Shown here piece after piece: positions 1-64,000 of a stretch of DNA of 64,000 bases (position 1 is the first letter of the stretch; each line of letters opens with the position of its first letter). Source of the DNA: Flavobacteriales bacterium (GTDB lineage: Bacteria; Bacteroidota; Bacteroidia; Flavobacteriales_D; Crocinitomicaceae); contig CANLIL010000009.1 of assembly GCA_947491305.1 (NCBI GenBank), forward strand, positions 1-64,000, in the 5' to 3' direction. The position numbers and the translations under genes were made by a program. A model generated the notes under the pieces. That model searched no databases and was not told where the DNA came from. It saw nothing but the letters and a program-made list of their open reading frames with translations.

Positions 1-1
1 A

Positions 2-253
2 TCGATTAGAATCACTGGCATCGACAACCTTGGTTTAGTAAACCGCCTTACGGAAATCATTTCCAAAGAGCACAATGTGAACATGAAATCCATTTCATTT
101 GAAACGGAAGACGGAATTTTCGAAGGCTGCATAAAAGTCTTGGTCATTGATACGCATGATTTAGAATTATTGATGCGTAAATTTGAAGGGGTAGAAGGTG
201 TTCAACGTGTTCAACGTTGGGATACAGATGAAGAGCTATTGGCGAGCGAGTAG
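2..253 (+). CDS. RelA/SpoT family (p)ppGpp synthetase/hydrolase, C-terminal ACT domain (5' truncated by window edge)
   Basis: Frame 2 reads SIRITGIDNLGLVNRLTEIISKEHNVNMKSISFETEDGIFEGCIKVLVIDTHDLELLMRKFEGVEGVQRVQRWDTDEELLASE*, a typical RelA/SpoT ACT terminus; absent from the ORF track because it is truncated. Confidence 0.88.
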   Translation, partial: SIRITGIDNLGLVNRLTEIISKEHNVNMKSISFETEDGIFEGCIKVLVIDTHDLELLMRKFEGVEGVQRVQRWDTDEELLASE

Positions 254-256
254 GGA

Positions 257-310
257 TCAATGCACAACCTTCATCCAATTTTTTGGAAGTAACAACAGTT
301 GCCATTTGAA
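257..310 (-). pseudogene. Remnant of the 3' end of the OstA-like gene (duplicate of 1578-1631)
   Basis: 49/54 nt identical to 1578-1631 in the same orientation; reverse complement reads FKWQLLLLPKNWMKVVH* versus FKWQPLLRPKNWMEIVH* in the intact gene. Confidence 0.85.
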
Positions 311-384
311 TACGTATGACATAGTTCTTAAACTACGTTTACTTCCAAAGGTTTAATATTATTTAACTTTTCCATAGATACGAT

Positions 385-1260
385 TCAATGGTAATTTATT
401 ATTTTATAGTTTCTGCTCCATTCACTCCAAGAACCTACATAAAGTTTAGGGATTTCAAATTTTGCGTATGCAATTGCTAAAAGTGTATGACAAGCGGTTA
501 CGCCAGAGCCACAATGAACAATTATATTTTCAATTTCAACGTTTCCAAAAACTTTTTCATACTTCTGTCTAAGTAAATGAGGAGCTAAAAACAAACCATT
601 TTCGTCTAAATTCTCTGTGAAAGGAATATTTATTGCGCCAGGAATATGTCCAGCAATTAGATCAATTGGTTCAGTTTCTCCATTATAGCGTTTCTCTTCA
701 CGAACATCAATAATAAGATGTTTTTCTGAATGTGAAACTTTTTCAATTTCTGAAATTTCAGCAATTTTCAATTTCCATTTTTCAACTTTGCATAATTCTG
801 TTTGGATGATAATTTCTGTTTTTGAACTTATTGGATAATCGTACTTTTCAGCTTCCTGTAATCCACCATTTAATACTTGTACTTTTTCATGACCAAATGA
901 TTTTAGCATCCACCAAAATCTTGCTGATGCATTTGATCCATTTTTGTCATCGTAAATAATAATATGACTTTGTCTGGAAATCCCAAGATTTGATAATGTT
1001 TCCGCAAAACGTTCAATTTCTGGTAAAGGATGCCTTCCACCAATTGAAAAATCTTCTTTAATTTCAGCAAGTTGAGAATTTAAATCTATATATATCGCTC
1101 CTTCTAAATGTTTTGCTTCGTAATTAGATTTTGCATTTATTCCACTACTAGCATCAACTATAACTAAATTTTCAGATTTTGATAATTTCAGTAAATCTGA
1201 CACTTCAATAATTGGTGAAAAAATTTCATTCATTGTTCTCTGTTTGTTTTTTTTATACAA
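385..1260 (-). CDS. Sulfurtransferase, tandem rhodanese (3-mercaptopyruvate/thiosulfate sulfurtransferase-like)
   Basis: Two rhodanese-like halves, active-site loop HCGSGVTACHTLLA; start may be the internal Met at 1233. Confidence 0.88.
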   Translation of the reverse strand: MYKKNKQRTMNEIFSPIIEVSDLLKLSKSENLVIVDASSGINAKSNYEAKHLEGAIYIDLNSQLAEIKEDFSIGGRHPLPEIERFAETLSNLGISRQSHIIIYDDKNGSNASARFWWMLKSFGHEKVQVLNGGLQEAEKYDYPISSKTEIIIQTELCKVEKWKLKIAEISEIEKVSHSEKHLIIDVREEKRYNGETEPIDLIAGHIPGAINIPFTENLDENGLFLAPHLLRQKYEKVFGNVEIENIIVHCGSGVTACHTLLAIAYAKFEIPKLYVGSWSEWSRNYKIINYH

Positions 1261-1577
1261 TTACGCGAAAGGTACTTCAGCTTTATTTGTTGTTTAACTT
1301 ACATTTAAATCCCTTTTAATCGGTTTTTAAATTTAATGAAGTTGATTAATAAAAACTTAAAGTTTTAAGTTCAATTTCAAGGCAGAAATGACTTTATAAA
1401 TACTTTAATAACTAAAGAATTGATGAAAAAATAACATCAATTTTAGATCGGATTTCTACTTTATTAATGTCTTTTTTTTTAGATTATAACATTTAAAGGT
1501 TTCAATTATTTTATATTTCTATAACTAATCTACAAATAAAAGTTGAATGTGCTATTAATAAAAAAAAATTAACATCC

Positions 1578-3116
1578 TCAATGCACAATCTCCATCCAAT
1601 TTTTTGGGCGTAACAACGGTTGCCATTTGAACGTGGAAATGTATTGTTCGTCTTTGTTGATTTTATCCATTGGGTAAAAAATACCGTCTGGTTTGTCGAA
1701 GTAAGTGATGTTTTTTATTTCACCACTGTCTAAATAGATTTTCAATTCACTGGCATACAAACGGTTCATACCCAATCGCTTGATGACAAAATTGGAATCA
1801 GTACTTTTCTCGTCCCTTGGATAAAAAATTGTCCGGGCATTACCAATTACGTCTGTTCGCACTAAATCATTTGCTTGGAAAAAGGCTTCAATTTGCTTTC
1901 CTTCTATTTGATTGAAATAAGCGCCTTTGTCTAATTCCATCACAACAGATGCTTTTGTTAAAATGGAAATATGATGAATCATCGAATCTTTGATCAAAAT
2001 GGTCATTAATTCTCCTTTTAATTCTGCATTGTTCGACCAAACAATTGGTTTCTTAAACAAATTCAATTTCTCTGCTTTGGCGTCAAACGCGATGCTGTCG
2101 CAAATAGATTGAATACCGCTATTGAAAAGTTTCACTTTATGATATCCTTTTGAAAACAAAGGTTTACCAAGACTGTCATTTTGATTGAAAAGTGTGTCAG
2201 CATGAATGTACAACGTGTCTTGGCGAAGTATTTTTGTCGCCAATGTGTGTCCAACTATAATGCTGTTGTTTTTTATAGAAGAATAGCGTGCATAATCCCC
2301 TGAAAAACTCATGGCTTGCAAAGAATCTTTGAAGTAAACGTGACCGCGACCAACCGATTGACCTAAATGTGGCTGGTAAAATAAGGTATCGCCTTTGATG
2401 TGTTTGCCATTCTCAAAAATTTCACCAGCTTTTAAGAAACGTCCTTCTTTGGTTTCAACGTTATACCACCCTTTTTTACAAAACATTTTTGTAGCTCCTC
2501 TTTTGATGTTGGTTGGACCAAAAAAGTAGGTAGTTTGTTTGGCGTAAATAAATTGTAAGGTGTCTGTAGTCATCGACAAGTCTTTTTTGCGGTACACCAC
2601 ATTTTGACTAAAGAAAAAACTATTCGCTCGTGGATAGAAATAGCCAATTTTACTGGTTAATACTTCATCGTTGGTACTATTTTCAACGCGACCACCTGTT
2701 CGGTAAACTCCTTGACTCAATTTGGTGTCATAGTCCAACGAATCAGTCGTTAATTTGTATTCAACATCGCGCACCCGCACGTTTCCCCACAAACGCGCTT
2801 TACGTGTTTTTCCATTGTAATATAAGGAATCGCAAAATAAATTAATACCACCTTTGGTAATATGCACATTTCCGTAGGCGCGTACTTCTTTTGTTCTTTG
2901 AAAATAATGCGCAGAATCGCTGTACATCGTATTTCCTTGGTAAATAAAACTCACTTGTCCCACCAAACGATGGGCGCCAGTTTTTTCATTGTATCCTAAT
3001 AATTGAGAACCTTTTACTAATTCAAGAACATTCTTCTGTCCCCAAAGCGTGATGGGTGACAAAAAAAATGCGCTTAAAAAAAGCGCAATTTTGAGAGTAT
3101 TCTTGTAATTTTTCAA
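1578..3116 (-). CDS. OstA-like / LptA-like protein with signal peptide
   Basis: Signal peptide plus OstA-type repeats (GNVHITKGGINLFCDSLYYNGKTRKARLWGNVRVRD). Confidence 0.8.
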   Translation of the reverse strand: MKNYKNTLKIALFLSAFFLSPITLWGQKNVLELVKGSQLLGYNEKTGAHRLVGQVSFIYQGNTMYSDSAHYFQRTKEVRAYGNVHITKGGINLFCDSLYYNGKTRKARLWGNVRVRDVEYKLTTDSLDYDTKLSQGVYRTGGRVENSTNDEVLTSKIGYFYPRANSFFFSQNVVYRKKDLSMTTDTLQFIYAKQTTYFFGPTNIKRGATKMFCKKGWYNVETKEGRFLKAGEIFENGKHIKGDTLFYQPHLGQSVGRGHVYFKDSLQAMSFSGDYARYSSIKNNSIIVGHTLATKILRQDTLYIHADTLFNQNDSLGKPLFSKGYHKVKLFNSGIQSICDSIAFDAKAEKLNLFKKPIVWSNNAELKGELMTILIKDSMIHHISILTKASVVMELDKGAYFNQIEGKQIEAFFQANDLVRTDVIGNARTIFYPRDEKSTDSNFVIKRLGMNRLYASELKIYLDSGEIKNITYFDKPDGIFYPMDKINKDEQYISTFKWQPLLRPKNWMEIVH

Positions 3117-4388
3117 TTAATGATTACTTAAAGTTTGCGTTCTATCCGGACCAACTGAAACTACTTTAATTGGTACTTCTAATTTTTCCTCCAAATATAA
3201 GACATAATCTTTTAATGCTTTTGGTGCATCGTTATAATCTGTTAATTGTGTCAAATCTACATTCCATCCTTCTAATTCTTCGTAAACAGGCGTCAAATCA
3301 ATACCGTTGACATCAAACGGGAAATAATCCACTTTTTCTCCATCAATAATGTAGTGTGTACACACTTGAATTTTCTCGAAACAACTTAAAACATCTGCTT
3401 TCATCATTGAAAGTTCTGTTACTCCATTAATCATGATTGCATATTTCATTTGTGGAATATCAATCCAACCACATCTTCTTGGGCGACCTGTTGTTGCACC
3501 AAATTCACGGCCTTCTTGACGAATCAATTCACCCACTTCATCGTCTAATTCTGATGGGAAAGGTCCACTACCAACACGCGTACAATAGGCTTTGAAAATT
3601 CCAATTACATTTCCAATTTTTGTTGGGGCAATTCCCAATCCTGTACACGTTCCTGCCGTAACAGTGTTCGAAGAAGTAACAAATGGATACGTTCCAAAAT
3701 CAACATCTAGCATCGTTCCTTGTGCGCCTTCAGCCAATACTTTTTTACCAGCTTTAAAAGCTTGGTCTAAGTAATGTTCGCTGTCAACAGCAGTTAAGTT
3801 TTTTAATACTTCAATTCCTTCCATCCAAGGTCCTTCCAACTCAGCTAAGTTGTATTCAAAATCTTTGTAGTGACTTAAAATACCGATGTGTTTTTCTACT
3901 AAAGCATCGTATTTTTCTTTGAAATTAGCCATGAAAATATCACCTACACGAAGTCCATTTCTTCCAGTTTTATCCATGTATGTTGGTCCAATTCCTTTCA
4001 AAGTTGAACCAATTTTGTTTTTTCCTTTTGCTGTTTCAGACGCTGCGTCCAATAAACGGTGTGTTGGTAATATTAAATGCGCTTTTTTAGAAAGTAATAA
4101 GCGTTTTTTAAAGTCGATGTTGAACGGAGCTAATTTTTCCAATTCTTTTTGAAAAATCACCGGATCGATCACAACACCGTTTCCAACTAAATTGATTACA
4201 TCTTCTCTAAAAATTCCTGATGGAATGGTATGTAACACATGTTTGATACCATTGAATTCTAAGGTGTGACCAGCATTTGGCCCTCCTTGAAATCGTGCAA
4301 TGATATCATATTTTGGTGTTAATACATCGACGATTTTTCCTTTTCCTTCGTCACCCCATTGTAATCCCAATAGTACGTCAACTTTCAT
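3117..4388 (-). CDS. purA: Adenylosuccinate synthetase
   Basis: VDVLLGLQWGDEGKGKIVD, GPTYMDKTGRNGLRVGD, TTGRPRRCGWIDI. Confidence 0.97.
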   Translation of the reverse strand: MKVDVLLGLQWGDEGKGKIVDVLTPKYDIIARFQGGPNAGHTLEFNGIKHVLHTIPSGIFREDVINLVGNGVVIDPVIFQKELEKLAPFNIDFKKRLLLSKKAHLILPTHRLLDAASETAKGKNKIGSTLKGIGPTYMDKTGRNGLRVGDIFMANFKEKYDALVEKHIGILSHYKDFEYNLAELEGPWMEGIEVLKNLTAVDSEHYLDQAFKAGKKVLAEGAQGTMLDVDFGTYPFVTSSNTVTAGTCTGLGIAPTKIGNVIGIFKAYCTRVGSGPFPSELDDEVGELIRQEGREFGATTGRPRRCGWIDIPQMKYAIMINGVTELSMMKADVLSCFEKIQVCTHYIIDGEKVDYFPFDVNGIDLTPVYEELEGWNVDLTQLTDYNDAPKALKDYVLYLEEKLEVPIKVVSVGPDRTQTLSNH

Positions 4389-4738
4389 TTGTTTGTATTA
4401 AAATGATTAAGTGCTTCTTCATAACTTTCGTAGATGGTGAAAATACCGTCTAATTTAGCTATTTCAAAAAGCGATTTTACATTACCTGTAACACCACACA
4501 CAATAACTTCTCCGTTTTTAATTCGATTTTTAGTTAATGAGCGGATGATAAAATTTATACCTGAAGAATTGATGTGCGTCAATTCTGATAAGTCAAAAAT
4601 CCAATTGTGTTGTTGTTCATTTTCAGTTGAAGCAAGTTTTTGTGCTAAAACTTCAAAATCTGTTTCAGTGATAATTCTACCACTAAAATGAACGGTATTA
4701 TTTGCTGTTTCTTGCGCTATGTTAAAACTGAAACTCAT
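4385..4738 (-). CDS. STAS-domain protein (anti-sigma factor antagonist-like)
   Basis: STAS fold pattern with [15 protein letters not shown] motif; ATGA overlap with purA. Confidence 0.85.
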
Positions 4739-5181
4739 TTCGTTTCTTCGTTTTTAACACCGTAAAAATAAAGCGAATGGTGTTGAATTGTAACATTGAA
4801 GACTTCTTCAATCGTTGCTTTAATTGCTTGAATACGTGGGTCACAAAATTCGATAACTTCACCAGTATTGGTACACACAAAATGATCGTGTTGTTTTGAA
4901 CCGTGTGATTTTTCAAACTGCGCCATGTTTTTTCCAAACTGGTGCTTACGAACAATGTTACAAGCTAAAAGTAATTCGATGGTGTTGTACAAGGTTGCAC
5001 GAGAAACGCGGTAGTTTTGGTTTTTCATTTTGATGTACAACGATTCGATGTCAAAATGCCCCTGATAATTATAGATTTCTTCGAGTATGGCAAAGCGTTC
5101 AGGTGTTTTACGATGCCCGTTCTGCTCCAAATATGCGGAAAAAATGTTTTTAACTGTTATTTGTAAATCCTGATTCGACAT
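4735..5181 (-). CDS. Fur family transcriptional regulator
   Basis: [51 protein letters not shown] overlap with the STAS gene. Confidence 0.93.
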
Positions 5182-5198
5182 TTTTTGATCGAAAAAGG

Positions 5199-5206
5199 CA
5201 AATTTA
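5199..5206 (-). promoter_or_regulatory. Candidate Bacteroidota -7 box TAAATTTG upstream of fur
   Basis: TAnnTTTG match about 18 nt upstream of the fur start; no clear -33 element. Confidence 0.45.
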
Positions 5207-5317
5207 GGGAATAATTTTGGTTCTATTTTTAATTAATGTGGCGGATTTACCACCGTTTTTCAACAATTTGAGATAAAAAGTTGATAACTCAATTAAAAAC
5301 AATCGTTAATTCCTGTG

Positions 5318-5893
5318 TTAAGCATCAATAGTAGTTTCAATATAGTCTATTAAAGTATGGATAACTTTAATGTGAATTTCTTGCGCTCTATCTGCGTATT
5401 CAGTGTAAGGTGCTCTGATTTCAACATCGCATAATCCAGCCATTTTACCGCCATTTTTACCAGTCAATCCTACAACAAAAATTCCTTTTTCTTTCGCCGT
5501 TTTGATTGCTTCCAATACATTTTTAGAATTTCCAGAAGTAGAAATAGCCAACAAAACATCACCTTTTCTTCCAACAGCTTCTAAGAAGCGAGAAAAAACA
5601 AAATCGTATCCAAAATCATTGGCAACACAACTCATGTGACTTGGGTCTGAAATTGAAATTGCGCCCAGTGCTTTTCTATTTTCCCTGTAACGACCTGATA
5701 ATTCTTCTGCAAAATGCATGGCATCACACAATGAACCACCGTTTCCACAACTGATGATTTTACCATCATTTCGTAAAGATTGCACCATTAATTTACCAGC
5801 TGCTTCAATTAATAAATGATTTTCAGGCGTATTAAAGGCAGTTAAAACCTCCAAAGCTTGAGAAAAATGGCTTGCTATTTGTTTCGTATTCAT
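5318..5893 (-). CDS. gmhA: SIS-domain phosphoheptose isomerase
   Basis: [36 protein letters not shown]; start reassigned to MNTKQ at 5893 because the longer track start falls inside a -7 box. Confidence 0.88.
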
Positions 5894-5908
5894 TGCGTTG
5901 TTTTTTGT

Positions 5909-5916
5909 CAAAAATA
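5909..5916 (-). promoter_or_regulatory. Candidate -7 box TATTTTTG for gmhA
   Basis: TAnnTTTG match on the minus strand about 16 nt upstream of the reassigned start. Confidence 0.45.
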
Positions 5917-5997
5917 AATATTTTATTGGGACGAATGAAAATTCAATGAAACTTGTTATATTTGAATCGTGAGTTTACTCATCAAAAAATTAAAATT

Positions 5998-6429
5998 ATG
6001 AAGAAAACAATAATTGTATTATGTTCTATTTTTATTGCTTCAGTTGCGTCTGCACAAGCTGATTGCTTTAAAAGATATGAAGAAGCTTTTACAAAAAGAG
6101 GCGCTTACACGGTGTCTGACGAGATGCACAGAAATGTGATCATCAGTTTTTTTGAAAAAGATGGAGTTACTTGTGTTGCTGGTAAAGCGCGTGTTGAAAA
6201 CGGACAAATTGTTTCTATTTTCATTCAATACGATGATAATACGTATGAATCGTTTGAAGCATTGGGTAAAAAATTCTACAATGAGAAAAAAGCACCTGCG
6301 ATTATTACCAATGGAATTTCTGAAATGATTTATACCAATGATAATCAAAAATTGAAAGTTATTTTCATTGATAAATTAAAACCAAAACAAAAAATTCCAA
6401 AATCTGTTACAATACCGGACGATTTATAA
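5998..6429 (+). CDS. Hypothetical exported protein
   Basis: MKKTIIVLCSIFIASVASAQ signal peptide; start moved from 5953 to 5998. Confidence 0.7.
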   Translation: MKKTIIVLCSIFIASVASAQADCFKRYEEAFTKRGAYTVSDEMHRNVIISFFEKDGVTCVAGKARVENGQIVSIFIQYDDNTYESFEALGKKFYNEKKAPAIITNGISEMIYTNDNQKLKVIFIDKLKPKQKIPKSVTIPDDL

Positions 6430-6437
6430 TAGTTACT

Positions 6438-6467
6438 AATCCCAACCGAAACGTTGGGATTTTTTTT
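6438..6467 (+). terminator. Rho-independent terminator
   Basis: AATCCCAAC-CGAAAC-GTTGGGATT followed by T run. Confidence 0.85.
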
Positions 6468-6475
6468 GATGTTAG

Positions 6476-7270
6476 ATGCATTTTTTAAAAGATAAAATTG
6501 TTTGGGTAATCGGCGCTTCTTCTGGAATTGGAGAAGAGATTGCTATTCAAGCTGCGCAACAGGGTGCAAAAGTCATTCTTTCTGCTCGAAATATTTCTGC
6601 ATTAAACAAAGTTCAAACAACATTAAAAGATTCCACTAAGCATATGTGTTTGCAAATTGATTTGGAAGATTCATCTACTTTTAAATCTGCAGTAGATCAA
6701 GTCATTGAAAAATATAGCCGCATCGATTACTTATTCAACAATGGTGGATTAAGTCAACGTTCAACTGTTGCTGAAACTCCAATGGAAGTTGATCGTCGCA
6801 TCATGGAAATTAATTATTTTGGCAACATTGCATTGACAAAAGCTGTTTTGCCACATCTGATTAAGCAACAAAGTGGTCACATTATTGTCATCTCAAGTAT
6901 AGCTGGGAAATTTGGATTCTTTTTGCGTTCAGCATACAGTGCATCTAAACATGCGTTAGTTGGTTTTTATGAAAGTTTGTTATTGGAAGAAGCTAAAAAC
7001 AACATCCATGTAACGCTTGCATTTCCAGGAAAAATAAACACGGCTATTTCAATGCACGCATTGAATGCAAAAGGTGAACAGCATGGCGTTATAGATCATA
7101 ATCAAGTTACTGGAATGCCAGTGGAAACATGTGTCAAACAACTTTTGATAGCTGTTCAAAAGAACAAAAAAGAAGTGTTGATTGGAAATAAAGAAATTTT
7201 AGCGGTTAAAATCAAACGATTTTTTCCTAAGTTATTTTGGAGAATTATTAGAAAACAATCAGCTGTTTAA
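6476..7270 (+). CDS. SDR family NAD(P)-dependent oxidoreductase
   Basis: VIGASSGIGEEIA, NNGG, YSASKHALVG. Confidence 0.92.
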   Translation: MHFLKDKIVWVIGASSGIGEEIAIQAAQQGAKVILSARNISALNKVQTTLKDSTKHMCLQIDLEDSSTFKSAVDQVIEKYSRIDYLFNNGGLSQRSTVAETPMEVDRRIMEINYFGNIALTKAVLPHLIKQQSGHIIVISSIAGKFGFFLRSAYSASKHALVGFYESLLLEEAKNNIHVTLAFPGKINTAISMHALNAKGEQHGVIDHNQVTGMPVETCVKQLLIAVQKNKKEVLIGNKEILAVKIKRFFPKLFWRIIRKQSAV

Positions 7271-7708
7271 ATGAAATTCTTTTTCAGGAATAAATTGAAT
7301 GGATGGATTTTGTTCGTTTAACAGTTTACAGAATTCTGGGAGATTTTCTGGTGAAATGAAAACATCGTCAAATTTATTGTAATGAATAGATAAGCCATGG
7401 AAAGCTGTTGCAATTTTGAAAAGACTTCCTAATGAATTACTTTTTTCAACTTTACGAATACTGTTTATCTCAATTTTCTTCTTTAAAAATAAAGATTTAC
7501 AGATCAATTCGTTTCCTTCAATGATATAATAGGTTGTTTTGCTGTTGTAATAAATAAAACCCAATGAAATAACTAATAAGATAAATGGAGTTATTGAAAA
7601 TTCATCTTTAAAAAGTAGGTTTCTTATCGTTAAAACTCCTAATCCAATGACGATTAAGATAAATAAGAAGATTTTAAATTGCTTATCTAATTTTGAATTG
7701 AATTTCAT
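7259..7708 (-). CDS. Small membrane protein, possible bacterial PH-like domain
   Basis: Two N-terminal hydrophobic helices then YYIIEGNELICKSLFLKKKIEINSIRKVEKS. Confidence 0.6.
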   Translation of the reverse strand: MKFNSKLDKQFKIFLFILIVIGLGVLTIRNLLFKDEFSITPFILLVISLGFIYYNSKTTYYIIEGNELICKSLFLKKKIEINSIRKVEKSNSLGSLFKIATAFHGLSIHYNKFDDVFISPENLPEFCKLLNEQNPSIQFIPEKEFHLNS

Positions 7709-7718
7709 TATGTATTAT

Positions 7719-7750
7719 AAAAAAAGGCAGAACGATTAAATTCTGCCTTT
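7719..7750 (-). terminator. Rho-independent terminator downstream of glyA
   Basis: Stem AAAGGCAGAA / TTCTGCCTTT; T-run on the minus strand. Confidence 0.8.
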
Positions 7751-7760
7751 AATTTGTTTA

Positions 7761-9032
7761 TTACCATTGAAATAATGGACGATTTCCCATCAATGCGTTT
7801 ACATCTTTTTTAACTGCTTGAATGATTGATTCATTCGAAATGTTTGTTAACACTTTATCCATTAAATCAACTACCGCAATAATTTCATCTTCTTTGATTC
7901 CTCTTGAGGTAATTGCGGGTGTTCCAACACGAATTCCTGAAGTAACGAACGGAGATTCTGTATCAAATGGAACCATGTTTTTGTTGACAGTTATATCTGC
8001 TAAAACTAAGGTATTTTCTGCGTCTTTTCCTGTTACTCCTTTTGAGCGTAAATCAATCAACATCGAATGATTATCCGTTCCACCAGAAATAATTTCATAG
8101 CCTTTTTTCATAAATGCGTCTGCCATAACACGTGCATTTCGTTTCACTTGTGCCATGTAATCTTTGTAATTTTGTGTTGCAGCTTCACCGAATGCAACCG
8201 CTTTTGCAGCAATAACGTGTTCTAAAGGTCCACCTTGAATTCCTGGGAAAACTGCCGCGTCCAATAATGCTGCCATTGAGCGTAAGTTTCCATTGTTCCA
8301 TTTAATGCCAAATGGATTTTCAAAATTGTGACGCATCATAATAATACCTCCACGCGGTCCACGCAATGTTTTATGTGTTGTAGATGTTACAATGTGACAA
8401 TGTTCTAAAGGATCATTTAACAAACCTGTTGCAATCAAACCAGCTGGATGAGAAATATCAGCTAATACGAGTGCGCCAATCTCATTAGCTACTTTACGAA
8501 TTCTAGCATAATCCCAATCACGGCTGTAAGCAGAAGCACCACAAATAATCATTTTAGGTTTCTCTTTGTGTGCAACTTCTTCCATTACATCATAATCTAC
8601 ACGTCCAGTTTCTTTGTTAACACCATAGAAAAATGGTTGGTATAATTTTCCTGAAAAATTAACTGGCGATCCATGTGTTAAGTGTCCGCCATGAGATAAA
8701 TCAAAACCTAAGATTTTGTCTCCAGGATTCAAACACGCTAAAAATACAGCAGCATTTGCTTGCGCTCCAGAATGTGGTTGAACATTAGCCCAAGTTGCAC
8801 CAAATAAGGTACACAAACGATCGATTGCTAATTGCTCCACTTTGTCTACAACTTCACAGCCACCATAGTAACGTTTACCAGGTAATCCTTCAGCGTATTT
8901 ATTTGTTAATACACTTCCCATTGCGTTCATGACTTCGTCACTGACAAAATTTTCAGAAGCAATTAATTCAACGCCATGCAATTGTCGTTGTTTTTCTTCT
9001 TCAATTAGGCGAAATATTTCTTGATCTCTCAT
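7761..9032 (-). CDS. glyA: Serine hydroxymethyltransferase
   Basis: [39 protein letters not shown]. Confidence 0.97.
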
Positions 9033-9068
9033 TTGTTTAATTTTTATGGATACAAATATCGGTTTTTT

Positions 9069-9830
9069 CTATAAAATACGTTTCACACAGGTAAGTGAAT
9101 GTGTTAAATTCTTTGTTTCTGAATGGATGATTCCTTCTTTTGTAAGCATGTCCTTTCGAACCCATCCTGATGCATGAATAATTTCTTTGTTTTCGTTGAG
9201 GATGCCAACATGTATTATTTTTCCGTTTTTATTCGAGAAAAATGCCAAGTCGCCCGTTTCAATTTCTTCAAATGCTATGTCCGTTCCATTTTCCACTTGT
9301 TGTGATGCATCTCTTGGAAGGTTGCGGTCAAAAAAACGAAATACAATTTGCGTTAATCCGGAACAATCAATTCCAAAAGGCGATTTACCTCCCCATAAAT
9401 AAGGCGTGTTTAAATAAGCTGCAGCAGCTGAAAACGGATTAGTAGCTGTAATTGTTTGAGTTTTATCATTAAATGAAAATGAAAAAGGTCCAATGTTGAA
9501 GTTCGCTGAATGATCAATTGAGATGCATGATCCTTTGAAAATTTGTTGCGTTCCCCAAGGAGTTTCAATGTTACGGATTACTTCTTTTTGATACGTTAAA
9601 CCGTCTAACCAGCGTTTAACTTCTTTTTCAGAAATCTGTTCAATGTGTTTGATGTCAACAAATCCAACATAATGATCTGTAAGTGTAGTTATTTTCATCC
9701 ATGGAAGAGAAATTTCTTCAATTTGAACGATTTCTCCAAATAACAATTGAGAAACCATCTCTGCTGCATCCCTGTTTTCAGCGCGCAATGGAGAAATACT
9801 CACTTTACAAAATCCAAATTTAGTTGTCAT
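9069..9830 (-). CDS. NlpC/P60 family C40 peptidase with SH3-like N-terminus
   Basis: YLWGGKSPFGIDCSGLTQIVFR, HVGILNENKEIIHASG. Confidence 0.9.
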   Translation of the reverse strand: MTTKFGFCKVSISPLRAENRDAAEMVSQLLFGEIVQIEEISLPWMKITTLTDHYVGFVDIKHIEQISEKEVKRWLDGLTYQKEVIRNIETPWGTQQIFKGSCISIDHSANFNIGPFSFSFNDKTQTITATNPFSAAAAYLNTPYLWGGKSPFGIDCSGLTQIVFRFFDRNLPRDASQQVENGTDIAFEEIETGDLAFFSNKNGKIIHVGILNENKEIIHASGWVRKDMLTKEGIIHSETKNLTHSLTCVKRIL

Positions 9831-10408
9831 TATGCCTTCGGAAAATTGGGGTGTTTGATTAAATTAAGTGCTTGTTGAACATGTCGTTCGTTGTGATAAA
9901 CAACATACAACAAGGCATCTCCTAATCGCAAGCGAACAATTTTTGAAAACGATATTGGAATTTTTACTTTTCGAATGTTTACAGCAGCTGCGCGATCGAT
10001 TAGTGAAATTAATTGCACTAAATTGTTTTCAAAATCCTCAATGCTATTTGCTGTTTTTAGTTCTGCATTCGTTTTTGGGTTCATGGTGCGAATGGCATTG
10101 AATTTTCGTTTAACATTTTTAGCATTCCCTAATTTCATTGATTTCCAGGCAGATCTTCCCATAGGAGATGAAACGAAATCATCTGTAGGTGTTTTGAATT
10201 TAGTTACTTCAAATTTGTATAAAAATGTAGCATTATAATAACTCGCGAAGGCATTTAAATGAGCGAAAATCTCATTGATATTCCATGAATTGGTATCGCT
10301 TTTCCAAGATCGTTGTGTTTCAGAAAGACCTTTGAGTTGGTTTGAAACTTGTTCTAACGATTTGTTGGTGTTGGAGTTAAGTTCTAGGATAAGTTCGTGT
10401 GTTGTCAT
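9830..10408 (-). CDS. DinB family protein
   Basis: DinB-like pattern WNINEIFAHLNAFASYYN, VYHNERHVQQALN. Confidence 0.75.
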   Translation of the reverse strand: MTTHELILELNSNTNKSLEQVSNQLKGLSETQRSWKSDTNSWNINEIFAHLNAFASYYNATFLYKFEVTKFKTPTDDFVSSPMGRSAWKSMKLGNAKNVKRKFNAIRTMNPKTNAELKTANSIEDFENNLVQLISLIDRAAAVNIRKVKIPISFSKIVRLRLGDALLYVVYHNERHVQQALNLIKHPNFPKA

Positions 10409-10546
10409 ACTTAAATTGCTTGTATCAAAAATAACATCTTTTAGTGTAACTTTTATAAAAAATCAAAAAGAATAACATAAAATCTAAGAAAAGATAAAAA
10501 ACGTGTAATTAATCAATTATCCTTAAATTCGTAGCAAAGTACAAAC

Positions 10547-11308
10547 ATGCGTCCATTACTATTCATAACAAATGATGATGGGATTTCTGCAAAAGGAATC
10601 CGTTCTTTAATTGAAGTTGCTCAAACTTTTGGTGATGTTCTCATCATTGCTCCTGATAAACCTCAGTCTGGAATGGGGCATGCAATTACAGTAAATCAAA
10701 TATTACGGTTAGAAAAAGCTGTTTTATTTCCAGATTTAGAGGCATATACATGTTCTGGGACACCTGTTGATTGCGTTAAATTAGGAATTTATGAAGTGAT
10801 GAAACGCAAACCAGACTTGATTCTTTCTGGCATCAACCACGGTTTAAATTCTGCTTCGAATGTTTTGTATTCGGGAACGATGTCAGCCGCAGTGGAAGGA
10901 GCAATGGAAAACATTCCTTCAATCGGTTTTTCGTTGGATAGCTTTGACTCAAATGCTGATTTTTCAACGGCAAAAGAGGCGGTTAGAATGGTGCTTGAAT
11001 ATGCTTTGAAAAACACATTTCCGGATCATGTTTGTTTGAATGTGAATATCCCAAATGTGCAAAAGGAAGCATTGAAAGGAATTAAAGTTTGTCGTCAAGC
11101 GCATGCATTTTGGGAAGATCGTTTTGATAAACGCATCGATCAATTTGGAAAACCGTATTATTGGTTAACGGGAGAATTTAAAAATGAAGATCACGCTGAA
11201 GACACTGATTTATTTGCCTTGAATGAAGGTTTTGTAAGTGTTGTTCCCACACAATTTGATTTAACAGCTTACAAAGCACTTGAAAATTTTAAAAAATTAG
11301 AACAATGA
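10547..11308 (+). CDS. surE: 5'/3'-nucleotidase SurE
   Basis: LFITNDDGISAKGIRSL, GHAITVNQ, SGINHGLNSASNVLYSGTMSAAVEG. Confidence 0.96.
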   Translation: MRPLLFITNDDGISAKGIRSLIEVAQTFGDVLIIAPDKPQSGMGHAITVNQILRLEKAVLFPDLEAYTCSGTPVDCVKLGIYEVMKRKPDLILSGINHGLNSASNVLYSGTMSAAVEGAMENIPSIGFSLDSFDSNADFSTAKEAVRMVLEYALKNTFPDHVCLNVNIPNVQKEALKGIKVCRQAHAFWEDRFDKRIDQFGKPYYWLTGEFKNEDHAEDTDLFALNEGFVSVVPTQFDLTAYKALENFKKLEQ

Positions 11309-11613
11309 AATTGAGAAAATGGACAAAAGAAAATACCTTAGGTAGTTTAATTGGAATTGTTTCACCATTACTTTTTATTCCAATTGTCATTGCATTATTG
11401 GCTTGGGCTCAAAATTATCCATTTAGTCAGTTATGGAGTAAATTCAGCGCTATGGATTTGGTTAAAAGTAAAGTGATTTCATTGGCAATTATTGCAAATT
11501 TAATTTGGTTTTATTTGTTGTTAAATCGCTCAAAATACGAAATGGCTCGCGGTGTAATTATCGGTTCAATTTGCTTTTTACCCTATATTTTATATTTGAA
11601 TTTTATTCATTAA
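11305..11613 (+). CDS. Small integral membrane protein of unknown function
   Basis: Three predicted TM segments; ATGA overlap with surE and adjacent to lpxB. Confidence 0.65.
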   Translation: MKLRKWTKENTLGSLIGIVSPLLFIPIVIALLAWAQNYPFSQLWSKFSAMDLVKSKVISLAIIANLIWFYLLLNRSKYEMARGVIIGSICFLPYILYLNFIH

Positions 11614-11614
11614 C

Positions 11615-12745
11615 ATGAAGAAATTAAAACTATACATCATAGCTGGGGAGGCTTCAGGTGATTTGCATGGAAGTAATTTGATGAAACACTTGAAAGCTGA
11701 AAATTCAGAGATAGAATTTAGGTTTTGGGGTGGAGATAAAATGCAGCAACAAGGCGGAACGCTCGTTAAACACATAAAGGATCTTGCTTTTATGGGGTTT
11801 CTTGAAGTACTTAAAAACATCAAAACGATTTTAAATAACATTCGTTTCTGTAAAAATGACATTGCAGCATTTCAACCGGATGCCTTGATCTTGATTGATT
11901 ATCCTGGGTTTAATTTACGTATTGCTGAATGGGCAAAATCGCAGGGCATAAAAGTTTATTATTATGTCTCTCCGCAAGTTTGGGCATGGAAACAATCACG
12001 CGTTCACAAGATAAAAAAATGCGTAGATGAACTTTACGTAATATTACCGTTTGAAAAAGATTTTTATAAAAAGTTCGATTTTGATGTTCACTATTTAGGT
12101 CACCCTTTACTAGATGCAGTTGATGATTTTAAAGCAACGATAGTCGATAAAAAATTAATTTATTCTGAAAATAATTTATCAGATAAACCCATCATAGCCT
12201 TGTTGCCTGGTAGCAGAAAACAAGAGGTTGCGATGAAATTACCCATCATGTTAAATGCTGTTCGATCTTTTAAGGAGCATCAAATTGTTATTGCTGGAGC
12301 ACCAAGTTTATCAGAAGATTTTTACCTGCAATTTATTAAGCAATCGGATCAAATTATTTTTGGAAAAACATACGATTTATTGGAAATTTCAGAAGCTGCT
12401 CTCGTTACTTCAGGTACTGCAACACTTGAAACTGCTTTGTTTAAAGTACCACAAGTTGTGTGCTACAAAGGTTCAAATTTCTCGTATCAAATTGCAAAAC
12501 GATTGATAAAAATTAAGTTTATCTCATTGGTCAATTTAATCTTAAACCGTGAGGCAGTCAAGGAATTAATTCAACAAGAGTGCAATGCTGCTTTCATTGA
12601 AAAAGAATTGTCTAAAATTGTTGCAGGTGGAAAGAATCGTGAAAAGATGTTGAACGACTACAATGAATTAGAGCAAATCTTAGGAGCTGGAGGGGCAAGT
12701 AAGAAAATCGCACATGCGCTGTTGAAAACTATTAATCAAGCTTGA
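11615..12745 (+). CDS. lpxB: Lipid-A-disaccharide synthase
   Basis: YIIAGEASGDLHGSNLMKHL, YYVSPQVWAWKQSRV, GHPLLDAV, LLPGSRKQEV. Confidence 0.96.
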   Translation: MKKLKLYIIAGEASGDLHGSNLMKHLKAENSEIEFRFWGGDKMQQQGGTLVKHIKDLAFMGFLEVLKNIKTILNNIRFCKNDIAAFQPDALILIDYPGFNLRIAEWAKSQGIKVYYYVSPQVWAWKQSRVHKIKKCVDELYVILPFEKDFYKKFDFDVHYLGHPLLDAVDDFKATIVDKKLIYSENNLSDKPIIALLPGSRKQEVAMKLPIMLNAVRSFKEHQIVIAGAPSLSEDFYLQFIKQSDQIIFGKTYDLLEISEAALVTSGTATLETALFKVPQVVCYKGSNFSYQIAKRLIKIKFISLVNLILNREAVKELIQQECNAAFIEKELSKIVAGGKNREKMLNDYNELEQILGAGGASKKIAHALLKTINQA

Positions 12746-12766
12746 TTCAGTAAGAAGTTCAATGTT

Positions 12767-12774
12767 TATTTTTG
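12767..12774 (+). promoter_or_regulatory. Candidate -7 box TATTTTTG immediately before a GTG start
   Basis: TATTTTTGCATCGTG; TAnnTTTG match ends 4 nt before the start codon. Confidence 0.4.
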
Positions 12775-12778
12775 CATC

Positions 12779-13960
12779 GTGAGGTTCATTTTTACAGTTG
12801 TTATCGTTTTCTTTTTGAGCAATAGTTTTGCGCAACAGTTGCGTATTGGCTTATTTAGAGAGTATTCAACCAAAAAAATCTCATTTTCATATAACAATGG
12901 TAGTTACTCGATTTTTGCCGATTCATTAGATTTTGGAGCAATTTTGCCCAACGAATTCATCGATCTTTCGATAGAAAACGGAAAAGTCCACCTTAAAAAA
13001 GGAGCAACAGATATTGGAGATTTTGAAACGGTTTTTTTGATTCAAAACAACTTAAAAACATCTTTGACATTAAATGTAAAATCGCCCTTATTGAAACTTC
13101 GAAAATACGAAGGAGATTTTGAAATGACTGTGCGAGAAAAAAATCTTAGCATTGTTAATTTGGTCGATATGGACACTTATTTAGCAGGTGTTGTTGAATC
13201 GGAAGGTGGTGGTGGGCGACAAATTGAATATTACAAGGTACAAGCATTAATGAGTCGAACATATGCCTTGAAATACCTTGGGAAACACAAAAAAGAAGGA
13301 TTTGATTTGTGTGATCGCGTTCATTGTCAAGCGTATCACAACATGTTAATCTATACACCTATTATTGATTCAGCAGTTATAAAAACCCACGATTTAGTGA
13401 TGTTGGATGAAAAAGGAAAATTAATTGATGCTTATTTTCATGCAAATTGTGGTGGACAAACATCAGAACCTCAAGATGTTTGGAACGAGCGAATAAATTA
13501 TTTGGAGACATTTAAAGACACTTTTTGCATTTATACCAAACAAGCCAACTGGGAGAAACGAGTGAGCCAAGAAGAATGGCGCGATTTTTTAGTGACAAAG
13601 TACAATTTTCCAGTTTCAGATTCCATGATCGCAAAACAAATGTTTACCTTTCAACAAACGCAGCGATTGGCATTTTATATCAATCCAATTTTTGGAATTC
13701 CATTAAGGGATTTACGGGAGCATTTTAATTTAAAATCTACTTTTTTCAGCTGTTACCCCGAAAATGAAGAGGTTGTAATTATAGGAAGAGGATTTGGGCA
13801 TGGTGTAGGCTTATGTCAAGAAGGAGCAATGAAAATGGCAAAGTCAGGATTCAATTTCCAGCAAATTGCATTTTATTATTTTCCTGGAATTGTAATTGAA
13901 GAATATTCAAAACAACAATTCTTTAAACAACGTCAAGGAAGTTTAAAAGTAATTAATTAG
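12779..13960 (+). CDS. SpoIID/LytB domain-containing protein
   Basis: VVESEGGGGRQIEYYKVQALMSRTYAL, HANCGGQTSEPQDVW, GRGFGHGVGLCQEGAMKMA; GTG start with signal peptide. Confidence 0.88.
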   Translation: MRFIFTVVIVFFLSNSFAQQLRIGLFREYSTKKISFSYNNGSYSIFADSLDFGAILPNEFIDLSIENGKVHLKKGATDIGDFETVFLIQNNLKTSLTLNVKSPLLKLRKYEGDFEMTVREKNLSIVNLVDMDTYLAGVVESEGGGGRQIEYYKVQALMSRTYALKYLGKHKKEGFDLCDRVHCQAYHNMLIYTPIIDSAVIKTHDLVMLDEKGKLIDAYFHANCGGQTSEPQDVWNERINYLETFKDTFCIYTKQANWEKRVSQEEWRDFLVTKYNFPVSDSMIAKQMFTFQQTQRLAFYINPIFGIPLRDLREHFNLKSTFFSCYPENEEVVIIGRGFGHGVGLCQEGAMKMAKSGFNFQQIAFYYFPGIVIEEYSKQQFFKQRQGSLKVIN

Positions 13961-14252
13961 AAATACGTTTGGTGTGAGAAATAATGAAAATTTCTTCGTC
14001 GTCCTTTTTGAATAACTTGTTTTCACGGGCATAATTTTCTAGCTCAGAGGTGTAATGCAATTTTTTTAAGGTAAATCTTAATTGCATTAATCTTCCTGAA
14101 ACTTCTTCTTTTGCCACTTGCAATTTTCCTAGTTTATTGTTTTGATTGATTATCGTGAAAATATCAACATCATCAAGAAATAAAATATATACAAAAAAAA
14201 TACAACTCGTAAAAATGAATTTATTTTTTAGTAAGTGCATGTATTTTTTCAT
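13953..14252 (-). CDS. Septum formation initiator family protein (FtsB/DivIC-like)
   Basis: Single TM helix then coiled coil, ENYAREN motif. Confidence 0.75.
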   Translation of the reverse strand: MKKYMHLLKNKFIFTSCIFFVYILFLDDVDIFTIINQNNKLGKLQVAKEEVSGRLMQLRFTLKKLHYTSELENYARENKLFKKDDEEIFIISHTKRISN

Positions 14253-14331
14253 AATATTCTTTTTTATAAAAATACACTTTAAGTAATTTGTATTTTTCTA
14301 GGTATCATAATTTTATACATACTATAATGTT

Positions 14332-14358
14332 AAAAAAAAGCCTCATTACTGAGGCTTT
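14332..14358 (-). terminator. Rho-independent terminator
   Basis: AAAGCCTCA-TTAC-TGAGGCTTT with minus-strand T run. Confidence 0.85.
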
Positions 14359-14362
14359 CAAA

Positions 14363-15109
14363 TTAGTTCATTAAAGCATTTAATTCTTCTGCTTTTGTTT
14401 TAAATTCTTCGTCCTCAGCAAATAGCGGTTCAACTTTTGAAAGTAATGCTTTTGCTTTCGAAACTTGTTTCCCATCAATTAAACATTCAACCGTGCTAAA
14501 GATCCCAACTTTAAAAAGAGCTAAATCTGCCTCGCCCCATTCTTTAATGTCTTCATTTTTAGCAATCATTTTGGTGATTTCTGCGTCAGCTGTTTTCCAA
14601 ATTGTTAAGGCAGTACCTTTATCAGCTTTTCTATATTTTGCAGCGCCATCAATGTATTGCGCTCCAATTGGGTGATAAGACATTTTAGAATATTTCATTG
14701 CCCAACCAGATGCTTTTGCATAATCTTTAGCAGTTAAATCATTGGTGATGTATTCTGATACAGCAACTTGAAATTCCCCAATAAATTCACCGAATTCATT
14801 CATCAAAGTAGAATCTTTGTCTATTTTAAATGCTTTGGTCATTGCGCCAATTGCTTCTTTAAATGCATTTTTAAATTTCTCATCTTTTGAGCTAGAAACA
14901 GACATTTTGTGTAAACCTTTCGCTAGCCAAACATATGGGATTGGATCTTTTTTTAAATCTTCTTTTTGCGTATAATTATCAGCATATTTTATCAATTTCT
15001 CATATTTACCATCTGCAAATAATATTTTTAAATCATTGTAATCAGGTGCTTGACCGAAAACTTGAAAACTTCCTGATACTAGAATTACTAATGCGATTAT
15101 TTTTTTCAT
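14363..15109 (-). CDS. Exported TPR-like hypothetical protein
   Basis: Signal peptide MKKIIALVILVSGSFQVFGQ and helical-repeat composition. Confidence 0.6.
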   Translation of the reverse strand: MKKIIALVILVSGSFQVFGQAPDYNDLKILFADGKYEKLIKYADNYTQKEDLKKDPIPYVWLAKGLHKMSVSSSKDEKFKNAFKEAIGAMTKAFKIDKDSTLMNEFGEFIGEFQVAVSEYITNDLTAKDYAKASGWAMKYSKMSYHPIGAQYIDGAAKYRKADKGTALTIWKTADAEITKMIAKNEDIKEWGEADLALFKVGIFSTVECLIDGKQVSKAKALLSKVEPLFAEDEEFKTKAEELNALMN

Positions 15110-15186
15110 TGTGTTTATTTTTAAATTATCTTTTTACAAATTGTATGCCGAATTTACAAAACAAATTTCAGTATGCAAAATTCGGC

Positions 15187-17328
15187 TTATACTTCATTAC
15201 TTTTTATTAATAATCTTAGTATTTCTTGTGCTGCTTTTGAAATTTTAGTGCCAGGACCAAAAATCCCAAAAACCCCTGCTTTGTATAAGAAATCATAATC
15301 TTGTTGCGGAATTACACCACCAGCAATGACCATAATATCCTCACGGTTTAATTTTTTTAATTCTTCAATCACTTGAGGAACCAATGTTTTGTGTCCTGCA
15401 GCTAACGAAGAAACGCCTAATATATGCACATCGTTTTCAATGGCTTGTTTCGCTGCCTCTGCAGGTGTTTGAAATAATGGGCCAATATCAACGTCAAATC
15501 CTATATCTGCAAAGGAAGATGCAATTACTTTCGCGCCGCGATCATGGCCATCTTGTCCCATTTTTGCGATCATAATTCGTGGACGTCTTCCTTCAGTTTT
15601 ACTGAATTCGTTAGTCAATTCTTGTGCAATTTTAAAATCTTTATCATCCATAGCTTCGTGAGAATAAACACCAGAAATTGATCGAATAGTCGCTTGGTAG
15701 CGACCAAAAACATTTTCCATTGCCAACGAAATCTCGCCCAATGAAGCACGTTCTCTCGCACAACGAATCGCTATTTCTAGTAAATTTCCAGTTCCATTTT
15801 TAGCCGCTTCCTCTAGTTCGTTTAATAAGGCTGCAACATTTTCTTGCTTACGATTTGCTTTTAATTGAGCTAAACGTTCAAGTTGTGCAGTTCGTACTTT
15901 TGTATTGTCAACTTCTAGAATTTCAATTTTTGTTGATTCTTCGTCAGAAATCTCGAATCTGTTTACACCAACAATAACATCTTTTCCAGAATCAATGCGC
16001 GCTTGTTTTCGAGCAGCGGCCTCTTCAATACGCATTTTTGGTAAGCCTGTTTCAATTGCTTTGGACATGCCACCAAGTTCTTCAACTTCTTCTATTAATT
16101 TCCATGCTTCATTTACCAATTCTTCCGTTAATTTTTCGACGTAATAACTGCCACCAAAAGGATCAATAAACGATGTTACACCAATTTCTTCTTGAATATA
16201 AATTTGTGTATTTCGTGCAATTCTTGCAGAAAAATCGGTTGGTAAAGCGATGGCTTCATCTAAAGCGTTGGTGTGTAACGATTGTGTTCCGCCTAAAACT
16301 GCTCCAAGTGCTTCGATACAGGTTCGTGCAATATTATTAAAAGGATCTTGTTCTGTTAAACTCCAACCTGATGTTTGACAATGTGTTCTTAAGGCTAATG
16401 ATTTATCGCTTTTTGGTTGAAACTGTTTGACTATTTTAGACCAAATTAATCGTCCTGCTCTCAATTTCGCAATTTCCATGTGATGGTTCATTCCAATTGC
16501 CCAAAAGAAACTTAATCGCGGTGCAAAGGAATCAATATCCATGCCAGCAGCAATTCCTGCTCGAATGTATTCCAAACCGTCTGCTAAGGTGTAAGCTAAT
16601 TCAATGGCAGCAGTTGCTCCAGCTTCTTGCATGTGGTAGCCAGAAATTGAAATGGAATTGAATTTCGGCATGTGTTTCGACGTATACGCAAAAATATCCG
16701 AAATAATTCGCATGGATGGAGTAGGCGGATAAATGTATGTATTTCTCACCATGAACTCCTTTAAAATATCATTTTGAATAGTTCCTGTTAATTTTTCTTG
16801 AGCCACACCTTGTTCTTCTGCAGCAACAATATAAAAGGCTAAAATTGGAATAACAGCTCCGTTCATCGTCATTGAAACAGACATTTCATCTAAAGGAATT
16901 TGGTCAAAAAGGATTTTCATATCCAAGATAGAATCGATTGCGACCCCAGCTTTTCCAACATCGCCAACAACGCGTTCGTGATCTGAATCGTATCCTCTGT
17001 GCGTTGCTAAATCGAATGCAACTGAAAGACCTTTTTGTCCCGCAGCTAAATTCCTTCTATAGAAAGCATTGGATTCTTCAGCAGTTGAAAATCCTGCATA
17101 TTGACGAATGGTCCAAGGTCGAATGGCATACATTGATGCATATGGCCCTCTCAAGAAAGGAGCAATTCCTGAAACGTATCCAATGTGTTCGGTTTCTGCA
17201 AGTGCTTCTTTAGTATAGAATGAATTTAATGCAATTTTTTCAGCCGTTTCGTAAGAAACGATTGGTTCTTTTCGCTCAATTGAACGTGTTTGTTCAAATG
17301 GAATGGAAGTAAAATCTATTCGTTTCAT
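15187..17328 (-). CDS. Methylmalonyl-CoA mutase large subunit
   Basis: [35 protein letters not shown]-terminal B12 domain [30 protein letters not shown]. Confidence 0.96.
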
Positions 17329-17331
17329 AGT

Positions 17332-18672
17332 TTAGTTTGTTAAAAGACTCTCAAAATGCAAAAATGGCAATCCTAAATAGCTTTGTTGGCTAGCAATTGT
17401 ATTTTCTTCTTCTATTCCATTGTGGAATTTATTGATTCCAATTAATGTTGCTTTTTGATCTTTTAAAAGTTGGATACGTAAAACAGCTTTTTCTTCAATT
17501 TTTGTTCGAATGAATGCTGTTGCTTGGGGTGTTTCAATTCCATTTAAAGCTTCAATATCTTGAAATAATTCCCAAGCCTTTTTGCCAATTTCAGCTGTAA
17601 TAAATTCTATGGAATAACTTCCGCCTGTTGGGTCAATAACAGCATCAAAATAACTTTCTTCCTTGATTATTAATGAAACATTGATCGCCATTCTTTCAGC
17701 TAGTGCTGTTTTCGTTTTTGCGATACTGTCGAATGGGTGCGCGATTATTGTTGAAATTCCAGCTGAACTTGCAGCCATAACTTCTGTTGTTTGCCGCAAG
17801 AAATTGGTGTAAGGATCTTTAAGTGATTTATTTATGTGCCCAATTTCTGCTAGTATTTCTGTGTTGTAGGTGCAAGTATGCGCAGGTTGATAGGCCGCAA
17901 TAATTTTTGACCAAAGCGATCTAAAGGCTCTAATTTTTGAAATTTCAAAAAAGTAATTGGATCCAATTCCAACACTAAATTGTAAACAAGCACTTGCTTC
18001 ATCAATTGTGAAACCAAGGTTGAAAAGTTGTACCAATGTCGCATGACCTTGTGCGATACAAAATGCAATTTCTTGCCAGGTTGTTGCACCAACTTGTTGA
18101 ACAGCAAAACCATTGATGTGACAAAAAATAAATTGATTTTTTTTCGCTTTTTCAGCAATGTATTCAAAACATTCTTTAGAAACTGTATGAGGGTCAACTG
18201 CAAATCGAATCGTTTTCGGAATTGAATGATTGAAATAAGCTTCAACTGCTTTAAATTGCGCAATTGTTTGAATGGAAAAGCACGTTGTAATGTATTCAAA
18301 TTGGATTCCTTCAAAAGCAATTTTTAATGAATTTAAAACAGAATCATTCAAGGAAAAACGTAAGTAATTACAGCCTTTCATTAATAAATTTAAAGCATTT
18401 GTATTTGCTGTTTTCGCATCTGTTAAGTTAATTTCTTGACCAATATTCCATTCGTTGGAAGTTGTTTGGTAACCTCTTGAAAAAGGAAATGTTCCAGGAG
18501 TTTGTTCGAGTATTGTTGAACTTTCCGCGTGTTGAAAAGTTGAATAGTGAATTTCTTCAATAAGATCATTTCGTTCTAAAACTGAAAAATCAGCACCTTT
18601 CAGTTCTTTTTCTAATTGAATTTTCCATTCTGAAAGTGAACTTGAAGGAAAATCATTTTTTAATCCAATCAT
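17332..18672 (-). CDS. Methylmalonyl-CoA mutase small subunit
   Basis: Mutase TIM-barrel features (IDPTGGSYSIEFIT) without a B12-binding domain; adjacent to the large subunit. Confidence 0.9.
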   Translation of the reverse strand: MIGLKNDFPSSSLSEWKIQLEKELKGADFSVLERNDLIEEIHYSTFQHAESSTILEQTPGTFPFSRGYQTTSNEWNIGQEINLTDAKTANTNALNLLMKGCNYLRFSLNDSVLNSLKIAFEGIQFEYITTCFSIQTIAQFKAVEAYFNHSIPKTIRFAVDPHTVSKECFEYIAEKAKKNQFIFCHINGFAVQQVGATTWQEIAFCIAQGHATLVQLFNLGFTIDEASACLQFSVGIGSNYFFEISKIRAFRSLWSKIIAAYQPAHTCTYNTEILAEIGHINKSLKDPYTNFLRQTTEVMAASSAGISTIIAHPFDSIAKTKTALAERMAINVSLIIKEESYFDAVIDPTGGSYSIEFITAEIGKKAWELFQDIEALNGIETPQATAFIRTKIEEKAVLRIQLLKDQKATLIGINKFHNGIEEENTIASQQSYLGLPFLHFESLLTN

Positions 18673-18755
18673 ATTTATCTGCCAATTTCAAACTTTTTTT
18701 CGACTAAGTTTGAATGATACGAATATACGGATTATGCTTTTTGATTTTCTAATTC

Positions 18756-18911
18756 TTACAAAATATATTTCAACAATGAAAAGGCTACTGCTGTAAAGGC
18801 TAAAATTCCTAAAACGAGGATTGAAATTGATGTATGACCTTTTTTGCGTGCAATGGAATAGTTGATGATTCCGGCGATACAGCCGATAATAAATGAATAA
18901 ATTAAAACCAT
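18756..18911 (-). CDS. Short two-TM membrane protein (51 aa), not in the ORF track
   Basis: MVLIYSFIIGCIAGIINYSIARKKGHTSISILVLGILAFTAVAFSLLKYIL*; start adjacent to the stop of the next gene. Confidence 0.6.
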   Translation of the reverse strand: MVLIYSFIIGCIAGIINYSIARKKGHTSISILVLGILAFTAVAFSLLKYIL

Positions 18912-19361
18912 TTATACTAAACCAAATTGTTCAAAGTGATGGGTGAAATGTTTCGCATGCAATTGACACCATTGGTCAAAATTTAAATCACCATAATAAG
19001 GATGTTGCTCCGTAATTGTTTCATCTGAAAAATGTTCTTCAAAATCGATCCATTCTAACAAAAATTCATCTATTGCCAATTCAATTTCTTCATGACGAAG
19101 TGGTGTGTCTTTTTTAACAAATGAAACTTCAATGTTCTTCGCCATTGGTTTATCCGATGCTAAAAATGCTTGCATCTTCTCATGTTTATCAGCAGCAATT
19201 TCTAAGGGGAATTTTAGCTTTCCTGACGACATTTTCAATCCATCACACAAGTGTTCAACCATTCCTTGAGCGGATAAATTGCCCCATTTTGCAGGTGTGT
19301 CTTGTGTTAATTTATCCAATGTTTGGATCATTCCTGTAATATCTAGTTCAATAAAAGCCAT
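18912..19361 (-). CDS. DUF1569-like / DinB-fold hypothetical protein
   Basis: TPAKWGNLSAQGMVEHLCDGLKM ... QWCQLHAKHFTHHFEQFGL. Confidence 0.6.
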   Translation of the reverse strand: MAFIELDITGMIQTLDKLTQDTPAKWGNLSAQGMVEHLCDGLKMSSGKLKFPLEIAADKHEKMQAFLASDKPMAKNIEVSFVKKDTPLRHEEIELAIDEFLLEWIDFEEHFSDETITEQHPYYGDLNFDQWCQLHAKHFTHHFEQFGLV

Positions 19362-19365
19362 AACT

Positions 19366-20247
19366 TTATTTCTTGTTTCCTGTTAAAATATATAAACTTT
19401 GTGGGATAACTTCCACATTTAATTCCTCCCGCACTTGAAAAGGTTCTCCATCGTAATGAGCAAGAGTTTTACTGAGTGTTAAGCGTACTTTTTTGACTTG
19501 TATAATTTCTGAATACCTTGATTTATGAACAGATTTATTAAAAAAGCGTCGAACAACAAATGGTGCCAACCAGGGCGAAAATGGTTTAAAAAAACACAGT
19601 TCTATTTTCCCGTCTGTAATATCAGAATTTGGAGATATTACAAAGCCGTTACCAAATTCAGATGCATTTGCAATGTTGCATAGAAAGACATTTTTTGTTT
19701 CTTTTTCGCCATCAATTTCAACTGTAATTGTCACAGGTTTAAAGTTGGCAAATTCTTTAACTACTAATTTAACGTAGCTCCAAAATCCTCGTTTGTGATA
19801 ATTGTCAAACATTTTAGCAATGTGCGCATCAAAACCATAACCGCCAATTCCTAAAAATGGTTTATCGTTTACCAATACGGTATCCATTTTAATAATTGGA
19901 GCCGAGTTGATTGTTTGAATTGATTTTTCAATATCTACAGGAATACCCAAATGTCTTGCCAATCCATTTCCAGATCCACAAGGTATGATTGCTAATTTTG
20001 TAGTTGAACCAATTAATACTGTGCCAACTTCATGAACAGAACCATCGCCGCCAACAGCACAAACAATGTCAATTTTTTCTAGTGATGCTTCACGTGCAAT
20101 TTCTTTCGCATGTTTTGGGTATTCTGTATATTTAATGTCGTACTCAAATTTTGAATGATCCAAATTTTGTTCGATCAAACGCGGTAATTCCCCTTTTTTT
20201 CCTACCCCTGAAATTGGGTTGATGATAAATCGAATTTTTTGTTTCAT
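19366..20247 (-). CDS. Diacylglycerol kinase family lipid kinase (DagK/YegS-like)
   Basis: INPISGVGKKGELP, AVGGDGSVHEVG, IPCGSGNGLARHLGIP. Confidence 0.9.
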   Translation of the reverse strand: MKQKIRFIINPISGVGKKGELPRLIEQNLDHSKFEYDIKYTEYPKHAKEIAREASLEKIDIVCAVGGDGSVHEVGTVLIGSTTKLAIIPCGSGNGLARHLGIPVDIEKSIQTINSAPIIKMDTVLVNDKPFLGIGGYGFDAHIAKMFDNYHKRGFWSYVKLVVKEFANFKPVTITVEIDGEKETKNVFLCNIANASEFGNGFVISPNSDITDGKIELCFFKPFSPWLAPFVVRRFFNKSVHKSRYSEIIQVKKVRLTLSKTLAHYDGEPFQVREELNVEVIPQSLYILTGNKK

Positions 20248-22136
20248 TGAACTGCCGTTTTATTATGAATCAAGTCGCGATTGTAACGTTGAATAATTGC
20301 TTTTATGCGTTTTTCAACGCGTTTCGTTTCTTTTTTGTAGAACGAAAGTGAATCGGTTGTTGACATTTTTTTAATCGTGAAATCATTCATGTTTCGTACC
20401 TTGTCATTGGTCACAGTATAAAGATGGTTTTTTGTGAAATAGAAATACGAACCTTCTAAATAAGTAAATGCTTCTCGTTCAGTATTTTTGTAAATCGATT
20501 GACCGTATGCATAGTATTTTGTGTCAATATTTAATAGGTCTAAAATTGTTGGCATAATGTCCAATTGTTGAATGATTTTAGACTCTTTTTTAACTGGAAG
20601 TAATTTCTTTGGATGGTAAAAAACGATCGGAATTTGATACTTGAAACGTCGGTCATTGTACAATTGATTAGCTGTTGCAGGCGTGTGGTCAGCTACTAAT
20701 ACAAACAAAGTATTATCATACCATGCTTGTTTTTTAGCCGTTTCAAAAAACTTTTTCAAAGAAATGTCACCATAACTTATCGAAGCACAAATGGGTTGAT
20801 TTCCTTTGATTACTTTATTTCTCCATTTTGCTGGAACATAATAGGGGTGATGCGAAGATAACGTAAACAAGGTTCCAATAAATGGTTGTTTTAAATTCGA
20901 AAGTTGTTGTGCGGTCCATGGATTAAAATATTCGTCTAAAATTCCCCAAGTTTTATCAAAATGCTGGTCGTTGTTGTATTCAAATCGCCCAAAATAATGA
21001 TTGAATCCTAACTGCGCAGCAAAACCATTGAAACGCATTGAACCATTTGTAGCACCGTGATAAAAGCCTGAATCGTATCCTTTTTTCTTTAAAATCGTCA
21101 CCAAAGAATTTACGTTATTGTTTCCATAAGGCGAAGAAATGTAGGGATTATCCATTAAACTTGGAATAGAAGCAATGATGGAAGGAACAGCCTCAATTGA
21201 TTTTTTACCGTTTGCAATACCATATTCAAATGAAAGCGATTGTTTAATTAAAGAATCAAAAAATGGTGTGTAGGATTTCCCATCGTTAAATGCGCCCACA
21301 AATTCATTTCCAAAACTTTCCAAAATGATAATCATTACATTGGTTCCGTCAGGTAAAATATGCTGTGGTTGTGAAACTTGAATAGGGTTGAATAATCGGT
21401 CGTTTTCTTGCTCTGAAAAATAGTTCTTTACTTCTAAGCGCTCTTTACCGTAAGATTTTAACATGGTTAGAGGCGTATTTAAAATGAACGCAGAATTTTC
21501 GGGTTTAGAAAATTGAGCTGCTTCAACAATCCCCATTGGTCGCAACTGAATTCCACCACGAGAAAGAACAATAAACAAAGGTAAAATAACTATAAAACGA
21601 ATAGACAAAGCTAATGCCATTGGTTTTAAAGGTGTAAATACACTTTTTGTTTTACGATAAAGCCATTCATTGATTAGAATTATTACAACAAAGCACAAAA
21701 TAATCAACCAAAAGTCTTTGATAAATGTTAAAGCCAATTGTTGAATATCGCTTCCAGTTCCTAAAATAGTGAGTAAATCAAATGTAGAGCGTTTGCTCGT
21801 GTATTTAAAATATTCGATGTCCATTAAATTCAATGCAATCATTAAACTACTCACGAGATGAAAATAAATCTTCAAAATTAGTTCTTTGATATTTACCCAT
21901 TTTTCAGGTGATGGAAGTAACGAAATCAGGATGAAAGGCGCAAAATAAATCGTTATAGTCATACCGTCAAACCATAAACCAATGCAGTAATCAAAAAATG
22001 AAATGGAATTAAAACTTGCGCTATTAAAGCTATAAAACAACAGGCGAGAGAGTGTCATCATCATTAAAATGATGCTCAGTCTTTGAAATAGCGGTTTAAT
22101 TCCGCTCAGTACGCCGATGATTTTATTCATAATCAA
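20244..22136 (-). CDS. LTA synthase family membrane phosphoglycerol transferase/sulfatase-like protein
   Basis: N-terminal TM helices; NVMIIILESFGNEFVG, GKKSIEAVPSIIASIP, LVADHTPA. Confidence 0.88.
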   Translation of the reverse strand: MIMNKIIGVLSGIKPLFQRLSIILMMMTLSRLLFYSFNSASFNSISFFDYCIGLWFDGMTITIYFAPFILISLLPSPEKWVNIKELILKIYFHLVSSLMIALNLMDIEYFKYTSKRSTFDLLTILGTGSDIQQLALTFIKDFWLIILCFVVIILINEWLYRKTKSVFTPLKPMALALSIRFIVILPLFIVLSRGGIQLRPMGIVEAAQFSKPENSAFILNTPLTMLKSYGKERLEVKNYFSEQENDRLFNPIQVSQPQHILPDGTNVMIIILESFGNEFVGAFNDGKSYTPFFDSLIKQSLSFEYGIANGKKSIEAVPSIIASIPSLMDNPYISSPYGNNNVNSLVTILKKKGYDSGFYHGATNGSMRFNGFAAQLGFNHYFGRFEYNNDQHFDKTWGILDEYFNPWTAQQLSNLKQPFIGTLFTLSSHHPYYVPAKWRNKVIKGNQPICASISYGDISLKKFFETAKKQAWYDNTLFVLVADHTPATANQLYNDRRFKYQIPIVFYHPKKLLPVKKESKIIQQLDIMPTILDLLNIDTKYYAYGQSIYKNTEREAFTYLEGSYFYFTKNHLYTVTNDKVRNMNDFTIKKMSTTDSLSFYKKETKRVEKRIKAIIQRYNRDLIHNKTAVQ

Positions 22137-22205
22137 GTCAAAATTAGGAATATTCTCTTTAAGTTTTCTATTATTGCAAGAACAACTTGTTAAAAAAGAT
22201 CAATT

Positions 22206-23066
22206 ATGCTTCAAAAACTAATTATTATTCTTGTTTTACTTTCAAATTTTGTCGTTTTCAGTCAAAATGATGGCGCTTTTGTAATTTTCAATTCAAAAGG
22301 TAAAAAAGTTTCATTGGAAAAAATGTTATCCGATATTTCTCAAAAAGAAGCTGTTTTCTTTGGTGAGCAACACGATAATCCAATTGCACATTGGATTGAA
22401 TTACAAGTATTGAAACGAATGGAAGCAACCTACCACGCTGATTTAGTTGTTGGGTTTGAAATGTATGAACACGATCAACAAGAATTATTGACGCAATTTT
22501 TAGCGAAACAACTTTCAGAAAAACAATTTAAAGACACGGTTCGACAATGGAATAATTATGCAACGGATTACAAACCTTTGTTGCTATTTATGCAAGAGAA
22601 ACAATTGAAGGGCATTGCAACAAATGTACCACGAAGGTTTGCGAATTTACTTTTCAAGAAAGGGTATAAAGCGTTGGATACCTTAAGTTTAATAGATAAA
22701 AGTAACATGGTTCCTTTGCCTTTTACGATTGATTCAACCCTGACACAATATGCAGCGTTGAAAGAAATGGAAGAACATATGGGAGGAAAACAAATGATGG
22801 CAGCGCAGGCATTAAAAGATGCAACAATGGCGCATTTTCTTTTAGAAAGTATTAATAAAGGAAAGAAAATCCTTCATTTTAATGGTGCTTACCATACAGA
22901 TTTTTACCAAGGAATTTTATGGTATGTTCAACAAGTGGCGCCTATGATTCAAACTATAACAATTTCAACGATTACCCAGCAATCGATTAAAAAATTAGAA
23001 AAGGAACATCGTAATAAAGCAACGTATATCATCTGTGTTGCTGAAGATATGACGAGAACGTATTAA
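22206..23066 (+). CDS. ChaN family protein
   Basis: AVFFGEQHDNPIAHWIELQVLKRM, GFEMYEHDQQ, HFNGAYHTDF. Confidence 0.85.
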   Translation: MLQKLIIILVLLSNFVVFSQNDGAFVIFNSKGKKVSLEKMLSDISQKEAVFFGEQHDNPIAHWIELQVLKRMEATYHADLVVGFEMYEHDQQELLTQFLAKQLSEKQFKDTVRQWNNYATDYKPLLLFMQEKQLKGIATNVPRRFANLLFKKGYKALDTLSLIDKSNMVPLPFTIDSTLTQYAALKEMEEHMGGKQMMAAQALKDATMAHFLLESINKGKKILHFNGAYHTDFYQGILWYVQQVAPMIQTITISTITQQSIKKLEKEHRNKATYIICVAEDMTRTY

Positions 23067-23082
23067 ACCGAATTGTTAATCA

Positions 23083-23120
23083 CAAAAAAAAGCTGGATTG
23101 TTACAATCCAGCTTTTTTTT
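23083..23120. terminator. Bidirectional Rho-independent terminator
   Basis: AAAAAAAGCTGGATTG-TTA-CAATCCAGCTTTTTTTT between convergent genes. Confidence 0.88.
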
Positions 23121-23130
23121 GTTCATTATT

Positions 23131-26004
23131 TTACTTGATTTTATCTGCTCGCTCTTTTGCATCTTGCATAATTGCATCTGCTTTTTTATTTGCTTCAGCA
23201 TTGAGTTTGTTGATTTTATCGTCGGTAATTTTTGTGATTTTGTTCCCAGCGATTTCAGCTGCTTTTTTCTGGAATATATTTGAACCAGCATTGCTAACTA
23301 AATTATCTACTTCTTTTTTAGCTTGTGCTTTTAACTCGTCAGCTTGTTTTCTTGCTTCTGCTTTAATTTTGTCCGCTTGTCGTTGAGCGTCTGCCATGAT
23401 TTCAGCTTTTTTGGCATTTAAATCTTCTCGAACCTCAGTTATTTTTTGGTTGATAATTGCTTTAGCAGTATCTTTAATTGCTTGCTTCGCATTTGCAAGA
23501 TTATCCTTTAAATTTCCGGTTGCGGCTAACAAAGCTTCTTTGAAATCGGTGTTGATTTTTGGATTGGTAACTGTCCCAATCATGTTTACTTTTACAGGAA
23601 TAATAGCTGGAATAGCTGCAATGTTCAACTTTGGCAGCATTGAATTTACTTTAGCCAACGCTTTTTCAGCAGTTTTAATCATTTCAGCTGGAATTTCTTC
23701 TTTAGGAACCAATAATTTAATGTCATAATTAATTGATTGATCTAAACTAGTATATCCAGCGATGTTTGCGTTCATTTTCCCTAATTTCACATCAAAAGGT
23801 GCAACGCTAAGTTTTCCGTCTGATAACTTAAATTTCAAGTAAACATCTTTCAGTGTTTGTTTTGCGTATGATTCCTTTTTCAAAGCAGCAGCTAATTCTT
23901 CTAATGGTTTAAATCCTGAAACGGTCAACGATTTTGTTGAGAAATCTCCATTGGCATTTAAAGATGGATAAATAGGGTCAAGGTTAGCTGTTAACGAAGA
24001 TTTCATTGTGAATGTTGAACTAATTTTCCCTTGCGCATATTTTGTAATAGGTGCAATTTTTTCAATTGTAACAAAGTTTGTTGCTAATTCAGTTACATCA
24101 ATTTCTTTTAAGTTGTATGCGAAATTAACAGCTGGTTTGTAATGATCAACCGTTGAGAAATCTCCTGAAAGTCCAACTAAACCACCCATCGTATTCATTG
24201 TTAAATTTGAAAGTGTTGCCACTTCATCTTTTATTTTTACGCCACCAGTTACATTCTTGATAGCCATTTTGTTGTAATAAACAGTAGCGATAGTTGTTGT
24301 TAAATTGAAATCAATGTTATCTGGAATCAACATTGGTTCACTGTTTGTAGTAGTTTGAGGTTTTTCTTCTTTTTTAAGATCATTTGAAGTACTTGGAACA
24401 AGATTCATCAATTGGTCTAAATCTAAGGTGTTACTTGTGAAGGTGAAAACTCCTTTTAACAATTCATTTCGAAAAACGTAACCCATGTAATTGTCGATTG
24501 TTCCATTCATTTGGAAATCTGAGCGACCTGTTTTCGCAATTAATTTCTCTAAGCTTAAGTTTTTTGGTGTGAACCTAAAGATTAGGTTGGCAATTTCAAC
24601 GTGATCATTTAATTCTTTTGATTTATAAAGCATGTTCCACAATTCAAGTGTTCCGGAAGCTTTGAACGCTTCGTAATTTCCTTTGTCGATTGCGCTTAAA
24701 CGACCATTTAAATTGACATCAGCTTTTAATTTTCCTTTGTAAGATTCTCCATCTCCCATTGGAATAACTTGTTTCAAAGTCGCTAAGTCAACATTTGCTA
24801 ACACTTTTGCAACTAGCAACGGATCTGTCATTGGGTTGCGCATTTTTAAAGTTGCGTCCAAGGTATTTCCTGCAAAATCTGCGTGGAATTTATTAACATC
24901 AACTGTCATTTCATCCATGTTTGCACCGCCTTTAAAAGTTGAAGCCGCTTTTACAACAATGTTTTTAATCGTACCAGGTAAATCTGGGTACTTGATGGAT
25001 GCATTGGCTACGTTTAATTTGAAATCCCATGCTGGCATGTTTTTATCGTCCATTTTACCTTTTAAGAAACCACCAAAATCCAAAGAACCTTTTGTAATCA
25101 TGGATTCATAACCAGTTTGATAGAACGTTGGAATTAACGATAAGAAATCTTTGAATGTTGCTTGTGAAGCATTTATTTTAAAATCCATGTTGGAAGATTT
25201 TTCTAACATTTCATAAAAACCATCCAATGAGAAAGTCAAGGCATTTAATTTGAATTCATTTTCTTTTAAGGTGAATTTTGAACTATTTTCGCTGAATTCC
25301 ATCAGAAGATTTACGATGAAATTTGTTTTAACTTCCGATAAATAAGCAACGCCATCCATGTTAAACGTCATTTTATCCATTGAAGTAGTCGTTTCAAAGT
25401 CAATGATATCTGCTGTTAAATCTCCTTTTCCATGATGGTTTAAGTTTTGAATATCTAACAACATATCGGATGTTTGGTCGTCGTATTTTACGCTTCCGTT
25501 CGTGATGGAATATTCTTTCAACGAAAGTTTGAAATTGGAAGGTTCTTCTACTTGTTCAACTGGTTTAACTGAATCTGGTTTCACAATGTCGTAATTTGCT
25601 TTTCCATTTTTCAAGATGCGCACATCAAATTTTGGTTCAACTAAATTGATTGCGTTGATTTCAATTTGATCACCACCAACAACATTCCAAAAACCTACTT
25701 CTGCACTGAATTGTTTGATGTTTGCCAATTCAACACCTTTAAATTCATTGATTCCTTCCAGTTTTGTATCGTTTAATTCAATTGTCATAGAAGGAAACGT
25801 ACTAATAAACGTTAGGTCAAAATCACCCATCGATAATTTAGCATTCAACGATTTGTTAACCTCGTCAATAACCATTTTTTTAAGATCGTCTTTAAAGAAA
25901 TAAGGAATTGCAATTAAGATCGCTAGTAGAACTGCAAATCCAATTCCAGTCCATTTTAATATTCTTTTAACCAGACTTTTTTTCTTTTTTTCAATTGAAT
26001 TCAT
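23131..26004 (-). CDS. AsmA family outer-membrane-biogenesis-like protein with long C-terminal charged helix
   Basis: MNSIEKKKKSLVKRILKWTGIGFAVLLAILIAIPYF anchor; AsmA-like repeats; start moved from 26226 to 26004 to avoid overlap with the divergent gene. Confidence 0.82.
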   Translation of the reverse strand: MNSIEKKKKSLVKRILKWTGIGFAVLLAILIAIPYFFKDDLKKMVIDEVNKSLNAKLSMGDFDLTFISTFPSMTIELNDTKLEGINEFKGVELANIKQFSAEVGFWNVVGGDQIEINAINLVEPKFDVRILKNGKANYDIVKPDSVKPVEQVEEPSNFKLSLKEYSITNGSVKYDDQTSDMLLDIQNLNHHGKGDLTADIIDFETTTSMDKMTFNMDGVAYLSEVKTNFIVNLLMEFSENSSKFTLKENEFKLNALTFSLDGFYEMLEKSSNMDFKINASQATFKDFLSLIPTFYQTGYESMITKGSLDFGGFLKGKMDDKNMPAWDFKLNVANASIKYPDLPGTIKNIVVKAASTFKGGANMDEMTVDVNKFHADFAGNTLDATLKMRNPMTDPLLVAKVLANVDLATLKQVIPMGDGESYKGKLKADVNLNGRLSAIDKGNYEAFKASGTLELWNMLYKSKELNDHVEIANLIFRFTPKNLSLEKLIAKTGRSDFQMNGTIDNYMGYVFRNELLKGVFTFTSNTLDLDQLMNLVPSTSNDLKKEEKPQTTTNSEPMLIPDNIDFNLTTTIATVYYNKMAIKNVTGGVKIKDEVATLSNLTMNTMGGLVGLSGDFSTVDHYKPAVNFAYNLKEIDVTELATNFVTIEKIAPITKYAQGKISSTFTMKSSLTANLDPIYPSLNANGDFSTKSLTVSGFKPLEELAAALKKESYAKQTLKDVYLKFKLSDGKLSVAPFDVKLGKMNANIAGYTSLDQSINYDIKLLVPKEEIPAEMIKTAEKALAKVNSMLPKLNIAAIPAIIPVKVNMIGTVTNPKINTDFKEALLAATGNLKDNLANAKQAIKDTAKAIINQKITEVREDLNAKKAEIMADAQRQADKIKAEARKQADELKAQAKKEVDNLVSNAGSNIFQKKAAEIAGNKITKITDDKINKLNAEANKKADAIMQDAKERADKIK

Positions 26005-26068
26005 AGGAAACGTTGTTAAATTGACGATATTTGTTTGTTTATTATTAGGAATGTAAAAATAACGAAAA

Positions 26069-26830
26069 ATGAAGAAATTTATTCTTATTACTGTACTTTT
26101 ATTTTTTGTTGATGTGGTCGTTGCCCAGGTTTTGATTGGCGCACCAGAAGTAAAAAGTAAAAATAAATCACAAAATAAGCAGAAAGCAACTGAATTAAAA
26201 TTGAATGCAATAGCTGAAACTGGCACGCGTGTTTATGTACTTTCTAATTGGTCAAATTCTTCTAGAACATTGACTGAAAACACTGGTTTATATGGAGATC
26301 CACTTGGTGAAAGAGCTAACGAAACAGCTGCGCAAGTTTGGTCGTTTGGACTGGGTATTCAAAATGATTTAACCAAACACTTTTTTTGGGACGCAGGAAT
26401 TTCCTATGTTAAAAATGGGGAAAATTATTCTTTTCAATTGGGCGATTCAAGTTTTATGTATCAAACACGTTATCAGTATATTGCAATGCCACTTCGCTTA
26501 AATTACCAGATTCAAAAAAACAGGTTTCATTTCTATATTGGAATTGGTTTAATGCCTCAAATGTATTTGACATCTAAACGAACTGTTGATTGGACAAAAG
26601 GCAATCAATCGAATGCATTTGAAGAAGTTATTTCTGAGAAAACAGCACCAGTAGTATTGAGTGGACTTCTGAATTTGGGAGTATTGGTTGATTTGAAAAA
26701 GGGATTTTCATTAGTTATTTCACCAGAAATGCGCGTTCAATTCAATTCTTCTTACGATCAATACCAATCCTATGTTCATAAAAATCAATCGATGGGCATT
26801 TCGTTTGGGTTAACAAAAAAAATACAATGA
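26069..26830 (+). CDS. Outer membrane beta-barrel (porin family) protein
   Basis: Signal peptide; alternating beta-strand pattern. Confidence 0.7.
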   Translation: MKKFILITVLLFFVDVVVAQVLIGAPEVKSKNKSQNKQKATELKLNAIAETGTRVYVLSNWSNSSRTLTENTGLYGDPLGERANETAAQVWSFGLGIQNDLTKHFFWDAGISYVKNGENYSFQLGDSSFMYQTRYQYIAMPLRLNYQIQKNRFHFYIGIGLMPQMYLTSKRTVDWTKGNQSNAFEEVISEKTAPVVLSGLLNLGVLVDLKKGFSLVISPEMRVQFNSSYDQYQSYVHKNQSMGISFGLTKKIQ

Positions 26831-27921
26831 AACTAGTTGAAATAACAGCTTATTTAGAAGCGTTAGTTCCTTTGTCGTGGCAGGAATCCTACGATAATTG
26901 CGGATTACTTGTTGGGGATAAAAATACAGAGGTAACAGCAGCATTAATCTGTTTAGATTGCACTGAAGAAATCGTTGATGAAGCCATTGCGAAAGGATGT
27001 AATTTAATTATTGCACATCATCCAATTATTTTTTCAGGCTTAAAAAAAATAACAGGTGCCGATTACGTTCAACGAACAATAATTAAAGCAATTCAACATT
27101 CAATTGCAATTTACGCCATTCATACAAACCTTGATCATTATCAGAAAGGGGTGAATTTTGAAATTGGAAATCGGTTAGGATTGAACAATTTAAAAATTTT
27201 AGCTCCCAAAAAAGAACAACTTTTTAAAGTGGTAACATTCGTACCGAAAGAAAATTATTCGCATCTGAACAAAGCACTTTTTGATGCAGGAGCTGGTGAG
27301 TTAGGGAATTATTCCGCATGTCACTTTCGTTCTGAAGGAATTGGATCTTTTGAACCAAATGCAGCTGCTCAACCTGTAATTGGAACACCAGGTGTTTATG
27401 AAGAAGTGGAGGAAATGCGTGTTGAGTATTTGGTTCAAAGTCACAGAGTAGGAAATGTGATTCAGACTTTGTTGGCGACACATCCATACGAAGAAGTAGC
27501 ATACGATTTAATTCCGATAGCAAATACTGATCCAACAATTGGAGCTGGAATGATTGGAGAATTAACTCAACCAATGGAAGAAAAGGATTTTTTAAATTTT
27601 GTAAAAAATACGTTTCAAACTGGCTGTATTCGTCACACCAATTTTTTGAATAAACCAATCAAACGTGTTGCATTTTGTGGTGGAGCTGGTGGATTCTTAT
27701 TAAATGAAGCTAAAAAACAGCAAGCAGATATTTTTATAACGGCTGATTACAAATACCATGAATTTTTTGACGCTGAAAATCAGATAGTTATAGCTGATAT
27801 TGGGCATTTTGAGAGTGAACAATTCACAACAAATTTAATTGCTGATATTTTGAAGAAAAAATTCACTACCTTTGCCGTTCATTTAACGGGAATTAATACG
27901 AATCCAATAAATTATTTTTAG
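26827..27921 (+). CDS. Nif3-like dinuclear metal center hexameric protein
   Basis: SWQESYDNCGLLVGD, IIAHHPIIFSGLKKI, GAGMIGEL, FITADYKYHEF. Confidence 0.93.
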   Translation: MKLVEITAYLEALVPLSWQESYDNCGLLVGDKNTEVTAALICLDCTEEIVDEAIAKGCNLIIAHHPIIFSGLKKITGADYVQRTIIKAIQHSIAIYAIHTNLDHYQKGVNFEIGNRLGLNNLKILAPKKEQLFKVVTFVPKENYSHLNKALFDAGAGELGNYSACHFRSEGIGSFEPNAAAQPVIGTPGVYEEVEEMRVEYLVQSHRVGNVIQTLLATHPYEEVAYDLIPIANTDPTIGAGMIGELTQPMEEKDFLNFVKNTFQTGCIRHTNFLNKPIKRVAFCGGAGGFLLNEAKKQQADIFITADYKYHEFFDAENQIVIADIGHFESEQFTTNLIADILKKKFTTFAVHLTGINTNPINYF

Positions 27922-27924
27922 CAC

Positions 27925-28671
27925 ATGGCAGGAACTGCGACTAAAAAAGAAGTATCAGTGGCGGAAAAGTTAGACGCCTTATTTGAATTGCAAAAGATTG
28001 ATTCAGAGATTGATAGAATAAGAACAATCCGAGGTGAACTACCTTTGGAAGTGCAAGATTTAGAAGACGAATTAGAGGGCTTAGAAACACGTATTGCTAA
28101 AATTCAAGAAGAGATTAAAGATCTTGATACTGAAATTTTAGATCGTAAAAATGCTACAAAAGATTCTGAAACGGCAATTGCTAAGTATAAAGAACAACAA
28201 AATAATGTTAGAAATAACAGAGAATTTGAATCATTAGCAAAAGAAATTGAGTTCCAAGAATTGGAAATTAAATTGCATGAGAAAAAATCGAAAGAAGCGA
28301 AATTTAAATTAACTTCTAAAAAAGAAACATTAGACGAAGCGAAAGAGCGTTTCGAATTCCGTAAAGAGGATTTGAAAACGAAAAAAGCTGAATTGGATGA
28401 AATCGTTAGTGAAACTCAAAAAGAAGAAGATGATTTAATTAAAAAATCTGCTACTGCTTTAGGTAAAATTGATGCACGTTTGGCTTTTGCTTACAACCGT
28501 TTAAGAGTAAATGCAAAAAATGGTTTGGCTTTAGTACCTGTTGATCGTGATTCTTGTGGAGGTTGTTTTAATAAAATTCCACCGCAACGTCAATTGGATA
28601 TCCAATCGAAAAAGAAAGTTTTGGTTTGTGAACACTGTGGACGTATTTTAGTTCCAACTGAAGAAGCATAA
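27925..28671 (+). CDS. Coiled-coil protein with C4-type zinc ribbon
   Basis: Long coiled coil then CGGCFNKIPPQRQLDIQSKKKVLVCEHCGRILV. Confidence 0.92.
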   Translation: MAGTATKKEVSVAEKLDALFELQKIDSEIDRIRTIRGELPLEVQDLEDELEGLETRIAKIQEEIKDLDTEILDRKNATKDSETAIAKYKEQQNNVRNNREFESLAKEIEFQELEIKLHEKKSKEAKFKLTSKKETLDEAKERFEFRKEDLKTKKAELDEIVSETQKEEDDLIKKSATALGKIDARLAFAYNRLRVNAKNGLALVPVDRDSCGGCFNKIPPQRQLDIQSKKKVLVCEHCGRILVPTEEA

Positions 28672-28707
28672 TTCAACAACGGAATTCGTTCCGTAAAAGA
28701 GATATTT

Positions 28708-28736
28708 TAGGGCGGATTTTTCCGCCCTATTTTTTT
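28708..28736 (+). terminator. Rho-independent terminator
   Basis: AGGGCGGA-TTTT-TCCGCCCT then T run. Confidence 0.85.
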
Positions 28737-28749
28737 ATACAAGGAAAAG

Positions 28750-29973
28750 ATGAAATTTAGCGATTATCCAATTTCAAATTTAGTCAAAGAACAATTGAAT
28801 GAAATGGGTTTCAAAAAACCAACCGACATTCAATTTAAAGCTATTAAACACATTCTTGAAGGAGAAGATGTTATGGCCGTTGCGCAAACAGGTACTGGTA
28901 AAACTGCTGCTTTTGCAATTCCTGTAATTGATAAATTGGAAAAAAGAAATCGTAAAGGTTACAAAGGTGTTCGTTGCCTTGTTATGGTTCCAACACGCGA
29001 ATTGGCCAAACAAATTTCGGGTGTATTCAATGAAATTGGTCGCCGAACAAGTGTAAAAACATTTGGTTTGTACGGTGGTGTTGAACAAGAACAACAAATT
29101 CGAACGTTGAATAATGGATTAGATGTTGTGGTTACAACTCCTGGTCGAATGTTCGACTTAATTTCCCAAGGATTTTTAGACATTTCTCGCCTGGAATTTT
29201 TAGTATTGGACGAAGCAGATTTGATGCTTGATTTGGGTTTCATGAAAGACATTGAAGATGTTTTAAAACACATTCCAAGTAAACGTCAAACCTTGTTTTT
29301 TACGGCAACGATTTCTAAAAAAATCAAGAATTTAGCTTATTCGGTCGTTAAAAACGCAATTCGTATTCAAATTTCACCCAAAAATCCGGTTGCAAAAAAT
29401 ATTGATCATGCTGTTGCATTTGTTGATATGGACGATAAGCGCTTTTTCCTAGAAAATATTTTGAAAGAATACGAAGAAAAGCAATTCATCGTTTTTGCAC
29501 GAACAAAAGTTCGCGTTGAGCGAATCGTAGCTGCGATGGAACGTGTTCAAGTTAAAACAGAAGCTTTGCATGGTGGAATTGAACAAAAAGACCGTTTTGC
29601 AATTTTGGATCGTTTTCGTTCTGGCGAAAACAAAGTCTTAATTACAACCGATGTTGCAGCGCGTGGTATCGATATTCCAACGATGGATTATGTAATTAAT
29701 TACGATTTACCTGACGATGCTGAAAATTATGTTCACCGTTGCGGAAGAACTGGTCGCGGAAACCGAAGAGGTCAAGCGCTTTCGTTTTGCAGTGATGCTG
29801 AAAAAGTGTTATTAGAAGCCATCGAAGAATATACTGGTGAAGAAATTGAACATTACGACATCACCAAAGATGAGTACATGGATATTTTGAACGACAGTGA
29901 AGAAGGCGGCTACAATTGGAAGAAATTAATCGACCAAACGAATAAAGAAGACGGAACAGTAGACGAATGGTAA
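28750..29973 (+). CDS. DEAD/DEAH box RNA helicase
   Basis: AQTGTGKTAAFAIP, VLDEADLML, TATISKK, HRCGRTGRG. Confidence 0.95.
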   Translation: MKFSDYPISNLVKEQLNEMGFKKPTDIQFKAIKHILEGEDVMAVAQTGTGKTAAFAIPVIDKLEKRNRKGYKGVRCLVMVPTRELAKQISGVFNEIGRRTSVKTFGLYGGVEQEQQIRTLNNGLDVVVTTPGRMFDLISQGFLDISRLEFLVLDEADLMLDLGFMKDIEDVLKHIPSKRQTLFFTATISKKIKNLAYSVVKNAIRIQISPKNPVAKNIDHAVAFVDMDDKRFFLENILKEYEEKQFIVFARTKVRVERIVAAMERVQVKTEALHGGIEQKDRFAILDRFRSGENKVLITTDVAARGIDIPTMDYVINYDLPDDAENYVHRCGRTGRGNRRGQALSFCSDAEKVLLEAIEEYTGEEIEHYDITKDEYMDILNDSEEGGYNWKKLIDQTNKEDGTVDEW

Positions 29974-29975
29974 GC

Positions 29976-30911
29976 TTATAAAGGCATTAGTTTCAAACCA
30001 TTCAATTCTTTTCTTGGAATCACTGTTGCAATTTGACGTAAAATATCTTCTTGTAAAATTTCTAATAATTTTTTCTTGACAAAATGCCTATGTACAACGA
30101 TTCCAACACTTCTAAACGGAATTGGTTCCGAAAACTCACTGACATGTTTTTTTTCTGTTTCATTGAAATCTAACGTTGAAAGATAAGGTAAAAGGGTAGA
30201 AGCATTATTCGCTTTCACAAATCTAAGTAAACTGTCAATCGAACCAGCTTTGTATTCAAAATTTAATTTACTTGAATACGGTTTTTTATGAATATCACAT
30301 AATTTTATGACTTGTGTGCGCATGCAGTGACCTTCTTCTAGTAAACATAGATTTTCCATATTTACAGCATCTACAGAAACAAGGTCATTACTTTCTTTGT
30401 TGGTGTCATAATAAATAAATGCTTCATCATAGAGTTTAATCTCAATCAAATCCTTATCCAAAATAGGAATGGATACAATTCCCATGTCTAATTCTCGTGC
30501 TTTTATGGCGCGAATTATTTCTGCTGTTGTTTGTTCTTTTACAGTAATCGATAAATCTGGAAATTTTGACGCAAATTTTTGAAGAAATAATGGCAACAAA
30601 AATGGTGCAATGGTTGGAATCACAGAGAGGGTCAGATTTCCTTTTATTTCTCCTTTTATTTCTTTCGTAAATTCTTTGAGTTGGTCGATGTTGTTTTGAA
30701 TAATTTTTAATTGTTCAATGATTAATAAGCCTTCAGTCGTTATTTCAACTGGTTTTTTCTTACGATCAAAAATCAAAATACCTATTTCATCTTCAAATTT
30801 TGAAATCATCGTGCTCAAAGTCGATTGTGTGATACAACATTTTTCAGCAGCTAATTCAAAGTGACGGTTTTCAGCAACAGCTAATATGTATTGAAATTGG
30901 TGTATATTCAT
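29976..30911 (-). CDS. oxyR: LysR family hydrogen peroxide-inducible activator
   Basis: N-terminal LysR HTH (QFQYILAVAENRHFELAAEKCCITQSTLSTMI), LLEEGHCMRTQVIKLC. Confidence 0.9.
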   Translation of the reverse strand: MNIHQFQYILAVAENRHFELAAEKCCITQSTLSTMISKFEDEIGILIFDRKKKPVEITTEGLLIIEQLKIIQNNIDQLKEFTKEIKGEIKGNLTLSVIPTIAPFLLPLFLQKFASKFPDLSITVKEQTTAEIIRAIKARELDMGIVSIPILDKDLIEIKLYDEAFIYYDTNKESNDLVSVDAVNMENLCLLEEGHCMRTQVIKLCDIHKKPYSSKLNFEYKAGSIDSLLRFVKANNASTLLPYLSTLDFNETEKKHVSEFSEPIPFRSVGIVVHRHFVKKKLLEILQEDILRQIATVIPRKELNGLKLMPL

Positions 30912-30965
30912 CTATGTTATCAATATTGATATATGTAATATCGTTTTCATAAAACAAAGCTATGC
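30907..30965. promoter_or_regulatory. Copy A of a 59-nt repeat overlapping the oxyR start; candidate OxyR operator
   Basis: 50/59 nt identical, ungapped, to 32284-32342; contains TATCAATATTGATA dyad (LTTR-like ATC-N6-GAT). Confidence 0.65.
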
Positions 30966-31091
30966 ATTAATTTCTTATGTTTTTTATATCCTAAATTATT
31001 AATGTTGTAAAAAAATCAACCGTGTTAAAAAAGTTAAAAATTAGTAATAGTATTGAATTAATTTTTATTTTTGTCATCAAATCCAAATAAT

Positions 31092-32192
31092 ATGAACATG
31101 AAACCTTTAAACAAATTCACATTAATTTTAGTTGCTATTGCAATTAATTTTAATTTATCAGCTCAAATCGATCAACTAATTGGCGGCGTTGAGAATAAAC
31201 TGATTAAAATCAATCAAAACACCGGATCATATGTAAATTATATGACCATCAACAACTTTCCTCCAGGAAAATTCATCAATAAATTATCTTGGTGTGCAGA
31301 AAACAATTGTTTTTACACGCTTGCGACTCAGTCAGGAACAATAGATAATAAAGTGTCAATAATTAATGCCAACGGAAATTATGTTTTGAAAGGAACTGTT
31401 ACAATTGCTGGAGGAACAGTTTATCACATTGAAAACATTTTTTATGATGCACTTTCAAATAGTATTTATGCTGCTGCAAGTTTAAATGGAACAATGAATA
31501 CGTCTGATTATGAATCTGAAAGTTTAATTAAAATTGATACTGCTACAATGCAAGCAACCTTGGTAGGTGTGGCTATGCATTCAGGAACTTCAAAAGAAGC
31601 TGAATTTGATAACATAACGATTGGAATTGATGGCTATCTCTATTACACAGAAACTCAAGGTGGTTTTAATTCATTCAACACTATTTATAAACAAGATTTA
31701 ACCTTCACTAATCCACCTATATTACTGTATTCAGAATTAATTAATACAAGCGTTGGTGATATTACGATAAGAAACAATGATCTTTACTTTGTTGCAAATA
31801 GACAGTTAAGAAAAATTAATCTGTCAAATTACATTCACTCAACTGTGGGAACAATTTTTACTTCTATTGATTTTAATGGAAGTCAAATGTATGGTTTGGA
31901 TTGGAAAAACAGTTATGTAGCAAATACGGAAGAATTAGCTAATTCAGAAACGCTTGACATTATTGCCTTTCCAAATCCTACTGCTGAAACATTAAATTTT
32001 GATAGTAACAATCAACTTATTGAAAAAATCGAAATTTATGATTTAAATGGGAGATTATTACTTCAAAAAGAATTAAATAAAATCAATCCATCAATCGAAA
32101 TTTTAGAATTAAAAAATGGATACTATTTCGTTAAGTCGTATTTATCAAATGGTAAAATTTCTGATAACAGCGTTGAGATTTTGAGAAATTAA
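31092..32192 (+). CDS. T9SS type A sorting domain-containing secreted protein, propeller-like
   Basis: Signal peptide (KFTLILVAIAINFNLSAQ) and C-terminal T9SS tail FPNPTAETLNFDSNN...IYDLNGRLLLQKEL...NGYYFVKSY; start moved from TTG 31071 to ATG 31092. Confidence 0.83.
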   Translation: MNMKPLNKFTLILVAIAINFNLSAQIDQLIGGVENKLIKINQNTGSYVNYMTINNFPPGKFINKLSWCAENNCFYTLATQSGTIDNKVSIINANGNYVLKGTVTIAGGTVYHIENIFYDALSNSIYAAASLNGTMNTSDYESESLIKIDTATMQATLVGVAMHSGTSKEAEFDNITIGIDGYLYYTETQGGFNSFNTIYKQDLTFTNPPILLYSELINTSVGDITIRNNDLYFVANRQLRKINLSNYIHSTVGTIFTSIDFNGSQMYGLDWKNSYVANTEELANSETLDIIAFPNPTAETLNFDSNNQLIEKIEIYDLNGRLLLQKELNKINPSIEILELKNGYYFVKSYLSNGKISDNSVEILRN

Positions 32193-32217
32193 TGCGATTT
32201 GAATTTTTAATTAGTTT

Positions 32218-32251
32218 AAACGGAAATTCAATTGAATTTCCGTTTTTTTTT
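32218..32251 (+). terminator. Rho-independent terminator
   Basis: Perfect palindrome AAACGGAAATTCAATTGAATTTCCGTTT followed by T run. Confidence 0.88.
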
Positions 32252-32283
32252 AACTTATTTTTCAATAGTTTTTTGATAATTGC

Positions 32284-32342
32284 TTCATCTGTTTTATCAA
32301 TAGTGATATTCAAAATATCGTTTTTATAAAACAAAACTATGC
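32284..32342. promoter_or_regulatory. Copy B of the 59-nt repeat upstream of katG; candidate OxyR operator
   Basis: 50/59 identical to 30907-30965; ends 2 nt before a TATTTTTG -7 box. Confidence 0.7.
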
Positions 32343-32344
32343 GC

Positions 32345-32352
32345 TATTTTTG
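32345..32352 (+). promoter_or_regulatory. Candidate katG -7 box TATTTTTG
   Basis: TAnnTTTG match 28 nt upstream of the likely katG start. Confidence 0.5.
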
Positions 32353-32353
32353 A

Positions 32354-34657
<2,304 letters not shown>

Positions 34658-34674
34658 TTGATTGAATAGAATAG

Positions 34675-34702
34675 AAAAGCCGATTGAAAGATCGGCTTTT
34701 TT
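34675..34702. terminator. Bidirectional Rho-independent terminator
   Basis: AAAAGCCGAT-TGAAAG-ATCGGCTTTT between convergent genes. Confidence 0.85.
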
Positions 34703-35213
34703 AGTTTATCATTTTTTTCATAATGTAATCTGTCTGTAAATCAGTTCCCAATTTAAAGATATGTTGATCAATGATTTCGAATCCATTCTTTTGGTAAAAA
34801 TGAATGGCGCGTTCGTTTTTTTCCCAGACTCCCAGCCAAATGAAATCAACTTGTTTTTTATGGGCAAGTTCTTCTGCTTGAGCATAAAGCAGTTGTCCAA
34901 CTTTTTTACCGTGGTAGGATTTCAAAACATAAATTCGTTCAATTTCTAAACTGTTTGCAGCATTGAATTCCGTTTGTGCAGCGCCGATATTCACTTTTAA
35001 ATAGCTAATTACTTTATCATTCTCTGAAACAATGTAAAACTCAGAATTGGGTTCCAATAATTCTTCTGTTAATTTTTCGGTAGAAAATCCATTTTCCAAA
35101 TAAGAAAGCATGTTTTCTGCTGTATTGAATGGTGAAAAGGTTTCTTCAAAAGTCGTTCTTCCAATTTGTTGGATGCGTTCAAGATATTGTATGTTGACTT
35201 TTTGAAGGAGCAT
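34701..35213 (-). CDS. GNAT family N-acetyltransferase
   Basis: LEIERIYVLKSYHGKKVGQLLYAQAEELA, AIHFYQKNGFEII. Confidence 0.9.
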   Translation of the reverse strand: MLLQKVNIQYLERIQQIGRTTFEETFSPFNTAENMLSYLENGFSTEKLTEELLEPNSEFYIVSENDKVISYLKVNIGAAQTEFNAANSLEIERIYVLKSYHGKKVGQLLYAQAEELAHKKQVDFIWLGVWEKNERAIHFYQKNGFEIIDQHIFKLGTDLQTDYIMKKMIN

Positions 35214-35244
35214 TTAGTTTGATTGAAATAAACTAGGAAGAGTA

Positions 35245-36255
35245 TCACAAAATATTCACTTCGCGCTCTAGCGTAACACCAAATTTTTCTTTTACAGACG
35301 CAATGATTTGTGTCGATAAATCGTAAATCTGTTGTCCGGTTGAACCACCGTAATTCACTAATACCAGCGCTTGTAATTTGTGAACGCCGCACGTATCGAT
35401 TGTTTTTCCTTTCCAACCTGTTTGTTCGATCAACCAACCAGCGGCTAATTTTCGTTTACCTTTATCAGCAGGGTAGTTGGGCGCATCTGGGAATTTTTGT
35501 AAAATTATAGCTACAATTTCTTGGTCAACAACTGGATTCTTGAAAAAGCTACCTGCATTTCCTAAAACAGCTGGGTCTGGAAGTTTTGAACGTCGAATGG
35601 CAATTACTGCATCGCTAATGTCTTTGATACTTGGAGTTGAAATACCCATTTCAGTTAACTGAGTTTCAATGGCTCCGTAATTTTTATGAATTGTAGCTGT
35701 TTTAGAAAGTTGAAATGAAACGGAAACAATCACGTATTGTCCTTTTAATTTGCGTTTAAATACACTTTCGCGGTAGCCAAATTCGCATTGTTCTTTATCA
35801 AAGGTGTGAATAGCACCAGTTTCAATATGGTAGGCTTCTAAAGAGTGAAAGACGTCTTTAATTTCAACGCCGTATGCACCAATGTTTTGCATTGGACTTG
35901 CTCCAACACTTCCTGGGATTAAACTCATGTTTTCAACACCAGCAAATCCTAGTTCAATGCATTTCAATACAAACTCATGCCAAATTTCTCCGGCTCCAAC
36001 TTGAACAATTACAGTTTGATCATTTTCAGAAATTACTTCAAATCCTTTGATTTCATTTTTCAAAACTAAACCATCGAAGTTTTTGGTTAACAAGATGTTA
36101 CTACCTCCTCCTACAATTAATAGTTCAAGTCCTGTTGTATTGTTTTTTAGACAAGTTTCTAATGAAGTAACAGATGAAAAACGATCAAACGCTGTTGCTT
36201 GAACATCAATTCCAAATGTATTATAAGGCTGGAGGCTGCAGTTTTTCTCTAACAT
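35245..36255 (-). CDS. murB: UDP-N-acetylmuramate dehydrogenase
   Basis: LQPYNTFGIDVQA, IVGGGSNILLTKNF, IPGSVGASPMQNIGAYG, GSFFKNPVV; start set at MLEKNCSLQ. Confidence 0.95.
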   Translation of the reverse strand: MLEKNCSLQPYNTFGIDVQATAFDRFSSVTSLETCLKNNTTGLELLIVGGGSNILLTKNFDGLVLKNEIKGFEVISENDQTVIVQVGAGEIWHEFVLKCIELGFAGVENMSLIPGSVGASPMQNIGAYGVEIKDVFHSLEAYHIETGAIHTFDKEQCEFGYRESVFKRKLKGQYVIVSVSFQLSKTATIHKNYGAIETQLTEMGISTPSIKDISDAVIAIRRSKLPDPAVLGNAGSFFKNPVVDQEIVAIILQKFPDAPNYPADKGKRKLAAGWLIEQTGWKGKTIDTCGVHKLQALVLVNYGGSTGQQIYDLSTQIIASVKEKFGVTLEREVNIL

Positions 36256-36256
36256 G

Positions 36257-36739
36257 TTAAACGTCTTTGTGGTTAGGTGGTAATGTTGTTGGAACTTTTG
36301 TGACGCGATCATGCAACACAATGCTACCTGTTACACCAACATTCAACGAAGTATTTCCTGGAAGTTTGATTAAAAAATGACATTTATCTATTACTTCTTG
36401 CGGTAAACCATCGTTTTCAGAACCTAATAAATAAATAGCACGTTTTGGGTGTTCAAATTCATGCAAAAATGTTGCAGTATCATCTAGTTCAACTCCCACC
36501 AAACGACAATCGTAAGGAATGTTTGCCAATAAATCGTCAAAGGATTTGTAGTGAAACAATGGGATTCTAGACCAAGTTCGTAAGACATCAGAACTTTGTT
36601 TTTTGTAGCGATTATCAACAGTAAAAATATAACTAGCGCCCAAAATATATGCAGAACGCCAAAGTGTGCCTAAGTTGTGTTCTGTTTTTCCTCTGAAAAC
36701 GCCTATCGCGCAATATCCTTCCTTGTTTGTTGTCTTCAC
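36257..36739 (-). CDS. TrmH/SpoU family RNA methyltransferase
   Basis: HNLGTLWRSAYILGAS, YLLGSENDGLPQEVIDKC, LPGNTSLNVGVTGSIVLHDR; GTG 36739 chosen as a plausible start, longer track start 36826 overlaps the divergent CDS. Confidence 0.82.
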   Translation of the reverse strand: MKTTNKEGYCAIGVFRGKTEHNLGTLWRSAYILGASYIFTVDNRYKKQSSDVLRTWSRIPLFHYKSFDDLLANIPYDCRLVGVELDDTATFLHEFEHPKRAIYLLGSENDGLPQEVIDKCHFLIKLPGNTSLNVGVTGSIVLHDRVTKVPTTLPPNHKDV

Positions 36740-36806
36740 AATACAAAGGTGCGAAAAATCTTTATTTCTTATAACATTTTCCTCATCTTTGTAAAAATCT
36801 TTCGAA

Positions 36807-37448
36807 ATGGAATTTATAGCTGACAATTTAGATCAATACGTTTGTGCGCATTCAGAAAATGAGCCAGAAATTTTAGCAGATTTAAACCGTAGAACGCATG
36901 TTTCTGTCATTCAACCACGCATGTTGAGTGGACATTACCAAGGACGCGTATTGAGTATGTTATCGCACATGATTCAACCTGAAAAAGTATTGGAAATTGG
37001 AACCTACACTGGTTATTCTGCTTTGTGTTTAGCGGAAGGATTGAAAGAAAAGGGTCACTTGACCACAATCGATGTAAATGAAGAGTTAGAAGACTTTGTC
37101 GCGGCATACATTGAGAAAGCGGGTATGGGGGATCGAATCACACAATTGATTGGTGATGCAATAGATATTATACCAACGTTGGATGAACAATTTGACATCG
37201 TTTTTATCGATGCAGACAAAAAAAACTATTGCAATTACTACGATTTGATTTTTGACAAAGTGAAATCGGGCGGTTACATCATCGCAGATAATGTATTGTG
37301 GTCAGGAAAAGTATTGGAAGATTACGATTCGTTAGATCGAGAAACCAAAATCCTCATGGATTACAACCGAAAAATTCACGAGGATGAGCGCGTACATGAA
37401 GTGTTGCTTCCGATTCGTGATGGAATTATGATTGCACGAAAAAATTAG
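36807..37448 (+). CDS. O-methyltransferase (class I SAM-dependent, CCoAOMT-like)
   Basis: VLEIGTYTGYSALCLAEGL, DIVFIDADKKNY, GGYIIADNVLWSGKV. Confidence 0.93.
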   Translation: MEFIADNLDQYVCAHSENEPEILADLNRRTHVSVIQPRMLSGHYQGRVLSMLSHMIQPEKVLEIGTYTGYSALCLAEGLKEKGHLTTIDVNEELEDFVAAYIEKAGMGDRITQLIGDAIDIIPTLDEQFDIVFIDADKKNYCNYYDLIFDKVKSGGYIIADNVLWSGKVLEDYDSLDRETKILMDYNRKIHEDERVHEVLLPIRDGIMIARKN

Positions 37449-37455
37449 TGAAAAT

Positions 37456-37527
37456 TCGTGTATTAGTGGCAAGAAAAACTATACATAACAATCAAGAAAT
37501 GCCAAGAAAGCATAAATGAGCACGAAA
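37456..37527. repeat. Imperfect inverted-repeat intergenic element
   Basis: TTCGTGtattagTGGCA ... TGCCAagaaagcataaatgagCACGAA between convergent genes. Confidence 0.45.
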
Positions 37528-37543
37528 AAAATAAATTCCTTCC

Positions 37544-38782
37544 TTAAATAGGGTAGCACAAAAAGTACTTTTCAACAGGACTAGCCAAGGCAGAAATGTT
37601 TAAATTATCCGACGCATCACTTAAATCTATTATCGAACCATTTTTAAGTAAGATGTTGATATTCTGTTTGTTCTGATTGTAAGCATTGTTACTCAAAACA
37701 TCTGTGTAAACGAAAAATTCCACTTCTTCTTTCGTTAAATTTAAGGCACTCATTTGATGATTTTTTTCTTGTTGAATGCGTTCTTCAGTAAAGGGTTCTT
37801 TCGAAATTTCAATTTTAAACAAGTCACGATTGACTAATTTCTGAGACAAACTAGCGAGTATTTTATCCGGATGTTTTTGCCAAACTTTAATCGCCCCTAA
37901 AATATCGTAATCGTCCAAATCAGCAAATAAATCCAATAGTGCTGGATCCTTTTTGAAATCGTCGTGCGTAAAGTCATTTGTTAAGAAAAAATGTAAGCTT
38001 GGGCTTGCAAATAATTCATCGCCTCTTTTAGCTAAAAATTTAGCGCGACGAAGAATGTGAATCAGCATAAATTCTGCCGCTACAACAGTTTTATGCAAAT
38101 AAACTTGCCAATACATCAAACGTCGGGCAACAATAAATTTTTCAATTGAATAAATTCCTTTTTCCTCCAAAACAAGATTGCCATCTTTTACATTGAGCAT
38201 TTCAATCAAACGATCGCTACCAATGATTCCTTCGCTTACGCCCGTGTAAAAACTATCACGGTTTAAATAATCCAAGCGATCCATGTCTAATTGACTAGAA
38301 ACCAATTGGTGTAAAAAAGGTTTTGGATAGGTGTTCTCGAAAATTTGCAAGGCGTGATCTAAATCGTTTCCAAACTCTTTGCTTAAGCGTTCGATGAAAA
38401 ATCCTGAAATCGCTTCGTGACTTACACCGCTAACGATGTCGTATTCAAGTGCATGGCTAAAAGGTCCGTGACCAATATCGTGTAAAAGTATTGCGATTAA
38501 TACCGCTCGTTCTTCATCTTCCGTAATTTCATGTCCTTTTCTTCGGATGGTAGAAATAGCCAGAGTCATCAAATGCATCGCGCCCAAAACATGGTGAAAT
38601 CGCGTGTGCAGCGCACCTGGATAAACCAAATGGCTCATACCAAGTTGCATAATGCGTCTCAAACGTTGCATGTATGGATGTTCAATCAAGTCGAAAATAA
38701 ATGCGTCAGGAATTGAAATAAATCCGTATACTGGATCGTTAAAAATTTTCTTTTTGTTATTTCGGTTGAGATATGGTCGCAA
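37544..38782 (-). CDS. HD domain-containing phosphohydrolase (COG1078-like)
   Basis: TRFHHVLGAMHLM, LLHDIGHGPFSHALE, QLDMDRLDYLNRDSFYTGV; TTG start at 38782 proposed because the track start overlaps porX. Confidence 0.85.
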   Translation of the reverse strand: MRPYLNRNNKKKIFNDPVYGFISIPDAFIFDLIEHPYMQRLRRIMQLGMSHLVYPGALHTRFHHVLGAMHLMTLAISTIRRKGHEITEDEERAVLIAILLHDIGHGPFSHALEYDIVSGVSHEAISGFFIERLSKEFGNDLDHALQIFENTYPKPFLHQLVSSQLDMDRLDYLNRDSFYTGVSEGIIGSDRLIEMLNVKDGNLVLEEKGIYSIEKFIVARRLMYWQVYLHKTVVAAEFMLIHILRRAKFLAKRGDELFASPSLHFFLTNDFTHDDFKKDPALLDLFADLDDYDILGAIKVWQKHPDKILASLSQKLVNRDLFKIEISKEPFTEERIQQEKNHQMSALNLTKEEVEFFVYTDVLSNNAYNQNKQNINILLKNGSIIDLSDASDNLNISALASPVEKYFLCYPI

Positions 38783-38828
38783 TTGAATAATTTTAAAAAC
38801 TATTTCAAATTTATAAAATAAAGCGCAC

Positions 38829-40373
38829 ATGCAAGTCAAAATACTTTGGGCAGATGATGAAATCGAATTATTAAAGCCACATATTCTCTTTTTAGAAGCA
38901 AAAGGATATTCCGTAGATGCAGTAAACAATGGCTCTGAGGCAGTTGAGAAAAGTGATTCAACTAATTACGATATTATTTTTTTAGATGAAAATATGCCCG
39001 GAATTTCTGGATTGGAAGCATTGGCACAAATTAAAGAAGCAAAACCGTATGTTCCAGTCGTAATGATTACAAAAAGTGAAGAGGAACATATAATGGAGGA
39101 AGCGATTGGAAGTAAAATTGCTGATTACTTGATAAAACCAGTGAATCCCAATCAAATTTTGTTGAGTATCAAAAAGAATTTGGATCAAGGGAAATTGGTG
39201 TCACAGAAAACAAATTCTAATTACCAACAAGAATTTCGTCAATTAGGTAATCAATTGAATTCCAGAATGGATGCGGACGAATGGCGTGAATTGTATGCGA
39301 AATTAATTTTTTGGGAATTAGAATTAGAGAAAATTGAAGATGCAGGCATGCGAGAAATTCTCGAAATGCAGAAAAAAGAAGCCAATAATTTGTTTGCCCG
39401 TTTTATTGAAAACAACTATTTAGACTGGTTGAATGGAACGGAAGATGCGCCGCAAATGTTGCACACCTTGATAAAAGATAAAATCGCACCAACTATTGGA
39501 TCTGAAAAATTATTTGTTTTAGTGATTGATAATTTGCGTTTTGATCAGTGGAAGGTATTGCAACCAATTTTTACTAAATATTTCAATCAAGAAAGTGAAG
39601 AAATGATCTTTTCGATTCTTCCTACTGCAACGCATTATGCAAGAAATGCATTTTTCGCAGGTTTAATGCCGAGTGAAATAGAGAAGAAATTCCCCAATCT
39701 TTGGTTAAATGAAGAAGATGAAGGCGGCAAAAACATGCATGAAAAAGAATTGTTGGAAGCGAATTTAAAACGTTTGGGTAAAAATGTAAAGTGGTCTTAC
39801 AATAAAATTACCAATCTTGATGCAGGCAGAAAATTATTGGATAACATGAACCAACTCAAAGAAAATGATGTCAATTTCATCGTTTACAATTTTGTCGATA
39901 TGTTGTCGCATGCTCGAACAGAGATGGAAGTAATTCGGGAATTAGCGGATGACGAAGCAGCATATCGTTCGTTGACCTTATCCTGGTTTGAGCATTCAGC
40001 TTTGAGTGAAATCGTTAAGAAAATTGCTGAATTTGGTGCAAAATTAATCATCACAACAGATCATGGAACGGTGAAAGTTACCAATCCTGTGAAAATTACT
40101 GGAGAACGCAATACGAATTCGAATTTACGCTACAAAGTAGGTCGCGGATTATCGTATAATAAAAAAGAAGTTTTTCAAGTGGCGCACCCTGAAGAAGCCT
40201 TTTTGCCTAAAAATAAATTATCGAGTGAATTTGTCTTTGCGCGTGAAGCAGATTTTTTTGTTTATCCAAATAACTACAATCATTTTGTGAACTATTATGG
40301 TCAAACGTTTCAACATGGTGGAATTTCATTAGAGGAAATGTTGATTCCATTTGTGGTTTTAAAAGCGAAATAA
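38829..40373 (+). CDS. porX: T9SS regulator PorX: response regulator receiver plus PglZ/alkaline phosphatase-like domain
   Basis: ILWADDEIELLKPHILFL, IIFLDENMPGISGLE, LVIDNLRFDQWKVLQPIFTKYFN, ITTDHGTVKV. Confidence 0.93.
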   Translation: MQVKILWADDEIELLKPHILFLEAKGYSVDAVNNGSEAVEKSDSTNYDIIFLDENMPGISGLEALAQIKEAKPYVPVVMITKSEEEHIMEEAIGSKIADYLIKPVNPNQILLSIKKNLDQGKLVSQKTNSNYQQEFRQLGNQLNSRMDADEWRELYAKLIFWELELEKIEDAGMREILEMQKKEANNLFARFIENNYLDWLNGTEDAPQMLHTLIKDKIAPTIGSEKLFVLVIDNLRFDQWKVLQPIFTKYFNQESEEMIFSILPTATHYARNAFFAGLMPSEIEKKFPNLWLNEEDEGGKNMHEKELLEANLKRLGKNVKWSYNKITNLDAGRKLLDNMNQLKENDVNFIVYNFVDMLSHARTEMEVIRELADDEAAYRSLTLSWFEHSALSEIVKKIAEFGAKLIITTDHGTVKVTNPVKITGERNTNSNLRYKVGRGLSYNKKEVFQVAHPEEAFLPKNKLSSEFVFAREADFFVYPNNYNHFVNYYGQTFQHGGISLEEMLIPFVVLKAK

Positions 40374-40399
40374 GTAAATTTGTTTTCAAACGATAAAGA

Positions 40400-40816
40400 A
40401 TGACTTACACCATTGAAAATTTAACAGCTATTCCTTCAGTTGCACAACAATTTTTAGAAAACCATTCACAAGGAAAGGTTTTTGCTTTTGATGCAGAAAT
40501 GGGTGTTGGTAAAACAACGTTCATAACTGGTTTGTTAAAGGCAATGGGAATCAATGAATTGGAAGGTTCTCCAACCTATTCGTTGGTCAATGTATACGAC
40601 AGTGCGATGTATGGAAAAATCTACCATTTTGATGTGTATCGTTTGAAAAATCAACACGAAGCATTTGACATTGGAGTAGAAGAAATGTTTTACAGTGGAG
40701 GAATCTGTTTTGTGGAATGGCCTGAAAAAGTTATCGATTTACTTCCAGAAAACACAATTTGGGTGTATCTTCGTAGAAATGAAAATAATTCGCGAACTAT
40801 TACTGTAAAAGAATGA
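40400..40816 (+). CDS. tsaE: tRNA threonylcarbamoyladenosine biosynthesis ATPase
   Basis: GVGKTTFITGLLKAMG, GSPTYSLVNVY, YHFDVYRL. Confidence 0.95.
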   Translation: MTYTIENLTAIPSVAQQFLENHSQGKVFAFDAEMGVGKTTFITGLLKAMGINELEGSPTYSLVNVYDSAMYGKIYHFDVYRLKNQHEAFDIGVEEMFYSGGICFVEWPEKVIDLLPENTIWVYLRRNENNSRTITVKE

Positions 40817-42033
40817 TGACGGATCCACAGATTTTAAAGAAATTAATCCAACAAGGAAGTTTGCTTCCGAAGGAAGAAATGTTGGAAATTGCGCGTAAAA
40901 AAGGCAGTTTGTTTATTGGTATTCCGAAAGAAACGTCTTTTCAAGAACGAAGAGTAGCCTTGGTTCCAGAAGCTGTAACTGTTCTGGTTGCAAATGGGCA
41001 CCGCGTTAGAATTGAATCAAAAAGTGGAGAAGCATCAAATTTTACAGATAACGAATACAGCGAAGCAGGAGCTGAAATTTGTCACAATCCAAAAGATATT
41101 TTTGAATGTGATATTATTTTTAAAGTAGCACCGCCTTCCGAAGAAGAGGTTGAAATGATGCGCGGAAATCAAACACTTATTTCTGCATTGCAGTTATCCA
41201 TTCAGCCAAAAGTTATTTTGCAAAAATTGATGCAAAAGAAAATCACTGCTATCGCTTGGGATTATATTCGCGATGAAGAAGGTGTTTTTCCAGTAGTGCG
41301 AACAATGGGAGAAATTGCAGGTACAACCTCAATTCTTGTTGCGGGTGAATTGCTGTCATCTTTTTCTTCAGGAAAAGGAATCATGTTGGGTGGAATTGCA
41401 GGTGTAACTCCAACAGAAGTTGTTGTTATTGGTGCAGGTACAGTCGGTGAATTTGCCACGCGTGCAGCTTTAGGATTGGGCGCAAGTGTAAAAGTTTTTG
41501 ATAATTCGCTTTCACGTTTAAGAAGGTTGCAAAATAATATTGGAACACGAGTTCACACGTCTGTTTTGAACCCAAAAGTTTTAGCGAAATCAATCAAACG
41601 AGCAGACGTTATAATCGGCGCATTGCGCTCACCACTTGGTCGAACACCTTGCGTTGTTTCAGAAGAGATGATACAAAGCATGAAAAGTGGTTCTGTAGCA
41701 GTTGATGTAAGTATTGATCAAGGTGGTTGTTTTGAGACTTCTCGCGTAACAAATCACAACGAGCCTACTTATGTGGAATATGGCGTTGTTCATTATTGTG
41801 TTCCAAATATTGCATCTCGCGTAGCACGAACAGCTTCATTTGCATTGTCAAATATTTTCTCGCCAATTTTAGTTGAAATGGGTGATCATGGTGGTTGCAA
41901 AGAGTTGATAAAGTCTGACGAAGGATTTAGAAGTGGTGTATACATTTATAACGGCACATTGACAAATGAAGTGTTGGGTAAAGTATTTGATTTGAAGTAT
42001 AAAAACATTGAATTATTGTTGTTAGGAATTTAA
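40813..42033 (+). CDS. ald: Alanine dehydrogenase
   Basis: IGIPKETSFQERRVALVPEAV, VIGAGTVGEFATRAALGLGASVKVFD; N-terminal extension of about 33 aa. Confidence 0.88.
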   Translation: MMTDPQILKKLIQQGSLLPKEEMLEIARKKGSLFIGIPKETSFQERRVALVPEAVTVLVANGHRVRIESKSGEASNFTDNEYSEAGAEICHNPKDIFECDIIFKVAPPSEEEVEMMRGNQTLISALQLSIQPKVILQKLMQKKITAIAWDYIRDEEGVFPVVRTMGEIAGTTSILVAGELLSSFSSGKGIMLGGIAGVTPTEVVVIGAGTVGEFATRAALGLGASVKVFDNSLSRLRRLQNNIGTRVHTSVLNPKVLAKSIKRADVIIGALRSPLGRTPCVVSEEMIQSMKSGSVAVDVSIDQGGCFETSRVTNHNEPTYVEYGVVHYCVPNIASRVARTASFALSNIFSPILVEMGDHGGCKELIKSDEGFRSGVYIYNGTLTNEVLGKVFDLKYKNIELLLLGI

Positions 42034-42041
42034 ACGCTTAC

Positions 42042-42497
42042 ATGATTCAATCGTTAAATTTACCCAAAGCACCACTTAAATTATCCCGAAAAGATGACAC
42101 CGTTTATGTTTTGTGTGAAATTCGCAACAAAAAATTAAAATTAACGCCTGAAGAATGGGTGCGACAACATGTTATTCATTTCTTGATCACGCATAAAAAT
42201 GTTCCAAAAGGGGTAATTGCATCAGAACAAACCATTCAAGTTAATGGGTTGACAAGGCGCTGTGATTTAGTTGTTTATAATATATTAGGTAAGCCAATAC
42301 TTTTAGTAGAGTGTAAAGCTCCTGAAGTTCATTTAACAGAAAAAGTACTCCATCAAATTGCACAATACAATTCAAATCTACACGTTGATTATTTAATGAT
42401 AACAAATGGAAATGAGCATTTCAACTGTTATATCAACCGAGAAAAAAGTACCTTTGATTTCTTAGAAAGTCTTCCAAATTGGAATGATATAACTTAA
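42042..42497 (+). CDS. Stand-alone type I restriction HsdR N-terminal domain protein
   Basis: PD-(D/E)XK-like pattern [23 protein letters not shown]; no helicase domain. Confidence 0.82.
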
Positions 42498-44086
42498 ACT
42501 TCCAATTTAAAATCAGATGTTTTGTGGAAGGTAATATCAGGATAATCTTGTTCTGCCATGGTTAACAAAAATGAAGTTTCTGCTAAATACACAAAATTAT
42601 CATCTTTATCTTTCGCCATATAATTTGCTTTTGAACGAATAAAGTTAGCAAGTTGCTCTTCGTTATCTGTTGTTATCCAACAAGCTTTGAAATAATTCTT
42701 AGGGGCGAAACGACAATTAGCACCATACTCATTTATTAAACGGTGTTGAATAACTTCAAATTGCAGCATACCGACAGTTCCTACAATCTTACGATTACCT
42801 GGTTGCATAATAAACATTTGCGCAACTCCTTCGTCAGTTAATTGGTGAATTCCTTTGTCCAATTGTTTAGATTTCAATGGATCTAAGTTTTCTAATTCCA
42901 TGAAAATTTCTGGAGAGAAGGAAGGAATTCCTTTAAACATCATTTTTTCACCTTCAGTTAAAGTATCACCAATTTTAAAGTTTCCAGTATCGTATAAACC
43001 GATAACATCGCCAGGAAACGCTTCATCGATAACACTTTTGTCTTGCGCCATAAATGAAGTTGGATTTGCGAACTTAAAATTTTTCGCTAATCGCACATGA
43101 TTGTAAAATTTATTTCGTTCAAATTTTCCAGAAACGATGCGTAAAAATGCAATTCTATCGCGGTGTTTCGGATCAAGATTGGCATGAATTTTAAATACAA
43201 ATCCAGAAAATTTATCTTCGCTAGGTTCTATAAAACGTGCATCTGTTTCTCGTCCAATTGGCGAAGGAGAGATAGCAATAAACGTATCCAATAATTCTTG
43301 AACTCCAAAATTATTTACAGCAGATCCAAAAAACACAGGTGCAATTTCACCGGACAAATATTTCTCGCGGTCAAATGTATCGTAAACGCCATCTATGATT
43401 TCTAATTCTTCACGTAATTCATTTGCAAAAGCGGGTGTAACTAATTCATCCAAAGCAGGATCGTTCAAATCTTTAATGGTAACAATTTCTTCTTCGCGTT
43501 TGGTTTTATTCGCTTGGAATAAATTCAACCCTTTTTGGTAAATATTGTATACACCTTTGAAACGATCGCCCATTCCAATTGGCCAAGTCAATGGTCGAAC
43601 TTTTAAATCTAATTTCTCTTCTAATTCATCCAATAAAGAAAAAGCATCTTTCCCTTCACGGTCCATTTTATTCACAAAAATAATAACAGGAGTTTTTCGC
43701 ATGCGACACACTTCCATTAATTTTTCTGTTTGCGTTTCCACACCATTTGCGCAGTCAATTACCAAAATAACACTATCTACAGCTGTTAATGTTCGGTAGG
43801 TGTCTTCCGCAAAATCCTTGTGTCCAGGTGTGTCCAAGATGTTCACTTGTTTTCCGCCGTATTCAAAAGCCATAACAGATGTCGCAACAGATATTCCACG
43901 TTGCTTTTCAATTTCCATGAAATCCGAAGTAGCTGTTTTTTTGATTTTATTATTTTTTACAGCGCCAGCAGTTTGAATAGCTCCTCCAAAAAGCAATAAT
44001 TTTTCAGTTAAAGTTGTTTTACCAGCATCTGGATGCGCGATAATACCAAACGTTCTTCTTTTTTCTATTGCTTCTTTGTTTTTCAT
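42494..44086 (-). CDS. prfC: Peptide chain release factor 3
   Basis: [55 protein letters not shown]. Confidence 0.97.
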
Positions 44087-44132
44087 TGGTTTGAAGGTGA
44101 CAAAAATTTCAGTTTAAATTTATTGTGTACTA

Positions 44133-44161
44133 TAAAAAAAGGCTGAGTAAAAACTCAGCCT
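44133..44161 (-). terminator. Rho-independent terminator downstream of tRNA-His
   Basis: GGCTGAGT-AAAA-ACTCAGCC with minus-strand T run. Confidence 0.82.
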
Positions 44162-44167
44162 CATAAA

Positions 44168-44245
44168 TGGGGTGGAAGATGGGGTTCGAACCCACGACCC
44201 TCGGCACCACAAACCGATGCTCTAACCAACTGAGCTACATCCACC
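44168..44245 (-). tRNA. tRNA-His (GTG anticodon)
   Basis: Cloverleaf by eye: acceptor GTGGATG/CTTCCAC, anticodon loop TTGTGGT, T loop TTCGAAC, encoded G-1, discriminator C73 and CCA. Confidence 0.93.
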
Positions 44246-44347
44246 ATTTTGTGGGTGCAAATATAAGTAAAAACTAGTTAATTCAAAGTAAATTCTACAT
44301 TTTTTTTTACTTTTAAGCACAAAGACTATTAAATTATTTATGGTAAA

Positions 44348-44863
44348 ATGAAAGAAATACTGGTTAAAGAATTTGAATACAGGGTATTTACTGAGTCGTA
44401 TGACCGAATTTATAAATGCTTATCTATGTTGAAGGATGAACAAATTTGGCAATCACCTAATGACTCAATTCCACCAATAGGAAATTTATTGTTGCATTTA
44501 AGTGGAAATGCGCAACAATGGATTCTAGCCGCTTTAGGTGATAGAATTGACAATAGAAAGCGCGATGAAGAATTTATTCTTCAAACAAAAATTAAGAAAA
44601 CAGAATTAATTTTTTTACTTGAAAATTTGAAAGTGAATTTAAAAGCTACACTTGCAGAAGTCTCTGAAGAACAACTTCATTCTGAAATGATTATTCAAGG
44701 TTTTAATGTCAGCGGATTTTCTGCTATTATTCATGTAATTGAGCATTTTTCCTATCATACAGGTCAAATTACAACATTAACTAAATGGCTTACTAATAAG
44801 GATACTTCTTTTTACAGTGGTGTAGATTTAAATAAATTGAATCAATATAGAAATTTAAATTAA
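44348..44863 (+). CDS. DinB-like (DUF1572 type) protein
   Basis: NLLLHLSGNAQQWILAALGD, IEHFSYHTGQITTLTKWL. Confidence 0.75.
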   Translation: MKEILVKEFEYRVFTESYDRIYKCLSMLKDEQIWQSPNDSIPPIGNLLLHLSGNAQQWILAALGDRIDNRKRDEEFILQTKIKKTELIFLLENLKVNLKATLAEVSEEQLHSEMIIQGFNVSGFSAIIHVIEHFSYHTGQITTLTKWLTNKDTSFYSGVDLNKLNQYRNLN

Positions 44864-44954
44864 TCAGGGTTATTAAAAAAAGTTGTTAATAATTCTATTC
44901 TAAATGAGTCTAAACGAGCTTATCTAAGTTTAAATTTGTAAAAAATTAGAAACC

Positions 44955-45926
44955 ATGTTAAAAATTGGAGTTGTTGGAGCAGGTCATTTAGGAAAAATCC
45001 ATATTCGTTTATTGTTAGAGTTGGTAGATGAGTTCGAGCTGATTGGTTTTTTTGATCCAAATGATGAAATTGCAAAAGAAGTAATTGAAAAGTTTGGGCT
45101 AAAACGATTTGAAACAATTGAAGCGTTGATGGTTCATGTAGATTGCGTTGATATTGTTACGCCAACATTTGCTCATTTTGAAACGGCTTCTTTTGCGTTA
45201 AAAAACAGTAAACATGTTTTTATCGAAAAACCAATTACAGAAACTACTGAAGAAGCAAAAACGTTGATATTGTTGGCGCGCGAAGCAAATGTTAAGGTTC
45301 AAGTTGGACACGTCGAACGTTTTAATCCAGCATTTCAAGCAGCACTTCCTTATTTTAATAAACCTTTATTCATTGAAACACATCGTTTGGCGCAATTTAA
45401 TCCTAGAGGTACAGATGTTCCAGTAGTTTTGGACTTAATGATTCACGATTTAGATATTATTTTAAGTGTTGTGAAATCAGGAATAAAACGAATTTCCGCA
45501 TCTGGTGTAGCTGTAGTGAGCGATACGCACGACATTACAAATGCACGAATAGAATTTGACAATGGTTGTGTTGCAAATTTGACGGCGTCTAGAATTTCAA
45601 TGAAAAATATGCGCAAATCTCGTTTTTTTCAAAAAGATGCCTACATCAGTGTTGATTTTTTAACCAAAGAATTAGAAGTTGTAAGAATGGAAGATGTTGA
45701 AGGAGACCCAAATCCATTAGATATTGTTTTTGATCTAGGTCCAGGAAAACCTACAAAGAAAATTTATTTTGATAAACCAGAATTGGAAGAATTGAATGCA
45801 ATAAAAGAAGAATTAAGAACATTTCATGAAGCAATCGTTAAGGATGAAACGCCTATAGTTTCAATAGAGGATGGTTATAATGCGTTAGATGTTGCGCAAC
45901 GGATTTTAGAAAAATTAAAATTGTAA
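44955..45926 (+). CDS. Gfo/Idh/MocA family oxidoreductase
   Basis: IGVVGAGHLGKIHIRLL, HVFIEKPITET, VGHVERFNPAF. Confidence 0.93.
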   Translation: MLKIGVVGAGHLGKIHIRLLLELVDEFELIGFFDPNDEIAKEVIEKFGLKRFETIEALMVHVDCVDIVTPTFAHFETASFALKNSKHVFIEKPITETTEEAKTLILLAREANVKVQVGHVERFNPAFQAALPYFNKPLFIETHRLAQFNPRGTDVPVVLDLMIHDLDIILSVVKSGIKRISASGVAVVSDTHDITNARIEFDNGCVANLTASRISMKNMRKSRFFQKDAYISVDFLTKELEVVRMEDVEGDPNPLDIVFDLGPGKPTKKIYFDKPELEELNAIKEELRTFHEAIVKDETPIVSIEDGYNALDVAQRILEKLKL

Positions 45927-45986
45927 TTTTATACTATTGAAACAATAATAATCATTTTCACACGTTTTTTTCACATAATAAAATAT

Positions 45987-46850
45987 ATGTTTTTTAATAA
46001 ATCAATTTTCTTTTTAGCGCTTTTAAGTTTATTCGCTTGTGAAAAAAACAATCCTGATCCCGCATGGATTCAGGTGAATAAATGGACCTTGGTAGAAAAT
46101 CCTGATTCGCAATTCCCAGTTGGTGAATTAACTCAAAACTTTACAGATGCAACGGTTTATGTTGATAATGAGTTGATTGGTGTATTTGAAATCCCATTTA
46201 AAATTCCAATATTAAAATCGGGAATTAAATTAATCCGCATTTATCCCACCATAAAAAACAATGGTATTTCAGCAACAAAAAAGAAATATCCTTTCGTGGA
46301 ATATTATGAAATTACAGCAAATCTAGTTCAAAATCAAACATTGGAAATTAATCCAATTACACGCTACAAAGAGTTTTTGAATATTTGGCTTGAAGATTTT
46401 GAAGATGCAGCGGTTAAAATTGAAAATGATCCAAATTCAGCTGTACAATTGTTTACTGGAAATAATCCTGCAATATTAGAATGGGGTAATTTTTATGGAA
46501 ATGTTGATCTTACTGCAAACGATTCTTTGTGGGTAGCTTATACAAGTACAGATATGGTTTTACCTAAATTCACAGAAACGTATTTAGAAATTGATTATTA
46601 CAACACATCAAATATTGTAACTGGTGTATTAGCAATCAGTTCTTCTGCAATTAATAATAATCAAAATATACAATTAAACAAACAAAGTGAATCGGCTGTT
46701 AAATGGAAAAAAATCTACATTGATTTAAAAGAAATTATATCAAACGCACAAAATGCTGAATATTTTAAAATGTCATTTCAATCGCTTTTGCCTGAAGGAC
46801 AAGCAACGGGTAAAATATGTATCGATAATGTAAAAGTGATCCATTTTTAA
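45987..46850 (+). CDS. Lipoprotein of unknown function
   Basis: Lipobox-like LLSLFACEKNN signal. Confidence 0.7.
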   Translation: MFFNKSIFFLALLSLFACEKNNPDPAWIQVNKWTLVENPDSQFPVGELTQNFTDATVYVDNELIGVFEIPFKIPILKSGIKLIRIYPTIKNNGISATKKKYPFVEYYEITANLVQNQTLEINPITRYKEFLNIWLEDFEDAAVKIENDPNSAVQLFTGNNPAILEWGNFYGNVDLTANDSLWVAYTSTDMVLPKFTETYLEIDYYNTSNIVTGVLAISSSAINNNQNIQLNKQSESAVKWKKIYIDLKEIISNAQNAEYFKMSFQSLLPEGQATGKICIDNVKVIHF

Positions 46851-46851
46851 G

Positions 46852-48243
46852 ATGAAGCAACGTCATTTATTAAGTATTTTAATTTTCATTGATTGGTTTA
46901 CAGCTACGATAGCTTGGACAAGTTTTTACTATTTTCGTAAAACAATTATTGAAAGAAAAGAGTTTGTAACGAGTGATACTTTTTATCTTGGTGCAATTTT
47001 AGTTCCAATTGCTTGGTTACTGTTGTATTACTTTCAAGGAACTTACCATAATATTAAAAGACATTACCGTTTCAAATTATTAAATCTCACTTTTTTCGGT
47101 TCTATCATTGGTACAATTATCATCTTTTTCACTTTACTATTAGATGACCAAATTGATGGCTATAAATCGTATTATAATCTTATTTTCTTAATTTTTAGTA
47201 TTCATTTTTCATTTGCTGTAATACCTAGAATGATTTTTATAACAATTCTAGTTAAAAGTATACATTCAGGTAAATTTAGATTTAAAACATTATTAATTGG
47301 AGGAAGCGAAAAGGCTGTTGAAATTTACAATGAATTGAAAGATTTGCCGAAAGGAATTCATCATTTTGTTGGATTTGTTAATATTAATGGTGTCGATAAA
47401 TTATTAGAGAATCAATTGAAATATTTAGGGCACGCGAATGATTTAAACGCTATTCTTCGTGATCTTGAAATTGAAGAAGTAATTATTGCGTTGGAAAGTT
47501 TAGAACACGGTAAATTAAAATCAATCGTTGGAAAATTAGAAGGCAGCGCAATTCGTATCAGAATTTTACCTGATTTGTATGATATTTTATCGGGTCATGT
47601 CAAAATGACCAACATTTTTTCACCCCTTTTAATTGAAGTAAACACTGAAACAATGCCGATTTGGCAACAATCGGTTAAACGTTTTTTAGATGTTTTGATT
47701 TCGATTGTAGCGCTCATTTTGTTAATTCCTCTTTTTTGCGTTTTAGCTTTTGCAGTTGCATTTTCCTCGAAAGGACCAATTTTGTTTTTACAAGAACGCA
47801 TTGGATTAAATGGGAAAACATTTAACATCATAAAATTTAGAACAATGTTTGTTGATTCTGAAAAAACTGGTCCGCAATTATCTTCGTCAAACGACCCACG
47901 TATAACACCAGTTGGTCGAATCATGCGAAAACTAAGACTAGATGAATTCCCTCAATTTATGAATGTTTTACTTGGTGATATGTCATTAGTTGGACCTCGA
48001 CCTGAACGACAATTCTATATTGATAAAATTTGTGAAATAGAGCCTCAATATTTGCATTTAACAAAAGTTAGACCGGGTATTACTTCTTGGGGACAAGTGA
48101 AATTTGGTTACGCAGAAAACGTAGAACAAATGTTGGAACGCATGAAATTTGATTTGTTGTATCTGAAAAACAGAACATTAGCATTGGATTTTAAAATAAT
48201 GCTTTACACATTATTGATTGTCGTAAAAGCCAAAGGCAAGTAA
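46852..48243 (+). CDS. Polyprenyl-phosphate glycosylphosphotransferase (exopolysaccharide initiation)
   Basis: Rossmann LLIGGSEKAVEIYNEL; KRFLDVLISIVALI, QERIGLNGKTFNIIKFRTM, RLDEFPQFMNVLLGDMSLVGPRPE, VRPGITSWGQV. Confidence 0.94.
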   Translation: MKQRHLLSILIFIDWFTATIAWTSFYYFRKTIIERKEFVTSDTFYLGAILVPIAWLLLYYFQGTYHNIKRHYRFKLLNLTFFGSIIGTIIIFFTLLLDDQIDGYKSYYNLIFLIFSIHFSFAVIPRMIFITILVKSIHSGKFRFKTLLIGGSEKAVEIYNELKDLPKGIHHFVGFVNINGVDKLLENQLKYLGHANDLNAILRDLEIEEVIIALESLEHGKLKSIVGKLEGSAIRIRILPDLYDILSGHVKMTNIFSPLLIEVNTETMPIWQQSVKRFLDVLISIVALILLIPLFCVLAFAVAFSSKGPILFLQERIGLNGKTFNIIKFRTMFVDSEKTGPQLSSSNDPRITPVGRIMRKLRLDEFPQFMNVLLGDMSLVGPRPERQFYIDKICEIEPQYLHLTKVRPGITSWGQVKFGYAENVEQMLERMKFDLLYLKNRTLALDFKIMLYTLLIVVKAKGK

Positions 48244-48855
48244 TTATTTTACTTGAAAGGAAAACATTTTTTTACCTTCTAAAAATCCTTCTAAAACATC
48301 ACCGATTACAACAGGGCCAACTCCAGCAGGTGTTCCTGTAAAAATCAAATCACCTTTTTTCAAGGTCATAAAAGTTGAGATATATGCAATGATTTGATCA
48401 ATGTTAAAAATCATTTCAGTCGAATTTCCTTGTTGAACAACTGTTCCATTTTTTTTTAATTCAAAGGAAATATTAGACGCATCAATCTTCGAAAGCTCAA
48501 TGAATTCAGTTGAAATTGGCGCGCTATGTTCCCAAGCTTTTGCAATTTCCCAAGGCAAACCTTTTTCTTTACAATTTTGTTGTAAATCACGCGCAGTAAA
48601 ATCTATTCCAATTGTTACCGCGGCATAATATTTATGGGCAAATTTTTCAGCGATATTTTTCCCGACTTTATCAATACGGTAAACTAACTCACATTCATAA
48701 TGTAAATCATTCGTGAAATCAGGCTTGTAAAAATCGTAGCCATTTCTTAAAATTGCTGTATCTGGCTTCATGAAAAAAACGGGAGTTTCCGAAACTTGCG
48801 CTTTCATTTCTTTTGCATGTTCAGCATAATTCCGTCCTATACAAATGATTTTCAT
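48244..48855 (-). CDS. Fumarylacetoacetate hydrolase family protein
   Basis: IICIGRNYAEHAKEM, FTARDLQ, IFTGTPAGVGPV. Confidence 0.94.
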   Translation of the reverse strand: MKIICIGRNYAEHAKEMKAQVSETPVFFMKPDTAILRNGYDFYKPDFTNDLHYECELVYRIDKVGKNIAEKFAHKYYAAVTIGIDFTARDLQQNCKEKGLPWEIAKAWEHSAPISTEFIELSKIDASNISFELKKNGTVVQQGNSTEMIFNIDQIIAYISTFMTLKKGDLIFTGTPAGVGPVVIGDVLEGFLEGKKMFSFQVK

Positions 48856-48856
48856 C

Positions 48857-49696
48857 TTATTTGAATTTATTTTTTAATGCATTTAATTTGTCCTCGAGAT
48901 TTACAGTGGTTTCTTTAATTTCTTTTTCTAATTTAATTTTCTCCATTTCTTTACGTAAACATTGTTTCGTGTATAAGGGAAAATCAGCATCAAGCATCCA
49001 ACCATAATATCCAGGTTCAGTTTTAGCTACATCTTTTATAGTTTTATTTTTATGTTTACCAAAGTTATAGATTGCCTCTCCTTTGTCGTTAATTGCAAGT
49101 CTTCCAGCGAAATCAAGTAAATTATTATTTCCAGCTTTTGAGAAATTTGAAAGAAAATCTACGTTACCTTCTAGTTGGTCATAGCGTTCAATTTGTGCTT
49201 TTAATACATCCCAAGTTGCTTCAGCATCGTACATAGCATTGTGCGCATTTTCAATTTCTTTATTACAATAGAATTTATATGCGGCTGACAAAGTACGTTG
49301 TTCCATTTTATGGAAAATATTTTGAACGTCAACAAATTGTCGGTTGGAAACGTCGAATGTAGATTTTGCGCGCATCAATTCCTCTGCAAGTACTGGAATG
49401 TCAAATTTATTAGAATTGTAACCTGCTAAATCTGCATCACCTATGAATGCAACCACTTCAGCTGCAATTTGTGAAAATGTTGGTGCGTCTGCAATATCCT
49501 TCTCATAGATTCCATGAATTTCGCTAACTTCAATTGGAATAGGCATTTCAGGATTTACACGTTTTAAATATTTTTCTTCAGTACCATCTGTGTTTACTTT
49601 GATAATCGCAATTTCAACTATGCGATCACTTGTAACATTTGTTCCCGTTGTTTCAAGATCAAAAATTGCCAATGGTTTTTTTAAAGATATGTTCAT
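48857..49696 (-). CDS. 3'-5' exonuclease (DnaQ-like) with C-terminal GKHKxK-type extension
   Basis: AIFDLETTGTNVTSDRIVEIAI, GYNSNKFDIPVLAEEL, HNAMYDAEATWDVL; FGKHKNKTIKDVAKTEPGYYGWML. Confidence 0.9.
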   Translation of the reverse strand: MNISLKKPLAIFDLETTGTNVTSDRIVEIAIIKVNTDGTEEKYLKRVNPEMPIPIEVSEIHGIYEKDIADAPTFSQIAAEVVAFIGDADLAGYNSNKFDIPVLAEELMRAKSTFDVSNRQFVDVQNIFHKMEQRTLSAAYKFYCNKEIENAHNAMYDAEATWDVLKAQIERYDQLEGNVDFLSNFSKAGNNNLLDFAGRLAINDKGEAIYNFGKHKNKTIKDVAKTEPGYYGWMLDADFPLYTKQCLRKEMEKIKLEKEIKETTVNLEDKLNALKNKFK

Positions 49697-49766
49697 TCTT
49701 CTTTGTTTTAGACAAAGTTAACAGAAATAACTAAAAGAGGCTGCTCATTCCTGGCAGCCTCTAAAT

Positions 49767-51887
49767 TTATTCAGTCTTCAAACCTACAAATTGATAGGGA
49801 GTGTATTTCTCTAATTTATCTGCATCAGCATCGTAAGGCGGACCGTCAACTATTGCTGAAGTGATAACAATGTTAACGCGACCTTTATAAGCGGGGTTTT
49901 CTTCAAAGTAGGCGATTAAATCGTATTTTAAATTTTCAGCCCTCATTTTTGTCAATTCCTCATTTGATTGATAAGCTTTTGTTGGAACGGTTGAAGCGGA
50001 TGAATAGATATTTACAGTAATTGTGTTTCTACCTTTTTCGAGTTGTTCAATAATTTCCTTTAAAAATTTTTTTAAATCACCTCTTCGCGTTGTAATTTTA
50101 TTTTTATTGTATTCAAAATAGTGTAAAAACTCTAAATTTTTAAAAGTAGAAATAACAACTTCTTTTATTTCTTTTATTGAATCCTTGATTAAACGTATTG
50201 TTTTCGTTTTAGGATCATAGATAAAATTGCGCACTATTTTTTCGTTGTCATTTAATGATGATGTTGTAATAGATTCACCAAAAAGATCGCTTGACCCATC
50301 ATCTTTTGTATAGGTCATTTCGTATGTTTTATCAGGTTTTAATCCGAAAAAAATTAATCCATCTCGAAGTCTTGGGTATATTTTTTGATTTTTTTCAACT
50401 TCATCACATCCTTCGCACTTGAAATCTAATTCTAGAAATAAATCATTTGGAAGTGAAGAATTATCTGCAGTTTTTATGTGACCTTCAAATAGTATTGTTT
50501 TTTTTGAAGGAATTGACGTATTTATGATTTCATAAATGTCTTTTTCACCAAATCCATTGGGTCTGTCAGAAGTGAAAAAACCTCTTGAGCCGTCGTATGT
50601 TGACGTATAATAAATTTCATCATTTGAAGAGTTTACAGGTGTGCCCATGTTTTTTGAGACACTCCAATTTCCATTTTCATTTTCTGAAGTTAAAATATCA
50701 AAACCTCCCATACTTTTTGGCCCATTGGATGCATAGTAGAGTGTTTTATTATCTGCTGATAAAAATGGTGCGTCTTCATCGTATTTAGAATTAATATTCG
50801 GCCCCATGTTTTCAGGTTTCGTCCATTCGTTTGGAGAAGTTTTTTGCATAAAATAGAGATCTCTTCCACCAAAACCTCCAGGACGATCTGAAGAAAAAAA
50901 GAGCAGATTTTTATCTTGCGAAAAATAACAATGAGTTTCCCAGAATTCGGTATTCAATCCCTTAATTGAAACAATGTCAATTTTATTTTTTCTCTTAGAA
51001 TTAATTTCTGTTGAATAAATATCTCCATTTCCTGTTGTGTCTTGGTATAAATACAATTGCCTTTCATCTGAACTAATCGATACGGAAGCTTCATTTCTAT
51101 TGGGTAAACAAAATGATAGTTTTTCAGGTTTCGACCAAATAGAATCTATATTCATGTAACTTACATAAATATCTTCAAATGGTAAATTAGTGGATGGATC
51201 TGTTGTTTGTTCATTTTTCTTCCATTTTTTGCGGGCTGTAAAATACAATGATGTGCCGTCCAATGAAATGACTGGTGTATACTCAGGGAATTCTGAATTA
51301 ATAGTATTTCCCATGTTCTTGATTTTTATCGATGCATTCATTTCAATTTGCGTCGAAGCATATTCACACTGCATTAATTTTAATTTTGAAAGTTCTTTTA
51401 ATTCTGATTTTTCCTTTGCTAAGGAAATAAACTTAGAATAAAATTCTTTTGCTTTTTCTAATTCAAATTTTTTGTGATAACATGTTGCTAAGTAATAGTA
51501 CAATTCAATTGGAGCATTTTTTTCATTGGCACTAAAAACATCAAAATTTAGTGATACATGCTCTTTTGCTTTTTCAAAGTAGGGGATAGCTTCTGAAAAT
51601 TGATTATTTATTTTTGTCAATAAAAATCCTTTTCTATAATTATAATTACTGCTAGCGTTATTTTTTTCCAATAGTTTATCGACTAATTTATTGGCATGAA
51701 AATAATATTCATTTTGAATGTATTTGGAAGACTCTTTTAATAGTTGACTTTCATTTCCGTTAGCAATTATTTTAGTTATTTCATTGTCAATTGATTGTCC
51801 AAATGAGTTAAATAGGAATACTGAAAATAGAATTAATAAAATTGGTTTCATGATGTTTAACGAGTTTTGTTTGCATAAATATAACAA
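49767..51887 (-). CDS. PorE-like TPR/PD40 protein with degenerate OmpA-like C-terminus (tandem copy 1)
   Basis: NYNYRKGFLL TPR, SSDRPGGFGGRDLYFM and SMGGFDILTSE PD40 blades, residual NEELTKMRAENLKYDL. Confidence 0.8.
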   Translation of the reverse strand: MLYLCKQNSLNIMKPILLILFSVFLFNSFGQSIDNEITKIIANGNESQLLKESSKYIQNEYYFHANKLVDKLLEKNNASSNYNYRKGFLLTKINNQFSEAIPYFEKAKEHVSLNFDVFSANEKNAPIELYYYLATCYHKKFELEKAKEFYSKFISLAKEKSELKELSKLKLMQCEYASTQIEMNASIKIKNMGNTINSEFPEYTPVISLDGTSLYFTARKKWKKNEQTTDPSTNLPFEDIYVSYMNIDSIWSKPEKLSFCLPNRNEASVSISSDERQLYLYQDTTGNGDIYSTEINSKRKNKIDIVSIKGLNTEFWETHCYFSQDKNLLFFSSDRPGGFGGRDLYFMQKTSPNEWTKPENMGPNINSKYDEDAPFLSADNKTLYYASNGPKSMGGFDILTSENENGNWSVSKNMGTPVNSSNDEIYYTSTYDGSRGFFTSDRPNGFGEKDIYEIINTSIPSKKTILFEGHIKTADNSSLPNDLFLELDFKCEGCDEVEKNQKIYPRLRDGLIFFGLKPDKTYEMTYTKDDGSSDLFGESITTSSLNDNEKIVRNFIYDPKTKTIRLIKDSIKEIKEVVISTFKNLEFLHYFEYNKNKITTRRGDLKKFLKEIIEQLEKGRNTITVNIYSSASTVPTKAYQSNEELTKMRAENLKYDLIAYFEENPAYKGRVNIVITSAIVDGPPYDADADKLEKYTPYQFVGLKTE

Positions 51888-51915
51888 AAAAAAAGTCCAA
51901 TTTTACTTGGACTTT
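51886..51915 (-). terminator. Rho-independent terminator downstream of copy 2
   Basis: AAAAGTCCAA-TTTTAC-TTGGACTTTT. Confidence 0.78.
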
Positions 51916-51934
51916 TCATTTTTTCAAGAGTTTA

Positions 51935-54283
51935 TTATTTTTTGATAATTTTAAATTCAGTTCGTCGATTCGCTTGATGTTGTTCTTCTGTACAAGTAGA
52001 TTCAACGTCACCTTCACAGCCACAATCATTTACCAATTTAGTTTCACCGTAGCCAAAACTTGTAATTCTAGTTGGATTTGTAATTCGTTTTTTAATGAAT
52101 TCTGCCGATGATTCAGCTCGTTCTTTTGAAAGTTCATTGTTAAATTCAAGTGTCCCTCTACAATCTGTATGAGAACCCAATTCAATTTCCATTGTAGGAT
52201 TATCATTCATGATTTTAATAATTTTATTCAATTCAATTTTAGCATCTTTTCTAATGGATGATTTATTGAAATTAAAGTAAATTGGGTTTAAATTAAATAA
52301 TTTTGATAAATCACTTCCAATATCTGATCGTTTAAGATCAAATGATTTATTGATGTTTTCATCAACTGATTCGTCTTGCTCGATTTCATACGTTTGAGTA
52401 ATGTAATTTTCTTTCATCACTTTTACACTGAAATTTGTTTTGTTTTTACTTGTTACATTTTCAATGTTTTTCACGTTGAATTTACCATTCTTATCAGTAA
52501 CACCTTTGGCAATTATAGCTCCAGTCGTTGGGTTTATAATTTCTATTTTCGCATTTTGAAGAGCTGTTGAAGTACCATTCTCAGTAATAAATCCAGCTAT
52601 AGAATAAACTTTTTGTGGCGTAATATTTTTCTTTTTTACATCTAAAATTACTTTTTTATAGATTTCAGAATTGTTTTCAGAAGGAGCAATAAAAGTTTCA
52701 GAGTATAGTTTCTTGTTTTCTTCTGGATTTGTATAACTAATTTCGTATTCCTTTCCTGCTTGAAGTTCACTCATAAAGAAACCATCTCTTAATCTCGGGA
52801 AAATTTGACGCGTATTTTTAGTGTCACATGAATTACATTTTAAAGCGATTGAAATTGGGAAGTTTTCAGGTAACGGAGATCCATTAGACATCACAACATT
52901 CCCTTTCAAAATATTTAGCGTTCGAACACCTAAATAGTCATTTTTAATTTCATAGATGTCTTTTTCTCCAAATCCATCTGCTCTAAATGATGTCATGTAT
53001 CCTCTTAATCCATCAATTGTAGTAGTGTAAAAAATATCATCATTCGTAGAATTAAACGGGTAACCAACATTTTTCGCAACACCCCAATTTCCATCAGATT
53101 CAATTTCACACACCATTACATCAAATCCACCCATACTTTTATCACCATTCGAAGAATAGAATAATTGTTTTCCATCTACGGATAAAAAAGGTGAATCTTC
53201 ATCTGCAGCAGAGTTAATATTAGCTCCAAGATTTTCAGCTTTTCCCCATGTGTTATCTTCATTCTTTTTTGTTACATAGATATCGCGACCTCCAAATCCT
53301 CCTGGACGATCTGATACAAAATACATTTTACTTTTGTCTAGAGATAAATAACAATGCGTCTCCCATGCATCAGTATTGATTTCTTTATTGTCTAACTTTT
53401 TAATTTCGTTAAATTTTTGACTGTAAAAATCACTGTAGTAAACATCGCCATTTCCAGTTGTGTCTTCGTAGAGATAAATTTTACGTTCATCTGAACTTAC
53501 AGCAATTGTTGCTTCGTTTCTGTCTGGTCGACAAAAATCTAATTTAACAGCACTTGTCCAAGTTGAATCAAAATCCATGTAACTAACATATACATCTTCT
53601 GTATAAAAATTAGTTGATACATCTTTAAAGTTTTCCGATTTTTTGTCTTCCCATGGTCTTCTTGATGTATAATATAAAGCAGAACCATCTAATGAAATAA
53701 CTGGACTATAATCTGGGTACTCATTATTTACCGCTGATCCAATGTTTTTTAAACTAACATTAACTGGACTTTTTATTAAGGTTTTAGCATTTTCACATTG
53801 TTTCAAGTTTAGCTTTGCTTGAGGAACCAATGTAGATTTTGCAATTGATTTTTCTAAAAACAATTTATAATTGATTTCTGCATTTTCAATATCACCCGAT
53901 AAATGATAACAATGTCCTAAATGAAAAAAGGCATCAAATGGCGCACTAATTTCTTTAGTAGAATACGCATCGTATTTCTTTTTGTTGTTAGAAACTGCTT
54001 TTAATAGAAAAGGCAAAGCTGTTTTGCTATCTTTTCTAGACTCAAGAACTAAGAAGCCTTTTCTGTAGTTGTAGTTTGCGTTGTCAGGCTTTAAATTAAT
54101 TAAAGCATTTACAACAATTTCAGCTTGATAAAGATAGCCTTCATCGATTAGTCTAGAACTTTCCGTTACTAATTCTAATTCATTTGCTGTTTTAGTGAAT
54201 TCGATAACTTGTTCATCAGACTTCTGACCAAAAGTTAAATTTAATGACAATAGTATTGCCAATGTAGATAGAATGGTTTTCAT
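51935..54283 (-). CDS. OmpA family protein with TPR, PD40 propeller and CarboxypepD_reg-like domain (tandem copy 2; PorE-like)
   Basis: SDRPGGFGGRDIYV, YSIAGFITENGTSTALQNAKIEIINP, IELGSHTDCRGTLEFNNELSKERAESSAEFI, ANRRTEFKI. Confidence 0.88.
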   Translation of the reverse strand: MKTILSTLAILLSLNLTFGQKSDEQVIEFTKTANELELVTESSRLIDEGYLYQAEIVVNALINLKPDNANYNYRKGFLVLESRKDSKTALPFLLKAVSNNKKKYDAYSTKEISAPFDAFFHLGHCYHLSGDIENAEINYKLFLEKSIAKSTLVPQAKLNLKQCENAKTLIKSPVNVSLKNIGSAVNNEYPDYSPVISLDGSALYYTSRRPWEDKKSENFKDVSTNFYTEDVYVSYMDFDSTWTSAVKLDFCRPDRNEATIAVSSDERKIYLYEDTTGNGDVYYSDFYSQKFNEIKKLDNKEINTDAWETHCYLSLDKSKMYFVSDRPGGFGGRDIYVTKKNEDNTWGKAENLGANINSAADEDSPFLSVDGKQLFYSSNGDKSMGGFDVMVCEIESDGNWGVAKNVGYPFNSTNDDIFYTTTIDGLRGYMTSFRADGFGEKDIYEIKNDYLGVRTLNILKGNVVMSNGSPLPENFPISIALKCNSCDTKNTRQIFPRLRDGFFMSELQAGKEYEISYTNPEENKKLYSETFIAPSENNSEIYKKVILDVKKKNITPQKVYSIAGFITENGTSTALQNAKIEIINPTTGAIIAKGVTDKNGKFNVKNIENVTSKNKTNFSVKVMKENYITQTYEIEQDESVDENINKSFDLKRSDIGSDLSKLFNLNPIYFNFNKSSIRKDAKIELNKIIKIMNDNPTMEIELGSHTDCRGTLEFNNELSKERAESSAEFIKKRITNPTRITSFGYGETKLVNDCGCEGDVESTCTEEQHQANRRTEFKIIKK

Positions 54284-54331
54284 AATGTATAAAAAATTAA
54301 GTATTTTTTTTATTCTCGACTAAATTACAAA

Positions 54332-56677
54332 TTATTTTTTAATAATGTTAAATTCTGTTCGTCTATTTTGTTGATGTTCTTCTTCTGAACACATTTTTTT
54401 ACTTTTTTTGTCACATGGACAGTTCATTAATAATTTCTTTTCACCATAGCCAACTCCTTTAATTCTGTTGGGATTAGTTATTTTATCTTGAATGTATTTT
54501 GTTGCTTTTTCAGCACGTTGTATTGATAAGGTTAAATTTTTATTTTCATCTCCTCTGCAATCTGTATGTGAACCAAGTTCAATAGCAATGTCTTGATTGT
54601 TATTTAGGAGTTCAATAATTTTATCTAATTCTTTTTTTGATTCATTTAATATTTCAAAACTACCTGTTGCGTAGTAAATTGGATTTAAGTGCAAAAGCTT
54701 TGATAAATCTTGACCAATTTCAATTTTAATAAGTTTAAAGGTTTCATCTATATCGTCCGACTTATTTCTATCAACTGTTAGGTTAAATGTATTACTTAAA
54801 TAATTCTCTTTTTTTAATTTGAATGTATATTTTATAGTGTCAGTTGATTCAAGTAATTTTAAAAAATTCAATGAAATTTGACCTTTATTATCCGTTTCTA
54901 AGGTTTCAATTAAATCAGTTTTAGTAAAAATTTCAACAGAAACTCCTTTAATAGGTTGATTCTGATCATCAACAATTGTGATGCATCTTTTTAATGCTTT
55001 TTTTGGTACAATTTGATAGTTATTAAAATCTATGGTGTATTCTTTGATTAGTTCTTCATACCCGCTATTACAGTTAGTTTGAAAATCTTCTTCATAAAAA
55101 GGTGAAGAATAGTTATCTTTTTTGAAACTAATGCTATATTTTGAACAAGCGTTAAATGGTGCTAATATTATTCCATCAGACATTCTTGGATAAAATTCTG
55201 TTAGTTCATTGGTTTTACAATTGATACATTTTAACGTAATAAAAAAAGATTCTGGTATCAACGTTGGTGCTTTGCTTTTTATTTTAACTTTTAAAAGATG
55301 TGCATTACTTTTACCAGTTGAAAATTGAAGTTGATAAATATCTTTTTCGCCTTTCCCTTTTTTTCTATTTGAACTTAAATAACCTATTTTATTATCAGCA
55401 GTTAAGCTAAAAAATAAATCGTCGCACGTGGAATTAATCGGTGTACCCATATTTACGGATAAGCTGTAGTTTTTTTCATTTTCGATTTTGGAATAAAACA
55501 CATCAAACCCGCCAATGCTTGATTTTCCATTAGAAGAAAAATACAATGTTTCATTATCAAATGATAAAAAAGGCGATTCTTCATCGTAAGCGGTATTTAT
55601 GGAAGGACCTAAGTTAATGGCAGCACTCCAATTTCCATCCGCTAACAATTCTTTTTTATAAATATCTCTACCGCCATAACCTCCTGGTTTATTGGATACA
55701 AAATACATCTTTTTTTGATCCGCAGCTAAACAAAAATGCGATTCCCATGATGCGGTGTTAATGCCTTCTTCATTTAGCGTTTTAGGAATTCCAAATGTTC
55801 CATCTTTATAACTTGCTTCAAAAATATCGCCATCTCCAGCGACATCATTGTAGATAAAAAGTTGGCGTTCATTTAAGGTAATCCCAATAGATGCTTCATT
55901 TCTTTCAGGTAAACAGAATTCTAATTTTTTAGGTTTGCTCCATGAGGAGTCAGCTGATTTTTGGCTAAAATAGATGTCTTCAAAATAATCATTCGTACTT
56001 TCATCTTTATCCGATTCGTTGGCTTTGTCAAACCATTGTCTCTTAGCGGTGAAATAAATTGTTTTTCCGTCAAATGAAACAACAGATGCATATTCTGATT
56101 TTTTGGTATTAAGCGTATTGCTTTCACTTGCGATTGAAACTTGCGAATTATTGCTAATTGTTTTAGCATGATTGCATTGTTCAATTTTTAAAGTTGCTTC
56201 TGATAATAGCGGAGATTTACGTTCTGATAATTGAATAAACTTTTGAAATGTTTCAATTGCCAAATCTAATTGATTGTTCATGTGATAACATTTCCCCAAG
56301 TGAAACAAAGCATCTGTTGAAGCACTTTTTTCACTTGAAGAATACATGTCGTAATTTTTGTCGGTATTTTCGACTGCTTTTTCTAGATAAGCAAGCGCTT
56401 TTTCAAAATTCTCATTTAAAGCTAATAGAACAAATCCTTTTCTATAATTATAATTACAGCTTGTTGGATTTATAGTTAATAATTTATCAATTAAAATTTC
56501 GGATAGAAAAAAATAATTTTCTTGCAACAATTCTGAAGAACCAACTAATATTTCTTGTTCAGATCCTGTTCGAGCCAATCTTCGAATTTCGATTTCGGAT
56601 TTTTGACTAAATAATAGATTAGTCGAAATAATGGCTATACTAAAAGATATACTTTTAATTAAGTTAAGTGGTTTCAT
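54332..56677 (-). CDS. OmpA family protein with TPR, PD40 propeller and CarboxypepD_reg-like domain (tandem copy 3; PorE-like)
   Basis: SNKPGGYGGRDIYK, IELGSHTDCRGDENKNLTLSIQRAEKATKYI, QNRRTEFNI. Confidence 0.88.
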   Translation of the reverse strand: MKPLNLIKSISFSIAIISTNLLFSQKSEIEIRRLARTGSEQEILVGSSELLQENYFFLSEILIDKLLTINPTSCNYNYRKGFVLLALNENFEKALAYLEKAVENTDKNYDMYSSSEKSASTDALFHLGKCYHMNNQLDLAIETFQKFIQLSERKSPLLSEATLKIEQCNHAKTISNNSQVSIASESNTLNTKKSEYASVVSFDGKTIYFTAKRQWFDKANESDKDESTNDYFEDIYFSQKSADSSWSKPKKLEFCLPERNEASIGITLNERQLFIYNDVAGDGDIFEASYKDGTFGIPKTLNEEGINTASWESHFCLAADQKKMYFVSNKPGGYGGRDIYKKELLADGNWSAAINLGPSINTAYDEESPFLSFDNETLYFSSNGKSSIGGFDVFYSKIENEKNYSLSVNMGTPINSTCDDLFFSLTADNKIGYLSSNRKKGKGEKDIYQLQFSTGKSNAHLLKVKIKSKAPTLIPESFFITLKCINCKTNELTEFYPRMSDGIILAPFNACSKYSISFKKDNYSSPFYEEDFQTNCNSGYEELIKEYTIDFNNYQIVPKKALKRCITIVDDQNQPIKGVSVEIFTKTDLIETLETDNKGQISLNFLKLLESTDTIKYTFKLKKENYLSNTFNLTVDRNKSDDIDETFKLIKIEIGQDLSKLLHLNPIYYATGSFEILNESKKELDKIIELLNNNQDIAIELGSHTDCRGDENKNLTLSIQRAEKATKYIQDKITNPNRIKGVGYGEKKLLMNCPCDKKSKKMCSEEEHQQNRRTEFNIIKK

Positions 56678-56696
56678 GAAAATTGGTTTTGTTTAT

Positions 56697-58049
56697 TTAT
56701 AATTCTCTATTTTCGTCAAATTGTTCTAAGTAATCAGCAACTCTTCTAACAAATTGTCCGCCTAATGATCCATCAACAACACGGTGGTCATATGAATGCG
56801 ATAAATACATTTTGTGACGAATACCGATGAAATCACCATGAGGTGTTTCAATTACAGCGGGTACTTTACGAATGGCACCCAATGCTAAAATTGCAACTTG
56901 TGGTTGATTGATAATTGGTGTCCCCATTACATTCCCAAATGAACCTACATTTGTAACTGTAAATGTTCCTCCTTGTATATCTTCTGGTTTCAATTTATTG
57001 TTACGTGCATTGTTTGCTAATTCGTTCACAGATTTAGTTAAACCAACTAAATTCATACGGTCTGCATTTTTAATTACTGGAACAATTAAATTCCCTGAAG
57101 GTAAAGCTGTTGCCATACCAATATTGATATCTTTACGTTTAATAATTGTTGTTCCGCTTACTGAAACATTAATCATCGGGAAATCTTTGATTGCTTTTAC
57201 GATTGCTTCAATAATAATAGGGGTGAAGGTAATATTTTCACCTTCTCTTTCAGCGAATCCTTTTTTAACTTTAGTTCTCCAATTAACGATTTCTGTCACA
57301 TCTGCTTCAACATACGAAGTAACGTGAGGTGCAACATGAACAGACATCACCATGTGATCAGCGATTAATTTTCGCATACGGTCCATTTCAATGATTTCAT
57401 CTCCTGGATTAGGAACCACAATAGGTGTTTTAATTGAAGTCAAAAAGTGTGCTCCGTTATCTGATGCGGGCATTGAAGGAGCAACTCTTGGAGTGTCTTG
57501 AATTGTTACTACTCCAGCAGTACTAGCAACTTTTGGCTGCGAGCCTCTTGTTTCAATGTATTCTAAAATATCTTTTTTGGTTACGCGACCGCCTTGACCA
57601 GATCCAGTAATTGAATCTAATTCGCTTAAAGCAATTCCTTCTTTCTCTGCAATGCTTTTTACCAAAGGAGAATAGAATTTATCAGATTTGTCGTAATTAT
57701 TAGAAACGACTGCTTCAATTGTTGCATTTATCTCAACTTCGGTTGTTGGAACTTCAACGACTGAAGGCGTTATTTTTTCTTCTATTGGTGCAGCAACTGT
57801 TGAATCACCATCCGTTGAAATGATTGCAATTACATCGCCAACTTGTGCAACTTGATCTTTTTCAAAAAAACATTTAACCAAAATACCAGCAGCTTCAGAA
57901 GGCAATTCATTGTCCACTTTATCTGTAGCGACTTCTACTAATGGTTCGTCCATTTCCACTGAATCGCCAATGTTTTTCAACCAATTTGTGATAGTTGCCT
58001 CTGTTACGCTTTCTCCCATTTTAGGAAGTCTGATTTCAATTTGTGCCAT
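56697..58049 (-). CDS. 2-oxo acid dehydrogenase E2 (dihydrolipoamide acyltransferase)
   Basis: Lipoyl domain EVATDKVDNELPSEAAG, peripheral-subunit domain, SHSYDHRVVDGSLGGQFVRRV. Confidence 0.94.
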   Translation of the reverse strand: MAQIEIRLPKMGESVTEATITNWLKNIGDSVEMDEPLVEVATDKVDNELPSEAAGILVKCFFEKDQVAQVGDVIAIISTDGDSTVAAPIEEKITPSVVEVPTTEVEINATIEAVVSNNYDKSDKFYSPLVKSIAEKEGIALSELDSITGSGQGGRVTKKDILEYIETRGSQPKVASTAGVVTIQDTPRVAPSMPASDNGAHFLTSIKTPIVVPNPGDEIIEMDRMRKLIADHMVMSVHVAPHVTSYVEADVTEIVNWRTKVKKGFAEREGENITFTPIIIEAIVKAIKDFPMINVSVSGTTIIKRKDINIGMATALPSGNLIVPVIKNADRMNLVGLTKSVNELANNARNNKLKPEDIQGGTFTVTNVGSFGNVMGTPIINQPQVAILALGAIRKVPAVIETPHGDFIGIRHKMYLSHSYDHRVVDGSLGGQFVRRVADYLEQFDENREL

Positions 58050-58122
58050 TTTTTACTAAATGAATTTTATGCTTGCAAAAGTAAGTGAAAAAATGATTTT
58101 ATACAATAAAGTTCGCTTAGAT

Positions 58123-60072
58123 TTAACGATCTAATTTTTTGAATGCTTTGGATACAATCGTAAAGTCCTTAACTACTTTGTAATCACGTGCATAGATTAA
58201 GTTTAATTTATCAGTGATTGAATCATCATTAAATGTTAATTCATCTGCTGGGTGAAGAATGCCAGGTTTGATTCTTGGAAGATCAATGGTTGTTGTGTTT
58301 TGTTCTTGGTAACCAACTATAGATTTTTTACCAATTAAAACGTTTAATAAGTTTTGAATGAATTTTTTACGATTCTTTACTGCAAATAAAAAGATAGGGG
58401 AACTTATTAAAAAGAAAAGACTTACCAAGACATCAAACGTTCTTTTGGTTCGAATGTTTTCTTCTTTTGTAATTGAGTTAATGTTGAGTACGTATAAATC
58501 ACCTGCAGTTTCAATTGAATTGCTTCCAATGAGCGATAAACTATCGGGTTGTGCAATTTTAAAATCTGTTTTTTCAGCATTGATTTTAGTCATCCAAAAG
58601 ATAATGGATTGCGCTGACGTGTCTTTTGCACAAAAAATAATTTCGTTAATCTGATGAATAAACGTAATTTGATCCAATTGATTCAGCGTTCCAATCGATT
58701 CATTCTCTTTGTCGTTTATTGAAACATAAAGAATTTCATCGATTTCGTCATTGGTTTGTTTCAGGATTTCTTTTACACGGTTAAATTCTTCTAATCCACC
58801 AACAATGGCAAACTTTTTGTTTTTTCTTCGTGTCAAGTTGAATTTTTTACCAATGATAAAGTGCAATGCAATTCTACTAATGGTGTAGTACAGAAAAATA
58901 CCAACAGCAGCGATCAATATAAACAAACGAGAGAATTGCCAAGCTTTTGGAAGTAATGCGTAAACAACAAGTATAATAAGCGTTCCAATGAGGTTTCCTT
59001 TTATAATTTTTTTAATTTTTAATGGAGCATCGTAACCTCCATGGAATAAAATGCTAAGAATCCAAATTAATGCATAAGCAGGAAATGCGATATGTGTAAT
59101 CGTTTCAGGAAATGAAATTTGTTCAACTTTCCATTGATTCGAAAGGATGTTAAAACCAAATAGAATAACACAGAAATCGACAATTGGCAGAAATGATTGT
59201 TTAATAAATCGCGCTGAAATTGCTAAAAATGCTCTAAAATAAATGGCTAAATGAATGAAAAAAGAGAATAGCTTCGCATTTTTTTGTGAAAAATGTTTTT
59301 TAGCAAAAATGATCATTGCTTTGTAAAAAACAAACACATAATTGACCGAACTTTTTTTAGTACTTTCTCCTTTGTAATGAATGATTCTTGTTTCAGGAAA
59401 ATAAACATTGTTGTATCCACCTTTTTGAATGCGGTAAGAAAGGTCAATATCTTCACCGTACATGAAAAATGCTTCGTCCAATAAGCCCACTTTGTCTATT
59501 GCTTCTTTGCGCATTAACATAAAAGCGCCACTTAAAATATCAATTTCATTGGTTTCAAATTCACTTAAATGTCCCGCATGGTATTGTCCGAATTTCTTAG
59601 ATTTTGGAAACAATTTAGAAAGACCAAAAATCTTGTAAAAAGCAACAGCAGGCGATGGAAGTCCGCGTTTTGATTCTGGTAAAAATTGTCCTTTCCCATC
59701 CAGCATACGTACGCCTAAACCTCCAGTTTTTGGATGAGCATCCATGTATTCGATGACTTTTGAAAAAGTATCTTCTTCAACTACTGTATCTGGATTCAAT
59801 AATAAAATGTATTCAGCGTCTGCAAGGAGAATACCTTGGTTGTTCGCTTTTGAAAATCCTTTGTTGTCTTTGTTGGCAATTAAATTAAATTGAGGAAACT
59901 TACGTTCAACCATTTCCACCGAACCGTCAATTGAATTATTGTCAATTACAAAAACCTGACCTGAAACATTTTCTAGTGCTTTTTGAACAGAATTCAAACA
60001 TTGCTCTAAAAAAAACTCGACATTGTAATTTACAATGATGACAGCTATTTTGTATTTAAAGGGTTGAGTCAA
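58123..60072 (-). CDS. GT2 glycosyltransferase with C-terminal membrane / glycosylphosphotransferase-like module
   Basis: N-term VIIVNYNVEFFLEQCLNSVQKAL, LLNPDTVVEEDT, GEDIDLSYRIQKGGYNNVYFPETRIIHYKGEST; C-term TM helices and KRTFDVLVSLFFLISSPIF...GKKSIVGY...LPRIKPGILHP. Confidence 0.9.
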   Translation of the reverse strand: MTQPFKYKIAVIIVNYNVEFFLEQCLNSVQKALENVSGQVFVIDNNSIDGSVEMVERKFPQFNLIANKDNKGFSKANNQGILLADAEYILLLNPDTVVEEDTFSKVIEYMDAHPKTGGLGVRMLDGKGQFLPESKRGLPSPAVAFYKIFGLSKLFPKSKKFGQYHAGHLSEFETNEIDILSGAFMLMRKEAIDKVGLLDEAFFMYGEDIDLSYRIQKGGYNNVYFPETRIIHYKGESTKKSSVNYVFVFYKAMIIFAKKHFSQKNAKLFSFFIHLAIYFRAFLAISARFIKQSFLPIVDFCVILFGFNILSNQWKVEQISFPETITHIAFPAYALIWILSILFHGGYDAPLKIKKIIKGNLIGTLIILVVYALLPKAWQFSRLFILIAAVGIFLYYTISRIALHFIIGKKFNLTRRKNKKFAIVGGLEEFNRVKEILKQTNDEIDEILYVSINDKENESIGTLNQLDQITFIHQINEIIFCAKDTSAQSIIFWMTKINAEKTDFKIAQPDSLSLIGSNSIETAGDLYVLNINSITKEENIRTKRTFDVLVSLFFLISSPIFLFAVKNRKKFIQNLLNVLIGKKSIVGYQEQNTTTIDLPRIKPGILHPADELTFNDDSITDKLNLIYARDYKVVKDFTIVSKAFKKLDR

Positions 60073-60077
60073 TTTGC

Positions 60078-60455
60078 TTATTTTTTAGCGATACATGAAA
60101 TTTCTATCGATACATTCATTGGTAATTTCACCACTTGAACAGTTTCTCTTGCAGGTGGGCAATCTGAAAAATAGCTGCTGTAAACAGCGTTCATTGCAGC
60201 GAAATCTTCCATGTTAGTTAGAAAGATTGAACATTTAACAATGTCAGACAGTTGCATGTTTGCTTCTGTTAACAAAGCTGTAATGTTTTTTAAGATTTGA
60301 TGTGTTGCTTCTTCGATGGTTGCTAAAACAAGTTCTCCTGTAAATGGATTTAAAGGAATTTGTCCGCTAACGTACAACGTATCATTTGATAATATCGCTT
60401 GACTATATGGTCCGATTGGCGCAGGAGCACCAGGAATTTGTATTGCTTTTTTCAT
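60078..60455 (-). CDS. RidA family protein
   Basis: GPYSQAILSNDTLYVSGQIPLNPFTGE, FLTNMEDFAAMNAVYSSYF, PARETVQVVKLP. Confidence 0.95.
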   Translation of the reverse strand: MKKAIQIPGAPAPIGPYSQAILSNDTLYVSGQIPLNPFTGELVLATIEEATHQILKNITALLTEANMQLSDIVKCSIFLTNMEDFAAMNAVYSSYFSDCPPARETVQVVKLPMNVSIEISCIAKK

Positions 60456-60535
60456 AGTTATATCACAAAAGTAAACATGTATTTTTTGATTTTTACATTA
60501 ACTTTGTACAAGTTTAAGAATTAAAGCTAAATTAA

Positions 60536-61096
60536 TTGAAAGTTCTTCTCATAGATTTTTACGATTCCTTTACATTTTTGATTGCGCATTACCTTGAAAG
60601 TTGTGGGGCAGAGGTAGAAGTTGTCGAGGATAAGAAAATCGTATTAGCGGAAATTGAGCACTTTGATGCCATTGTTTTTTCTCCTGGTCCGGGTTTACCA
60701 AAAGAAACGCGTTCCATGTTAAAAGTTTTAGAACAGTATGCTGGTAAAAAGAAAATCTTAGGAATTTGTTTGGGAATGCAAGGAATTGCTGAGTATTATG
60801 GCAATGAACTGTACAACCAAGTTCAGGTAAAACATGGTGTTTCTGAAAAAATCAATATTTTTAATTCAACGACACTTTTTAAACAGTTACCGAAATCATT
60901 TCAAGTAGGATTGTATCACAGTTGGGCTGTAACTTTAAATACAGCATCTGAAATGAAACAAATCGCACTTTCAGAAAACAATGTTATTATGGCGATTCAA
61001 CATGCTTCAAAACCAATTTATGGTGTGCAATTTCACCCAGAGTCGATTTTAACAGAAAATGGAAAAGAAATTTTTAAGAATTTTTTATTCCTGTAA
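60536..61096 (+). CDS. Aminodeoxychorismate/anthranilate synthase component II (glutamine amidotransferase)
   Basis: LLIDFYDSFTFLIAHYLE, FSPGPGLP, ILGICLGMQGIAEYYG, GVQFHPESILTENG; TTG start. Confidence 0.93.
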   Translation: MKVLLIDFYDSFTFLIAHYLESCGAEVEVVEDKKIVLAEIEHFDAIVFSPGPGLPKETRSMLKVLEQYAGKKKILGICLGMQGIAEYYGNELYNQVQVKHGVSEKINIFNSTTLFKQLPKSFQVGLYHSWAVTLNTASEMKQIALSENNVIMAIQHASKPIYGVQFHPESILTENGKEIFKNFLFL

Positions 61097-61135
61097 TAAT
61101 TTACTATGTTTGAAAAAATAAAAATTGAATATACT

Positions 61136-61564
61136 ATGAAAATTACGCTATTAATTGCAAGCATTTTTATCTCGTTTTTGACGTTTTCTCAAACATGCGT
61201 TGGGAAATGGACAACAATTGACGATGAAACAGGTAAGAAAAAATCAATCGTTGAATTGTACAAAGTAGACGGTAAATTGTACGGAAAAATTGTTCATTTG
61301 TATCCCCGAGAAGGACGTGAAGACAATCCAAAATGTAAAAAATGTACGGACGATCGAAAAGGTCAGCCAATTTTAGGAATGCAAATTGCACGTGGTTTAA
61401 ATTGGGATGGAGAAGAATGGGAAGATGGAACAATCTTGGATCCTGAAATCGGAAAAGTATATACTGTAAAAATGTGGTTAGAACCAGGCAATCCAAACTA
61501 TTTAAATGTAAGAGGATATATTGGAATTTTATATCGAACACAAAAATGGATTCGTACAGAATAA
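61136..61564 (+). CDS. DUF2147 domain-containing exported protein
   Basis: Signal peptide; GKWTTIDDETGKKKSIVELYKVDGKLYGKIV, DRKGQPILGMQIARGL; start moved from 61106 to 61136. Confidence 0.9.
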   Translation: MKITLLIASIFISFLTFSQTCVGKWTTIDDETGKKKSIVELYKVDGKLYGKIVHLYPREGREDNPKCKKCTDDRKGQPILGMQIARGLNWDGEEWEDGTILDPEIGKVYTVKMWLEPGNPNYLNVRGYIGILYRTQKWIRTE

Positions 61565-61580
61565 AATAAATATTCAACTT

Positions 61581-61610
61581 AAAAGACTACAGTTTGTAGT
61601 CTTTTTTTTT
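61581..61610 (+). terminator. Rho-independent terminator
   Basis: AAAAGACTACA-GTT-TGTAGTCTTTT then T run. Confidence 0.87.
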
Positions 61611-61670
61611 GCATTTTAAAAAACAAAAACCTTACTTTTTTGTTTCATTTTTTTAATTAATTAAACAAGC

Positions 61671-64000
61671 ATGAAAATTTTTAGTCTATTGGCATTTATT
61701 GCAGTTTCAATACATACAATCGCTCAACAAACATCTGTTAAAGGTCGTGTAGCATCAAGTCTTTCAAATGAATCAATTGAAATGGCAAGCGTAACCATTG
61801 TTGAACTTCAAAAAATTGTTTTCACAGACAAAGACGGTGTTTTTTCATTTGATAACGTCGTACCAGGTTTATACACATTTAAAGCAAAAGCAGCAGGTTT
61901 TGACGATCAAGTGTTGAATGAAATTTCAGTAACTTATACTCGAACGATAGAATTGAATTTCACATTAGAGCCATTATACAAACAACAACAAGAAGTAAAA
62001 GTAAAAGCATCGCCTTTCAAAAAGAATCCAGAATCTCCTGTTTCATTGCGTACGTTGAATGCAGCTGAAATTGAACGTTTACCAGGTGCAGGAAGAGATG
62101 TGAGTAAAGTACTGCAAGCATTACCAGGAGTAGCACTGCGTCCAACATTTCGGAATGATATTATCATTCGTGGTGGAGCACCAAGTGAAAATAAATTTTA
62201 TTTAGATGGAATTGAAGTTCCAAACATTAATCACTTTGCAACGCAAGGAAGTAGTGGTGGACCTGTAGGATTATTAAATGTTAATTTTATTCGTGAAGTA
62301 GATTTTTATTCAGGTGCTTTTCCAGCTAATCGCGCAAATGGATTGAGTTCAGTTATTTCATTCAATCAAAAAGATGGTAACAAAGAGAAATTGGTCACCA
62401 ATTTTGCTTTAGGATCAAGTGATGCAGCCTTAACTTTTGATGGACCATTAGGAAAAAAAGCAGATTTCATTTTTTCTATTCGTAGATCGTATTTACAGTT
62501 TTTGTTTTCAGCTTTAAAGTTGCCTTTTTTACCGACTTACAACGATTCTCAATTTAAAGTGAACATTCGTCCCAACGATAAAAATAAAATTTCAATCATA
62601 GGTTTAGGAGCATACGATGATTTCACCTTGAACACTTCTGTAAATGATGGTATTACTGATACAACAAAATTAGAATACAATAATTTCATTTTAGGAAATA
62701 TTCCAACACAAAAACAATGGAATTACACCATCGGAATGAATTGGCAGCATTTTTCAAAAAATTCAATTCAAACGTTTGTTGCAAGCCGCAACATGTTGAA
62801 TAATTCATCCGCACGTTATTTTAACAACATTGAAACACCCATCAATCGTATTTTAGATTACAGTTCTTTTGAAGCTGAGAATAAATTTCGATTTGAACAC
62901 CAATTTACTAAAAATGGTTACAAGTTCAACTTAGGAGTTGGTTACGAATACGCCCGTTATTTCTCTTCTAACTATAACAAAATTGCGATTCAAGGAAATG
63001 TGATTACTATTGATAATCAATCGAATCTATACATGAGTAAAGCTTCAGCTTTTGGCCAAGTTTCAAAAGCATATTTAGATGGAAGAATGAATCTTTCTTT
63101 GGGATTAAGAACAGATATAAATTCGTATAGTTCATCTATGCAAAATCCATTAAACCAATTATCACCAATGGTTTCTGCGAGTTATAAATTAACGCCAAGT
63201 TGGACAATCAATGCCAATGTTGCACGTTACAATCAATTGCCCGCTTATACGATCTTGGGTTATAGAAATGCAACAGGGGATTTGGTGAATAAACAAAACG
63301 AATTAAAATACATCACTGCGGATCATTTTGTTTTAGGAACTGCATATTTGACAGAATTCAATGCGCGTTTTTCAGTTGAAGGTTTTTACAAAAAATACAC
63401 AAACTATCCATTCTCTATTAACGATTCAATTTCGTTAGCAAATTTAGGAACTGAGTTCGGAATTGTTGGAAATGAAGCCGTTCGATCTGTTTCAATAGGA
63501 AGAGCATATGGAACTGAATTCTTGTACCAACAAAAAATGGTGAAAGGATTTTATGGAGTTGTAGCATACACGTTTGTGACGTCAGAATTTTTAACTTCAA
63601 ATAACACGTATGCAGCTAGTTCATGGGACAGTAAAAACATCGTTTCGTTAACAGGTGGAAAACGCTTTAAAAATGGCTGGGAAATTGGCGTTCGTTGGTT
63701 GTATTCTGGTGGTTCGCCTTACACGCCAATCGATGTTGCAACTTCAAGTTTAAAAGCTGTTTGGGACGTAAATGGAAGAGGATTGTTGGATTATTCGAAA
63801 TTGAATACTGAGCGAGAAGGAAGTTTCCACCAATTAAATATTCGCGTTGATAAAAAATACTATTTGAAAAAATGGACCTTGAATTTTTATTTGGACATTC
63901 AAAATGCGTATGCTGCAAAAACGAAAGTTGCACCGATTTTATTGGTTGAAAAAGACGCAGCTGGAAATCCAATTACAGATCCAAACGACCCAACGCGATA
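61671..64000 (+). CDS. TonB-dependent receptor with N-terminal CarboxypepD_reg-like domain (3' truncated by window edge)
   Basis: MKIFSLLAFIAVSIHTIAQQTSVKGRVASSLSNESIEMASVTI; plug AAEIERLPGAGRDVSKVLQALPGVALRPTFRNDIIIRGGAPSENKFYLDGIEVPN; open to window end, so absent from the ORF track. Confidence 0.92.
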   Translation, partial: MKIFSLLAFIAVSIHTIAQQTSVKGRVASSLSNESIEMASVTIVELQKIVFTDKDGVFSFDNVVPGLYTFKAKAAGFDDQVLNEISVTYTRTIELNFTLEPLYKQQQEVKVKASPFKKNPESPVSLRTLNAAEIERLPGAGRDVSKVLQALPGVALRPTFRNDIIIRGGAPSENKFYLDGIEVPNINHFATQGSSGGPVGLLNVNFIREVDFYSGAFPANRANGLSSVISFNQKDGNKEKLVTNFALGSSDAALTFDGPLGKKADFIFSIRRSYLQFLFSALKLPFLPTYNDSQFKVNIRPNDKNKISIIGLGAYDDFTLNTSVNDGITDTTKLEYNNFILGNIPTQKQWNYTIGMNWQHFSKNSIQTFVASRNMLNNSSARYFNNIETPINRILDYSSFEAENKFRFEHQFTKNGYKFNLGVGYEYARYFSSNYNKIAIQGNVITIDNQSNLYMSKASAFGQVSKAYLDGRMNLSLGLRTDINSYSSSMQNPLNQLSPMVSASYKLTPSWTINANVARYNQLPAYTILGYRNATGDLVNKQNELKYITADHFVLGTAYLTEFNARFSVEGFYKKYTNYPFSINDSISLANLGTEFGIVGNEAVRSVSIGRAYGTEFLYQQKMVKGFYGVVAYTFVTSEFLTSNNTYAASSWDSKNIVSLTGGKRFKNGWEIGVRWLYSGGSPYTPIDVATSSLKAVWDVNGRGLLDYSKLNTEREGSFHQLNIRVDKKYYLKKWTLNFYLDIQNAYAAKTKVAPILLVEKDAAGNPITDPNDPTR

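Follow-up and report, generated by a model that had tools for sequence, protein, structure and literature searches.

In the window, i.e. the 64,000-nucleotide stretch of Flavobacteriales DNA (Bacteroidota, Crocinitomicaceae) analysed here, a 1310-bp insertion accompanied by a 67-bp duplication of its target lies between the gene of an OxyR-type regulator and katG. Our reading, to which we assign a probability of about 0.8, is that the two genes once shared a single regulatory block, that a foreign gene was inserted there and that the 67-bp duplication provided each of the old genes with its own copy. The locus, in which the inserted gene is termed X, comprises the following features.

29976-30911, minus strand: oxyR-type LysR regulator, 311 aa, GHC-N8-C redox cysteine pair (HTH_1 and LysR_substrate domains, PDB relatives, identity to L006 and L007)
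30907-30973: 67-bp repeat of the regulatory region next to oxyR, termed copy A (55/67 positions shared with copy B; counterpart in L006 at 7939-8005)
30974-32283: 1310-bp insertion missing from all relatives
31066-31073, plus strand: putative own -7 box of X, TATTTTTG (TAnnTTTG match 18 nt upstream of the ATG at 31092)
31092-32192, plus strand: gene X of the insert, encoding a secreted protein of 366 aa with a T9SS type A sorting domain (PF18962, TIGR04183)
32218-32252, plus strand: intrinsic terminator of X, 12-bp stem and T-tract (fold -14.2 kcal/mol, z -4.8)
32262-32288, minus strand: vestigial oxyR start, mini-ORF MKQLSKNY* (by translation)
32284-32350: second 67-bp repeat, next to katG, termed copy B (55/67 positions shared with copy A; alignment to relatives)
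32363-34657, plus strand: katG, encoding a catalase-peroxidase with a signal-peptide-like N-terminus; start probably at 32381 (TIGR00198)

Genes of the locus

The regulator contains both LysR-type domains, PF00126 (HTH_1) and PF03466 (LysR_substrate), and the closest solved structures in the PDB are OxyR. Its redox cysteine pair, equivalent to C199/C208, is located in GHCMRTQVIKLC, which aligns with GHDFRDQVLEAC of OxyR 4x6g; the latter carries D at the first cysteine position. The best NCBIfam family was the OxyR equivalog NF008361 with 181.7 bits, below the cut-off of 329, and the protein is hence named OxyR-type and not considered an equivalog member. Sequence identities on the amino acid level were 93% to the homolog in L006 and 89% to that in L007. 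This oxyR was detected in only three of the 26 genomes of the genus (E <= 1e-60), and the patchy occurrence of the oxyR-katG pair (29976-34657) suggests its transfer or loss as a module. KatG affiliates with TIGR00198 (1178 bits, cut-off 770). Its N-terminus (32381-32440) is a signal-peptide-like stretch, which suggests that the catalase-peroxidase is exported.

Protein X ends in a T9SS type A sorting domain (PF18962, 5e-10; TIGR04183, 40.6 bits with a cut-off of 23). Over its full length, the N-terminal domain is 34-42% identical to proteins with different tails from a few other genera of the family. In the loci of these homologs (~3.7 kb each), the visible neighbours are neither oxyR nor katG, so that an association of the X family with these genes elsewhere was not observed in the loci read. 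The DNA of the insert occurs once in the genus, which rules out a paralogue or second copy of the insert within the genus as donor. Searches with X in the 25 remaining genomes matched its sorting tail only, and a full-length X was absent. A plasmid origin of X found no match in the plasmid collection.

Extent and occurrence of the repeat

Copies A and B form an ungapped direct repeat of 67 nt. The original prediction had reported a pair of 59-nt segments (30907-30965 and 32284-32342) with 50/59 identical positions, a result that was reproduced exactly; these segments lie within the duplication, whose full length had been missed, as had the position of its right end in the katG -7 box. Likewise as described, copy A covers the oxyR start codon (CAT at 30909-30911), the equivalent CAT in copy B (32286-32288) opens a frame of 8 codons followed by a stop, and the 59-nt form of copy B ends 2 nt short of a putative katG -7 box, TATTTTTG. 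The dyad noted in the conserved core is present, its formula requiring correction to TATCAATA(T/G)TGATA with a single differing position.

A dispersal of the 59-nt element over many unrelated loci, named beforehand as an observation that would contradict the proposed history, was not found. A core pattern of 36 positions with <=3 mismatches had two matches in the 2.53-Mb genome, copies A and B, and its reversed control had 0; within the window, the next-best ungapped match of the 59-mer reached 36/59. These genome-wide pattern searches rule out a multi-copy element and, together with the synteny described below, chance or plain operator resemblance.

OxyR sites in a single genome resemble each other, and two independent operators might be alike through shared binding specificity without any duplication. 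This explanation is scarcely credible here: the identity spans features beyond an operator (start codon, spacer and both -7 boxes), the genome holds no third site of this kind, and copies A and B each align contiguously to one identical place in relatives, a synteny that refutes independent look-alike operators. A misassembly induced by the repeat is unlikely, since the copies share no exact match longer than 11 nt.

Comparison with relatives

The two nearest relatives of the window are G051 (L005 and L006) and G106 (L007 and L004). L006 and L007 have oxyR directly beside katG in divergent orientation, with the element present once, and the same adjacent, divergent arrangement with a single element was found in ~20 more distant Bacteroidota loci containing both genes; this statement covers every relative that has oxyR and katG within the stretch examined. 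A T9SS gene between the two genes was present in none of G051, G106 and the ~20 further loci. Adjacent genes with a shared control region are thus the arrangement of the relatives and not of the window, where the pair is split by 1310 bp and has two control regions. This synteny in relatives without the T9SS gene supports the predicted history of ancestral divergent neighbours with one shared regulatory element.

The second part of that prediction, an insertion of the T9SS gene with duplication of the target region, is supported by BLAST alignment with the nearest relative. Positions 21985-30973 of the window align with 16929-7939 of L006, and 32284-35212 with 8005-5072. On L006 these two matches share 67 bp, and between them the window carries 1310 bases without counterpart. 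Alignment to G106 gave identical numbers (query gap 1310, subject gap -67). The insert consists of the T9SS-tail gene with its own terminator. Because of these two alignments, the adjacency of the genes in the distant loci and the absence of X from the remainder of the genus, the insertion with target duplication is placed in the lineage of the window. In a literature search, an oxyR/katG pair split by a gene with a duplicated control region was not found described.

The reverse course, an ancestral three-gene arrangement from which X was removed in the relatives when the two repeats recombined, is very improbable. Recombination between 67-bp repeats would indeed restore a clean single copy, but all distant oxyR-katG loci are adjacent with one element, and the absence of full-length X from the other 25 genomes of the genus would require many independent losses.

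Further observations concern the region 3' of katG. Positions ~34800-37300 are 90-97% identical to L007 and 80-90% to L006, a reversal of the order of similarity in most of the flanks that identifies a recombination mosaic. At 35212-35247 and 36765-36777, both relatives carry 706 and ~860 extra bases; two segments shortly after katG have therefore probably been lost in the lineage of the window.

Ancestral control block and putative promoters

In an alignment of 23 relatives starting at the oxyR start codon, the ancestral region is a rigid block without gaps, conserved phylum-wide. The block ends at a TAnnTTTG box that starts at column 57 and is exact there in 19 of the 23 relatives. A second TA-nn-TTTG pattern is located on the opposite strand in columns 51-44; as in the first, the two middle columns are variable. 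TAnnTTTG is the -7 consensus of sigma-A in Flavobacterium psychrophilum (PMC9723704), and both fixed-column patterns match this flavobacterial consensus.

30955-30962, minus strand: putative oxyR -7 box TAGCTTTG (TAnnTTTG), copy A, intact (columns 51-44, conserved in 23 relatives)
30968-30975, plus strand: remnant of the katG-direction -7 box, TAATTTCT, copy A, last positions supplied by the insert (relatives TAATTTTG; homology ends at 30973)
32332-32339, minus strand: orphan oxyR-type -7 box TAGTTTTG, copy B, consensus positions intact (from the sequence)
32345-32352, plus strand: putative katG -7 box TATTTTTG, copy B (57-nt distance to the oxyR start-codon column; exact TAnnTTTG at this distance in 19/23 relatives)

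A distance of 57 nt separates the oxyR start codon from the putative katG -7 box; the putative -7 box of oxyR is found on the other strand, at a spacing of 5 nt. As these boxes point in opposite directions at such a distance, the predicted divergent promoters overlap and probably exclude each other. Operator-like dyads occupy the interval from the oxyR start codon to the -7 box of this gene, a position which fits, following the precedent of LysR-type regulators, autorepression of oxyR and activation of katG from the ancestral block; we infer this mode of control by analogy. The fixed 57-nt spacing and the overlapping -7 boxes provide a testable operator and promoter map for OxyR-type control in Bacteroidota.

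The ancestor would accordingly have possessed divergent oxyR and katG genes with one compact regulatory block of ~70 bp, in which an OxyR-type operator covered the start codon and 5' leader of oxyR and reached the -33 region of katG, and two divergent promoters overlapped with their -7 boxes 5 nt apart. Divergent pairs of LysR-type regulators and their targets, such as OxyR with katG, ahpC or oxyS, share the divergent orientation, the single operator block and the overlapping promoters. In contrast to these systems, the pair in the window is split by a foreign gene and has its own copy of the block on each side.

Fate of the two copies

The insertion of the 1310-bp foreign segment duplicated 67 bp of target around it, from a left end in the oxyR start codon region to a right end in the katG -7 box. 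In copy A, the junction with the insert falls inside the katG -7 box, which reads TAATTT/CT (the slash marks the junction) versus TAATTTTG in relatives; copy B keeps TATTTTTG. The point of insertion hence leaves the oxyR side to copy A and the katG side to copy B. Each gene would retain an operator and its own -7 box, the formerly overlapping promoters would become separate, and the strong terminator of X would insulate it from katG. In addition, insert sequence now stands where the -33 region of oxyR is presumed to have been.

By parsimony with L006 and L007, six changes were assigned to copy A, six to copy B, one to L006 and none to L007; both copies thus changed faster after the duplication than the single-copy element (Fisher p = 0.003). 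In copy A, the changes occupy columns 5, 22-25 and 37, leaving the start region and the -7 box of oxyR intact. The four adjacent bases altered in columns 22-25 include two that are invariant among the relatives. In copy B, the sole change at an invariant column adjoins the vestigial start, and the four changes on the right-hand side miss the consensus positions of both -7 boxes (p ~0.03 in a post hoc test). The two copies seem to lose complementary parts, and the pattern of changes, small in number, fits a complementary decay of A and B. Since invariant bases changed in both copies, a full operator function of either is not certain. Autoregulation by OxyR from copy A, activation of katG from copy B and loss of the katG-direction promoter in copy A are what these sequences would predict. 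The split of a shared bidirectional control region represents a natural experiment, in which insertion with duplication lets both genes survive.

A second insertion with a long duplication

The original prediction overlooked a second gene insertion with a long duplication in the same window, ~30 kb away. The duplication is therefore not specific to oxyR/katG.

257-310: copy 1 (orphan) of the 52-54 bp of duplicated target, corresponding to the 3' end of an OstA-like gene (repeat alignment)
311-1577: ~1.27-kb insertion with a rhodanese-family gene (385-1260, minus strand; query gap 1269, subject gap -52 in comparison with G051; PF00581)
1578-1631: functional copy 2, C-terminal codons of the OstA-like ORF (1578-3116, minus strand; repeat alignment)

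Compared to G051, positions 311-1579 are extra (1269 bp), with a subject overlap of 52 bp. The 54-nt repeats are 91% identical. Five private changes are found in the orphan copy and none in the functional copy, i.e. the orphan alone decayed. The copies have in common one derived base that neither relative carries, which suggests that this duplication arose within the lineage of the window. The rhodanese gene aligns with G029 over its coding region only (82% DNA identity). The rhodanese and X inserts as well as their sites are unrelated in sequence.

An alternative source of the extra copy is a donor strain, from which it would have arrived together with the insert by homologous recombination of a circle or fragment with oxyR-katG homology. 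The mosaic between species in the flanking region documents that recombination occurs here. We nevertheless regard the donor route as unlikely, because X was not seen adjoining oxyR or katG anywhere else and the shared derived base at the rhodanese site indicates a copy made inside the lineage.

Less likely still is an origin of the repeats as attL and attR sites of an integrase-type element, complete or in remnant form; such elements frequently duplicate the end of a gene. Direct repeats of 52-67 bp at the 3' end (rhodanese case) or start (oxyR) of a gene do resemble att sites, and integrase islands similarly preserve the target gene by direct repeats. In our case, however, each insert holds a single gene and neither encodes a recombinase, so that no integrase island is recognised; the two inserts and sites are unrelated, one site extends across a promoter and start codon, and the insert is absent elsewhere in the genus.

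Mechanism and generality

Transposase, recombinase or inverted ends were detected in neither the X nor the rhodanese insert. Direct copies of the target flank the insert as in transposon target-site duplications. Usual transposon target duplications are far shorter than the 52-67 bp found here, and with its one T9SS-tail gene and without matching terminal inverted repeats the X insert does not qualify as a transposon. Non-transposon insertions of single genes flanked by direct repeats have been described in Arabidopsis by comparison of close relatives, with a recombination circle as the proposed model (PMC2869330). Those insertions concern a plant nuclear genome; here, the host is a bacterium and the repeat is target sequence.

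A search of the 26 genomes of the genus for Ku gave no match. Ku-type end joining is thus disfavoured, and a joining step would be Ku-independent. A staggered break with an offset of 50-70 nt, filled in around a captured foreign fragment, or template switching could have produced the duplications; we infer this route tentatively, at somewhat less than even odds. The second case is suggestive of gene capture accompanied by long duplications in a genus where Ku was not detected. That the lineage has a recurrent, undescribed mode of single-gene capture, copying 50-70 bp of target to both sides with neighbours and controls intact, and converting at oxyR/katG a mutually exclusive promoter block into two independently evolving ones, is doubtful.

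Over the ~555 kb of the alignment between G000 and G051, six simple insertions of 300 bp or more were counted in G000; two of them have a long duplication, and both are located in the window. Among 13 insertions in G051, there was no convincing single-gene case, and one 332-bp event had a 74-bp overlap. The remaining insertions lack a long duplication or involve internal or dispersed repeats. A general rule of target duplication by insertions is unsupported by these counts, and the occurrence of two such insertions in one 64-kb window may be a coincidence. At L110:17199-17841, a GIY-YIG-like frame adjoins tRNA-Met and is accompanied by incomplete copies of the tRNA end and of the terminator; this third candidate (C5, ~17.4-17.8 kb) involves dispersed repeats and was not counted. 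At the OstA-like/RelA-SpoT junction that received the rhodanese gene, G106 contains a different segment of 799 bp (L125:576-1374) without the junction repeat, and the junction is possibly an insertion hotspot.
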